Source: an uncultured Sphingobacteriaceae bacterium (GTDB lineage Bacteria > Bacteroidota > Bacteroidia > Sphingobacteriales > Sphingobacteriaceae). From it: 44,577 nucleotides of DNA. Within the stretch, counting starts at the first letter, position 1. Each line of letters starts with the position of its first letter. Of the stretch, positions 1 to 44,577 are shown one piece after another. The notes under the pieces were generated by a model. It had not been told where the DNA came from and searched no databases. It saw nothing but the letters and a program-made list of their open reading frames with translations. The stretch spans positions 1 to 44,577 of the forward strand of contig CAMPKC010000037.1 in the NCBI GenBank assembly GCA_946887045.1, in the 5' to 3' direction. Both the position numbers and the translations under genes were made by a program.

Positions 1-41
1 CTTTTTAGTGATTCTCCTTTTACAAGTAGAGGTCGCTAAAA

Positions 42-1013
42 ATGAATTTCAATAAGGCTTTTTTAAAAGATATCTGGAAAATATTAGTTGGAAGCTTTAA
101 TGGTTTTATGAATGACCGGTGCTTAAAGTTATGTGCGGCTTTATCTTATTACACATTATTTTCTCTTGCGCCGCTTCTGCTGATGTTAATTTACGTGGCC
201 GGGAAGGTTTTTCGCCAGGAAGCATTTGAGGGAAAGGTTTTTTGGGAAATAAAGAAATTTATTGGTCCCGAAGCCGCACTTCAGGTACAGCAGATTATTC
301 AAAATGCAGCTATCAAGGAAGATTCCTGGTGGGCAGTCATAGTCGGAATCCTTACTCTTTTTATTGGTGCTACGGGGGTTTTCATTGAAATCCAGGATTC
401 TATAAACCTAATATGGCGTGTAAAAGCAAAACCTCAAAAGGGCTGGTTAAAACTTCTTACAAACCGACTGCTTTCCTTTTCTATGATTGCCACCATGGGC
501 TTTTTGCTGATAGTTTCGCTGGTGATCAACGGGCTGGTAACAGCGCTTAGCGATCGCTTAAAAGTATATTTTGAAGATATTACAGTCCTCTTGGCGCAGG
601 TATTTAATGTCGCCTTAACTTTTGTTATCATAACAGCATTACTATCTGTAATCTTTAAGTTTTTACCAGATGTAAAAATCGGCTGGAAAGACGTACGTGC
701 AGGAGCGATTTTTACAGCTTTGTTATTTATGTTAGGACGATACGGGATCAGCTTGTATATAGATAAAGTAGCTCCCGGCTCAACCTATGGTGCTGCCGGA
801 TCTTTAATTGTCATATTAGTTTGGGTTTATTATGCAGCAGCAATATTATACTTTGGCGCTGAATTTACGCAAGTGTATACCGAAAAGCGTGGTCGTAAAA
901 TAGAGCCCGCTTCGTATGCTGTTCATATAATTCAGGTAGAAAAGGAACGGGATGTTGGCGTTTTGCCTGATCAAAAACAGGATGAAGCTGGCGGAGATAA
1001 ATCTTTTAATTGA
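42..1013 (+). CDS. YihY/virulence factor BrkB family inner-membrane protein
   Basis: The 323-residue product is a polytopic membrane protein of the YihY/BrkB family (once mis-annotated as ribonuclease BN). Its molecular function is unsettled. The N-terminal third holds the family-type stretch CAALSYYTLFSLAPLLLMLI (about residues 31-50). Roughly six hydrophobic segments follow, including ones near residues 95-115, 140-170, 185-205, 220-240 and 250-275, with the characteristic YGAAGSLIVILVWVYY segment near 250. The tail after about residue 280 is charged and probably cytoplasmic. The stop codon overlaps the next start (ATGA), so translation of the DUF885 lipoprotein is probably coupled. The family call is firm; any specific role is not. 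Confidence 0.9.
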   Translation: MNFNKAFLKDIWKILVGSFNGFMNDRCLKLCAALSYYTLFSLAPLLLMLIYVAGKVFRQEAFEGKVFWEIKKFIGPEAALQVQQIIQNAAIKEDSWWAVIVGILTLFIGATGVFIEIQDSINLIWRVKAKPQKGWLKLLTNRLLSFSMIATMGFLLIVSLVINGLVTALSDRLKVYFEDITVLLAQVFNVALTFVIITALLSVIFKFLPDVKIGWKDVRAGAIFTALLFMLGRYGISLYIDKVAPGSTYGAAGSLIVILVWVYYAAAILYFGAEFTQVYTEKRGRKIEPASYAVHIIQVEKERDVGVLPDQKQDEAGGDKSFN

Positions 1014-2809
1014 ATCGTTATAATTCACAAATGAACATAAAAATACTTGCTATATACTCTTTGCTTGTTTTTGTCGGCTGCAGTCAGGATATTAAGAAGG
1101 AAGAGATGAATGAGCAGAAAAATATCTCCGAAGTTTTTGAAAAGTATTGGGAAGAGCGCTCGCAGTTTTTTCCTTTAGAAGCTACCCAACAGGGAGATAA
1201 TCGATACAATGCCGTTTTGAGAAATGATCAGACTAAAGGATTCAGGGATTCTTTGAAAATTTTTTATCAAACTTATCTGACGGAGTTGTCAGAATATAAG
1301 CGCGAAGATCTAAGCGATAACGATAAGTTGAGTTATGATATTTTTCAATACGATTTGAATATACAGTTGGAAGGCTTAAAAACTAACCAGTGGATGATGC
1401 CATGTCAACAGTTTTGGGGACTGCCATTAACTATGGGACAACTAGGCTCAGGCGAAAGTTTTCAGCCTTTCAAAACGGCTGAAGATTATAGAAACTGGCT
1501 TAGTCGTGTTGATGGATTTGCTGTTTGGGTAGATTCTGCTATTGTTAATTTTCGAAAAGGAATGAAAGCTGGGGTAGTTCTGCCTAAGTCGCTGGTCCGA
1601 AAAATGATCCCTCAAATGGAGTCGATGATAGTTGATGACCCGACCAAAAGTTTATTCTATAGTCCTGTCGCGCATTTCCCTGAAAAATTTCCCGAAGATG
1701 ATAAACCTGCGCTTACCGAGGCATATAAGCAGGCAATTGTGTCTAAAATTAGCCCGTCTTACAAGAAGTTGGCTGTTTTTTTGAAAACGGAATATTTGCC
1801 GAAGGCAAGAGCTTCATCAGGGATCTCTGCTGTACCCGGCGGGAAGGACTTATATGCTTTTTTGGTTAAACAATGGACCACAACCAGCAAGTCACCCGAA
1901 GAGATATATCAGACGGGCTTGTCTGAAGTAAAGCGAATTAGAGCTGAGATGGATACGACTAAACAGGCGGTGGGATTTTTTGGTGATCTGAAGGCATTTT
2001 TCGAGTTTATGAAGACATCTCCCAAGTTTATGCCCTTCAAAACTCCTCAGGATGTACTCAATGCGTTTAAAGGAATTCACAGCAAAATGGAACCTCAGCT
2101 CCGAACAATGTTTGGTCGTTTTCCAAAAACACCCTTCGAGATAAGGCAGACTGAAGCTTTCAGAGCCGCATCAGCAAGTGCTGAATATAATCAAGGTTCA
2201 CCTGATGGTTCAAGGCCCGGAATATTTTATGTGCCTATTTTAGACGCAACGAAGTTTAATATCACCTCAGGCATGGAATCCCTATTTTTGCACGAAGCCA
2301 TCCCCGGTCATCACTACCAGATATCCTTACAACAGGAAAATAATGATTTGCCAAAATTCCGGCGTTTCGCATGGTACGGGGCCTTCGGCGAAGGCTGGGC
2401 TTTATATACTGAATCTTTAGGTAAGGAATTAGGCTTATACACCGACCCATATCAATATATGGGAGCTTTGGGCGATGAAATGCACCGTGCTATTCGTTTG
2501 GTGGTCGACGTTGCCATACACACCAAAGGTATGACCCGTGAACAGGCGATCAAATATATGATGGAAAACGAAGCGATAGATGAAAAGGGTGCGACTGCTG
2601 AAGTTGAGCGTTATATGGCCGTTCCGGGACAAGCTCTTTCGTATAAAATTGGCGCCTTAAAAATTTGGGAAATGCGTAATAGGTATCAAAAACAAATCAA
2701 GAATTTCAGGCTTTCTGACTTTCATGACGAGCTGTTAAAAGATGGAGTGATGCCTTTGGATGTTGCTGAAAGAAAGATGGATGCATGGGCTGCTTCGAAA
2801 TCGAAATAA
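1010..2809 (+). CDS. DUF885 family lipoprotein, putative zinc metallopeptidase
   Basis: This DUF885 protein is about 599 residues long. The metal-binding motif HEAIPGHH (residues 428-435) and the downstream GEGWALYTE (460-468), whose first Glu is a likely third ligand, support a zinc-dependent peptidase-like fold. This is known of the family; the substrate is not. The reading frame opens at 1010, overlapping the previous stop, but an in-frame ATG at 1031 begins a cleaner lipoprotein signal (MNIKILAIYSLLVFVGC), so the true start may be 1031. The Cys after FVG is the expected lipidated residue, placing the protein in the envelope. A hairpin that can terminate both strands follows the stop. Confidence 0.9.
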   Translation: MNRYNSQMNIKILAIYSLLVFVGCSQDIKKEEMNEQKNISEVFEKYWEERSQFFPLEATQQGDNRYNAVLRNDQTKGFRDSLKIFYQTYLTELSEYKREDLSDNDKLSYDIFQYDLNIQLEGLKTNQWMMPCQQFWGLPLTMGQLGSGESFQPFKTAEDYRNWLSRVDGFAVWVDSAIVNFRKGMKAGVVLPKSLVRKMIPQMESMIVDDPTKSLFYSPVAHFPEKFPEDDKPALTEAYKQAIVSKISPSYKKLAVFLKTEYLPKARASSGISAVPGGKDLYAFLVKQWTTTSKSPEEIYQTGLSEVKRIRAEMDTTKQAVGFFGDLKAFFEFMKTSPKFMPFKTPQDVLNAFKGIHSKMEPQLRTMFGRFPKTPFEIRQTEAFRAASASAEYNQGSPDGSRPGIFYVPILDATKFNITSGMESLFLHEAIPGHHYQISLQQENNDLPKFRRFAWYGAFGEGWALYTESLGKELGLYTDPYQYMGALGDEMHRAIRLVVDVAIHTKGMTREQAIKYMMENEAIDEKGATAEVERYMAVPGQALSYKIGALKIWEMRNRYQKQIKNFRLSDFHDELLKDGVMPLDVAERKMDAWAASKSK

Positions 2810-2813
2810 AAAG

Positions 2814-2843
2814 AAGCGGGCCCCATGTTAACGAAGCCCGCTT
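2814..2843. terminator. Bidirectional intrinsic terminator between convergent genes
   Basis: The arms AAGCGGGC (2814-2821) and GCCCGCTT (2836-2843) pair perfectly over 8 bp around a 14-nt loop. On the minus strand the hairpin is followed by CTTTTTATTT, a good U-tract for the DUF4197 gene. The plus-strand tract is weaker. Confidence 0.75.
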
Positions 2844-2868
2844 GAATTATCAACTTTTCCCCGATATC

Positions 2869-3591
2869 CTAAATCCTGTTCCTGTCCGCATATCCAAATA
2901 CCTTCTGTAGCAGCGTAGTATTTCTGGCAGAGATATTTTGCCGGATTTTTAGTTCCTCTTTTGCTATTTCAAAAAATAATCCTTCAATAGCTTTTTGTGC
3001 AACATATGAGGATAAATCGGGATTTATATCAGCAGTTAGAGGGATCTGATTGTATGCTGTTATAGCATCACTCCAATATTTGGTCGCCCCAACTTTGCCA
3101 AGGCTGCTTTGAATTACGGGCTTGAATCTCATCATCAATTCGTCTGTAGTAACCCGCTGAAAATATTGCGTAGCTGCGTCTGTCTGGCCACTTAACAGAA
3201 TATTAGAGGCATCTGCGATAGTCATTTGCTTGATAGCATTAATGAAAATAGGTTTGGCTTCTTTAGCCGCATCTTCTGCAGCTCTGTTGATGCTCAGAAT
3301 TACGTTATCAGCAAGTTTATTCAATCCTAAACTTCTTAATGTTCGTTCTGCTTTTTGGGCCTCAGGAGGAAACAGGAGTTTAATGGCGGCATTTCCAAAA
3401 AAGCCGTTTTGCTCTGACAAACGTTCCGAGCTGTATGTCGTGCCGAATTCTAAAGCTTGTTTTAAGCCTGAAGCTATTTCAGCGGATGTTGGATTACCTA
3501 AGATCTGGGCGGTTTGATTGAGCGCCTCGCAACTGCTGAGAAACACTCCACCTATCATGGTTAATATAAGACCGATTTTTTTCATATTCAA
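2869..3591 (-). CDS. DUF4197 domain-containing lipoprotein
   Basis: The 240-residue product has a lipoprotein signal with the Cys in LSSC at about residue 21. The rest is a mostly helical DUF4197 domain, recognised by segments such as AAIKLLFPPEAQK and ATKYWSDAITAYNQIP. DUF4197 has no assigned biochemical role; the lipobox places it in the envelope. Two starts (ATG at codons 1 and 3) are possible, with no effect on the mature protein. It is transcribed towards the DUF885 gene and ends at the shared terminator. It is not obviously in an operon with the vWA gene upstream, which is 76 bp away on the same strand. Confidence 0.88.
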   Translation of the reverse strand: MNMKKIGLILTMIGGVFLSSCEALNQTAQILGNPTSAEIASGLKQALEFGTTYSSERLSEQNGFFGNAAIKLLFPPEAQKAERTLRSLGLNKLADNVILSINRAAEDAAKEAKPIFINAIKQMTIADASNILLSGQTDAATQYFQRVTTDELMMRFKPVIQSSLGKVGATKYWSDAITAYNQIPLTADINPDLSSYVAQKAIEGLFFEIAKEELKIRQNISARNTTLLQKVFGYADRNRI

Positions 3592-3667
3592 TTCTTCTTC
3601 TTTAGCATATATAACGATAAATTAAGCAAATTGCTTTAAAGTGTAGAATTAAATAAGAGGATAAGGT

Positions 3668-5587
3668 TTAATTGCCCGGATTGGTGAGGTTTCTATTAGA
3701 TGAAATTTTTTCTCTTGAAAGTAGGTCTGACGACTTTACCAGCTGCAAGAATTCATTTCTATAGCCCTCTTCATCATCGCCAAGCCCAGACCTTGCCCAT
3801 AGAATAACCTTTTCATAAGTTGTTTTCTGGAGGAATTCTGAATTGCGTAAAAGCATGCCGTATCCTGCAACCGCAGCCGAAAATTTGAAATCTTTCGACG
3901 TGTTGTCCCAACGGACATTGTTATCAGTTACTGGTTTTTCTATTAATCTGCTTATTTTTCCGGATGGGGTTTTGTACCGGAGTTTTACGGTAAACAGTTC
4001 ATCTCCATGAGATAATTTTGTATTTGAGGAATTTTCCTGATACTTTAAGTCATCAACGCTTTCTTTAAAATTACTCTTCACACCAACCGGAATAATCTCG
4101 TACAATGCAGTAACAGTATGCCCCGAGCCCATATCGCCTGCGTCCTTTTTATCGTTGTTAAAGTCTTCCTTATTTAGCAAGCGGTTTTCATAGCCTATTA
4201 ACCGATATAACTGAACTTTTTGAGGATTAAACTCAATCTGTAATTTCACATCTTTTGCGATGGTAAATAGTGTGCCGCCAAATTCATTTACCAATACTTT
4301 TCTGGCTTCAGTGATATTATCAATATAAGCGTAATTGCCGTTTCCTTTATCCGCCAGGGTTTCCATTTTGCTGTCTTTGTAGTTTCCCATACCATAACCT
4401 AAAACAGTTAAAAATACACCGCTTTCTTTTTTCTCTTCAATTAACCGCTGCATTTCTCCATCGCTGCTTGCTCCGGTATTGAAATCGCCATCGCTTGCAA
4501 GTATCACCCGGTTATTTCCTCCTTTAACAAAATTTTCAAGCGCAATTTTATATGCCAGCTTGATGCCGGCGCCTCCTGCTGTAGATCCTCCTGCTTCAAG
4601 CGCATCAAGAGCGTTCTTAATCGTCTGTTTTCTGTCTCCGGAAGTTGCTGGTAATACTAATCCTGCGGCGCCGGCATATACCACAATAGAAACTTTATCT
4701 TTTTCCCGAAGCTGATCCACCAAAAGTCTGATCGACGATTTAACTAGAGGAAGTTTATTTGCCTGGTTCATGGAGCCGGAAACATCAATTAAGAATACCA
4801 GATTAGATGCTGGAAGATTAGTAAGGGGTATCCTTTTGCCTTGTAAACCAATTCGCACTAATCTGTGCTGAGGATTCCATGGCGCTGATGATATTTCTGT
4901 GTTTACAGAAAACGGATCATTGTTTTTAGGTTGAGGATATTGATAATTAAAGTAATTGACCATTTCTTCAATTCTAACCGCATCTGCAGGAGGAAGGTTG
5001 CCATTATTGATATAACGTCGAATATTGCTGTAAGAAGCAGCATCTACATCAATTCCAAAAGTCGATAACGGTGTTTGCTTTGCGTAGAAAAAACGATTTT
5101 CGTTAATGCCGTTATACGATTCGTTATTAAAATTTGCCGGTGCTGCTCCCCTGATGTATAGTTGAGAATTATTTTTTGTTGTAACACCTGCTACTCTTCC
5201 CTGCAGTACTTCTGCTTTTACTGTGCTGACGCTTCCGGTTATATCTTGTTTCTTTTGTGCCCCATGTCCAATAGCCACGGCCTCTTCTAAATCCGAATTA
5301 GAGCGAATAAGCGAAATATTTAAGACAGTATCTTTCTCAATCTTAACTTCTTTGCTTTTGTAGCCGATGTATTGAAAAACTAATATCTTTTTATCGGCGG
5401 GAACGTTTATGGAATACTTCCCATTTAAATCTGTTGTGGTCCCACCCGAAGCATCTTTTATCCTGACAATTGCACCAACTATCGGTTGTTTATCGTTTGC
5501 ATCAGTGACAATACCCGAGATTTTTTGCGCATGCAGATTTAGAAAGGGGATGAGCAGGAAGCTGAGGAAAAATAGTTTTCTTTTCAT
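3668..5587 (-). CDS. von Willebrand factor A (YfbK-type) protein with carboxypeptidase-like and SusC-plug-like N-terminus
   Basis: The 639-residue exported protein has a signal peptide (1-20). A carboxypeptidase-regulatory-like beta domain spans about 23-95 (GIVTDANDKQPIVGAIV, then QYIGYKSKEV). Residues 100-150 resemble a shortened SusC plug (GHGAQKKQDITGSVSTV, then LQGRVAGV, then YIRGAAP). The VWA_N/YfbK region follows (about 160-255), then a vWA domain with an intact MIDAS: DVSGS at 268-272, Thr337 and Asp366. The C-terminal DUF3520-type region covers about 440-620. It is divergent from an ECF sigma/anti-sigma-like pair, and its plug-like segment resembles one in that anti-sigma-like protein, so a shared envelope-signalling function is plausible but inferred. 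Confidence 0.9.
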   Translation of the reverse strand: MKRKLFFLSFLLIPFLNLHAQKISGIVTDANDKQPIVGAIVRIKDASGGTTTDLNGKYSINVPADKKILVFQYIGYKSKEVKIEKDTVLNISLIRSNSDLEEAVAIGHGAQKKQDITGSVSTVKAEVLQGRVAGVTTKNNSQLYIRGAAPANFNNESYNGINENRFFYAKQTPLSTFGIDVDAASYSNIRRYINNGNLPPADAVRIEEMVNYFNYQYPQPKNNDPFSVNTEISSAPWNPQHRLVRIGLQGKRIPLTNLPASNLVFLIDVSGSMNQANKLPLVKSSIRLLVDQLREKDKVSIVVYAGAAGLVLPATSGDRKQTIKNALDALEAGGSTAGGAGIKLAYKIALENFVKGGNNRVILASDGDFNTGASSDGEMQRLIEEKKESGVFLTVLGYGMGNYKDSKMETLADKGNGNYAYIDNITEARKVLVNEFGGTLFTIAKDVKLQIEFNPQKVQLYRLIGYENRLLNKEDFNNDKKDAGDMGSGHTVTALYEIIPVGVKSNFKESVDDLKYQENSSNTKLSHGDELFTVKLRYKTPSGKISRLIEKPVTDNNVRWDNTSKDFKFSAAVAGYGMLLRNSEFLQKTTYEKVILWARSGLGDDEEGYRNEFLQLVKSSDLLSREKISSNRNLTNPGN

Positions 5588-5696
5588 GATATTGAGTTTT
5601 AATCTGGATGCCCTGCCAACCCCTTTTCCATAAAAACATCGATTTTAAAAATTATTTGTGCTATTTTGGGAAAAACTGCATCAATAAAATATATCG

Positions 5697-5715
5697 CTTA
5701 AACCGTAGGTTTAAG
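5697..5715. promoter_or_regulatory. 8-bp inverted repeat upstream of the ECF sigma gene
   Basis: CTTAAACC (5697-5704) and GGTTTAAG (5708-5715) form a perfect dyad with a 3-nt spacer, 17 nt before the sigma-factor start and inside the divergent intergenic region. It could be a protein-binding operator or an RNA hairpin, because CTATCTTTTTA follows it. No known consensus is recognised. Confidence 0.4.
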
Positions 5716-5732
5716 GCTATCTTTTTAGGGAC

Positions 5733-6314
5733 TTGAAATTCATAAAAAATAAATCTACCGATAACTCATTAGGTGAAGCTGAACTCCTTGCCGAATACCG
5801 TCGTAATGGAAATTTGGCTACGGTAGGAAAATTATATGAACCGTATATGCCTTTAATCTTTGGTCTTTGCTTGAAATATTTGAAAGATGAAGAGCAAAGT
5901 AAAGATGCAGTAATGCAGATTTTTGAGCAGCTGATCACTAAATTAAAAATTCATAAAGTTGCCAATTTCAAGAGCTGGTTATACACGCTGGCCCGAAATC
6001 ATTGTTTAATGAATTTACGCTCCTCGCATAAACACGAGTTTGTCAATATTGATGATTATGGTGTGGAAAGTTTGGCCTTTTTGCATCAGGATACTGAGGA
6101 ACTAAAAGAAAATCAGCTTAATATCATGGAGAGATGTTTGCGAAAACTCCCTGATGAACAAAGGTTAACGATAGATTTGTTTTACTTGCAGCAAAAGTGT
6201 TATAAAGATGTTTCGGAAGCAACCGGCTTTGACCTTAATAAAGTGAAAAGCTATATCCAAAACGGTAAGCGGAATTTGAAAATTTGTATGGAGAAGAACG
6301 GTGGAAACGGATAG
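5733..6314 (+). CDS. RNA polymerase sigma factor, sigma-70 family (ECF type)
   Basis: The 193-residue protein has the two-domain ECF layout. Region 2 lies at about 25-95 (LCLKYLKDEEQSKDAVMQIF, then FKSWLYTLARNHCLMNLR). Region 4 lies at about 130-190 (LRKLPDEQRLTIDLFYLQQK, then the helix-turn-helix DVSEATGFDLNKVKSYIQNG). It should direct RNA polymerase to a small regulon, probably under control of the overlapping downstream membrane protein. Its 3' end overlaps the GTG start of that gene by 14 nt, which suggests translational coupling. The most likely start is an ATG at 5733 preceded by a possible operator dyad. Confidence 0.92.
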   Translation: MKFIKNKSTDNSLGEAELLAEYRRNGNLATVGKLYEPYMPLIFGLCLKYLKDEEQSKDAVMQIFEQLITKLKIHKVANFKSWLYTLARNHCLMNLRSSHKHEFVNIDDYGVESLAFLHQDTEELKENQLNIMERCLRKLPDEQRLTIDLFYLQQKCYKDVSEATGFDLNKVKSYIQNGKRNLKICMEKNGGNG

Positions 6315-7506
6315 AATAAATTACATTACAATTCAGCAGTACTTGGATGGCAAGCTGGATAAGGAAGCTATGCATGAGCTTGAAAAGCAGGCATTGGATG
6401 ATCCTTTTTTGGCCGATGCACTGGATGGTTATGCTCATATTAACAAACCTGCGACTAAACAATTAAGTTTACTGCAAACTCAGCTTGAAGAGCGTATTGC
6501 GCAACAACAGGAAAATAAAAATGTATTCAATTTTAGCTGGCAACGCTTAAGCATAGCCGCTGCCGCGGGATTATTGTTTGTATCCGCAAGTATTCTTTTT
6601 TGGATAAAAGGCCAAAAAGCAGAGGACCAGATTGCCTTAAATCATAAACAAGTGGAGGTTACTCTGAACCCGGTTGATAGTTTACGGGCTGCTGATTCTA
6701 GTCAGGAGCAAGCAGTTGTCTCCCCTGGTGAACAAATTCCAGAGCAAAGAATTCCTGAAAGACATGAAGAGGACCAGATTGCTGATATACAACGAAAGTC
6801 CTTACCCCATGGAGTATCAAAAGATGAAATATCCGATGCTCCTGCATCACTTAATGAAGTTACGGTTATTGGATATGGGGCACAGAAAAAACAATCTGTA
6901 GTAGGAAGCATATCGACCGTAAATACACAACAAGTTCAGGGCAGGCTTGCCGGGGTTTCTATTGAAAAAAATCTTTCCGGTAAAATCATCTCGAAAAGTG
7001 GTGAGCCGCTTCCCGGTGTTTCTGTCCGATTGAATAAATCCAGAGGTACGGTAACGGACGTGAATGGCGAGTTTTATCTAAAGGATTCGGTTGGCGGTAG
7101 TTTGAGTATCGCTTACATCGGATATGATACTAAAGAAATTAAAATAGAGCCGGGAGTTCCCCTGACCGTGGCTTTAGATGAAAATACCAGGTCGCTGAAT
7201 GAGGTTGTTGTTGGTGGTTATGGAATAAAAGGCAAGGAATTAAACGAATATTCTGAACCAATTATCGGATGGAGTAAGTACAAAGATTACCTTCAAAGCA
7301 GTATTTCATCAATAAAAGGAGAATTCGGATCCGGAAGAGTTGTTGTAAGTTTTACTGTGGGTTCTGATAACAGCTTGAGTAATTTCAAGATTGAAAAAGG
7401 TTTAGATGATAAGAGTAATAAGGAAGCTATACGATTAATAAAAGAGGGACCGCCCTGGATAAGAGGCAAACAATCGGAAGCCCGGGTAATAGTAAGATTT
7501 AAGTAA
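6301..7506 (+). CDS. Membrane-anchored anti-sigma-like protein with SusC-plug-like, carboxypeptidase-like and TonB-C domains
   Basis: The 401-residue protein starts at a GTG inside the sigma gene. The N-terminus (IQQYLDGKLDKEAMHELE) resembles cytoplasmic anti-sigma-like domains paired with ECF sigmas in Bacteroidota. One transmembrane helix lies at about 82-103. The periplasmic part has a SusC-plug-like segment (LNEVTVIGYGAQKKQ at 184-198, then VQGRLAGVS), a carboxypeptidase-regulatory-like domain (about 225-292), a second LNEVVVGGYG motif (299-308) and a TonB_C-like C-terminus (about 325-401). It likely holds the sigma factor in check and senses an envelope state. The TonB-C unit could contact a receptor. 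Domain order is seen; the function is inferred. Confidence 0.8.
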   Translation: METDRINYITIQQYLDGKLDKEAMHELEKQALDDPFLADALDGYAHINKPATKQLSLLQTQLEERIAQQQENKNVFNFSWQRLSIAAAAGLLFVSASILFWIKGQKAEDQIALNHKQVEVTLNPVDSLRAADSSQEQAVVSPGEQIPEQRIPERHEEDQIADIQRKSLPHGVSKDEISDAPASLNEVTVIGYGAQKKQSVVGSISTVNTQQVQGRLAGVSIEKNLSGKIISKSGEPLPGVSVRLNKSRGTVTDVNGEFYLKDSVGGSLSIAYIGYDTKEIKIEPGVPLTVALDENTRSLNEVVVGGYGIKGKELNEYSEPIIGWSKYKDYLQSSISSIKGEFGSGRVVVSFTVGSDNSLSNFKIEKGLDDKSNKEAIRLIKEGPPWIRGKQSEARVIVRFK

Positions 7507-7548
7507 TTTAAAATATAGTTGGTTCAATAGTCTTTCTAAAATCACCTG

Positions 7549-9402
7549 ATGAAAAAATTGATGATTTTATTTACGGTAGTAATTGTCTCATGTCAGCAAA
7601 ACACAGCTTTAAACGTTAAGAATAGCTCTCAAATTACTGATAAGCACTCTTTTTCTGAACCTCAAAACGCTGTTGTGAAACATCTTGATTTGGATTTAAA
7701 AGTAAATTTTGAGACACAGATTTTAACAGGAAAAGCTGTTTGGACTATTGAGAATCTTACTAAAGCCCATGAAATAGTTTTTGATACGCGTGATTTAGAT
7801 ATTGAGAAGATTACCGTCGGTTCCGAAGATAAGCCAGTCACATTCAAATTGGGAGAAGCTGTCAAACTTCTGGGCCGGCCATTGAAAGTAAACATTGAAC
7901 CCGGTACAACCCAGGTTTCAATATGGTATACTACTTCAAAAGATGCTGCCGCGTTGCAGTGGTTAAACCCGCAACAAACGGCGGGTAAAAAACAGCCTTT
8001 TCTTTTTACCCAATCTCAGGCAATACTTGCCCGAACCTGGATTCCTTGTCAGGATAGTCCGGGCGTGCGGTTTACCTACAATGCTACAGTTACTGTTCCG
8101 AAGCAGCTAATGGCTTTAATGAGTGCGCAAAATCCGCAGAAGAAATCTTTAAACGGTATTTATCGATTCAAACAAGCTCATGCCATTCCATCCTATTTGA
8201 TGGCTTTGGCTGTGGGTGATTTGCAATTTAAGGCTGTCGATAACCGAACAGGCGTGTATGCAGAGCCCCTTACGGTGGAGAAAGCAGCATGGGAGTTTGC
8301 TGATATGGGAAAAATGGTTGATGCAGCCGAAAAGATATATGGTCCTTACCAATGGGGCAGATATGATGTTTTAGTGCTTCCGCCAAGCTTTCCATTCGGC
8401 GGGATGGAAAATCCAATGTTAACTTTCGCTACCCCAACTGTTATTGCCGGAGACAGATCATTGGTAAGCCTGATTGCACATGAACTTGCTCATAGCTGGA
8501 GCGGGAACTATGTTACCAATGCAACATGGAACGATTTCTGGTTAAATGAAGGATTTACAACCTATTTCGAGCGCAGAATTGTGGAAGCCGTTTATGGGAA
8601 AGACGAAGCTAAAATGCAGGAATATCTTGGTCGTCAAACCTTAAATGAGACGATTCATGATATGGGAAGCAAAAATCCTGATACGCGGTTAAAAGTAAAT
8701 TTTGACGGAAGAGATCCGGACGAAGGAGTAACCGATATAGCTTATGAAAAAGGATATTTCTTTTTGAGAACGGTAGAGGAAGCTTTTGGGCGGCAGCGAT
8801 TTGATAGTTTTCTAAATGAGTACTTTGAGAAACATGCTTTCCAATCTGTTACCACAGAACAATTTATTGAGGATATCAAAACAGGCTTGTCGACTTCTGA
8901 CCAGGAATTAGCAGAAAAAATCCAAATGGAGAACTGGATATTTAAGCCCGGCATACCTGATAATATTCCTCCTGTAGGTTCAGCTAAATTCGCGACGATT
9001 GATTCCTTAATTGCAACTTTTGGTTCAAAAATTAACCTTAAGGGCTTCGGTGATCAGATCAAATCCGCTAACGAACTGCAGTATCTTTTGATGGCTTTAC
9101 CAGACTCCCTAACCGTTAACGATATGGCCTTGCTTGATAAAGAATTTGGATTCACGGAGTCCGGAAATTCTGAAGTGCAGGCAGCCTGGTATAAACTGGC
9201 AATCAGACATGGTTATAAACCTGCATATCCCGCTATCGAAAAGTTTCTTACCGAAGTGGGCCGCAGAAAGTTTTTGATGCCGCTTTATAAGGAGATGATG
9301 TCAACACCCGAAGGAGAAGTGTGGGCAAAGCGGGTGTACGCAAAGGCAAGGCCAAATTATCATTCGGTTGCTTATCATTCAATCGATGAATTGGTAAAAT
9401 AA
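7549..9402 (+). CDS. M1 family metallopeptidase (aminopeptidase), lipoprotein
   Basis: The 617-residue zinc aminopeptidase of family M1 resembles the leukotriene-A4-hydrolase-like branch. The diagnostic motifs are GGMEN at 284-288 (exopeptidase motif) and HELAH at 311-315 with Glu334 as third ligand (HExxH-x18-E). A lipoprotein signal ends at the Cys in VIVSC, so it acts in the periplasm or at the outer membrane, removing N-terminal residues from peptides. The C-terminal helical region (about 470-617) fits the family. It appears to be a single-gene unit closed by the terminator at 9417. The substrate range is not readable from sequence. Confidence 0.94.
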   Translation: MKKLMILFTVVIVSCQQNTALNVKNSSQITDKHSFSEPQNAVVKHLDLDLKVNFETQILTGKAVWTIENLTKAHEIVFDTRDLDIEKITVGSEDKPVTFKLGEAVKLLGRPLKVNIEPGTTQVSIWYTTSKDAAALQWLNPQQTAGKKQPFLFTQSQAILARTWIPCQDSPGVRFTYNATVTVPKQLMALMSAQNPQKKSLNGIYRFKQAHAIPSYLMALAVGDLQFKAVDNRTGVYAEPLTVEKAAWEFADMGKMVDAAEKIYGPYQWGRYDVLVLPPSFPFGGMENPMLTFATPTVIAGDRSLVSLIAHELAHSWSGNYVTNATWNDFWLNEGFTTYFERRIVEAVYGKDEAKMQEYLGRQTLNETIHDMGSKNPDTRLKVNFDGRDPDEGVTDIAYEKGYFFLRTVEEAFGRQRFDSFLNEYFEKHAFQSVTTEQFIEDIKTGLSTSDQELAEKIQMENWIFKPGIPDNIPPVGSAKFATIDSLIATFGSKINLKGFGDQIKSANELQYLLMALPDSLTVNDMALLDKEFGFTESGNSEVQAAWYKLAIRHGYKPAYPAIEKFLTEVGRRKFLMPLYKEMMSTPEGEVWAKRVYAKARPNYHSVAYHSIDELVK

Positions 9403-9416
9403 TTTTTCGATTTAGC

Positions 9417-9447
9417 ACATAACCTTTGCTAAAAGCAAAGGCTATGT
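9417..9447 (+). terminator. Intrinsic terminator after the M1 peptidase
   Basis: The stem CCTTTGC (9423-9429) with GCAAAGG (9435-9441), extended by ACATA and TATGT after one mismatch, is followed by TTTTATCT. The hairpin overlaps the last codons of the convergent methyltransferase gene. Confidence 0.75.
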
Positions 9448-10623
9448 TTTATCTCTAAGATCTTCTCTTTTGCTCCCATCGTATAGTTCATATTCCAGCA
9501 AACGGCAATCAAGCTTGCCATTGTAAAATTCCATTCGACGAGAGGCCTTTAATCCTATTTTTTTGGCCAGGTCAGGGTTTCCTGTAAAAATATAACCTGT
9601 ATAACCTTTACAATGCTGCTTCATAAAATCGCCCATGCGTTTGTATGTAGCTTCAAGTTTGGTGTGTACACCCAATCGCTCGCCGTATTCGGGATTAAAG
9701 AAGACTACGCCGCCTTCACCCTCAGGAACGGGAGTCTCCGCGAAATCGCAAACGTGGAATTCTATTAAATGGTCAACTCCAGCTGTCTTCGCATTGCGTT
9801 GCGAAACATCAACCGCATCCGCAGATAAATCTGATGCTATAATTTTAAATCCTAGTTCTTTTTTGGCTTTATCTTTTAATTTTCTGCGTTCAACAAAAAA
9901 TACCTGTTCATCATAACCGGTTATATGCATAAAACCATAATTCATTCTGAAAAGGCCCGGGTGTTTGTCGGTAGCGAGCAAAGCAGCTTCAATAGCAAGT
10001 GTGCCCGATCCACACATAGGATTTATAAACGGACTTTTTCTATCCCATTTGGTTGCCATAATAGTGGATGAAGCAAGAGCTTCAAGCATAGGTGCCTTAC
10101 CGGGAATCTTGCGATATCCGTGTTTTGAAAGCGTTTCGCCTGAAGTATCCAGGAAAATTTCAGCTTTATCATCCTGCCAATACAGATTCACCACCGTTTT
10201 ATTGTGCTCTGGTCCCGAATTGGGGCGCAAACCTTTCTTTTCTTTTATTCTGTCAACAATGGCATCTTTCACCTTAACATTGGCGAAAAGAGGGGTTGTG
10301 ATATGTTCGTTGTTAACAACTGAGGTAACAGAAAAATATCCGGTTATATCGATATATTCTTCCCATTCGATTTGAACCAGTGCATTATAAAGATGAGTGG
10401 GTGTGGGTGCTTCGAAGGTTGCTAAAGAATATAAAACCTGGCTGGCGCATCTTAAATTGAGGTTTAAGGTAATACAGTCGTTTACCGTTCCCTGCAATTC
10501 TACTCCTGTAGTAAAACTTCGAACTATAGTAAATCCCAATTGCTCTATTTCTGTTACCAGGTAAGGCGATAAACGCTTATTACATGTTACTATAATCCGG
10601 CTGTTAGTGTTGAAAACTTGCAT
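9442..10623 (-). CDS. THUMP-domain class I RNA methyltransferase (RlmL N-half-like)
   Basis: The 393-residue protein has an N-terminal ferredoxin-like/THUMP region (about 1-160) and a C-terminal Rossmann methyltransferase. The SAM-binding motif is NPMCGSGTLAIEAALLA (from about residue 201) and the catalytic loop is NPEYGERLG at 310-318. The family includes E. coli RlmL, which methylates 23S rRNA G2445. This protein matches only the RlmL half, as in many Bacteroidota single-domain homologues. The usual NPPY motif reads NPEY here. An rRNA guanine-N2 methyltransferase role is likely; the exact site is inferred. It is divergent from the DUF3127 gene. Confidence 0.88.
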   Translation of the reverse strand: MQVFNTNSRIIVTCNKRLSPYLVTEIEQLGFTIVRSFTTGVELQGTVNDCITLNLNLRCASQVLYSLATFEAPTPTHLYNALVQIEWEEYIDITGYFSVTSVVNNEHITTPLFANVKVKDAIVDRIKEKKGLRPNSGPEHNKTVVNLYWQDDKAEIFLDTSGETLSKHGYRKIPGKAPMLEALASSTIMATKWDRKSPFINPMCGSGTLAIEAALLATDKHPGLFRMNYGFMHITGYDEQVFFVERRKLKDKAKKELGFKIIASDLSADAVDVSQRNAKTAGVDHLIEFHVCDFAETPVPEGEGGVVFFNPEYGERLGVHTKLEATYKRMGDFMKQHCKGYTGYIFTGNPDLAKKIGLKASRRMEFYNGKLDCRLLEYELYDGSKREDLRDKT

Positions 10624-10747
10624 AATTTTTTGCGAAGTTAATCAATAAAAATTGGCAGATTTGAATCTGATTAAATTGAAACCTAAACCCCTCTCATTAC
10701 AAAGAGGATAAATACAATAAAAGAAATTTATTTAATAAGGATACAAA

Positions 10748-11113
10748 ATGGATATTAAGGGAAAAGTACATGAAGTGTTACCGGTTACTAATGTTACCGA
10801 AACTTTTAAAAAGCGCGAGTTAATCATAGAATTTGCTGAAAATCCTCAATACCCGGAGTATATAAAATTTGAAGCATTACAAGATAAAGTGAATCTTTTT
10901 GATCCGCTTAAAGTTGGTGATCAGGTTGAGGTTTTCTTTAACCTTCGTGGCCGCCCTTGGACTGATAAAAGCGGAAAAACGGCTTATTTTAACACATTAG
11001 TTGTTTGGAGAGTAAATGTATTAACAGGTACAGCTGCAGAAAGCGCAAGTCCTGAAACCGCAGCTCCGGTTGATATCAGCTCTGCTGCGGAAGATGACGA
11101 CTTACCTTTCTAA
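10748..11113 (+). CDS. DUF3127 protein with SSB-like acidic C-terminal tip
   Basis: The 121-residue protein is recognised as DUF3127, a Bacteroidota-enriched family likely to form an OB-like beta fold. The core (about 1-95) includes YPEYIKFEALQDKVNLFDPL and VFFNLRGRPWTDKSGK. A flexible Ala/Ser/Pro linker leads to EDDDLPF (115-121), the same type of acidic DDLPF tip that SSB uses to recruit replication and repair proteins, as in the ssb gene of this window. This suggests a nucleic-acid or SSB-partner role, which is inference. It is transcribed alone and ends at a clear terminator. Confidence 0.85.
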   Translation: MDIKGKVHEVLPVTNVTETFKKRELIIEFAENPQYPEYIKFEALQDKVNLFDPLKVGDQVEVFFNLRGRPWTDKSGKTAYFNTLVVWRVNVLTGTAAESASPETAAPVDISSAAEDDDLPF

Positions 11114-11144
11114 TTTATAGGTACTGCACAAATTTGTCATAACA

Positions 11145-11175
11145 AGAGAGGCTCTTCATTCGAAGAGCTTTTCTC
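11145..11175 (+). terminator. Intrinsic terminator after DUF3127 gene
   Basis: GCTCTTC (11151-11157) pairs with GAAGAGC (11162-11168) around the tetraloop-like ATTC. TTTTCTCGTTT follows. Flanking GAGAG/CTC can extend the stem. Confidence 0.75.
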
Positions 11176-11290
11176 GTTTATAAGCGTTTTAAGCATTTAT
11201 TCGCTATAATCTCTTTGCGATTAAATCGTTTACTTTATAGCCATAAAGAACATCTATTAAAGCTGTGTTAAATAATGTTAAAAAGCGGCT

Positions 11291-11316
11291 GGCTTATAAG
11301 CCCTTATGTATTTTTG
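11291..11316 (+). promoter_or_regulatory. Promoter with palindrome for the two-component system
   Basis: TATTTTTG (11309-11316) matches the Bacteroidota -7 consensus TAnnTTTG. The perfect 12-bp palindrome GGCTTATAAGCC (11291-11302) lies directly upstream of it. The -7 box ends 5 nt before the kinase ATG, so the transcript may be leaderless. The palindrome could be a regulator site. Confidence 0.55.
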
Positions 11317-11321
11317 TGTAA

Positions 11322-13130
11322 ATGAAAAAAAGAAGTATTAGCCTTATTATCGGTTTGATGAGTGTTGCTTTGTTGGGAGTAATGGCTATGCAATTGTACT
11401 TTTTCAAACAATCTTTTGCTTTAAAGTCTCAGTTATTTGATCTTTCGGTTAACGAGGCATTAACCAAGGTTTCCTCGAAAGTTGCTAAATATGAAGCATA
11501 TGATATTTTAAAGCGGAGAAGGCAAAGGGATTTTGAGGAGCAACAGAGAATCATCAACGCCGGCTTGGTTGCTAAAAGCAATTCCTCAGAAAGACTGAGC
11601 CCCCAGGAAATAAGAGCCCAGATAAAAAAGAAGAGGGAATTTTTATTGCGCCGTGATCAACGTAGGGCCGATAGTGTTTTTAGTGTTCGTGACAGTGTAT
11701 TTAAGTCGAGAAACGAAGTGCTCGCAGTGAATGAAATGTCGGCATTTGATCATGAACCCGAGCAGTTTGATGTGAAGATTGACGTTTCCGAATTCCAGGA
11801 TGGTTACGGCGGAGTTCTTCAGCAGGCAGTAACAAGTGTTAGTCCCCGCCCCCGGATTTTCAGCGGAGAACGCACAGACTCAATAAAACGATATATTTAT
11901 GTAGACCCTACCCGTGGTCCTCAGATTAAAGTTCTCTCTAAGCCTATTATTAAGGAGCTAAGTTTTTCCTCTTTAGAGGAATTAAACAAGGAGAAAAGAC
12001 GACTCCAGCAAAAAAAGACGATAAAGTTTCTCGATTCTGTTCAAAGTGATTTTGAAATGGAATTAACTGAGATGAATGTTCCGCTTCAAAAGCGGATCAA
12101 CCCTCTTTACCTGGATTCAATGCTCCGGTCCGAATTTCAGAATACAGGAATCAATATAGATTACGCTTACCAGGTGGCCTCGGCACGAAATGATGATCTG
12201 TTAATCTTTCGAAAGGCATCTAACGAAACAAGTTTTCTTCCCGACAATACCTACAAAACGGTACTGTTTCCCAATGATATGATTCGTGATGCAGGTTTGC
12301 TGATGGTAACGTTTCCGGAAAAAGACTCTGTGATTTTATCTAATATGAGTGTAATGATGACTTCTTCAGGAGCATTGTTGCTTATACTGCTTTTCAGTTT
12401 CGGATTTACAATTCACTCTATTATCAGGCAAAAGAAAATCTCCGAAATGAAAACTGATTTCATCAATAATATGACCCACGAGTTTAAAACTCCTGTGGCC
12501 ACCATCATGATTGCCAGCGAAGCATTAAAAGATCCGGAAATTAGTGAAGATAAAGACCGCATAGCACGTTTAGCAGGAATCATTTATGATGAAAATATTC
12601 GCTTAGGCGATCATATAGAACGGGTGTTGAATATTGCGAAAATTGACAAAGGCGATTTAAAACTGGAGTTTAAACCTGTTGAAATGAATGATCTGATTTC
12701 GGCGGTAGCTGACAGTATGGAGCTTCAATTTCAGAAGAAGGAGGCCGCGATTACTTTAAATCTGAGGGCCACAAAATCAACAGTGCAGGGTGATGAGCTT
12801 CATTTAAGCAATGTAATTTATAATTTGATAGATAATGCATTAAAATACAGCTCGGAGAAACCCGATATTACCATTTCGACCTTCACAAGCGGAAAGAATT
12901 TAATCATAAAAGTGTCGGATAAGGGTATCGGCATGGGTAAAGAGCAGTTATCAAAGATATTTGGGCAGTTTTATAGAATACCAACCGGGAATCTGCATGA
13001 TGTAAAGGGATTCGGATTAGGCTTAAGTTATGTTAACAATATAGTGAAGCGGCATTACGGAAATATTAATGTAAAAAGTGAAAGGGATAAAGGATCTGAA
13101 TTTGAAATTGTCTTTCCAATAGTTAAATAG
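11322..13130 (+). CDS. Membrane sensor histidine kinase (RprX-like)
   Basis: The 602-residue kinase has a transmembrane helix at about 7-27. A long, highly charged periplasmic region of about 310 residues follows, partly coiled-coil, with many Arg/Lys. A second transmembrane helix spans about 343-366. The HisKA domain carries the phospho-acceptor His386 in NNMTHEFKTPVATI. The HATPase_c domain has its N-box at NVIYNLIDNALKYS (497-510) and G-boxes DKGIGMG and GFGLGL. It autophosphorylates and passes phosphate to the response regulator starting 10 nt downstream. Resemblance to Bacteroides RprX is from memory. No ligand can be read from the sensor domain. Confidence 0.93.
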   Translation: MKKRSISLIIGLMSVALLGVMAMQLYFFKQSFALKSQLFDLSVNEALTKVSSKVAKYEAYDILKRRRQRDFEEQQRIINAGLVAKSNSSERLSPQEIRAQIKKKREFLLRRDQRRADSVFSVRDSVFKSRNEVLAVNEMSAFDHEPEQFDVKIDVSEFQDGYGGVLQQAVTSVSPRPRIFSGERTDSIKRYIYVDPTRGPQIKVLSKPIIKELSFSSLEELNKEKRRLQQKKTIKFLDSVQSDFEMELTEMNVPLQKRINPLYLDSMLRSEFQNTGINIDYAYQVASARNDDLLIFRKASNETSFLPDNTYKTVLFPNDMIRDAGLLMVTFPEKDSVILSNMSVMMTSSGALLLILLFSFGFTIHSIIRQKKISEMKTDFINNMTHEFKTPVATIMIASEALKDPEISEDKDRIARLAGIIYDENIRLGDHIERVLNIAKIDKGDLKLEFKPVEMNDLISAVADSMELQFQKKEAAITLNLRATKSTVQGDELHLSNVIYNLIDNALKYSSEKPDITISTFTSGKNLIIKVSDKGIGMGKEQLSKIFGQFYRIPTGNLHDVKGFGLGLSYVNNIVKRHYGNINVKSERDKGSEFEIVFPIVK

Positions 13131-13140
13131 GGAGTTAGCC

Positions 13141-13872
13141 ATGAGTCATAACGCAAATAGTTTAGTAAGCGAGAGAAAGCAGAAAGTGCTGCTTGTAGAA
13201 GACGATCCAAATTTGGGCTTACTTCTACAGGATTATCTCCAGCTTAAAGGAAAATACGATGTGTCTCTGGCTAAAGATGGCGAAGAGGGGTTTAATTTTT
13301 TTAAAAATGACCGCTTTGATATTTGTATACTGGACGTAATGATGCCCAAAAAAGATGGTTTTACCCTGGGGCGTGAGATACGCAAAATGAATCCCGATGT
13401 TCCGATCATTTTTGCTACCGCAAAAACAATGATTGAAGATAAATCGGAAGCATTTACCCTCGGTGGAGATGATTACATAACCAAACCATTTCGGATTGAG
13501 GAATTGCTTTTAAGATTAAATGCACTTTTAAAACGGGCAGCAAATCAGGAAAAGCATGCAGTCGAAGAACATCCGGATAAGTTTGAAATCGGAGAATATC
13601 TTTTTGACTACAATGCGCAGGTAATTAAGAAGGGGGACTTTCTGCAAAAAGTGTCAACCAAAGAGGCTGAGCTTTTGCGTTTGCTATGTTTAAAGAAAAA
13701 CAACGTACTTACCCGCGAAGAGGCATTGCTAAACATTTGGCATGATGATAATTATTTTAATGGTCGCAGTATGGATGTTTTTTTAAGCAAGCTTAGGAAG
13801 TATTTAAAAGATGATCCCGCCGTAGAAATCGTTAACGTACATGGCAAAGGCTATAAATTAATTGTAAATTAG
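13141..13872 (+). CDS. OmpR-family response regulator (RprY-like)
   Basis: The 243-residue protein has a receiver domain (15-130) with the acidic pair Asp21/Asp22, phosphorylation site Asp65 (CILDVMMPKKDGF) and Lys115 (DDYITKPF). A winged-helix DNA-binding domain follows (about 145-240), ending in NVHGKGYKLIV, typical of OmpR-type Trans_reg_C domains. It is co-transcribed with the histidine kinase upstream. Sequence style recalls RprY of Bacteroides fragilis. The palindrome ahead of the kinase promoter is a candidate autoregulatory site, not demonstrated. Confidence 0.94.
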   Translation: MSHNANSLVSERKQKVLLVEDDPNLGLLLQDYLQLKGKYDVSLAKDGEEGFNFFKNDRFDICILDVMMPKKDGFTLGREIRKMNPDVPIIFATAKTMIEDKSEAFTLGGDDYITKPFRIEELLLRLNALLKRAANQEKHAVEEHPDKFEIGEYLFDYNAQVIKKGDFLQKVSTKEAELLRLLCLKKNNVLTREEALLNIWHDDNYFNGRSMDVFLSKLRKYLKDDPAVEIVNVHGKGYKLIVN

Positions 13873-13918
13873 TCCGCCTTGCGTAAAAATCCTGTTTCCG
13901 CCATCAAGAAAAACATTT

Positions 13919-13940
13919 ATTAGCTATTATTGTAGCTAAT
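13919..13940. promoter_or_regulatory. 22-bp dyad, candidate operator of the receptor operon
   Basis: ATTAGCTA (13919-13926) and TAGCTAAT (13933-13940) are perfect 8-bp inverted repeats separated by TTATTG. The dyad ends 3 nt before the start of the Cys/His-rich protein gene. Size and symmetry fit a dimeric repressor such as a Fur/Zur-type metalloregulator, but no known consensus is matched. Confidence 0.45.
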
Positions 13941-13943
13941 ACG

Positions 13944-14279
13944 ATGATCAGTAAAAAATCCATAAGAGTTGCATTGTCTGCATTTCTGTTGCTGTGTTTT
14001 TCAGTAGCGGTAATACCTCTTGATTTTTTACATAATCATGCCGAAGAGCAGAGCAGATGCAGTTCAAAGCACGTCACTTGCCAGCATAAAATTCATATTT
14101 CAAAGAAAGCTTCTTATTGCTTTGCATGTACCGTGCATCTGGATAAGGCTTTCACTTTCTCATATCCATTACAATCTTTTATCAAACCGTCGATCACAAA
14201 GTTGCTTTCGAGCGATTGTATTGCCGGTTGTTACACAAAGGTTGTATTATCTTTCTTGAGGGGGCCCCCATCTCAATAA
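13944..14279 (+). CDS. Small Cys/His-rich membrane-anchored protein upstream of TonB receptor
   Basis: The 111-residue protein has a transmembrane or signal segment at about 8-26. A stretch rich in metal-type ligands follows: His30, His32, Cys39, His43, Cys46, His48, His51, then CFAC (59-62), His65, Cys92 and Cys96. The C-terminus ends RGPPSQ, a tail resembling other small proteins next to TonB receptors and loosely like DUF2946. No confirmed family is recognised. Being 72 bp ahead of a TonB-dependent receptor and behind a dyad, it is probably a periplasmic metal-handling partner of that receptor, but this is inference. Confidence 0.7.
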   Translation: MISKKSIRVALSAFLLLCFSVAVIPLDFLHNHAEEQSRCSSKHVTCQHKIHISKKASYCFACTVHLDKAFTFSYPLQSFIKPSITKLLSSDCIAGCYTKVVLSFLRGPPSQ

Positions 14280-14285
14280 TTTTTC
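14256..14285 (+). terminator. Hairpin with U-tract between small Cys/His gene and receptor
   Basis: TTGAG with CTCAA encloses a GGGGGCCCCC core overlapping the stop codon of the small gene and is followed by TAATTTTT. It looks like a terminator or attenuator that could lower receptor expression relative to the first gene. Confidence 0.45.
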
Positions 14286-14351
14286 TAAGCAGTTTCTGAT
14301 ATTTTAATCATCCCCTCTGGCGGATGCTATTGTTTATTTTAAAATTTTAAG

Positions 14352-16649
14352 ATGAAGGTTTTCACTATTCTATTATTTTTCTTTTTATATACGGTTAATG
14401 TCTCCCACGCAAATACATTGTTTGCATTGAACGGAAAGGTTACCGATGCTAATACAAATGAGCCGCTCCCGGGGGCCGTTATTTCAATTCCTGAACTTCG
14501 TATTTCCATAAATACCGATCAAAATGGAGAATATACATTTTCCCGAATTCCCTCCAGAGGCCGTTTTCTTGTTGAAGTGCGTTATATAGGATATAGAACA
14601 ATTACACAATTTATTGATTTAGCCGCAACTACTTCTTTCAATTTTTCTTTAGAGCCGAGTATTATTGAGGTGCATGAGGTAGTTGTAACCGGTACTGTTT
14701 CCAGCGCGAATAACCGAACCAATAGTACCTCGGTGTCAACTGTTGGCAAGAATGAACTAACTGGCCGGCCTTCCAATAATATAATTGATGCTATCGCACA
14801 TGTTGCCGGCGTTTCACAAATTTCTACAGGTGCTGCAGTTTCCAAACCGGTCATACGCGGCTTAAGTGCAAATCGTGTTGTAACATTATCCAATGGGGTT
14901 AAGCAGGAAGGCCAGCAATGGGGAGACGAGCATGGTATGGAAATAGATCAATATAGCGCTGATCGTGTTGAAATTTTGCGAGGCGCGGCAAGTCTTCTGT
15001 ATGGATCTGACGCCTTGGGAGGGGTAATAAATGTTATAGATGCCTTACCTCCCTCATCAGGACAAGTAAGGGGCGAGTTTTTATCAAACTACGGCACGAA
15101 TAACGGCTTAACCAGCACATCCGCGATGCTGCAAGGTAATAGCAATGGATTTGTTTGGCAGGGTCGTGGAACGTATAAGAACGCTTTCGGATATAATACT
15201 CCTCAGGGACGAATTCCAAATACTGGGTTTAATGAGAGAAATTTTGGTGCCATGCTGGGACTGAACAAATCTTGGGGATATACTCATTTAAACCTTTCGT
15301 CTTTCAACCAAAAGCTGGGATTGCCCGATTTTGAGAAAAATAGCGATGGCGAATATCAGGACAGTGAGGGTGAAGTTTTAACCCCCGGACAAGTTAAAAG
15401 CAGAGAATTGCTCCTTCCTTTTCAAGATGTTCGCCATTATAAGATCGCATTAAATAACCATATACTTTTCAGTAAAGGGAGGTTGCGTTCTACACTGGGT
15501 TTTCAAAATAATCAGCGCAGAGAGTTAGAGGAAAGTGTTTCCGATCCTTCCCTTTTCTTTGATCTTAAAACATATAGCTACGATTTTAAATACTACTTCG
15601 AAGAGAATAATGGATGGCAGCCCGTTGTCGGCGTGGCTGGAGCATTTCAGGAGAGTAAAAACCGGGCCGAAGAGCTCTTGATTCCTGATTACGACAACAG
15701 GGATTTTGGGGCTTTTGCTTATTTGAAGAAAGAGTGGAATAGAACTACCGTAAATGCAGGCTTAAGATTTGATAATCGGAAGATTAGTGGGGTCGAAATG
15801 GATGAAGACGGCTCACCCAAGTTTTCAAACTTCACTAATAAGTTTTCTAACCTAAGTGGGGCTGTTGGCTTTACGCAGGATTTTGCTGAGAACTGGAACT
15901 TTAAGGCAAATATTGGAAGTGCATTTCGGGCACCTAATATTTCCGAATTAAGCTCTGATGGTGTGCATGAAGGAACAAATAATTATGAGATCGGTAACAC
16001 GGATTTAAAACCTGAAAGGAGTTTATATGCCGATGCAGCTCTGGAATTCCACAATTCTAAGGTAGATTTTCACTTAAACGTCTATAATAATTATATAGGC
16101 AATTATATCTATGCGCGACAATTGAATGATCAGACTATAGATATCGGTAGCGAGACTCACAGACTTTTTAATTATGTGCAGGATAACGCAAACTTGTATG
16201 GTTTTGAGGCAGGCCTGACGCTGCATCCGATATCCTTGATCCACTTTGCGAATAGTTTCTCTTTGACTCGGGGGAAAAATACAGCAACGAAGTCAAACCT
16301 TCCGTTTATGCCTGCTCCCGCTCTCAGAAATGAATTGCGAATCGAACCGGAGATAAAATCTGCAATGTTCAAGAATTCTTATTTTTCAATCGAGTTGGAT
16401 AATGTATTTAAGCAAGATCGTTTTGATCAAGAGTTTGAAACAGAAACTGGTGCTTATACTCTGGTAAATGCTTCGGTTGGGACAACCTTGAATTTAAGCA
16501 GACAAAGCTTGCGACTCTATGTTTCTGCTAATAATGTATTCGATAAGGATTATGTAAACCACCTGAACAGGCTAAAGTACGATGGTATATTAAACCAGGG
16601 AAGGAATATTTCCTTTGGTTTAATTATGCCTCTCAACTTCACAAAATAA
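14352..16649 (+). CDS. TonB-dependent outer-membrane receptor with carboxypeptidase-like domain
   Basis: The 765-residue receptor has a signal peptide (1-20) and a carboxypeptidase-regulatory-like domain (about 26-105). A TonB-box-like HEVVVTG follows, then a plug (about 125-235; IRGLSANRVVTLSNGVKQEG, then QWGDEHGMEIDQ, then VEILRGAASLLYGSDALGG). A 22-strand-type barrel ends in an aromatic-poor MPLNFTK. The GVKQEGQQWGDEHG segment resembles plugs of ZnuD/CirA-like metal or siderophore receptors. Together with the Cys/His-rich neighbour this favours metal uptake, possibly zinc or copper, though the substrate is inferred. A terminator follows. Confidence 0.92.
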   Translation: MKVFTILLFFFLYTVNVSHANTLFALNGKVTDANTNEPLPGAVISIPELRISINTDQNGEYTFSRIPSRGRFLVEVRYIGYRTITQFIDLAATTSFNFSLEPSIIEVHEVVVTGTVSSANNRTNSTSVSTVGKNELTGRPSNNIIDAIAHVAGVSQISTGAAVSKPVIRGLSANRVVTLSNGVKQEGQQWGDEHGMEIDQYSADRVEILRGAASLLYGSDALGGVINVIDALPPSSGQVRGEFLSNYGTNNGLTSTSAMLQGNSNGFVWQGRGTYKNAFGYNTPQGRIPNTGFNERNFGAMLGLNKSWGYTHLNLSSFNQKLGLPDFEKNSDGEYQDSEGEVLTPGQVKSRELLLPFQDVRHYKIALNNHILFSKGRLRSTLGFQNNQRRELEESVSDPSLFFDLKTYSYDFKYYFEENNGWQPVVGVAGAFQESKNRAEELLIPDYDNRDFGAFAYLKKEWNRTTVNAGLRFDNRKISGVEMDEDGSPKFSNFTNKFSNLSGAVGFTQDFAENWNFKANIGSAFRAPNISELSSDGVHEGTNNYEIGNTDLKPERSLYADAALEFHNSKVDFHLNVYNNYIGNYIYARQLNDQTIDIGSETHRLFNYVQDNANLYGFEAGLTLHPISLIHFANSFSLTRGKNTATKSNLPFMPAPALRNELRIEPEIKSAMFKNSYFSIELDNVFKQDRFDQEFETETGAYTLVNASVGTTLNLSRQSLRLYVSANNVFDKDYVNHLNRLKYDGILNQGRNISFGLIMPLNFTK

Positions 16650-16653
16650 AAGT

Positions 16654-16684
16654 AAGGGGGCCTGATGTCGGAGCAGGCTCCCTT
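16654..16684 (+). terminator. Intrinsic terminator after the TonB receptor
   Basis: AAGGGGGCCTG (16654-16664) pairs with CAGGCTCCCTT (16674-16684) over 11 bp including one G-U, with a 9-nt loop. The following CTAATTT is a weak U-tract. Confidence 0.65.
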
Positions 16685-16936
16685 CTAATTTATAAATGTG
16701 TATCTAATGCTCCAGTTGTGTGGCTGCTTCTTCGGACAGGTTAAAATTAATGCTATCTGTCCCTGTGTGTGTTTAGTTGACGAAAATAGAATCATATAAT
16801 TTAGAATTTAAGAATGTAAATAAGTTTAATACCTCCATTAAATTATTTCCAGAATATATGTTTCTACGATTTTCCCGGTATGTAGTTGCAACTAAATTAA
16901 AAACATGGGCTCATTTTTATTGCTTTCGAATAATTA
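16685..16936. other. AT-rich intergenic region with no gene seen
   Basis: Between the receptor terminator and the 3' end of radA I find no credible reading frame. Two minor symmetries are visible: GGACAG (16734-16739) with CTGTCC (16757-16762), and the 12-bp palindrome TAGTTGCAACTA (16883-16894). Neither has an assignable role. Confidence 0.5.
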
Positions 16937-18322
16937 CTAGCCAAACAACGAGCTAAATACCTCTTCTATCTTTGAAACACTATTAATTTGGATAGAATAG
17001 CGCTTTACATCAAGTCCTTTTTGATTGTATTTTGAGATGTAAATCCTTTCAAAGCCAAGTTTTTCGGCTTCGGCGATGCGTTGCTCAATCCGGTTTACCG
17101 CCCTTATCTCACCAGAAAGACCGACTTCAGCTGCAAAGCATATTTTAGTAGATACAGAGATATCTTCGTGAGACGAAATGATGGCAACTACCACTGCCAG
17201 ATCAATTGCAGGGTCTTCAACTTTCAACCCGCCGGCTATATTTAAAAACACATCCTGAGCACTTAATCGAAAGCCACAGCGCTTTTCCAATACAGCCAAA
17301 AGCATGTTCATTCTTTTGGTGTCAAATCCAGTAGCCGAACGCTGAGGCGTACCATAGGCAGATACACTTACAAGAGCCTGAGTTTCGATTAGCATTGGCC
17401 TGGCTCCTTCAAGCATAGCAGAAATCGTAATTCCGCTTAATTCTTCATCGCGTTGCGATAACAAGATTTCCGAAGGGTTAGAAACTTCCCTTAAACCGCT
17501 TCCCTGCATTTCATAAATTCCCAATTCGGAGGCAGAACCAAATCGGTTTTTTATAGCCCTCAAAATACGGTATACATGGTGTCTGTCGCCTTCAAACTGT
17601 AGAACCGTATCGACCATGTGTTCAAGAATCTTTGGTCCCGCAATTGCCCCGTCCTTTGTTATATGACCGATCAGAAAAACTGGTGTCGATGTTTCTTTGG
17701 CAAAGCGGAGCAATTCGGCAGTGCATTCACGCACTTGCGAGACACTCCCCGGGGTTGATTCAATGTGTGCCGAATGCAGCGTTTGTATCGAGTCAATAAT
17801 AACTGCTTCAGGCTCTAATATTTCTATCTGCTTGAAAATATTTTGAGTCGAGGTTTCTGTAAGTATATAACAATCGCCTCCTTTTCTTTTGGATAAGGGC
17901 GACAGTCGCTCTGCCCGCATTTTTATTTGTTGTTCACTTTCTTCTCCCGAAACGTAGAGGATTTTCATCCCCGGAAGATTCAATGCCAGCTGTAGCATCA
18001 AAGTCGATTTTCCAATACCGGGCTCTCCTCCGATAAGGACTAACGAACCAGGAACTATACCTCCGCCCAGAACACGATTGAATTCCGTATCAGGGGTTAT
18101 TAGTCTGCTTTCCTCGGCAAAAGCTATTTCATCTATCGCCGAAGGTTTTGCAATTCGCGAGTTCCCCGGGCCGGTTTTCCATTCAGGAACAGAACTGTTT
18201 GGTTTTTGAATTACTTCTTCAACGAAGCTATTCCACTGATTACAGGAGGGACATTTACCCAGCCATTTGGCCGATTCATATCCACAACTCTGACAAAAAT
18301 ATGCTGATTTGGTTTTAGCCAA
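16937..18322 (-). CDS. radA: DNA repair protein RadA
   Basis: The 461-residue RadA homologue processes branched recombination intermediates. Its zinc finger is formed by Cys10, Cys13, Cys24 and Cys27 (FCQSCGYESAKWLGKCPSC). The Walker A motif GGEPGIGKST lies at 98-107. The RadA-specific KNRFG motif is at 258-262. A Lon-protease-like C-terminal domain covers about 290-460. The length matches the family (about 455). It lies downstream of the RNase G gene in the same direction, separated by a 112-bp gap filled with a palindromic repeat. Confidence 0.97.
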   Translation of the reverse strand: MAKTKSAYFCQSCGYESAKWLGKCPSCNQWNSFVEEVIQKPNSSVPEWKTGPGNSRIAKPSAIDEIAFAEESRLITPDTEFNRVLGGGIVPGSLVLIGGEPGIGKSTLMLQLALNLPGMKILYVSGEESEQQIKMRAERLSPLSKRKGGDCYILTETSTQNIFKQIEILEPEAVIIDSIQTLHSAHIESTPGSVSQVRECTAELLRFAKETSTPVFLIGHITKDGAIAGPKILEHMVDTVLQFEGDRHHVYRILRAIKNRFGSASELGIYEMQGSGLREVSNPSEILLSQRDEELSGITISAMLEGARPMLIETQALVSVSAYGTPQRSATGFDTKRMNMLLAVLEKRCGFRLSAQDVFLNIAGGLKVEDPAIDLAVVVAIISSHEDISVSTKICFAAEVGLSGEIRAVNRIEQRIAEAEKLGFERIYISKYNQKGLDVKRYSIQINSVSKIEEVFSSLFG

Positions 18323-18324
18323 TT

Positions 18325-18434
18325 GATTTATGATTTAAGGATTTACGAATTACGATTTTAAAAGGCAAATTACATAATTGATTTACGATTCGCTTGTTAG
18401 CAAATCGTAAATCAAAAATCATAACTCGTAAATT
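18325..18434. repeat. Palindromic ATTTACGA-type intergenic element
   Basis: The gap between RNase G and radA is built of variants of GATTTACGA and its complement. The core is a perfect 13-bp inverted repeat, TTGATTTACGATT (18378-18390) with AATCGTAAATCAA (18403-18415), around a 12-nt loop. Further partial copies flank it on both sides. It looks like a small dispersed hairpin element. Confidence 0.6.
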
Positions 18435-19985
18435 TTATAATTTAATCTCTTCTTCCTTAGAATTTAGAAAGTGAAATTCTGTAAGATAGTAGGATGGCTC
18501 CCCTTTAACTTTTATCCATTTACCGTAATTAAAGAACCATTTCCACTGGCGTGAATAAATTCCCTTTTTTATGTATGCTTCGATATATGGATGTACGCAA
18601 AGCGTGATATTTTTTTCATTCTGTTCATTGAGGATGTAATTAAGATTGTTCTCAATATCATCCATCAGAATAATGCTGGCTTTTATTTCACCTGTTCCAT
18701 CGCAGGCCGGACATTTTTCATTCGTCACGATATTCATTTCAGGACGAACTCTTTGCCTTGTAATTTGAACCAGACCGAATTTACTTGGGGGCAAAATAGT
18801 GTGCTTTGCACGATCGAGCGTCATTTGCTCTCTCAAATATTCAAACAATTCTTTCCGATTAGTTGGCTTGTGCATATCGATAAAGTCGATTACAACAATG
18901 CCACCCATATCGCGCAGACGTAATTGTCTTGCAATTTCTTTTGCCGCCTCTTTATTTACCTGGAAGGCATTTTCTTCCTGATTTTCGGGATGCGCAGTAC
19001 GGTTTCCGCTATTTACATCAATAACATGTAATGCTTCGGTGTGTTCAACAACCAAATACGCTCCGCCCGGGAGATTTACTGTTTTTCCAAAGGCCCCCTT
19101 AATTTGTTTATCCACTCCAAAGTGCTCGAAAATGGGTTCTCTCTGCTTATAGAACTTAACGATCCGCTCTAGCTCAGGGGAAATTCCTTGAATATAGCTT
19201 CGTACTTCTTCGTAAATAGAAGCGTCATTTATATGGATGTTTGTAAAATCGGCATTTAGGAGATCTCTTAAAATGGTAGAAGCTCTCCCCATTTCGCCCA
19301 AAACCTTTTTTGCAGGTTCCGTTACCGGAAGTCTGCTTGTAAACGATTCCCATTTTGCGATCAGGTCGAGTAAATCTTTTTGTAGTTCCGCAACACCTTT
19401 TCCTTCGGAAACAGTACGGATTATTACACCAAAGTTTTTTGGTTTAATGTTTTCAACGATCTTTTTAAGCCGATTTCTTTCGCTATTATTCTTTATTTTT
19501 TTTGAAATAGAGATAACATCAGAAAAAGGTACTAATACCACAAACCTTCCAGCAATAGAAAGGTCGGAGCTTAAACGCGGGCCTTTTGTTGAAATTGGTT
19601 CTTTCGCAATCTGAACCGGCAATAACATATTGCGATTCAGAATCTCAGAAATTTTGCCGGATTTGTTTATATCCTCTTCCAGCTTAAAACTATTCAGCAG
19701 TTTCTCTTTGTAACTGCCATTCTTTACAATCTTAGTCAGCTTTATAAGCGACTGAACCTGAGGCCCCAGGTCAAGATAGTGCAGAAAAGCATCTTTCTCA
19801 TAGCCTACATCTACAAAAGCCGCATTCAGCCCTGGCATGATTTTTTTTATCCGCCCAAGGTAAATATCACCAACAGCATAATTGTTGTTAATGTGCTCGG
19901 TGTTGAGTTCTACGAGTTGCTTATCCTGCAGTAAAGCTATAGTCACCCCGTTGGGGGTTGAATTGATGATTAATTCTTTTACCAA
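18435..19985 (-). CDS. rng: Ribonuclease G / RNase E-family endoribonuclease
   Basis: The 516-residue protein of the Rne/Rng family cleaves single-stranded RNA near monophosphorylated 5' ends and acts in rRNA maturation and mRNA decay. It has an N-terminal S1 domain (about 35-130), a catalytic region with the acidic motifs HVIDVNSG and VVIDFIDM, and the zinc-link motif CPAC at 425-428. It lacks the long disordered RNase E tail, so RNase G is the better name. The 5' side holds GC hairpins and a palindromic element between it and the miniprotein gene upstream. Confidence 0.94.
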   Translation of the reverse strand: MVKELIINSTPNGVTIALLQDKQLVELNTEHINNNYAVGDIYLGRIKKIMPGLNAAFVDVGYEKDAFLHYLDLGPQVQSLIKLTKIVKNGSYKEKLLNSFKLEEDINKSGKISEILNRNMLLPVQIAKEPISTKGPRLSSDLSIAGRFVVLVPFSDVISISKKIKNNSERNRLKKIVENIKPKNFGVIIRTVSEGKGVAELQKDLLDLIAKWESFTSRLPVTEPAKKVLGEMGRASTILRDLLNADFTNIHINDASIYEEVRSYIQGISPELERIVKFYKQREPIFEHFGVDKQIKGAFGKTVNLPGGAYLVVEHTEALHVIDVNSGNRTAHPENQEENAFQVNKEAAKEIARQLRLRDMGGIVVIDFIDMHKPTNRKELFEYLREQMTLDRAKHTILPPSKFGLVQITRQRVRPEMNIVTNEKCPACDGTGEIKASIILMDDIENNLNYILNEQNEKNITLCVHPYIEAYIKKGIYSRQWKWFFNYGKWIKVKGEPSYYLTEFHFLNSKEEEIKL

Positions 19986-20000
19986 CAGCTACTCTTTTAT

Positions 20001-20015
20001 GGCGGTGGTGCCGCC
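20001..20015 (-). other. GC hairpin in the RNase G leader
   Basis: GGCGG (20001-20005) and CCGCC (20011-20015) pair around a 5-nt loop, 16 nt upstream of the RNase G start. A second hairpin lies at 20047-20073 (AACCTCC with GGAGGTT, plus an inner CGC/GCG). They may structure the 5' leader; autoregulation by RNase G itself is a speculation. Confidence 0.4.
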
Positions 20016-20077
20016 CGGGTACAACACGAAATAATAATAACACAAGAACCTCCTATCGCAGTGCGTGGAGGTTAGGA

Positions 20078-20140
20078 GTTGTAAGTTCTGAGTTATAAGT
20101 TGTAAGAATTCACCTGCAACTTATAACGTACAACTTAAAA
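20078..20140. repeat. Palindromic GTTATAAGTTG-type intergenic element
   Basis: The perfect 11-bp inverted repeat GTTATAAGTTG (20092-20102) and CAACTTATAAC (20117-20127) is flanked by imperfect outer arms (AGTTGTAAGTTCT and GTACAACTTAAAACT). The same word type recurs at 41234-41310. Confidence 0.6.
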
Positions 20141-20230
20141 CTATTTTTTCTTATGTCTATTTTTTCTTAAACGCTTTTTACGTTTGTGAGTAGCCATTTT
20201 ATGTCTTTTTCTTTTTTTACCGCTTGGCAT
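20141..20230 (-). CDS. 29-residue ultrabasic miniprotein, probable ribosome-associated
   Basis: An uninterrupted 29-codon frame runs from ATG at 20230 to TAG at 20141. It begins MPSGKKRKRHKMATHKRK and ends KRLRKNRHKKK. About two thirds of the residues are Lys, Arg or His, with no acidic residue. This composition is that of a tiny rRNA-binding protein, comparable to bTHX in kind but not in sequence. From memory a near-identical short protein is widely conserved in Bacteroidota next to RNase G and HU genes. It lies between the TPR protein gene (30 bp) and rng in the same direction. The ribosomal role is inferred. Confidence 0.75.
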   Translation of the reverse strand: MPSGKKRKRHKMATHKRKKRLRKNRHKKK

Positions 20231-20259
20231 AGCTTTTAGTTTTTAATGTTTTATTTAAT

Positions 20260-21099
20260 TTATTTCTTTAATTCTTGAACCTTACTGTCAACATACCTGC
20301 TTAGATTTGGATCAGCGGCAAGCTCTTTACTTTTTTCGTAAGCGGCTATTGCGTCATCTTTTTGTCCAAGGTTTTCATACGCTGAGGCTAAATAAAACCA
20401 TGCGTCTGGTGTCGGTTTTACGTCAAGTACAGTTTTAAATCTGTTGACTGCTTTATCAAACTGGCCAGATTTTATCGAGAATAATCCCAAGTTCAAATTG
20501 GCTTTAGCATTTTTTGGATCTTGTTTAACAACTTCTAAAAGAAGTGTGATACCTTGCATTGGATTTGGTGTTCCGCTTACATAAGCCACTCCCAATCCTG
20601 TTTTTGCATCTAAACTAGCCGGATTTAATTCCAACGCTTTTTGATACGTTCCGATAGCTTTTTGAACCAGGGCAGGTTGTATTAAGCTGTCTTTTTCAGA
20701 CTGATAAGCATCAGTAAATAAATCTCCTGATTTTATCCAGTCCGCATAGTTGCTGCCAGACTTTGCAAGCAATTCAAAATAGAATGCACTTGGAGCCGGT
20801 TGATTCACATCATCCCATTTACTTGCAAGTTGTCTTTGCAATTTTACTTTTTCGGAAGCTTCAGCTGACTGCAGCTGATTTTCGAGTTCTGTGATCTGTT
20901 GTGCTAAATTAGCGTTTAAGCTTTGTTTAGCCGTTTGAGATGCTGATTCTATTGTTAAAGCAGAAGTTTGTGCGGCATTTTCCGGGCCATCGCCAGAAGA
21001 CTGCTCATCGTCTTTAACTAATCCTTTAATGTCTAAAGAAAGCAAAAGCCCCATCAGTACGACCACTAATCCAATAACTGCTATTTGCTTTCTGTTCAT
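20260..21099 (-). CDS. Membrane-anchored tetratricopeptide repeat protein
   Basis: The 279-residue protein has an N-terminal transmembrane anchor (about 6-24), a predicted coiled coil around 60-95 (NLAQQITELENQLQSAEASE) and at least three TPR units in the C-terminal half (about 145-270), for example KANLNLGLFSIKSGQFDKAV and AWFYLASAYENLGQKDDAIA. It probably scaffolds protein contacts on the membrane surface. It starts 8 nt after the HU stop, so the two genes are in one operon running on to the miniprotein and perhaps rng. No specific function can be assigned. Confidence 0.85.
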   Translation of the reverse strand: MNRKQIAVIGLVVVLMGLLLSLDIKGLVKDDEQSSGDGPENAAQTSALTIESASQTAKQSLNANLAQQITELENQLQSAEASEKVKLQRQLASKWDDVNQPAPSAFYFELLAKSGSNYADWIKSGDLFTDAYQSEKDSLIQPALVQKAIGTYQKALELNPASLDAKTGLGVAYVSGTPNPMQGITLLLEVVKQDPKNAKANLNLGLFSIKSGQFDKAVNRFKTVLDVKPTPDAWFYLASAYENLGQKDDAIAAYEKSKELAADPNLSRYVDSKVQELKK

Positions 21100-21107
21100 T
21101 TAAGATA

Positions 21108-21437
21108 TTATGCTTCTGCGCCAGCTGCTTCTTTAGCCGCTGCCTCTAACTTGGTAACATTACCATTTTTAACTTTTTCAACAAACACTTTAGCAGGTTT
21201 GAAACTTGGAACGAAATGCTCCGGGATGATAATTGCGGTGTTTTTTGAAATGTTACGTGCTGTTTTTGTCGCTCTTTTCTTTACCACAAAGCTCCCAAAA
21301 CCTCTTACGTATACATTTTCACCTTCTACCATTGAGGTTTTCACCACTTTAAAAAACGCTTCTACCGCTTCCTGTACATCTAACTTCTCAATTCCAGTCT
21401 TACTAGATATCTCTGCGATAATTTCTGCTTTAGTCAT
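21108..21437 (-). CDS. HU/IHF family DNA-binding protein
   Basis: The 109-residue HU-family protein has the helical N-terminus (MTKAEIIAEISSKTGIEK) and the beta-arm region VYVRGFGSFVVKKRATKTAR, followed by ISKNT in place of the usual PKTG. It bends and compacts DNA as a dimer. It is about 19 residues longer than classic HU, with an Ala/Glu-rich C-terminal tail (KLEAAAKEAAGAEA). A consensus -7 box lies 51-58 bp upstream. It heads an operon with the TPR protein and is divergent from mutY. Confidence 0.95.
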   Translation of the reverse strand: MTKAEIIAEISSKTGIEKLDVQEAVEAFFKVVKTSMVEGENVYVRGFGSFVVKKRATKTARNISKNTAIIIPEHFVPSFKPAKVFVEKVKNGNVTKLEAAAKEAAGAEA

Positions 21438-21487
21438 GTCTAAATTAATTAAACTTTATTCGTAAACACTTAATTGTTTTGGGGTTG

Positions 21488-21495
21488 CAAAAGTA
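21488..21495 (-). promoter_or_regulatory. -7 promoter box of HU gene
   Basis: On the minus strand TACTTTTG matches TAnnTTTG and lies about 51 nt ahead of the HU start, leaving a normal leader. The -33 element is not clear. Confidence 0.55.
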
Positions 21496-21562
21496 TTGCT
21501 TTAAATCGAATTCATGAAATAAAACAAAAAATTATTCCTGCATCAATGTATTTATACGTAAT

Positions 21563-21570
21563 TACCTTTG
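21563..21570 (+). promoter_or_regulatory. -7 promoter box of mutY
   Basis: TACCTTTG matches the TAnnTTTG consensus and lies 24 nt before the mutY ATG. The -33 element is weak. Confidence 0.55.
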
Positions 21571-21594
21571 TAAAATTGTTTAATTGAAAACATA

Positions 21595-22644
21595 ATGAGT
21601 TTTATTTCAGAGGTAATAGAATGGTATAATTTGAACAAGCGCGACTTACCATGGAGAAATACAACCGACCCTTATGTTATCTGGTTATCGGAAATTATTT
21701 TACAGCAAACTCGTGTAGATCAGGGATTACCATACTTTTATCGCTTTGCAGAAAAGTACCCTTCAGTATCTGACTTTGCCGCAGCGTCAGAGGATGAAAT
21801 ATTAAATCTGTGGCAGGGCCTGGGGTATTATTCGCGAGGGCGAAATATGCACCACACCGCTCAAATGGTGATGGAGGATCATGCGGGATATTTTCCGAAA
21901 AAGTACGACGAGCTTATTAAACTTAAGGGAATTGGCGAATATACAGCCGCTGCAATTTCCTCTTTTTCGGCAAACGAAGCAAAAGCCGTGGTGGATGGAA
22001 ACGTTTTCAGAGTTTTAGCAAGATATTTCGGTGTTGATGAACCGATCAATTCATCAAAAGCAAAAAAGCTTTTCACAACGTTAGCGAATGACGTTATAGA
22101 TCCAACAAATCCTGCTATAAGTAACCAGGCTTTAATGGAGTTTGGCGCATTACATTGCAAGCCACAAAATCCATTGTGTCAAACTTGTCCTGTGCAGATT
22201 GGTTGCTATGGGTATAAAAACATGTTGGTTGATAAACTTCCTGTTAAACTTAAGAAAGCAGCGGTCAGGAATCGTTTTTTTAATTACATAGTGCTCATCA
22301 ATGATCAAAAGTTATTGATGAATAAACGCGGACCGAATGATATATGGCAAAATCTTCATGAGCTTCCCTTGTTCGAAACGGAAAGCTATCAGGATGCGTC
22401 TGATGTTGTTAATGCCGCAGAATTTAAAAAGCGCTTTGGAAAAGTTGAAATTAGTTCAGTTGAGGGGCCAATCAAGCACTTGTTAAGTCATCAAAAGATA
22501 CATGCCCAATTCATAGTTATTTCTCAGGTTGATTCAGGTCAGGTGTTCAAAGAGGGGGGCTGGTTTTTCACTGATCTGACTAATCTTGATAAACTGGCGC
22601 AACCTAAATTAATTTTTGCTTTCCTCAAAAAATTCATAAATTGA
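21595..22644 (+). CDS. mutY: A/G-specific adenine glycosylase MutY
   Basis: The 349-residue DNA glycosylase removes adenine mispaired with 8-oxoguanine. The catalytic residues are present: Glu33 in LSEIILQQT and Asp134 in AVVDGNV. The helix-hairpin-helix LKGIGEYTAAA lies near 109-119. The [4Fe-4S] cluster ligands are Cys188, Cys195, Cys198 and Cys204 (Cx6Cx2Cx5C). A C-terminal NUDIX-like domain (about 225-345) recognises 8-oxoguanine. The length is normal. It is divergent from HU and followed 26 nt later by ssb. Confidence 0.97.
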   Translation: MSFISEVIEWYNLNKRDLPWRNTTDPYVIWLSEIILQQTRVDQGLPYFYRFAEKYPSVSDFAAASEDEILNLWQGLGYYSRGRNMHHTAQMVMEDHAGYFPKKYDELIKLKGIGEYTAAAISSFSANEAKAVVDGNVFRVLARYFGVDEPINSSKAKKLFTTLANDVIDPTNPAISNQALMEFGALHCKPQNPLCQTCPVQIGCYGYKNMLVDKLPVKLKKAAVRNRFFNYIVLINDQKLLMNKRGPNDIWQNLHELPLFETESYQDASDVVNAAEFKKRFGKVEISSVEGPIKHLLSHQKIHAQFIVISQVDSGQVFKEGGWFFTDLTNLDKLAQPKLIFAFLKKFIN

Positions 22645-22670
22645 AAATTGTTAAATTATAAACTAAATTC

Positions 22671-23114
22671 ATGTCAGGAGTTAACAAAGTTATTTTGATT
22701 GGGCATTTAGGCAAGGATCCTGAAGTTCGGCATCTTGAAGGCGGTACCACTTTGGTTAATTTTCCTCTTGCTACTTCCGAAACGTATAGTAAAGACGGCA
22801 AAAAAATAGAGCAAACCGAGTGGCATAACATCGTGATGTGGCGTGGGCTTGCAGATGTCGCAGCTAAATTTCTTCAAAAAGGAAAGCAAGTTTACATCGA
22901 AGGGAAACTCAGGAGTCGTAATTACGAAGACAAAGAGGGAAATAAAAGATATGTTACTGAAATTGTAGCAGAAAATTTTACTATGCTGGGCCGTAAAAGT
23001 GAGAACGAAAACCATAGTAGTCATCAACAGAGCTCAAATAACTCGCCCACTACAAAAAGGGAAGATCAGCTTGTCGATTTTTCTGATGATGGTTCGGATG
23101 ATTTGCCATTCTAA
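22671..23114 (+). CDS. ssb: Single-stranded DNA-binding protein
   Basis: The 147-residue SSB has an N-terminal OB fold (about 1-108) starting MSGVNKVILIGHLGKDPEVR and containing EWHNIVMWRGLADVAAKFLQ. A Ser/Asn/Gln-rich linker leads to the acidic tip DDGSDDLPF, which recruits partner proteins. It coats single-stranded DNA in replication and repair and may be co-transcribed with mutY. A weak hairpin follows the stop. Confidence 0.96.
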   Translation: MSGVNKVILIGHLGKDPEVRHLEGGTTLVNFPLATSETYSKDGKKIEQTEWHNIVMWRGLADVAAKFLQKGKQVYIEGKLRSRNYEDKEGNKRYVTEIVAENFTMLGRKSENENHSSHQQSSNNSPTTKREDQLVDFSDDGSDDLPF

Positions 23115-23121
23115 AGAGCAC

Positions 23122-23152
23122 TCATTCAGTGTATTATCTATTAACTGAATGA
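23122..23152 (+). terminator. Hairpin after ssb, weak terminator
   Basis: TCATTCAGT (23122-23130) and ACTGAATGA (23144-23152) pair perfectly over 9 bp with a 13-nt loop. The downstream tract ATGATCTTTTGCCTTTT is only moderately T-rich. Confidence 0.5.
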
Positions 23153-23221
23153 ATGATCTTTTGCCTTTTAACGCTTGCCAGAGCGTTTTCAATAAAACAT
23201 ACATTAAATTTACATTCCGTA

Positions 23222-23253
23222 TTGGATAAATAATTATTTATTCAATACTTTTG
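23222..23253 (+). promoter_or_regulatory. Promoter of the arginine operon
   Basis: TTG at 23222-23224 (-33 type) and TACTTTTG at 23246-23253 (-7, consensus TAnnTTTG) are separated by 21 bp, the spacing known for Bacteroidota sigma-ABfr promoters. The start point should be near 23258-23262, giving a leader of about 280 nt before the first enzyme gene. Confidence 0.65.
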
Positions 23254-23296
23254 CATGCTTTAAACCTATTAATATACTGTAAGTCAAAGCATAGAA

Positions 23297-23431
23297 ATGA
23301 ACGTATCTTTAACCATAAATACAAAGCAAATCTCCTACAAAAGTGGGTGTGCGAGCTATATGGTACGTGAGAAAAAAAACACGGAGCGTTTAGTTCTAAG
23401 GCACCGACGACCGTTTATGCCAAGGGTTTGA
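23297..23431 (+). CDS. Putative 44-residue Arg-rich leader peptide of the arginine operon
   Basis: A 44-codon frame starts at ATG 23297, about 40 nt after the predicted transcription start, and stops at TGA 23429-23431. The first half is ordinary (MNVSLTINTKQISYK). The last 21 residues contain six Arg, including RHRR at 35-38 and PRV at the end, encoded by CGT, CGT, AGG, CGA, CGA and AGG. It shows no similarity to a known protein. Its place ahead of arginine biosynthesis genes and of terminator-like hairpins suggests a leader peptide whose translation reports Arg-tRNA supply. Coding status is inferred. Confidence 0.5.
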   Translation: MNVSLTINTKQISYKSGCASYMVREKKNTERLVLRHRRPFMPRV

Positions 23432-23452
23432 TTTTTTCCCCTCCCCACTGTG

Positions 23453-23536
23453 TCCGAATTATTCGGATGATAAACAACAAATTTTCTTTAAAACTGTAAA
23501 AGCTTAATGCTTTTTTATCCGTAAAGCGGATTTTTT
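23453..23536 (+). promoter_or_regulatory. Candidate attenuator hairpins in the arginine leader
   Basis: Three short hairpins follow the leader frame: TCCGAA/TTCGGA (23453-23467), AAAAGC/GCTTTT running into a T-tract (23498-23516), and ATCCG/CGGAT followed by six T (23517-23536), ending 5 nt before the GNAT ATG. CGGAT at 23464-23468 can pair instead with ATCCG at 23517-23521, so the first and last hairpins are mutually exclusive. This is the layout expected of antiterminator and terminator. The stems are short, so energies need calculation. Confidence 0.45.
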
Positions 23537-23541
23537 GAAAA

Positions 23542-24234
23542 ATGAACGAAAACGATTTCTCTATAGTAGTAGCATCTGAGGCCCATATTGAATATGCGCA
23601 GCAGATTTGTGATGAAATGGCCGAATCAGCAAAAGCTCGGGGAACTGGTATCGCAAAAAGAAGCCCTGAATATGTGGGCAACAAAATGCGGGAAGGGAAA
23701 GCGGTTATTGCTTTGCACAAGGATGGCACTTGGGCCGGATTTTGTTACATAGAAACATGGGATGGTGAGTTTGTAGCTAACTCAGGTTTAATTGTGAATC
23801 CTATTTATCGCAAGGCAGGATTGGCTAAAGCCATTAAAAAAAGAATTTTTAACCTATCTAGGGAAAAATATCCTGATGCCAAGATATTTGGTTTAACTAC
23901 GGGTTTAGCCGTAATGAAGATAAATTCTGAATTAGGATATGAACCTGTAACCTATTCTGAGCTTACAAAAGATGAAAATTTTTGGAGCGGCTGCAAAAGC
24001 TGTGTAAATTTCGACATTTTAACCATGAAGGAACGTAAAAATTGCCTTTGTACCGCAATGCTTTATGATCCGGTTGAGAAGAAGAAAGATGCAGAAGAGG
24101 CTGCGGAAAAAGCTAAAAAGGAGATGACTCACAAAGCTTCTCTTCTGGAACGTATTGAAGAGTCTATCAAAAAGTCGTTGAAAAGCGTTATCGCAAATAT
24201 TAATCTTGTTCCTAATACTTACTCTAATAAATAA
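23542..24234 (+). CDS. GNAT family N-acyltransferase, probable N-acylglutamate synthase of arginine pathway
   Basis: The 230-residue GNAT-fold protein has an acyl-CoA-binding loop near YRKAGLAKAI (89-98). A pair of Cys motifs is conserved-looking: CKSC (151-154) and CLC (168-170), arranged like a metal site. A Lys/Glu-rich helix ends the protein. As first gene of the arginine operon, with no classical ArgA or ArgJ visible, it most likely makes N-acetyl- or N-succinyl-glutamate. From memory a similar acetyltransferase precedes argG in Bacteroides. The stop and the argG start share one base (TAATG), which points to coupling. Confidence 0.8.
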   Translation: MNENDFSIVVASEAHIEYAQQICDEMAESAKARGTGIAKRSPEYVGNKMREGKAVIALHKDGTWAGFCYIETWDGEFVANSGLIVNPIYRKAGLAKAIKKRIFNLSREKYPDAKIFGLTTGLAVMKINSELGYEPVTYSELTKDENFWSGCKSCVNFDILTMKERKNCLCTAMLYDPVEKKKDAEEAAEKAKKEMTHKASLLERIEESIKKSLKSVIANINLVPNTYSNK

Positions 24235-25430
24235 TGAAGAAGAAAGTTGTTTTGGCCTTTAGTGGCGGTCTAGATACATCTTATTGTGCTATTTACCTAT
24301 CTAAAGACTTAGATCTTGAAGTACACTCTGTAATTGTTGACACCGGTGGTTTTAGTAAAGAGGAACTTGAACATATTGAGAAGAGGGCTTATGCATTAGG
24401 TGTTACATCACACCATGCTGTTGATGCTGTTAAAGGATATTATGATAGCTCAATCCGTTACCTGATTTACGGAAATGTATTAAAAAATAATACTTATCCC
24501 CTATCTGTAAGCGCAGAGCGTGTTACTCAGGCTACCGCAATTGCCGAATACGCAAAGGAAATTGGTGCTGATTTTGTTGCTCATGGTTCAACCGGAGCAG
24601 GAAACGATCAGGTTCGTTTTGACATGATTTTTAACATTCTTTGTCCGAATGTTGGCATCATCACACCTATACGTGATCTGAAGTTATCCCGCGAAGCGGA
24701 GATCGAATATTTAAAAGGTCATGGAGTTGAATTTAACTTCGAAAAAGCGCAATATTCCATTAACAAAGGTATTTGGGGAACTTCAGTTGGAGGGAAAGAA
24801 ACGCTTTCGTCGAAGGGAATTTTGCCAGAAGAAGCATGGCCAACTCAGGTAACCAAAACAGGCACCGAACAGGTTGAAATAGAATTCAAAAAAGGGGAAC
24901 TTGTTGGAGTAAATGGACAACAGTACCAACATCCTGTAGAAGCCATTCAAGCAATACAAGCATTGGCCGGGCCGTACGGGATCGGTCGTGATATACATAT
25001 TGGCGATACTATTATTGGGATTAAAGGCCGCGTTGGTTTTGAAGCAGCTGCCCCAATGGTTATTATTAAAGCCCACCATACTTTAGAAAAGCACACTCTA
25101 ACGAAATGGCAACTGAGCTGGAAAGATCAATTGGCGATGTTTTATGGTAACTGGATGCATGAAGGACAGTTTCACGATCCAATTATGCGTAATATGGAAG
25201 CTTTCCTTACCGACACCCAGAAAACTGTTTCAGGAAAAGTGTTTATTCAGTTAATGCCTTATCGTTTCCAGGTAATTGGAATTGAATCTAAGCACGATTT
25301 AATGGCTAGCAAATTCGGTAGTTACGGTGAGATGAATGAAGGCTACACTGGCGAGGATGTGAAAGGATTTTCTAAGATTTTTGGTAACCAGGTAAAGATT
25401 TACCATAGTGTGAACAGCGATGAAAGTTAG
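24234..25430 (+). CDS. argG: Argininosuccinate synthase
   Basis: The 398-residue enzyme joins citrulline and aspartate using ATP, the penultimate step of arginine synthesis. The PP-loop ATP motif AFSGGLDTS lies at residues 8-16. Further family segments include HGSTGAGNDQVRFD (about 117-130) and YSINKGIWGTSVGGKET (about 158-174). The length matches bacterial ArgG (about 400). It overlaps the GNAT gene by one base and argC by 11 bases, so it is embedded in a tight operon. Confidence 0.97.
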   Translation: MKKKVVLAFSGGLDTSYCAIYLSKDLDLEVHSVIVDTGGFSKEELEHIEKRAYALGVTSHHAVDAVKGYYDSSIRYLIYGNVLKNNTYPLSVSAERVTQATAIAEYAKEIGADFVAHGSTGAGNDQVRFDMIFNILCPNVGIITPIRDLKLSREAEIEYLKGHGVEFNFEKAQYSINKGIWGTSVGGKETLSSKGILPEEAWPTQVTKTGTEQVEIEFKKGELVGVNGQQYQHPVEAIQAIQALAGPYGIGRDIHIGDTIIGIKGRVGFEAAAPMVIIKAHHTLEKHTLTKWQLSWKDQLAMFYGNWMHEGQFHDPIMRNMEAFLTDTQKTVSGKVFIQLMPYRFQVIGIESKHDLMASKFGSYGEMNEGYTGEDVKGFSKIFGNQVKIYHSVNSDES

Positions 25431-26400
25431 AGCCGGAATTGTTGGTGGCGCGGGGTATACAGGAGGAGAATTGCTTCGGATTTTGATAAATCATCCTAAT
25501 GTTGATATCGCTTTTGTACATAGCAACAGTAACGCCGGCAATTATATTTACGATGTACATACTGATCTGATCGGCGATACGAGTATCAAATTTACTGGCG
25601 AGCTTTCGCAGGATATAGATGTTCTTTTCTTATGTGTAGGTCACGGCGATGCGAAGAAGTTTCTGGATGCAAACCCTATTGACGACACGATCAAGATTAT
25701 AGATTTAAGTCAGGATTTTAGATTAGGCAAAAATTCAACACTTGGAAATAAAACGTTTATCTACGGACTGCCAGAGCTAAACAGAGAGTCCATTAAATTA
25801 GCAAAAAACATTGCTAATCCAGGGTGTTTTGCAAGTTGCTTACAGTTCGCCTTACTTCCTTTAGCCAAAGCAGGGCTGTTAAATAAAGATGTTCATATTT
25901 CTGCGACAACCGGTTCTACTGGTGCAGGACAAAGTCTTTCATCCACTTCTCATTTCAGCTGGAGAAACAATAATCTTTCGGTCTATAAAGCTTTTGGTCA
26001 TCAGCATTTGAACGAAATTGGAGAAAGCATTAAACAACTTCAACCATCTTTTGCAGCAGAGGTTAATTTTATTCCTTACCGCGGAGATTTCACTCGAGGC
26101 ATTATGGCCTCTGTATACACTGAATGTGATTTGAGCCAGGAAGCGCTGGACGATCTCTACCAAAAATATTACGCTGAACATGAGTTTACTCATGTAAGCA
26201 AAAAGAATATCAACTTAAAGCAAGTTGTAAATACAAATAAATGCCTGGTACATGTAGAGAAACATGGAAACAAAGTCATGATACTGAGTATAATTGATAA
26301 TTTATTAAAAGGAGCATCCGGGCAAGCAGTTCAGAATATGAATTTGATGTTTGGATTTGACGAGAGGGCAGGATTGAGGCTGAAAGCGCAGGCGTTTTGA
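25420..26400 (+). CDS. argC: N-acetyl-gamma-glutamyl-phosphate reductase
   Basis: The 326-residue NADPH-dependent reductase converts N-acylglutamyl phosphate to the semialdehyde. The dinucleotide-binding loop GIVGGAGYTGGELLR opens the protein. Catalytic Cys136 sits in ANPGCFASC. FVHSNSNAG and HQHLNEI are typical of the family. Its ATG lies within the last codons of argG. The stop at 26400 is followed directly by the left arm of an inverted repeat around a four-helix-bundle gene, which separates argC from argD. Confidence 0.96.
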   Translation: MKVRAGIVGGAGYTGGELLRILINHPNVDIAFVHSNSNAGNYIYDVHTDLIGDTSIKFTGELSQDIDVLFLCVGHGDAKKFLDANPIDDTIKIIDLSQDFRLGKNSTLGNKTFIYGLPELNRESIKLAKNIANPGCFASCLQFALLPLAKAGLLNKDVHISATTGSTGAGQSLSSTSHFSWRNNNLSVYKAFGHQHLNEIGESIKQLQPSFAAEVNFIPYRGDFTRGIMASVYTECDLSQEALDDLYQKYYAEHEFTHVSKKNINLKQVVNTNKCLVHVEKHGNKVMILSIIDNLLKGASGQAVQNMNLMFGFDERAGLRLKAQAF

Positions 26401-26404
26401 GCAG

Positions 26405-26817
26405 AAAGGATAAAGCCTAAAGCTGAAAGCTCATGCGTGACTATAAGAAACTTGAAGTATGGAGAAGAGCACATCAATTAACTTTGTTTGTGTATCGGGA
26501 CGTACTTCCATTATTTCCACAGCATGAAACTTTTAGCCTAGCTTCGCAAACTAAACGGGCAGCCTATTCTATTTCGATGAATATCGTTGAAGGTTGTGGC
26601 AAGCACACTGAAAAAGACTTCACGAATTTTCTCGATATAAGTTTAGGTTCAACACATGAATTGGAGTATTGCTGTCTATTGTCTAAAGATTTAAATTATC
26701 TTCCTGAAGAGGTATTTGTAATTATAAATAATGAAGTAAATCAGGTGAAAGCAATGCTTATCGGCTTAATCAAGTCTATACGTGGCTAGAAGCTTTATGC
26801 TTTCAGCTTTTACCTTT
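26405..26817 (+). mobile_element. IVS-like element: four-helix-bundle gene between inverted repeats
   Basis: The perfect 12-bp inverted repeats AAAGCTGAAAGC (26419-26430) and GCTTTCAGCTTT (26799-26810) enclose a single gene of the S23/IVS family. Additional AAAGG (26405-26409) and CCTTT (26813-26817) extend the symmetry. This is the architecture of intervening sequences in 23S rRNA genes, here sitting between argC and argD in the reading direction of the operon. Mobility is inferred; no target duplication is evident. Confidence 0.6.
26433..26789 (+). CDS. Four-helix-bundle protein (S23/IVS family)
   Basis: The 118-residue protein belongs to the four-helix-bundle family related to the S23 intervening-sequence protein and to Avd of diversity-generating retroelements. 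Recognisable stretches are MRDYKKLEVWRRAHQL, ASQTKRAAYSISMNIVEGCG (about 38-57) and DISLGSTHELEYCCLLSKDL. The helices are basic and probably bind nucleic acid as an oligomer. The start codon follows the left inverted repeat by 2 nt. It has no known part in arginine synthesis, and its location looks like an insertion into the operon. Confidence 0.9.
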   Translation: MRDYKKLEVWRRAHQLTLFVYRDVLPLFPQHETFSLASQTKRAAYSISMNIVEGCGKHTEKDFTNFLDISLGSTHELEYCCLLSKDLNYLPEEVFVIINNEVNQVKAMLIGLIKSIRG

Positions 26818-26830
26818 AACCTTAATATAC

Positions 26831-27979
26831 ATGAAACTATTCGACGTTTACCCAATAAATAATATCGAAATTGTTAAAGGACAAGGCAGTCTTGTTTGGG
26901 ATAAAAATGGACAGGAGTACCTGGATTTATACGGCGGTCACGCTGTAATCTCTATCGGGCATACTCATCCGCATTATGTTAGCCGACTTACAGAACAATT
27001 AAATAAGCTGGGTTTCTATTCTAATTCGGTTGAAATTCCGCTTCAAGCTGAATTAGCGGAAAAGCTGGGGAAAGTTTCGGGCAGAGAAGATTATCAGTTA
27101 TTTTTAATTAGCTCTGGAGCAGAAGCAGTCGAAAATGCTTTAAAACTCGCTTCATTTTATAATGAACGTAAAAAGATAATCTCTTTTACAGGAGCGTTTC
27201 ACGGCCGGACATCTCTTGCAGTTTCAGTTACAAATAATCCAAAACTTGTAGCGCCGGTTAACGAAACTGACAATGTCATTTTTCTTCCTCATAATGATGA
27301 GGCTGCTTTAGAGCAGGCTTTCGCCGAATCAGGAAATGAGATCTGTGCAGTGATCATCGAAGGGATTCAAGGCGTTGGCGGAATAAAAGTGGCAACAGAA
27401 AGTTTCCTTCAAAAAATCCGTTCACTTTGCGATAAATATAACTCTGTCTTTATCGCTGACTCGGTTCAATGTGGCTATGGAAGAAGCGGGAAATTTTATT
27501 CACATGATTTTGCCGGCGTAGATGCAGATATTTACACCATGGCCAAAGGAATGGGCAATGGTTTTCCAATCGCCGGAATATCAATATCTCCGAAGTTTAA
27601 GGCATGGCATTATATGCTGGGAACTACTTTCGGAGGAAACCATTTGGCTTGTTCAGCCGGTTTAGCTGTTCTGGAAGTTATCGAACAAGATAATCTGATG
27701 CAGAATGCTGCTGAAGTTGGGACGTACTTATTAAACGAGTTAAAAAAAATTGACAGAATAAAAGAAGTTAGAGGCCGTGGCCTAATGATAGGAATTGAGT
27801 TACCGGACGAATTAAGTCATGTAAAAAAAGACCTTTTATTTAAGCATCATATCTTTACAGGGGAAGCAAAACCAAATGTGATTCGTTTGTTGCCTGCTCT
27901 GAATTTAAGTAAAGCTCATGCAGATAGATTTCTTGAAGCTTTCAGCAAAACAGTAGCCGAACAGCCAGTTTCAGTTTAG
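26831..27979 (+). CDS. argD: Acetylornithine/succinylornithine aminotransferase
   Basis: The 382-residue class III PLP aminotransferase makes N-acylornithine from the semialdehyde using glutamate. The cofactor-binding Lys239 lies in YTMAKGMGNGFPIAG. LISSGAEAVENALKLA and FHGRTSLAVSVT form the PLP phosphate-binding region. The length is typical of ArgD. It lies 41 bp after the right stop of the inserted four-helix-bundle gene and 38 bp before argF', with a direct-repeat pair in the latter gap. Confidence 0.95.
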   Translation: MKLFDVYPINNIEIVKGQGSLVWDKNGQEYLDLYGGHAVISIGHTHPHYVSRLTEQLNKLGFYSNSVEIPLQAELAEKLGKVSGREDYQLFLISSGAEAVENALKLASFYNERKKIISFTGAFHGRTSLAVSVTNNPKLVAPVNETDNVIFLPHNDEAALEQAFAESGNEICAVIIEGIQGVGGIKVATESFLQKIRSLCDKYNSVFIADSVQCGYGRSGKFYSHDFAGVDADIYTMAKGMGNGFPIAGISISPKFKAWHYMLGTTFGGNHLACSAGLAVLEVIEQDNLMQNAAEVGTYLLNELKKIDRIKEVRGRGLMIGIELPDELSHVKKDLLFKHHIFTGEAKPNVIRLLPALNLSKAHADRFLEAFSKTVAEQPVSV

Positions 27980-27980
27980 C

Positions 27981-28013
27981 TCTCAAATCTTATGTCTCAT
28001 ATCTCAAATCTTA
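27981..28013. repeat. Direct repeat pair TCTCAAATCTTA in argD-argF' gap
   Basis: Two identical 12-bp copies (27981-27992 and 28002-28013) are separated by TGTCTCATA, nearly filling the 38-bp gap. This resembles half of the palindromic intergenic elements seen elsewhere in the window. Confidence 0.55.
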
Positions 28014-28017
28014 ATAG

Positions 28018-28977
28018 ATGAAATTATTCACCTCAGTACACGATGTTGCCAATGTTCCGGCTATTGTAAAAGAAGCATTAGAACTTAAAGCAAATCCATT
28101 CGCTCATCAGGAACTTGGAAAAAATAAGACCATCGGGTTAATTTTCCTTAATCCGAGTCTTCGTACCCGTTTAAGCACTCAAAAAGCGGCTCTTAATTTG
28201 GGCATGAATGCCATTGTGATGAATATCGACAAAGAAGGATGGGCGTTGGAAACCCGTGATGGTGTGGTGATGAATGGAACTACAGTGGAGCATATTCGCG
28301 AAGCTGCTGGTGTGATGGGAGAATATTGTGATATTTTGGGAATCAGGTCTTTTCCGAGTCTAAAGGATAAAGAAGAAGATTACAGTGAAGATATCTTTAA
28401 CAAGTTTATCAAATACAGTGGTATTCCAGTGGTAAGCTTAGAAAGCGCGACCCGTCATCCGCTGCAAAGCCTAGCTGATTTAATAACGATAGAAGAGCAT
28501 AAAAAAACGGCGAAACCTAAAGTTGTTTTAACCTGGGCTCCGCATGTAAAAGCGCTTCCGCAAGCTGTGCCTAACTCGTTTGCAGAATGGATGTGTAAAG
28601 CTCAGCAAGAGGGAATGATTGATTTTGTAATTACTCATCCTGAAGGATATGAGCTTGCAGAACAATTTACGCCTGGAGCGTCAATTACTTACAATCAGGA
28701 GGAAGCATTGGCCGGTGCAGACTTTGTTTATGTAAAAAACTGGTCAAGCTATCAGGATTACGGTAAGGTTTTAAGCGATGGTGAAGGTTGGATGATGACT
28801 CAGGAGAAGCTGAAAATCACTAATCAGGGAAAAGTGATGCACTGCCTGCCGGTTCGCCGGGATTTAGAGCTTGGATCTGATATATTGGACAGTGACGATT
28901 CTTTAGTGATTAAAGAAGCTGGAAATCGGGTTTGGGCTGCTCAAGTGGTGATAAAAAGTATATTGGAGGCGTTATAA
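28018..28977 (+). CDS. argF': N-succinyl/N-acetyl-ornithine carbamoyltransferase (ArgF')
   Basis: The 319-residue transcarbamylase acts on N-acylated ornithine rather than free ornithine. The carbamoyl phosphate motif SLRTR is at 47-51. The family hallmark ALPQAVPNSFAEW lies near 180, and HCLPVRR is near 276. Aligned from memory with Bacteroides fragilis succinylornithine transcarbamylase, Val90 (in GTTVEHI) occupies the Pro90 position that sets acyl specificity; acetylornithine enzymes have Glu there. A small residue favours succinylornithine. Its stop overlaps the argB start (TAATG). Confidence 0.93.
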   Translation: MKLFTSVHDVANVPAIVKEALELKANPFAHQELGKNKTIGLIFLNPSLRTRLSTQKAALNLGMNAIVMNIDKEGWALETRDGVVMNGTTVEHIREAAGVMGEYCDILGIRSFPSLKDKEEDYSEDIFNKFIKYSGIPVVSLESATRHPLQSLADLITIEEHKKTAKPKVVLTWAPHVKALPQAVPNSFAEWMCKAQQEGMIDFVITHPEGYELAEQFTPGASITYNQEEALAGADFVYVKNWSSYQDYGKVLSDGEGWMMTQEKLKITNQGKVMHCLPVRRDLELGSDILDSDDSLVIKEAGNRVWAAQVVIKSILEAL

Positions 28978-29765
28978 TGAATCCACTTTACGTCATCAAA
29001 ATCGGCGGCAATGTCATAGATAATTCTGAGAACCTGTACAATTTTCTGAATGATTTTGCAGGAATTGAAGGGCATAAAATTCTTATTCATGGGGGTGGTA
29101 AGTTAGCGACTGATTTATCCCATACAATGGGAATAGAACCTAAAATGGTTGATGGTCGCCGGATAACAGATATTGAAACCCTACGCATTGTAACTATGGT
29201 GTACGCTGGTTTGATAAATAAAAACATCGTTGCTCAGTTACAACGCTTCGAATGCAATGCTATCGGTTTAACTGGTGCCGATGCCAATCTTATCCGTGCA
29301 AACAGGCGACCTGTTAAGGATATTGATTACGGCTTTGTCGGCGACTTACATGAAGGTTCTGTTGCAAAAAATAGATTGAGCGACTTGCTTGAAGCGGGTT
29401 TAATCCCGGTTTTTTCTGCAATTACTCACGATGGCGAAGGTCAGCTTCTAAATACCAATGCTGATACCATTGCATCAGCTATCGCGATAGCAATGTCTTC
29501 GAGATACAAAGTTAGTCTCGTATATTGCTTCGAGAAAAAAGGAGTGCTTACTGATGTTGCTGACGATGAATCGGTTATCAGACAAATCAGTTCTTCGGAA
29601 TTTGGAAAGCTAAAAGCCGATGAAATTATTGCTGGAGGAATGCTTCCTAAGTTGGAGAACGCCTTCAAAGCAATAAACAGTGGAGTGAGTGAGGTGTATA
29701 TCGGTAAATCAGATGAGCTTGCTCTTTTAAATCAACAATTATTCGGAACACGATTATTTGCATAA
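28977..29765 (+). CDS. argB: Acetylglutamate kinase
   Basis: The 262-residue amino-acid kinase phosphorylates N-acylglutamate, the committed step. Lys8 with Gly10/Gly11 (VIKIGGNV) and HGGGK at 38-42 form the phosphate-binding loops. LLNTNADTIASAIAI is the ATP-side signature. The start at 28977 was chosen because it gives MNPLYVIKIGG and overlaps the argF' stop by one base; a longer upstream frame adds 15 unlikely residues. No N-terminal helix of the arginine-inhibited hexameric type is seen, so feedback control may be weak or absent. Confidence 0.94.
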   Translation: MNPLYVIKIGGNVIDNSENLYNFLNDFAGIEGHKILIHGGGKLATDLSHTMGIEPKMVDGRRITDIETLRIVTMVYAGLINKNIVAQLQRFECNAIGLTGADANLIRANRRPVKDIDYGFVGDLHEGSVAKNRLSDLLEAGLIPVFSAITHDGEGQLLNTNADTIASAIAIAMSSRYKVSLVYCFEKKGVLTDVADDESVIRQISSSEFGKLKADEIIAGGMLPKLENAFKAINSGVSEVYIGKSDELALLNQQLFGTRLFA

Positions 29766-29766
29766 A

Positions 29767-30582
29767 ATGGAGAATAACGGAAATATAGCCATACTTGGCA
29801 GTGGAAATATGGGACTGGCTTTTGCGTCGGGTTTGGTGAAATCGAACACTTATAAGCCTTCGCAAATTATCCTGACAAGAAGAAGCATTACCAATCTTAC
29901 AAAAGAAGCTGAAGAAGGGTACCAAACTACTACTAACAATTTTGAAGCGGCATCAAAGGCATCTATCGTTGTTTTGGCGGTTTTGCCTCAACAGCTAAAT
30001 TCGCTTTTGGCGGAAATTGAGGGAGCCATAAATCCTAAAAAGCATTTGATTATTTCTGTTATTACCGGCGTTACATGTAAAGATATTAAAGCAAAACTTA
30101 GTGAGGAAATTCAGGTTGTTCGTGCAATGCCTAACACTGCAATATCAATTGGGCAATCGATGACATGTATAACAACTGACAATGCCAGTAAGGAATACTT
30201 AGATCTTACAGAAAAGCTGTTTGAAACTGTAGGTTCTGTTGTACAGATACATGAAGATCTGATGTCGTCTGCAACAGCTTTATGTGCTTGTGGTATAGCA
30301 TTTTTTTTACGAGCAATTCGTGCTGCATCTCAAGGTGGGGTTGAGATAGGTTTCCACGCTGAAGATGCTTTAAAAATGGCCGTGCAAACCGCGAAAGGTG
30401 CGGCAGATCTATTACTGCTTCACGGTAGTCACCCAGAACATGAAATCGACAAAGTAACTTCTCCTAAAGGATGTACCATTGCCGGCTTGAACGAAATGGA
30501 GCATCAAGGCTTTAGTTCGGCATTGATTAAAGGGATAAAACTTTCTGCTCTAAAAGCCGGGGGATTATATAAAGAGAATTAA
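29767..30582 (+). CDS. proC: Pyrroline-5-carboxylate reductase
   Basis: The 271-residue protein has the NAD(P) loop ILGSGNMGLAFASG (about 9-22) and the C-terminal P5CR dimerisation motif TSPKGCTIAGLNEMEHQGF, with VRAMPNTAISIGQSMT in the middle. It reduces pyrroline-5-carboxylate to proline. Placement inside the arginine operon suggests joint control of arginine and proline synthesis, or use of glutamate or ornithine semialdehyde. The ATG at 29767 is 1 nt after the argB stop; an in-frame TTG slightly upstream is less likely. Confidence 0.92.
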   Translation: MENNGNIAILGSGNMGLAFASGLVKSNTYKPSQIILTRRSITNLTKEAEEGYQTTTNNFEAASKASIVVLAVLPQQLNSLLAEIEGAINPKKHLIISVITGVTCKDIKAKLSEEIQVVRAMPNTAISIGQSMTCITTDNASKEYLDLTEKLFETVGSVVQIHEDLMSSATALCACGIAFFLRAIRAASQGGVEIGFHAEDALKMAVQTAKGAADLLLLHGSHPEHEIDKVTSPKGCTIAGLNEMEHQGFSSALIKGIKLSALKAGGLYKEN

Positions 30583-30587
30583 TTCTA

Positions 30588-31649
30588 ATGACTGATAAAC
30601 TTGCAGCAGAAAGTATAGATTTATTGCAAAGTCTTATTGCCATTCCTTCTTACAGCAGGGAAGAAGACAAGACGGCTTATATACTTGAGCTCTTTTTTTC
30701 AGAACATGGGCTGCAACCGAAACGCAAGAAGAATAATATCTGGAGCGTAAATTATCATTACGATCCTCAAAAGCCCACAATCCTTCTTAATTCACATCAC
30801 GATACCGTAAAACCCAACCCTGGATACACCCGCAATCCTTTTTCGTCGGATATTGAGGATGGGAAACTATTTGGTTTGGGTAGTAACGATGCCGGAGGGT
30901 GCCTGGTTTCTCTTATTGCAGCTTTCCGGTATTTCTACGATAAAAGGGACCTTAAATATAATTTATGTATTGCTGCAACCGCAGAAGAAGAGATCTCCGG
31001 AAAAAATGGGATAGAATCACTTGTCCCTGATTTAGGTCCACTAGATTTTGCCATCGTGGGCGAACCAACCCTGATGGATTTAGCTATTGCTGAAAGAGGA
31101 TTGATGGTACTTGATTGCGTGGCTCACGGAAAAGCCGGACACGCTGCAAGAGAAGAAGGTGAGAATGCTATTTATAAAGCAATAAAAGATATTGATTGGT
31201 TCCGCACATTTAAATTCCCTAAAGAATCTGAACTTTTCGGTCCTGTAAAAATGTCGATAACAGTTATCAATGCGGGATCGCAGCACAATGTCGTTCCTGC
31301 AGAATGCACCTTTACTGTCGATGTTCGCGTTACTGACGCCTATCGGAATGAAGAGGTTGTAGACATAATAAAGCAACATGTTGCTTGTGACGTAACTCCT
31401 CGATCGACAAGGCTGAAGCCTTCTTCTATAAGTAAGGATCATCCATTTGTTCAGGCGGGATTAGCTTTAGGAAGAAAAACTTATGGCTCGCCTACGACAA
31501 GTGATCAGGCATTGCTGGATATAACTTCGGTTAAGATTGGTCCGGGTGATAGTGCAAGATCTCACATGGCTGATGAATTTATTTATGTAGATGAAATTCG
31601 CGAGGGGATTGAGTTGTACGTGAAAATCTTGGAAAAATTATTGCTTTAA
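30588..31649 (+). CDS. argE: M20 family deacylase, N-acylornithine/N-acylcitrulline deacetylase
   Basis: The 353-residue M20 metallopeptidase has a di-zinc site: His70 and Asp72 (NSHHDTVKP), bridging Asp101 (GSNDAGG), and the catalytic Glu133 with Glu134 (TAEEEISG). Pathway logic with ArgF' upstream means its likely substrate is N-acylcitrulline, yielding citrulline for ArgG. The dimerisation domain lies at about 165-280. It starts 5 nt after proC and is followed by a toxin-antitoxin pair before argH. Confidence 0.9.
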   Translation: MTDKLAAESIDLLQSLIAIPSYSREEDKTAYILELFFSEHGLQPKRKKNNIWSVNYHYDPQKPTILLNSHHDTVKPNPGYTRNPFSSDIEDGKLFGLGSNDAGGCLVSLIAAFRYFYDKRDLKYNLCIAATAEEEISGKNGIESLVPDLGPLDFAIVGEPTLMDLAIAERGLMVLDCVAHGKAGHAAREEGENAIYKAIKDIDWFRTFKFPKESELFGPVKMSITVINAGSQHNVVPAECTFTVDVRVTDAYRNEEVVDIIKQHVACDVTPRSTRLKPSSISKDHPFVQAGLALGRKTYGSPTTSDQALLDITSVKIGPGDSARSHMADEFIYVDEIREGIELYVKILEKLLL

Positions 31650-31691
31650 TTCATACTTGATAGATTTGTATCTTTGAATAATTTGCTGGAC

Positions 31692-31916
31692 ATGACTGAT
31701 TATAGAAATTATATTGAGATAAGACCTGATGTACGCTTTGGAAAACCTTGTGTCAAGTCTACCAGAATTTCTGTTTCTGATGTATTGAGTTGGATGGCAA
31801 ATGGAATGACTACAGAAGACATCGTCAATGATTTTCCTGAATTGTCGGAGGAGCAAATCCATGCTTGCTTAGCTTATGCCGCAGATAAGGAACATAAATT
31901 ACGGGTAATCCAGTGA
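31692..31916 (+). CDS. DUF433 antitoxin-like protein
   Basis: The 74-residue DUF433 protein has RPDVRFGKPCVKSTRISVSD followed by the winged helix-turn-helix region VLSWMANGMTTEDIVNDFPE. DUF433 proteins are VapB-type antitoxins paired with PIN-like toxins. The ATG at 31692 gives the normal start MTDYRNYIEI; an upstream TTG would add six residues. Its stop overlaps the GTG start of the toxin gene by 4 nt, the standard layout of such pairs. It lies in the arginine operon after argE. Confidence 0.9.
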   Translation: MTDYRNYIEIRPDVRFGKPCVKSTRISVSDVLSWMANGMTTEDIVNDFPELSEEQIHACLAYAADKEHKLRVIQ

Positions 31917-32245
31917 AGCTACTTTTCGATCAGAATATTTCATTCAGGATACTCAAAATTCTTAACAATCATTTTCCAGGCTCTGCCCAGGTGCGCGAGT
32001 TGAAATTAGAAGGATCAACCGATCAGGAAATCTGGAAGTTTGCAAAGGTCAATAATTACGTCATAGTAAGTTTCGATGCTGATTTCTACGATTTTTCGAG
32101 TTTGTATGGCCATCCGTCTAAAATAATTTGGCTGCGCACAGGCAACACAAAAACTTTTTATATTGCAAATCTTCTAATTCAAAAAGAAGGTTTAATCAAA
32201 TCATTTTTAGAAGACGAGGAGATCTCATGCCTTGAAATCTATTAG
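31913..32245 (+). CDS. DUF5615 PIN-like toxin
   Basis: The 110-residue protein starts at GTG and has the DUF5615 pattern: LLFDQNIS near the N-terminus with the first acidic residue, AKVNNYVIVSFDADFYD (about 44-60) with further acidic residues, and IIWLRTGN. PIN-like toxins cleave RNA. It is coupled to the DUF433 antitoxin and ends 15 nt before argH, so the pair is transcribed with the arginine genes unless it has its own promoter, which I do not see. Confidence 0.9.
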   Translation: MKLLFDQNISFRILKILNNHFPGSAQVRELKLEGSTDQEIWKFAKVNNYVIVSFDADFYDFSSLYGHPSKIIWLRTGNTKTFYIANLLIQKEGLIKSFLEDEEISCLEIY

Positions 32246-32260
32246 TATATCGTAAATCGA

Positions 32261-33595
32261 ATGAAACTTTGGCAAAAAGATAAGCAAGTAGAAAAATCAG
32301 TAGAAACGTTTACCGTTGGTAAAGACCGGGAATTAGACGCGGAAATGGCAGCCTTCGATGTACTTGGTTCGCTTGCTCATACACGTATGCTCGAAAGCAT
32401 AAGTTTACTCAGTAAAGAGGATTTAAACACGGTTCAGAAAGAATTAAAAAACATCTACAAGGAAATTGCTGAAGGTAATTTCACGATCGAAGACGGTGTA
32501 GAAGACGTTCATTCGCAAGTAGAATTATTGTTAACTCAGCGTATTGGCGAAGCAGGAAAAAAAATCCATAGTGGTCGATCACGTAACGACCAGGTTTTGG
32601 TTGATCTTAAATTGTACTTCCGAAGTCAGATTCAGCGTACTGTCGAAAATACAGAGGCTTTATTTCAGCAACTCATTACCTTAAGTAACGAACACAAAGA
32701 CAAACTTCTTCCGGGATATACACATTTGCAAATTGCAATGCCGTCGTCTTTTGGCTTATGGTTCGGCGCTTATGCCGAGAGCCTTGTTGACGACTTGGAA
32801 ATGATGCTGGCTGCCTGGAAAGTTTGCAATAAAAATCCTCTGGGTTCTGCAGCCGGATATGGTTCGTCTTTTCCGCTAAATCGTACCATGACGACCCAGT
32901 TATTGGGCTTCGATTCCCTGAACTATAATGTGGTTTATGCTCAAATGGGACGTGGGAAAACAGAACGAATACTCGCTCAGGCTATGTCTTCTATCGCTGC
33001 AAGTCTTGCAAAGCTTTCAATGGATGTGACTTTGTTCATTAATCAAAATTTCGGTTTTATAAGCTTTCCTGATGAGCTTACGACAGGATCGAGCATAATG
33101 CCTCACAAGAAAAATCCCGATGTTTTTGAGTTGATGCGCTCGCGTTGTAATAAAATTCAGGCTTTGCCAAATGAAATTGCTTTGATGACTACTAATTTAC
33201 CATCGGGTTATCACCGTGATTTGCAGTTGTTAAAAGAAAATCTTTTCCCGGCATTTCAATCATTAAATGAATGCCTTGAGATGGCCGTCTTCATGCTTCA
33301 AAATATCTCAGTTAAAGATGATATTTTAAAAGATCCAAAATACCTTTATCTCTTTAGTGTAGAGGCTGTTAATGAAGATGTTTTAAAAGGACTGCCTTTC
33401 CGCGAAGCCTACAAAAAAGTCGGTCTTGAAATTGAACGAGGCGAGTTTAAAGCGCCGGAAAAAGTTCAGCATACACACGAAGGTAGCATTGGGAACTTAT
33501 GCAATCAGGAAATCAGCGCTGCTTTTCAGCAAACCTTATCTTCATTTAATTTTAAAAAAGTAGAGCAAGCAATTCGAGAGCTTGTATCCGAATAG
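32261..33595 (+). CDS. argH: Argininosuccinate lyase
   Basis: The 444-residue enzyme splits argininosuccinate into arginine and fumarate, the last step. The fumarase/aspartase superfamily signature GSSIMPHKKNPD lies at 276-287 with its flexible catalytic Ser. YTHLQ at 153-157 holds the second active-site His. SGRSRNDQ is at 104-111. The length is slightly shorter than E. coli ArgH (457) but complete. It follows the toxin gene by 15 nt and precedes an aminotransferase by 12 nt. Confidence 0.97.
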   Translation: MKLWQKDKQVEKSVETFTVGKDRELDAEMAAFDVLGSLAHTRMLESISLLSKEDLNTVQKELKNIYKEIAEGNFTIEDGVEDVHSQVELLLTQRIGEAGKKIHSGRSRNDQVLVDLKLYFRSQIQRTVENTEALFQQLITLSNEHKDKLLPGYTHLQIAMPSSFGLWFGAYAESLVDDLEMMLAAWKVCNKNPLGSAAGYGSSFPLNRTMTTQLLGFDSLNYNVVYAQMGRGKTERILAQAMSSIAASLAKLSMDVTLFINQNFGFISFPDELTTGSSIMPHKKNPDVFELMRSRCNKIQALPNEIALMTTNLPSGYHRDLQLLKENLFPAFQSLNECLEMAVFMLQNISVKDDILKDPKYLYLFSVEAVNEDVLKGLPFREAYKKVGLEIERGEFKAPEKVQHTHEGSIGNLCNQEISAAFQQTLSSFNFKKVEQAIRELVSE

Positions 33596-33607
33596 AAATA
33601 CCACATT

Positions 33608-34864
33608 ATGTCAGTATCACGTTTAGCACAAAATCTTAGAGGTTCAGAAATCATAAAAATTGCCGGCGAAATAAATGAGCTGAAGAAGCAAGGACAAAAC
33701 ATTGTTAATTTAACAATTGGAGATTTCGATGCTAATATATATTCCATCCCTGAAGAGCTTCAACAAGGCATTGTAAATGCATATGCAGCTCATCAAACTA
33801 ATTATCCTCCTGCAGATGGAATGTTAAGTCTTCGCGAAAGCGTTAGCGGGTTTTTAAAAGATGAACTGGGATTGAGTTATGCAACAAATGAAATATTAAT
33901 TTCAAGCGGTTCGAGACCGATTATTTATGCGACGTATCTTGCTTTAATCGATCCGGGGGACAAAGTTCTTTTTCCTGCACCATCCTGGAACAACAATCAT
34001 TATTGCGATTTAACCAGTGCAGATGGCGTCGCTATTTCAACAAGGGCGGAAAATAATTTCATGCCTACCGCTGATGATTTGCGCCCGCACATTTCAGGAG
34101 CAACATTGCTAGCTCTTTGCTCTCCATTAAATCCAACAGGAACAATGTTCTCTAAAAAGGATTTAGAAGAAATCTGCGATTTGGTGCTTGAAGAGAACAG
34201 CAAAAGAAAGGCGGGAGAGAAACCTCTTTACATCCTATACGATCAAATTTACTCCATGCTTACTTTTGGTGAGCATCAGCACTATGATCCTATAACTCTG
34301 CGACCCGAAATAAGAGACTATGTAGTTTATGTTGATGGAGCTTCAAAATGTTTCGCGGCTACTGGAGTACGTGTTGGCTGGGGCTTTGGTCCGAGTGTTG
34401 TGATTGATAAGATGCGCTCGATTGTGGGGCATATGGGAGCCTGGGCGCCTAAAGCAGAGCAGGTAGCGATGGCCGAATTCCTAAAGAATAAAACTGCTGT
34501 TGATAATTATTTAAGCAATTTTAAGATCCGCGTTACCAAAAGCCTCGATACTCTTTACAAAGGCTTTCAGCAATTAAAATCGGAAGGATTTAATGTAGAC
34601 GCAATTGAACCAATGGGAGCAATCTATCTTACTTTAAAGCTCGACTATGCAGGTAAAACCACAGAAGATGGGCAAGTTCTAAAAGACAGCAACGATATTA
34701 ACTTTTATCTTATCAAAGAAGCTAAAGTAGCTCTGGTTCCCTTTTCTTCATTTGGTACTGGTCCTGAAGTTAACTGGTTCCGAGCCTCGGTAGGAGCATG
34801 TTCTGCTGAAGAGATTGCTGCCATGATTCCACGCATTAAACAAGCTTTAAGTAAATTAAAATAG
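33608..34864 (+). CDS. Class I/II PLP-dependent aminotransferase
   Basis: The 418-residue fold-type I aminotransferase carries the PLP Lys247 (VDGASKCFAATG), the SPLNPTGTM motif for PLP and substrate carboxylate contacts, and a C-terminal Arg in NWFRASVG. The family covers aspartate and aromatic aminotransferases, so it may supply aspartate for ArgG or glutamate for the pathway. Its place at the end of the arginine operon supports this but does not prove it. A very strong terminator follows the stop. Confidence 0.9.
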   Translation: MSVSRLAQNLRGSEIIKIAGEINELKKQGQNIVNLTIGDFDANIYSIPEELQQGIVNAYAAHQTNYPPADGMLSLRESVSGFLKDELGLSYATNEILISSGSRPIIYATYLALIDPGDKVLFPAPSWNNNHYCDLTSADGVAISTRAENNFMPTADDLRPHISGATLLALCSPLNPTGTMFSKKDLEEICDLVLEENSKRKAGEKPLYILYDQIYSMLTFGEHQHYDPITLRPEIRDYVVYVDGASKCFAATGVRVGWGFGPSVVIDKMRSIVGHMGAWAPKAEQVAMAEFLKNKTAVDNYLSNFKIRVTKSLDTLYKGFQQLKSEGFNVDAIEPMGAIYLTLKLDYAGKTTEDGQVLKDSNDINFYLIKEAKVALVPFSSFGTGPEVNWFRASVGACSAEEIAAMIPRIKQALSKLK

Positions 34865-34912
34865 AAAAAGCAGACATTCCAAAAGCTCTATGCTTTGGAA
34901 TGTCTGCTTTTT
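34865..34912 (+). terminator. Strong intrinsic terminator of the arginine operon
   Basis: A perfect 19-bp stem (34865-34883 with 34894-34912; arms begin AAAAAGCAGACATTCC) encloses a 10-nt loop and ends in TTTTT. It starts directly after the aminotransferase stop. Confidence 0.92.
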
Positions 34913-35103
34913 ACGCGCTCATTCTCCGGGCGAACTAATGTACTTTTTTCCCTCCATTTTCTTTCAGCTTCCAAACTTGCGGACGAATTTAACCGCAATC
35001 AGATCTTACCTCAAAGGGCTTTTCGCCGAGGAACATCATTCCCGTTTGCTTCAAAACATTTTTGCACTTGGTGTGTTCAAAATAGTACACTAACTATAAA
35101 CAA

Positions 35104-35325
35104 ATGAAATCCTGTAAAATTTACTTTGCTGCGCTATTATTGCCTATAGCTTTAATCGCAGGCTCTTGTTCAAATAACTCTGCAAACGCAGATGAACCGG
35201 AAGTTGAAACGATGGACTCCATTTCAAAGGAACTTGATAAGAGCACTAAAGCTCTTGAAGATCAGGCTCAAAAAGTCGAAGCTTCATTGGAGAAAGTTGA
35301 TAAAGAATTTGAACCTGCTCAATAA
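35104..35325 (+). CDS. Small lipoprotein with charged coiled-coil tail
   Basis: The 73-residue protein has a signal sequence ending at the Cys in LIAGSC (about residue 22). A short Ser/Asn linker leads to an acidic/basic heptad-like helix (DSISKELDKSTKALEDQAQK). No family is recognised. It resembles small envelope lipoproteins with a coiled coil. It lies 5 bp before the next gene, suggesting an operon with the secreted Lys/Asn-rich protein. Confidence 0.7.
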   Translation: MKSCKIYFAALLLPIALIAGSCSNNSANADEPEVETMDSISKELDKSTKALEDQAQKVEASLEKVDKEFEPAQ

Positions 35326-35330
35326 AGATC

Positions 35331-36173
35331 ATGAAAAGAAAAAGCATTTTGAGGATCACTATCCTCCCCCTAATGGTATTTGCAGCCCTTGCATTTACAA
35401 ATCTGCAACCTAAGAAAGATAACGATAAAAACGATAAAGGAAATAAATCACAAGAACACGGAGGGGATAAAGGAAAAAGCGGAGATGATAAAGGAAAAAA
35501 TATCGACAAATCGTCGGGAAATAATAACCAGGCAAAGAGCCAGGGTAATAAAGAAGTGAGAAATCCTGGTAAAGACAATAATAAACTTGATAAAGGGCCG
35601 GGGAATTCGAAAGCTGATAATGGGAAGCAGGAAAACCGGAATGTATATCGCAGCAATGGAAATAGTAAATCCAGGAATGGAAACAGGAATGTAGATATCG
35701 ATTGGAATCTGGGAGATTTTGCAAACAGAAAACATCCGAAAGATCAGAAAAAGGTAACTATTTGCCACAATCCTTCATCAGAAAATTCAAATAACGGTGT
35801 AACTATTAATGTTTCCGAAAACGCCTTACAGGCCCATTTGAACCACGGCGACCAGAGGGGAAATTGCAATATAAATTATTCTGACCGCTGGTCCGACAGA
35901 TACGTTAAATCAAGAGAAAATGTTTATAATAGATATGAACAAACTTGGGAAACAATGTCCTACAGCGAGGCGCTTCTAAGATTAGCGGCAGATAAGCTTC
36001 TGGGTATAAGATCCAATCTGGATAGAAGCAGATCAACTCTAACATCTGATGAAATACAGCGTCGTGAGGCTCTTATTATGGATCTTCAAAACAATGTGTA
36101 TTCTCTTGAAAATCAGCTGGGGCAAACCAGGCAACAGCTTGATTCTGATGTAAATATTATTATCAAGTTATAA
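35331..36173 (+). CDS. Secreted low-complexity protein with CHxP...HGD...C module
   Basis: The 280-residue protein has a signal peptide (about 1-23). A Lys/Asn/Gly/Asp-rich, probably disordered region covers about 27-125. The module KVTICHNPSS ... ALQAHLNHGDQRGNC (141-179) follows; its Cys145, His146, His169, His172 and Cys179 are seen in many extracellular Bacteroidota proteins. A C-terminal helical, coiled-coil-like part spans about 205-275. Function is unknown; the Cys/His pattern could bind metal or form a disulfide. It is probably in the envelope or extracellular. A strong hairpin follows. Confidence 0.7.
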   Translation: MKRKSILRITILPLMVFAALAFTNLQPKKDNDKNDKGNKSQEHGGDKGKSGDDKGKNIDKSSGNNNQAKSQGNKEVRNPGKDNNKLDKGPGNSKADNGKQENRNVYRSNGNSKSRNGNRNVDIDWNLGDFANRKHPKDQKKVTICHNPSSENSNNGVTINVSENALQAHLNHGDQRGNCNINYSDRWSDRYVKSRENVYNRYEQTWETMSYSEALLRLAADKLLGIRSNLDRSRSTLTSDEIQRREALIMDLQNNVYSLENQLGQTRQQLDSDVNIIIKL

Positions 36174-36191
36174 TAGCAGCTGCCAAACAGG

Positions 36192-36227
36192 AGAAATCCG
36201 ATAATGCTTAGGCGTTATCGGATTTCT
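36192..36227. terminator. Bidirectional terminator between convergent genes
   Basis: A 16-bp stem (36192-36207 with 36212-36227, including one G-U) has the tetraloop TTAG. ATTTTTTT lies 3' on the plus strand, and a T-poorer tract on the minus side. Confidence 0.75.
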
Positions 36228-36243
36228 GTTAATATCAATTTTT

Positions 36244-36960
36244 TTAAGCCGCAGTAGAAATATGCTTCACCAAACTCCTTTTAGCCAATGGTAACAAGGT
36301 TTGTTCTAAGGGGAAAGTAATATCACTTTCTATGTGATACACCGCCGGATTCGGAAAATCACGCCTGCTTAATATCAAATCATTTTTAATGGCTTCAGGA
36401 GTGTAAATGAACGTTCTTGCGTAGCTCGAAATAAATGCGGTATTTATTCCCCTGTATTTCTCATCCTTGCTTTCAAAAATCGTAACCTGATATTCGTATA
36501 CATGGGTAGATTTTTCTTCACCGTTTCTTAATAAGATGTAGCCCTGGTACGGATATAGAGGCATAACACCAATTGGCTCAATACTTAGCCGACTTTCAAC
36601 AAATTCATAAATCTCTTTCCCTTCACGGATGGCAGGATTAAGTTCATTTAAAGAAAAGCTGATAATCGTCTCGATCTCTTGCATTAACGAATCATCTTTC
36701 ACCATCTTTTCGTAGGTGAGTTTCACGGCTTCTATATCAGCATGAGAGAGTCGCTCTGGAAAAGCTTTTTGAAGTGCCGATTTATTCTCTTTAAATTTCA
36801 GAAGGTTGTTATAATGGAACACCAGGTCATTTAAATCGGGATATAACTTCGTTTTATGAAAATGATGATTGATCTGTTGCAGATAAGCGAGCAGCTGATA
36901 TTTTTTACGTTCGAAATCTACCGAGCCTTCAATAAACCAGTTTACACTTAATGTTTTCAT
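36244..36960 (-). CDS. Conserved hypothetical protein of Bacteroidota
   Basis: The 238-residue soluble protein has no signal peptide or membrane segment and starts MKTLSVNWFIEGSVDFERKK. A largely helical N-terminal half is followed by a mixed C-terminal half. PLYPYQGYILLRNGEE (about 134-149) and INTAFISSYARTF look conserved. I do not recognise a named domain. It is convergent with the secreted low-complexity gene and divergent from the RsmI-like gene, so context gives no role. Confidence 0.65.
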   Translation of the reverse strand: MKTLSVNWFIEGSVDFERKKYQLLAYLQQINHHFHKTKLYPDLNDLVFHYNNLLKFKENKSALQKAFPERLSHADIEAVKLTYEKMVKDDSLMQEIETIISFSLNELNPAIREGKEIYEFVESRLSIEPIGVMPLYPYQGYILLRNGEEKSTHVYEYQVTIFESKDEKYRGINTAFISSYARTFIYTPEAIKNDLILSRRDFPNPAVYHIESDITFPLEQTLLPLAKRSLVKHISTAA

Positions 36961-37042
36961 ATACTTATTGATTTAACGATTAATAAAGCTTACGTCGATT
37001 AGTACATTCCATGTAATAATATAAATCTGTGTAATCTTTTGA

Positions 37043-37050
37043 TAAATTTG
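37043..37050 (+). promoter_or_regulatory. -7 promoter box of the RsmI-like gene
   Basis: TAAATTTG matches TAnnTTTG and ends 5 nt before the ATG, implying a leaderless or near-leaderless mRNA. Confidence 0.5.
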
Positions 37051-37055
37051 CAGGG

Positions 37056-37763
37056 ATGCCTAAAGGAACACTATTTCTGATTCCGGTGCCTTTAGCCGAA
37101 AATTCGGCTGACAAGGTCCTCACAACTTACCAGTTCAATCTTATTAACAATCTTACTACCTATATAGTTGAGAACGAAAAAACTGCCCGTTTCTGGTTAA
37201 AGAACATGGGATTAAAAATTCCCCAAAGCCAGTTATTAATTCATGTTTACGGTAAGCACTCCGAAAAGGTTGACATGCGCAGCTATTTTATAGAATTGGA
37301 AAACGGTAAAGATGTTGGATTGATGAGTGAAGCTGGTTGTCCGGCTGTAGCCGATCCTGGGTCTGATATTGTTGCAGAAGCTCACCGCAGAGGCATTAAA
37401 GTGGTTCCGATGGTTGGTCCAAGCTCTATTTTACTGGCTTTAATGGCTTCCGGATTTAACGGACAAAGCTTCACTTTTCATGGTTATTTGCCGATTGATA
37501 AGGCACAACGAAGCAAAAGAATCAAAGAGCTCGAAAACATCGCCGAAAGGCATAATCAAACTCAGATCTTTATTGAAACCCCTTTTAGAAATAATCAAAT
37601 TCTTGAGGATATCTTAAAAACCTGTAATGGCCATACACGCTTATGTGTGGCTTGCAATATAACAGCAGAAGATGAACAAATTATATCCCAACCCATTGAA
37701 CAATGGCGCAAAAAAAAGGTTGACTTCCATAAAAAGCCTGCAATCTTTTTGATATGTAAATGA
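37056..37763 (+). CDS. SAM-dependent methyltransferase, short RsmI-like (tetrapyrrole methylase fold)
   Basis: The 235-residue protein has the tetrapyrrole-methylase fold of RsmI, the 2'-O-ribose methyltransferase for 16S rRNA C1402. LMSEAGCPAVADPGSDIVAEA (about 89-109) and GPSSILLALMASGFNG (about 126-141) are diagnostic. It is shorter than true RsmI (about 280) and lacks the C-terminal helical domain. Bacteroidota often have such a short paralogue. The exact substrate is uncertain. Its stop overlaps the start of the monooxygenase gene by 4 nt. Confidence 0.88.
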   Translation: MPKGTLFLIPVPLAENSADKVLTTYQFNLINNLTTYIVENEKTARFWLKNMGLKIPQSQLLIHVYGKHSEKVDMRSYFIELENGKDVGLMSEAGCPAVADPGSDIVAEAHRRGIKVVPMVGPSSILLALMASGFNGQSFTFHGYLPIDKAQRSKRIKELENIAERHNQTQIFIETPFRNNQILEDILKTCNGHTRLCVACNITAEDEQIISQPIEQWRKKKVDFHKKPAIFLICK

Positions 37764-39352
37764 ATTTCTTGCCTTCACATAGTTCTGTAATTATCGTAGG
37801 AGCAGGTCCATCAGGACTCATGATGGCTGCACAACTTCTTCGATTCGGTATACAGCCGATTATTATTGATTCGAAAACTGAATTGAGCAAAGAGTCCAGA
37901 GCATTAGCCGTACAGGCTCGTTCTCTCGAAATTTTCAGGCAAATGGGTCTGGAAGAAGCCGCCTTGAAAGAAGGAAATATAGCAAAGGGATTAATTCTTC
38001 ATTTGGATACAGAAGAGGTTGCACACATTAATTTATCGAGTATTGGTGCAGGTAAAAGCCCGTTTCCCTATGTGCTGATTCTCGAGCAAACTAAAACTGA
38101 ACGCATCTTAGTAGACTATCTCACGTCCAATACATGCCCTATCTACTGGAATACTCAATTGATTGACGTTCATCAAACGGATAAGCTTGTAACTATTAAA
38201 ATCAATAGAGATCACGCAGAGGAATTTATTAGTTGCGATTGGCTAATTGGGGCGGATGGGTCTTCCAGCAGGGTGCGAAAAAGCTTGAAAATCGCTTTTA
38301 GCGGAGGGACGTACAATCATAAGTTCTTTTTAGCAGATGTTAAGTCCGGGCAAGGTGTTACCGCTGATGCTGTCAGAGCTTTTTTTACAGAGAATGGCTT
38401 TACAGCCGTTTTCCCAATGCACGATGCCAACTATCGTTTTATAGGTGTTTTGCCCCGAGCTTTATCGGATAAACCTGATCTTTCTTTCGACGATTTAAGA
38501 CCCTACCTGACTTATAATCTAGGTTTCCCGATGACAGAACAATGCTGTAACTGGTTTTCGATTTACCAGGTGCACCACCGAATGGCAGAACGGTTTAAAA
38601 CTCAGCGATGCTTTTTAATCGGCGATGCGGCACATATACATTCTCCGGCAGGGGGACAAGGAATGAATACCGGACTTCAGGATGCTTATAATCTTGCCTG
38701 GAAACTCGCTGGTGTAATCGATCAGAAGTACTCTGAAGCTATTTTAGATAGTTATGCAGAAGAGAGGATGCCGGTTGCTCAACGACTTTTAAAAACCACT
38801 GATAGACTTTTTACCTTAATCGTAGGACAAAATTGGTTAATCAGAAAAGTTCGGAATTTACTTTTGCCTTTGTTCAGAAGTAAAAGGATGAAAAGTGCTT
38901 CATTAAACCATGCAATCTTCGGCCTTATTTCTCAGACAGCTTTGAATTACCGACAAAGTCCGCTTTCACTTCATCATAGTATTGCAAAGAAAATTAAAGC
39001 TGGAGACAGACTTCCTTACATTAAGTTTTACGACGAGAAGTTAAAACAGGAAACGGATTTGCACAGCTGGTGTGAACCTATTGGCTTCACTTTAATCATC
39101 ATCGGACAGCTAAGTCAGCGCGATGTATTGGCGGTGGCTAAATGGATAAAACTAACCTATCCCAACGGCCTCAATTTTTTTTATTTGCCTCCGTCTGAGC
39201 GTAACCAGCATGTGTTTAGCTGTTTTGAGATCAGGGAAAATAACCGCAAGGCAATAGTTGTAAGGCCGGATATGTATATCGGATATATGAATGATGTAGT
39301 GGATATTGAGCTTATCGGAGGATACCTAAAGGAGAATATCGGTTGGGCTTAA
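37760..39352 (+). CDS. FAD-dependent aromatic-type monooxygenase
   Basis: The 530-residue flavoprotein belongs to the group A (PheA/TfdB) hydroxylases. It has the FAD Rossmann loop VGAGPSG at 13-19, the DG motif LIGADG at 162-167, and the GD motif GDAAHIHSPAGGQG at 288-301. The C-terminal part (about 400-530) fits the thioredoxin-like domain of phenol hydroxylases. It hydroxylates an unknown aromatic or quinone-like substrate with NAD(P)H. Overlap with the methyltransferase gene suggests an operon, though the two functions have no obvious link. Confidence 0.88.
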   Translation: MNFLPSHSSVIIVGAGPSGLMMAAQLLRFGIQPIIIDSKTELSKESRALAVQARSLEIFRQMGLEEAALKEGNIAKGLILHLDTEEVAHINLSSIGAGKSPFPYVLILEQTKTERILVDYLTSNTCPIYWNTQLIDVHQTDKLVTIKINRDHAEEFISCDWLIGADGSSSRVRKSLKIAFSGGTYNHKFFLADVKSGQGVTADAVRAFFTENGFTAVFPMHDANYRFIGVLPRALSDKPDLSFDDLRPYLTYNLGFPMTEQCCNWFSIYQVHHRMAERFKTQRCFLIGDAAHIHSPAGGQGMNTGLQDAYNLAWKLAGVIDQKYSEAILDSYAEERMPVAQRLLKTTDRLFTLIVGQNWLIRKVRNLLLPLFRSKRMKSASLNHAIFGLISQTALNYRQSPLSLHHSIAKKIKAGDRLPYIKFYDEKLKQETDLHSWCEPIGFTLIIIGQLSQRDVLAVAKWIKLTYPNGLNFFYLPPSERNQHVFSCFEIRENNRKAIVVRPDMYIGYMNDVVDIELIGGYLKENIGWA

Positions 39353-39355
39353 ATA

Positions 39356-39958
39356 TTAGCCATGTATCGTTTCGCTCTTTCCGTAATTCTGGATCACCTG
39401 AGCCTCGTATTCAAGTAATTCATTCCATCTTTTATCAACATCAATAGTTTCAGCATATTTTTTGGCCATTTTAATAAACATGGCGTAGTGACCAGCCTCG
39501 CTTATCATAAGCTCGTGGTAGAATGCCGATAACTTTTCATCATTGATGTTCTCTGATAATACTTTAAATCGCTCGCAACTTCTGGCTTCAATCATAGCAG
39601 AAAAAAGCAGACGATCAATTAGCTGAGCTTCTCTGCCACCGCCTTTTATTACAAACTTGGCTAATTCATTAACGTAATTATCCTTGCGTTCTCGTCCGAG
39701 GACAAAGCCTCGTTCTAAAATGATATCATGAACACGCTTAAAATGATCTATTTCTTCGCGAACCAAATCCGCCATCTCCTGAACCAAATCAGAAAGATTA
39801 GGGTTTTGCACAATTAATGTAATAGCATTACTCGCAGCCTTTTGTTCGCAAAAAGCATGATCGGTAAGAATTTCTTCGATATTACTCTCCACAACATTCT
39901 TAACCCACTTTGGATCTGTTGGGAGTTTTAGCTTAAGGATGGTTTTATCAGTACTCAC
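39356..39958 (-). CDS. miaE: tRNA-(ms2io6A37) hydroxylase MiaE
   Basis: The 200-residue ferritin-like di-iron hydroxylase modifies the isopentenyl group at tRNA A37. The expected helical Glu/His ligands are visible: DHAFCEQKAASNA, VREEIDHFKRVHDI, SAMIEARSCERFKVL and HELMISEAGHYAMF. The length matches MiaE. A -7 box TATCTTTG ends 4 nt before the start, suggesting a leaderless mRNA. It is convergent with the monooxygenase gene, the two stops being almost adjacent. Confidence 0.93.
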   Translation of the reverse strand: MSTDKTILKLKLPTDPKWVKNVVESNIEEILTDHAFCEQKAASNAITLIVQNPNLSDLVQEMADLVREEIDHFKRVHDIILERGFVLGRERKDNYVNELAKFVIKGGGREAQLIDRLLFSAMIEARSCERFKVLSENINDEKLSAFYHELMISEAGHYAMFIKMAKKYAETIDVDKRWNELLEYEAQVIQNYGKSETIHG

Positions 39959-39962
39959 AATG

Positions 39963-39970
39963 CAAAGATA
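39963..39970 (-). promoter_or_regulatory. -7 promoter box of miaE
   Basis: TATCTTTG on the minus strand fits TAnnTTTG, 4 nt before the ATG. It lies in the 30-bp gap after nadD. Confidence 0.5.
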
Positions 39971-39988
39971 AAAACTTGATCTGCGGTT

Positions 39989-40561
39989 TTATCGATATAA
40001 ATTTTTCGAATCTATAAACTCCAGCACAGAATCAGGGACAAAAAATTGTACATTTTTTCCATTTGAAATGGAGTTTCTAATAAACGTAGATGAAATTTCC
40101 ATTAACGGAGTATCAGAAATTGTTATTGAAGGATGTGAAGCCAATTCAAGATTTTCGAACTCCGGACGGGGATAGACCAGTATTTTATAATCCTGAAGAA
40201 GTAATTCGTAATTCTTCCACTTTTTCAACGACTTCAAATTATCTGAACCCATTATTAACGTAAACTGATGTTCGGGATAACGTTCTTTCAAATGCGTTAA
40301 GGTATCTATAGTATAGGATGGCTGCGGTAATTTAAATTCAATATCACTTACTTTTATGCGTTCTGCACTTTCGGTAGCAAGTTTTGCCATTTCAAGCCTG
40401 TCGTACATATTCACCAGATCACTTTTATTCTTTAACGGATTGTGAGGTGATACCACGAGCCAAACCTGATCCAATTGAGTGTAATGGGCTATGTAATTAG
40501 CAATTATTAGATGCCCGGTATGAATAGGATTAAATGAACCGAAGAAAAGACCGATTTGCAT
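39989..40561 (-). CDS. nadD: Nicotinate-nucleotide adenylyltransferase
   Basis: The 190-residue nucleotidyltransferase converts nicotinate mononucleotide to deamido-NAD. The HxGH motif lies at His14-His17 (GSFNPIHTGHLIIANY) and the second signature ISSTFIRNSI near the C-terminus. IMGSDNLKSLKKWKNYELLL is typical of NadD. It follows gmk in the same direction with a 75-bp gap, a common Bacteroidota order (yicC, gmk, nadD). Confidence 0.96.
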   Translation of the reverse strand: MQIGLFFGSFNPIHTGHLIIANYIAHYTQLDQVWLVVSPHNPLKNKSDLVNMYDRLEMAKLATESAERIKVSDIEFKLPQPSYTIDTLTHLKERYPEHQFTLIMGSDNLKSLKKWKNYELLLQDYKILVYPRPEFENLELASHPSITISDTPLMEISSTFIRNSISNGKNVQFFVPDSVLEFIDSKNLYR

Positions 40562-40636
40562 CTGAAAGATATTAGATGTGCGACATTAAATTTGAGATCA
40601 ACTAAGTTTATTCATTCACTAGCTATAAACAAGAAA

Positions 40637-41239
40637 TTAGACCCCAATATAGTTTGAGGCCGCAGAACCTTTGGCATTTATAAACTCGCGAACTAATATC
40701 TCCGCTTCTTCGCAAGCAGTCTGCAAATCGTTATTAGGTAAAATAATATCGAATCTCTCGGCGTAGCCTAATTCCTTACCGGCCTTGCTAATGCGTTCAC
40801 CAAGCTTTTCGGGGCTATCGGTCCCTCGTCCTGATAAACGCTGAACGAGTACTTCCAGAGATGGAGGTTGTACGAAAACAGCTAATGCCTGTTCGCCAAA
40901 TTTTTTCTTTAATCTCAGGCCTCCTTCTACATCAATGTCAAAAACCACCACTTTCCCATCCGCCCAGATGCGCTCGATCTCTGATTTTAATGTTCCATAA
41001 AAGGTGCCCGAATAAACCTCTTCAAACTCCAAAAATTCATGTTTGGCCACTTTATGCAGAAAATCTTCTTTAGATATGAAATAGTAATCTTTATCATTTA
41101 CTTCTGCGCCCCTGCTCTCTCTTGTTGTTGCGGAAATCGAGAATTCCAGCTCCGGTATTTTTTTTAAAAGGTAATGTACAATGGTTGTTTTACCTGCACC
41201 TGAGGGGGCCGAAAAGATTATAAGTTTACCTGTCTGCAT
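40637..41239 (-). CDS. gmk: Guanylate kinase
   Basis: The 200-residue enzyme phosphorylates GMP to GDP. The P-loop APSGAGKT lies at 11-18. The GMP-binding segment SATTRESRGAEVNDKDYYFI is near 36-55, and VVFDIDVEGG near 94-103. The length is typical. It lies downstream of yicC, with a palindromic element filling the 74-bp gap. Confidence 0.97.
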   Translation of the reverse strand: MQTGKLIIFSAPSGAGKTTIVHYLLKKIPELEFSISATTRESRGAEVNDKDYYFISKEDFLHKVAKHEFLEFEEVYSGTFYGTLKSEIERIWADGKVVVFDIDVEGGLRLKKKFGEQALAVFVQPPSLEVLVQRLSGRGTDSPEKLGERISKAGKELGYAERFDIILPNNDLQTACEEAEILVREFINAKGSAASNYIGV

Positions 41240-41310
41240 GTTTGGGTTATGGGGTTGTATGTTATAGGTTGTATGTTCTATCCCGCAACTTACAACCCAT
41301 CACTTATAAC
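41234..41310. repeat. Palindromic GTTATAGGTTG-type intergenic element
   Basis: GGTTGTATGTT (41267-41277) and AACTTACAACC (41287-41297) pair with one mismatch, with outer imperfect arms (GGGTTATGGGGTTGTATGTT and CATCACTTATAAC). Words match those of the element at 20078-20140, so both appear to be members of one dispersed family. Confidence 0.6.
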
Positions 41311-41313
41311 TAT

Positions 41314-42189
41314 TTATAAAACGTTTAACAATTGCTCTTTAACTTTTTCCAATTCCTCTTTCATGCCAACAACCAATTGCTGAATATGTGCATCGTTGGC
41401 TTTTGACCCAATTGTATTTATTTCACGACCAATTTCCTGAGAAATGAATCCGAGTTTTTTGCCATTGGCATCCTGGGATTTAAGCGTTTCGAGAAAGTAA
41501 TCGCAATGACTTTTCAGCCTTATTTTTTCTTCTGTGATATCTAACTTATCGATATAAAAAATCAGCTCCTGTTCTAGCCGATTCTGATCAACATTCTCCT
41601 TGCCTACATGTTCTTCCAGCATATTTGCTAACCGCTCTTTGATTAGGGGAATTCGTTTAGGCGCTTCCAGTTCAATTTTTTGCAAAGAGTCGTAAATGCT
41701 TTTAATTCTAAAGATCAGGTCCTCCTGCAAAACCCCGCCTTCATCGCTTCGAAACTTCTGGAAATCGAGCATTGCAGCTTGAAATGTTTTATGCATTTGT
41801 ACCCACTCATCTTCAGAAATAGTATCTTCTTCGTACTTTACTACATCAGGAAAGTTGAGAGCCATTTGCAGGAGATTACTGCCTGAATCGTTTAATCTAT
41901 CGGCAACGTCTCTAAGTTGTCTATAATATGATTGAAGTAAGTCGCCATCTATCGATGCGGTTTTTTTCTGAATTTCAGTATACTCTACTGTTATAGCAAC
42001 GTTTACTTTTCCGCGTTCAATTTGTTTGCTGCATTCATTTCGGAGAACGAATTCCTTATCTGCGAAAGATTTGGGAAGTTTTAACGCGAGTTCAAGAAAT
42101 TTGCTATTAAGAGATTTTATCTCTACAGTATACTTAGCATTGGCAAAATCAGTTACTGCAATACCGTAACCGGTCATTGATTTGAGCAT
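41314..42189 (-). CDS. YicC family endoribonuclease-like protein
   Basis: The 291-residue protein starts MLKSMTGYG, the family signature, and has the C-terminal YicC/DUF1732 motif EIGREINTIGSKANDAHIQQ (about 261-280). YicC homologues are stress-linked RNases. The start at 42189 was chosen because it gives the canonical N-terminus; a TTG two codons earlier is possible. A TATCTTTG box ends 3 nt before the ATG. It is followed by gmk. Confidence 0.93.
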   Translation of the reverse strand: MLKSMTGYGIAVTDFANAKYTVEIKSLNSKFLELALKLPKSFADKEFVLRNECSKQIERGKVNVAITVEYTEIQKKTASIDGDLLQSYYRQLRDVADRLNDSGSNLLQMALNFPDVVKYEEDTISEDEWVQMHKTFQAAMLDFQKFRSDEGGVLQEDLIFRIKSIYDSLQKIELEAPKRIPLIKERLANMLEEHVGKENVDQNRLEQELIFYIDKLDITEEKIRLKSHCDYFLETLKSQDANGKKLGFISQEIGREINTIGSKANDAHIQQLVVGMKEELEKVKEQLLNVL

Positions 42190-42192
42190 TGG

Positions 42193-42200
42193 CAAAGATA
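42193..42200 (-). promoter_or_regulatory. -7 promoter box of yicC gene
   Basis: TATCTTTG on the minus strand fits TAnnTTTG and ends 3 nt before the ATG at 42189, implying a leaderless transcript. Confidence 0.5.
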
Positions 42201-42247
42201 TAATTTATTCATTAACCCTAAACCAACTAAGAAGTTCTAAGAGTGTT

Positions 42248-42976
42248 TTAGATATTTAAGACCTCACAAGCTTTTTCTGCTGCCAGCTTTTCTGCATTTT
42301 TTTTATTGTAGTCTCTGCCAGATCCGATATTTTCACCATCAACCGTAACCTGTATCGTGAATAGTTTTGCGCTATCTCCTTCTGAATTAGCGATTAATTC
42401 AAAAGTGACATCCTTACCATGACGCTGGCACCATTCAATTAATTTGCTTTTGAAATTAGTTTCAGTGTTTTCAAGTGTATGAATGTCGATGTGGGGCTTT
42501 ATAATTTGATTCAGAAGGAAGTTCCGGGTAAAATTGTAGCCTTTATCAAGATAAATTGCACCAATTAGCGCCTCAAACGCATCTCCCAGCAGGGATCCTT
42601 GTTTGTTGGGATAATTTACGATTCGATTGTCGTATTCAATTAAGTCTCCGAGTCCGAGTTTCCTTGCCAGCTGATTGAGATTGGACCGGTTTACAATTTT
42701 CGAGCGCATTTCTGTAAGAAAGCCCTCGTCTTTGTATGGATATCGCTTGAATAATTCCTCCGCTATTACCGATCCCAGCACCGCATCGCCTAAAAACTCC
42801 AGACGCTCATTGCTGTTTTTTGTGCCGTTTTTTAAAACTATCGCGATAGAACGATGGCGAAATGCCATTCGGTAAAGTTTTACATTTCCTGGAACAAAGC
42901 CTAAAAGATTGCTTAGTCTGATAATATATTCTCGATGGGGAGAGAAATGAAGCTTATAAATTCTGGAAAACAGCAT
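42248..42976 (-). CDS. rnc: Ribonuclease III
   Basis: The 242-residue double-strand-specific endoribonuclease acts in rRNA processing. The signature NERLEFLGD lies at 56-64. The second acidic site is Asp132 with Glu135 (LLGDAFEALIGAIY). A double-stranded RNA-binding domain spans about 168-240 (KSKLIEWCQRHGKDVTFELI, then KKNAEKLAAEKACEVL). It lies downstream of acpP and fabF, the conserved Bacteroidota order, but a terminator sits between fabF and rnc. Confidence 0.97.
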   Translation of the reverse strand: MLFSRIYKLHFSPHREYIIRLSNLLGFVPGNVKLYRMAFRHRSIAIVLKNGTKNSNERLEFLGDAVLGSVIAEELFKRYPYKDEGFLTEMRSKIVNRSNLNQLARKLGLGDLIEYDNRIVNYPNKQGSLLGDAFEALIGAIYLDKGYNFTRNFLLNQIIKPHIDIHTLENTETNFKSKLIEWCQRHGKDVTFELIANSEGDSAKLFTIQVTVDGENIGSGRDYNKKNAEKLAAEKACEVLNI

Positions 42977-43012
42977 CCGGTACGTTAATTGGGATATTAA
43001 CTTTTAAATATA

Positions 43013-43046
43013 AAATAGCAGTGTTTCATTTATAACACTGCTATTT
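43013..43046 (-). terminator. Intrinsic terminator after fabF
   Basis: AAATAGCAGTGTT (43013-43025) and AACACTGCTATTT (43034-43046) pair over 13 bp with an 8-nt loop. On the minus strand a TATATTT tract follows. It may reduce read-through from acpP-fabF into rnc. Confidence 0.75.
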
Positions 43047-43049
43047 ATA

Positions 43050-44303
43050 TTATGCTTCATATTTTTTGAAGATAACTGATGCATTGTGTCCACCAAAGCC
43101 GAATGTGTTACTTTGTGCCGCCCTAACAATTCGTTTTTGAGCAACATTAAAAGTTAAATTCAAACTTTGATCTATTTCAGGATCATCAGTAAAATGATTT
43201 ATTGTAGGCGGGATAATGTCATTCTGAATTGCAAGAATACAAGCAATACTTTCAATAGCACCCGCAGCACCTAATAAATGGCCGGTCATTGATTTAGTAG
43301 AGCTGATATTCAATTTGTAAGCATTCTCGCCAAACAAATCAATAATCGCTCTTGATTCACTAATGTCACCCAGAGGTGTAGATGTACCATGAACATTGAT
43401 ATAATCAATATCCGAAGTAGTCAACCCGGCATCATGCAGGGCATTAGTCATTACCAAACGCGCACCCAAGCCTTCTGGATGCGGAGCTGTAATATGGTTA
43501 GCATCAGCACTCATGCCTCCGCCAATTAATTCAGCATAAATTTTTGCACCTCTGGCTTTTGCGTGTTCCAATTCTTCCAGAATAATTGTTCCTGCACCTT
43601 CTCCTGCCACAAAACCGTCACGGTCTTTATCAAATGGACGAGAGGCAGTAGCCGGATCATCATTTCTGGTCGAAAGGGCATGCATGGCATTAAAACCACC
43701 CATTCCAGCCTCGTTGATAATAGCTTCGGAACCACCCGAAATAATTACATTAGCCATACCCAGCCTGATGTAATTAAATGAATCTATCAATGCATTTGTT
43801 GACGATGCACAGGCAGAAACAGTTGAGAAATTTGGCCCTCTAAGGCCGTATTTAATAGAAATATGACCCGGAGCAATATCCAGAATCATTTTTGGGATAA
43901 AGAAAGGGTTGAAACGGGGAGTTCCATCGCCCTTTGCGAAATTTACGACTTCATCCAAAAACGTTTTTAATCCGCCAATACCCGAACCCCAAATTACTCC
44001 GATACGATTGGTGTCTAACTCGCTGAAATTTAAGCCCGAGTCTTTAACAGCTTCATCTGTAGCTGCAAGTGCGTAGTGCACAAACGGATCTAGTTTTCTG
44101 GCCTCCTTCCGATCTAAAAAATCTTCTGGATTAAAGTTTTTAACCTCACATGCAAACTTAGTCTTGAAGTTTGTAGTATCGTATTTAGTAATTGGAGCGG
44201 CTCCGCTTACTCCATTAATCAATCCGTTCCAGTACTCTGAAACCGTATTTCCTATGGGAGTAAGCGCACCTAACCCTGTAACTACAACTCTTTTTAGCTC
44301 CAT
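43050..44303 (-). CDS. fabF: Beta-ketoacyl-ACP synthase II
   Basis: The 417-residue condensing enzyme elongates fatty acyl chains. The Cys-His-His triad is Cys165 (VSACASSTN), His305 (NVHGTSTPLGD) and His342 (SMTGHLLGAAGA), with Lys337 nearby. The length is as expected for FabF. It is 20 nt after acpP, its acyl carrier partner, and followed by a terminator hairpin ahead of rnc. Confidence 0.98.
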   Translation of the reverse strand: MELKRVVVTGLGALTPIGNTVSEYWNGLINGVSGAAPITKYDTTNFKTKFACEVKNFNPEDFLDRKEARKLDPFVHYALAATDEAVKDSGLNFSELDTNRIGVIWGSGIGGLKTFLDEVVNFAKGDGTPRFNPFFIPKMILDIAPGHISIKYGLRGPNFSTVSACASSTNALIDSFNYIRLGMANVIISGGSEAIINEAGMGGFNAMHALSTRNDDPATASRPFDKDRDGFVAGEGAGTIILEELEHAKARGAKIYAELIGGGMSADANHITAPHPEGLGARLVMTNALHDAGLTTSDIDYINVHGTSTPLGDISESRAIIDLFGENAYKLNISSTKSMTGHLLGAAGAIESIACILAIQNDIIPPTINHFTDDPEIDQSLNLTFNVAQKRIVRAAQSNTFGFGGHNASVIFKKYEA

Positions 44304-44323
44304 TTATACTGAGGCAGCGAAAT

Positions 44324-44560
44324 TTACTTTACGTTTTTTTCTAAGTATGCGATAGCCTGACCTACTGTGCCAATAGTTTCAGCCTGGTCATCAGGAATAG
44401 CAACGTTGAATTCTTTTTCGAATTCCATGATCAATTCCACGGTGTCTAAAGAGTCAGCACCAAGATCGTTTGTAAAAGATGCTTCAGGCGTCACTTCACT
44501 TTCATCCACACCTAATTTTTCAACGATAATTGCTTTTACTCTTGAAGCGATATCAGACAT
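44324..44560 (-). CDS. acpP: Acyl carrier protein
   Basis: The 78-residue acyl carrier protein has Ser37 in the [12 protein letters not shown] motif as the phosphopantetheine attachment site. The protein is acidic and helical, of standard size. It carries the growing acyl chain for FabF, encoded directly downstream. Its promoter lies at or beyond the window edge. Confidence 0.98.
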
Positions 44561-44577
44561 AGTTTTTATATTTTAAT

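Follow-up and report, generated by a model that had tools for sequence, protein, structure and literature searches.

The arginine operon of an uncultured Sphingobacteriaceae bacterium is preceded by a frame of 44 codons which, judged by comparison with its relatives, is a real arginine leader peptide under selection and no chance open reading frame. On the best reading of these sequences, the arginine sensor is a near-invariant pair of rare codons, CGA-CGA, near the end of the frame. We consider it probable that a ribosome pausing at this pair, when Arg-tRNA is short, would switch the fold of the leader RNA and turn the operon on. The same comparison indicates that Arg leaders are present in many other families of Bacteroidota. 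The window referred to below is the whole stretch of DNA analysed, 44,577 nucleotides in length. Its leader region contains the following features:

23222..23253, + strand: Bacteroidota-type promoter, TTG-N21-TACTTTTG (sequence; the form recurs in family leaders)
23297..23431, + strand: leader peptide ORF of 44 codons, MNVSLTINTKQISYKSGCASYMVREKKNTERLVLRHRRPFMPRV, stop TGA (family conservation and coding constraint)
23396..23428, + strand: conserved C-terminal codons -12 to -2, LRHRRPFMPRV (Arg and Pro conservation in relatives)
23405..23410, + strand: putative tandem CGA-CGA control codons, Arg37-Arg38 (in-frame conservation in relatives)
23423..23442, + strand: stop-codon hairpin SL-stop, last codons with the first nucleotides past the stop (predicted fold)
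23452..23468, + strand: hairpin SL2 (MFE; arms in relatives unrelated but complementary)
23475..23537, + strand: alternative pairing of 23475-23490 with 23522-23537, which excludes H4, a candidate antiterminator (MFE of the post-stop region)
23498..23514, + strand: hairpin H3, AAAAGC-loop-GCTTTT, then T's (MFE; arms changing in relatives)
23517..23536, + strand: hairpin H4, ATCCGTAAAGCGGAT, with T-tract, terminator-like, 5 nt before the ATG at 23542 (fold and terminator scan)

The arginine operon that follows comprises, in order:

23542..24234, + strand: first operon gene, GNAT-type acetyltransferase-like protein, 230 aa (profile A1 against GNAT acetyltransferase chains, best 3e-8)
24234..25430, + strand: argG, argininosuccinate synthase (TIGR00032, above cut-off)
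25420..26400, + strand: argC (TIGR01850, above cut-off)
26433-26789: four-helix ORF of 23S rRNA-IVP type, between argC and argD
26831..27979, + strand: argD-type aminotransferase (best match TIGR00707, below its cut-off)
28018..28977, + strand: N-acetylornithine carbamoyltransferase-type gene (best match NF003384, below its cut-off)
28932..29765, + strand: argB, acetylglutamate kinase (TIGR00761, above cut-off)
29758..30582, + strand: proC (TIGR00112, above cut-off)
30588..31649, + strand: ArgE/DapE-type deacylase (TIGR01910, below its cut-off)
32261..33595, + strand: argH (TIGR00838, above cut-off)

Pfam GNAT models matched the first operon gene only below their cut-offs; it had no NCBIfam match, and no confirmed relative was found in the viral sequence collection. 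One relative (L001) carries, at the position corresponding to the IVP-type ORF, an ORF of equal length (5885-6241), a match of length and not of profile.

The first-pass annotation had proposed a promoter (TTG, 21 bp, TACTTTTG) and a 44-codon frame with six Arg in its last 21 residues, and both were confirmed, at 23222-23253 and 23297-23431. The Arg residues lie at positions 24, 31, 35, 37, 38 and 43, the peptide ends LRHRRPFMPRV, and 110 nt separate the leader stop from the first gene. A strict form of the promoter, TTG-N18-23-TAnnTTTG, occurred at most 130 nt ahead of 39 of 120 family leaders as compared with 14 of 1200 shuffles; it was absent before the other 81.

Relatives were collected by means of the first gene. 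A scan with it gave 225, of which the best 80 were kept; a family draw found the gene in 226 of 251 genomes, and 89 regions were used (29 best-scoring loci and 60 picked from the list); a phylum draw found it in 124 of 296 genomes, from which 123 loci resulted, at one locus each, after one that was too short was dropped and extra copies in six genomes were omitted. A short ORF with at least four Arg in its last 12 residues was present in 85 of the 89 Sphingobacteriaceae upstream regions; the corresponding counts were 3 of 89 for reverse complements and 30 of 1780 (1.7%) for shuffles. Across the phylum the same mark was reached in 57 of 123 loci, against 5 of 123 reverse complements and 89 of 2460 shuffles (3.6%), while 66 loci fell below it. 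Among the 80 best-scoring relatives, our first motif script recovered an ORF with an Arg-rich end in 54 (the wrong ORF was taken in L080). By eye, most of the other 26 have an Arg-rich end of a different form; in L015 the contig ends within the region, and L069 has no visible Arg-rich leader end. Eight loci (L134, L136, L139, L142, L143, L157, L159 and L177) share a conserved short ORF, MNKxSxHxTSLSRTxxPxTSPEVRxL, some 236-243 nt ahead of the first-gene match; it has only two Arg in most, and is possibly a divergent leader of the arginine operon.

The frame itself bears the mark of selection. Over the last 10 codons, in-frame pN/pS was 0.42 and 0.39 in two groups of 20 and 24 leaders, as opposed to 0.90-1.28 in shifted frames; over the last 14 codons it was 0.45-0.54, as opposed to 0.82-1.54. 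The same comparison detected no frame-specific purifying selection at codons -15 to -34, and so it is the end of the peptide on which selection acts. The leader motif CGACGACCNWTNHTGCCNMGRG had a single occurrence in each of 34 out of 121 family genomes, and its reversed control had none. The alignment of relatives that had been suggested as a check yielded both conserved Arg codons and a frame-specific synonymous bias in the Sphingobacteriaceae leaders.

Conservation is sharpest at the codon level. When leaders were picked by a rule that ignores Arg (the longest ORF that spans 15-70 codons and terminates 80-170 nt ahead of the first gene), an ORF was obtained in 85 of the 89 family-draw regions, and 82 of these carried CGA-CGA in frame within the last 12 codons; Arg stood at -9 in 83, at -8 in 75 and at -3 in 84 of the 85. 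The same rule applied to the 47 Sphingobacteriaceae loci among the best 80 relatives gave 44 ORFs, 42 with CGA-CGA. A larger set of 123 distinct leaders (89 from the family draw, 34 from the best-80 scan and the window) was picked by a motif that itself demands Arg near the end; CGA-CGA was in frame in 120. Sorted by Arg position, these leaders fall into two main classes, of 65 (RxRRP) and 42, with 16 others put aside. CGA occupies codon -9 in all 107 leaders of these classes and in 114 of the full 123; in the RxRRP class, Arg -11 is drawn from all six codons and Arg -3 from four. CGA accounts for 309 of 647 Arg codons within the leaders; among the 1557 Arg codons of long ORFs lying downstream of 46 leaders its share is 5.1%. 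It is not very rare in the window itself, where the long ORFs use it for 14% of 526 Arg codons.

Farther afield, inspection by eye found CGACGA in Chitinophaga-type leaders as well (L062, L066, L072, L076 and L077), and the ends of 17 flavobacterial leaders read CGG-CGG-CGG in 12, CGA-CGG-CGG in four and CGG-CGG-CAG in one; in one flavobacterial leader (L175) two further codons follow the terminal run. The genome of one relative gave 39 tRNA matches, of which the three weakest were excluded; among the 36 read, the Arg anticodons were ACG, TCT, CCT and CCG, with TCG not among them, so CGA would be read by the ACG (inosine) isoacceptor, seemingly the only one able to do so. In the part of the Salmonella his leader work available to us, high de-attenuation is reported from Arg pairs with CGA (PMC4046918), and theory, as given in an excerpt, ties attenuator sensitivity to low-usage, starvation-sensitive codons (PMC1183508). 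A partial text on Salmonella orf34 describes a like response to Arg with rare and frequent codons, CGACGA and CGCCGC, and thus codon rarity appears dispensable in that leader (PMC6386406).

Short hairpins follow the leader stop. The first-pass annotation had noted such hairpins with T-tracts, the last ending 5 nt before the first gene, and H4 with its T-tract bears this out; the site, scored at 23517-23531, is the only terminator-like one in 23100-23600 (mean of 0.3 in shuffles). The 110 nt past the stop have a z of -2.60, with 4 of 200 shuffles folding as well; H4 is weak in the window, at -5.3 kcal/mol, and the MFE structure is the alternative fold that excludes it. In the window's clade (22 sequences) SL2, H3 and H4 recur with altered yet complementary arms, H3 for instance as AAAGACTA/TAGTCTTT or AAGGCTA/TAGCCTT, among others, and z averages -1.67 over the SL2 region and -1.55 over the final 70 nt. 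The CGG of the H4 3' arm is invariant in the 22-sequence alignment (A2). Because this MAFFT alignment misaligns H3 between sub-clades, arms were compared per sequence and column-wise pair counts omitted; the automatic choice of H3 and H4 takes another stem in some rows (for instance WIN, L004, L247 and L266), and rows were read individually. Terminator-like sites at -4 kcal/mol or better occurred in 25% of the 123 leaders as opposed to 11% of shuffles. Given the weak terminal hairpin and an enrichment of only about two-fold, classical termination is plausible but not established. Flavobacterial leaders, inspected by eye, showed no U-tract before the first gene, so termination is improbable as a universal output. 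No Rfam riboswitch or leader family matched the window above its gathering score.

Two long pairings had been put forward. CGGAT (23464-23468) and ATCCG (23517-23521), held to compete, both lie where they were reported; the pairing is not conserved in relatives. As a general switch it was rejected, the CGGAT hairpin arms being unrelated in, for example, L001, L002, L005, L009, L247 and L280. AGTGGG (23342-23347) and CCCACT (23444-23449) are likewise in place, and by eye this pairing found no support as a switch. The frame, its Arg codons and the folding past the stop stand above chance; for the two pairings no excess over chance emerged.

Hairpins of other kinds were observed elsewhere. Terminator-like hairpins lie within the Arg-leader reading frame in Rufibacter/Sabulibacter (L051, L053, L061, L063, L067, L068, L070, L075 and L078) and Pontibacter (L050, L055, L060, L071, L073, L074 and L079), upstream of the last Arg codons and with similar predicted folds, e.g. 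CTGTTCT-TCCC-AGAACAG followed by T6. By eye, nine leaders forming a separate group (L133, L137, L144, L148, L154, L170, L173, L176 and L185) end RRP* and are followed by a hairpin with the loop AGGTGAGTCC or similar, which the SL2 loops of Parapedobacter (GAGTCC or GGTCC) resemble. In flavobacterial leaders such as L147, L151, L156 and L167, the stretch before the gene appeared G-poor and YC-rich, with no U-tract, and might be a Rho loading site.

Covariation was assessed by comparing the pairing of each sequence's own 5' and 3' segments with that of segments swapped among sequences (2000 permutations). Class labels reflect a grouping by peptide ending and pre-gene motif, with genus names taken from titled loci of the best-80 scan. 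For SL-stop, own segments beat swapped ones in the Sphingobacterium/Parapedobacter-type class (n = 42; 0/2000 permutations as good) and in the P. glucosidilyticus-type class (n = 10; 1/2000); the Mucilaginibacter-type class gave no significant result (n = 43; 355/2000). The covarying stems that had been anticipated were found, for SL-stop, in two related classes, and were marginal in the window's own clade (n = 28; 120/2000). In that clade no conserved antiterminator pairing between the leader codons and the pre-gene region was found: 1173 of 2000 permutations did at least as well, and recurrent complementarity between the two had no common position (best 3/28).

The order of events we propose is as follows. 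Transcription would start just past 23253, and the transcript would carry a short leader gene whose translation gauges the supply of Arg-tRNA. When charged tRNA-Arg is scarce, a ribosome would pause at the tandem CGA codons (23405-23410); when arginine is abundant, it would translate through to the stop codon (23429-23431). A ribosome extends 12-13 nt beyond its A-site codon at the front. When paused at CGA-CGA it would thus reach to about codons -5/-4, immediately short of the 5' arm of SL-stop; at the stop codon it would cover that arm. With the ribosome in these two positions, different folds of SL-stop, SL2, H3 and H4 would be expected downstream. In the window's clade, the most likely output is premature transcription termination at the weak tandem H3/H4, whose U-tracts precede the first gene: plentiful arginine would favour termination, and scarce arginine read-through into the first gene. 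What the comparison shows is a leader that is under selection and looks translated, the constancy of its Arg and CGA codons, hairpins whose arms change together, and 40 genomes of such loci in which ArgR was not found; we infer the pausing, its direction, the fold that acts as the switch, and termination as the output. The position of the ribosome edge, together with the logic of orf34/speF as set out in part of PMC6386406, leads us to favour pausing at CGA-CGA under arginine shortage as the signal for on. The idea of an attenuator governed by stalling at Arg codons thus keeps its Arg-rich leader, conserved Arg codons, synonymous bias and downstream hairpins, and loses its named pairings as the switch.

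Other explanations account for parts of the same evidence. It is hardly credible that the frame is a chance ORF in a region consisting only of promoter and 5' UTR, with the operon controlled otherwise; short ORFs are frequent and the terminator-like features are weak, but the frame-specific pN/pS, the excess of Arg leaders over shuffles, the once-per-genome motif and the conservation of CGA-CGA all contradict it. The main contender, although still an unlikely one, is translational attenuation, in which the leader Arg codons or their neighbours pair upstream of the first gene and a pausing ribosome frees that region and starts translation, no terminator being needed. GGTC lies no more than 32 nt ahead of the gene in 42 of 69 leaders with CGACGACC, and in the class defined by this GGTC, the Sphingobacterium/Parapedobacter-type one, the Arg codons covary with the site (own 17.8, swapped 16.4; 0/2000): the base that follows CGACC and the one preceding GGTC are T:A in 19, T:G in 4 and C:G in 15, with 4 mismatches. 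In 17 flavobacterial leaders, where no U-tract was visible by eye, covariation links codons 6-12 to a segment before the gene (19.5 against 14.5; 0/2000), but the control stretch, codons 1-5, also reached 46/2000. The window's clade lacks such pairing, the Mucilaginibacter-type class shows it weakly (64/2000), and 27 of the 69 leaders are without GGTC. Any masking of the flavobacterial gene start would be indirect, since the paired segment lies 30-63 nt ahead of the matched start (ten measured).

SpeFL, TnaC and the fungal AAP are ligand-sensing arrest peptides, and by analogy free arginine could arrest the ribosome at the end of an RxRRPxxPR leader. In the RxRRP class, which is defined by its Arg, Pro -7 is kept in 64 of 65 leaders and Pro -4 in 63 of 65 despite free synonymous change (pN 0.03; pS 0.65 and 0.67), a pattern to be expected if residues rather than bases matter; Arg -11 and -3 belong to the definition of the class. 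Sensing of residues does not, however, require the codon-level constancy of CGA at -9; across the phylum, by eye, the Arg run is kept and the other residues are not, and RNA pairing can hold the Pro codons in part of the family. We therefore consider arrest improbable, and pausing at CGA-CGA remains our preferred reading.

A search for the arginine repressor ArgR (PF02863) found it in none of 40 genomes, taken from 40 of the 80 best-scoring loci and including that of L069, the locus with no visible leader; among control genomes, 8 of 14 were positive, Bacteroides ihuae included. In the phylum draw of 296 genomes, ArgR was present in 109 and the first gene in 124, with both in 3 and neither in 66 (Fisher p 6e-30, uncorrected for kinship). 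One of the three with both (G073) has only a weak partial match to ArgR with an internal stop. In G270 and G278 the ArgR gene directly adjoins the operon's first gene, and no Arg-rich leader was found in their upstream regions (at most 1 and 2 Arg). The pattern fits a replacement of ArgR, although clade boundaries may account for it. We put forward as a tentative possibility that, in much of Bacteroidota, arginine synthesis is controlled not by ArgR but by a fast-evolving leader sensor of rare Arg codons, and that in some clades the control codons or those adjacent pair ahead of the gene, making the pausing ribosome itself the switch with neither terminator nor antiterminator. The proposed leader sensor itself would account for arginine sensing in those Bacteroidota that have no ArgR, and would be an attenuator of arginine biosynthesis in bacteria whose signature is clear at the level of codons. 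It would also let selective tRNA charging be tested in nature, with a rare codon pair fixed while adjacent Arg codons drift, and bear on ribosome-controlled switches in a phylum without Shine-Dalgarno initiation.

Several known systems are comparable. The his and trp attenuators of enterobacteria, as described in an excerpt of PMC1183508, likewise have a leader ORF with control codons of the pathway, alternative hairpins and a bias in the control codons. The system described here differs in its amino acid, its near-invariant CGA-CGA pair, its weak terminal hairpin, the failure to find a conserved antiterminator among the window's clade, and a phylum without Shine-Dalgarno sequences, as noted for flavobacteria in part of PMC9723704. 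Closer in logic is orf34 (speFL) of Salmonella speF-potE, for which the portion of PMC6386406 available describes two consecutive Arg codons that pause the ribosome at low Arg and a post-stop hairpin that forms with the ribosome paused upstream and is blocked with the ribosome at the stop; the hairpin that pausing permits keeps the message active, so that low Arg is the on state. Unlike the leaders described here, orf34 governs polyamine rather than arginine synthesis and uses Rho and RNase G; its tandem Arg are codons 12-13 of 34, its stop-adjacent Arg is dispensable, and rare and frequent codons act alike (same source, in part). In the Staphylococcus aureus rbfL uORF, rare Arg codons of a short uORF also sense Arg limitation; there, according to a partial text (PMC13009471), a paused ribosome obstructs the ribosome-binding site of the gene and thereby causes repression, and the target is a biofilm regulator. 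Within the phylum, leader-peptide attenuation has been suggested ahead of amino-acid biosynthesis operons in Flavobacterium psychrophilum (PMC9723704), and attenuation by way of short ORFs in long 5' UTRs in Bacteroides thetaiotaomicron (PMC7366714); the portions available name no amino acid, and arginine may or may not be among those concerned. Among the matches listed in open-licence PMC full text there was no description of a leader attenuator for arginine biosynthesis in Bacteroidota, though the 2010 attenuation survey by Lopatovskaya and others could cover some. Leader-peptide attenuation in general is a known form of control.
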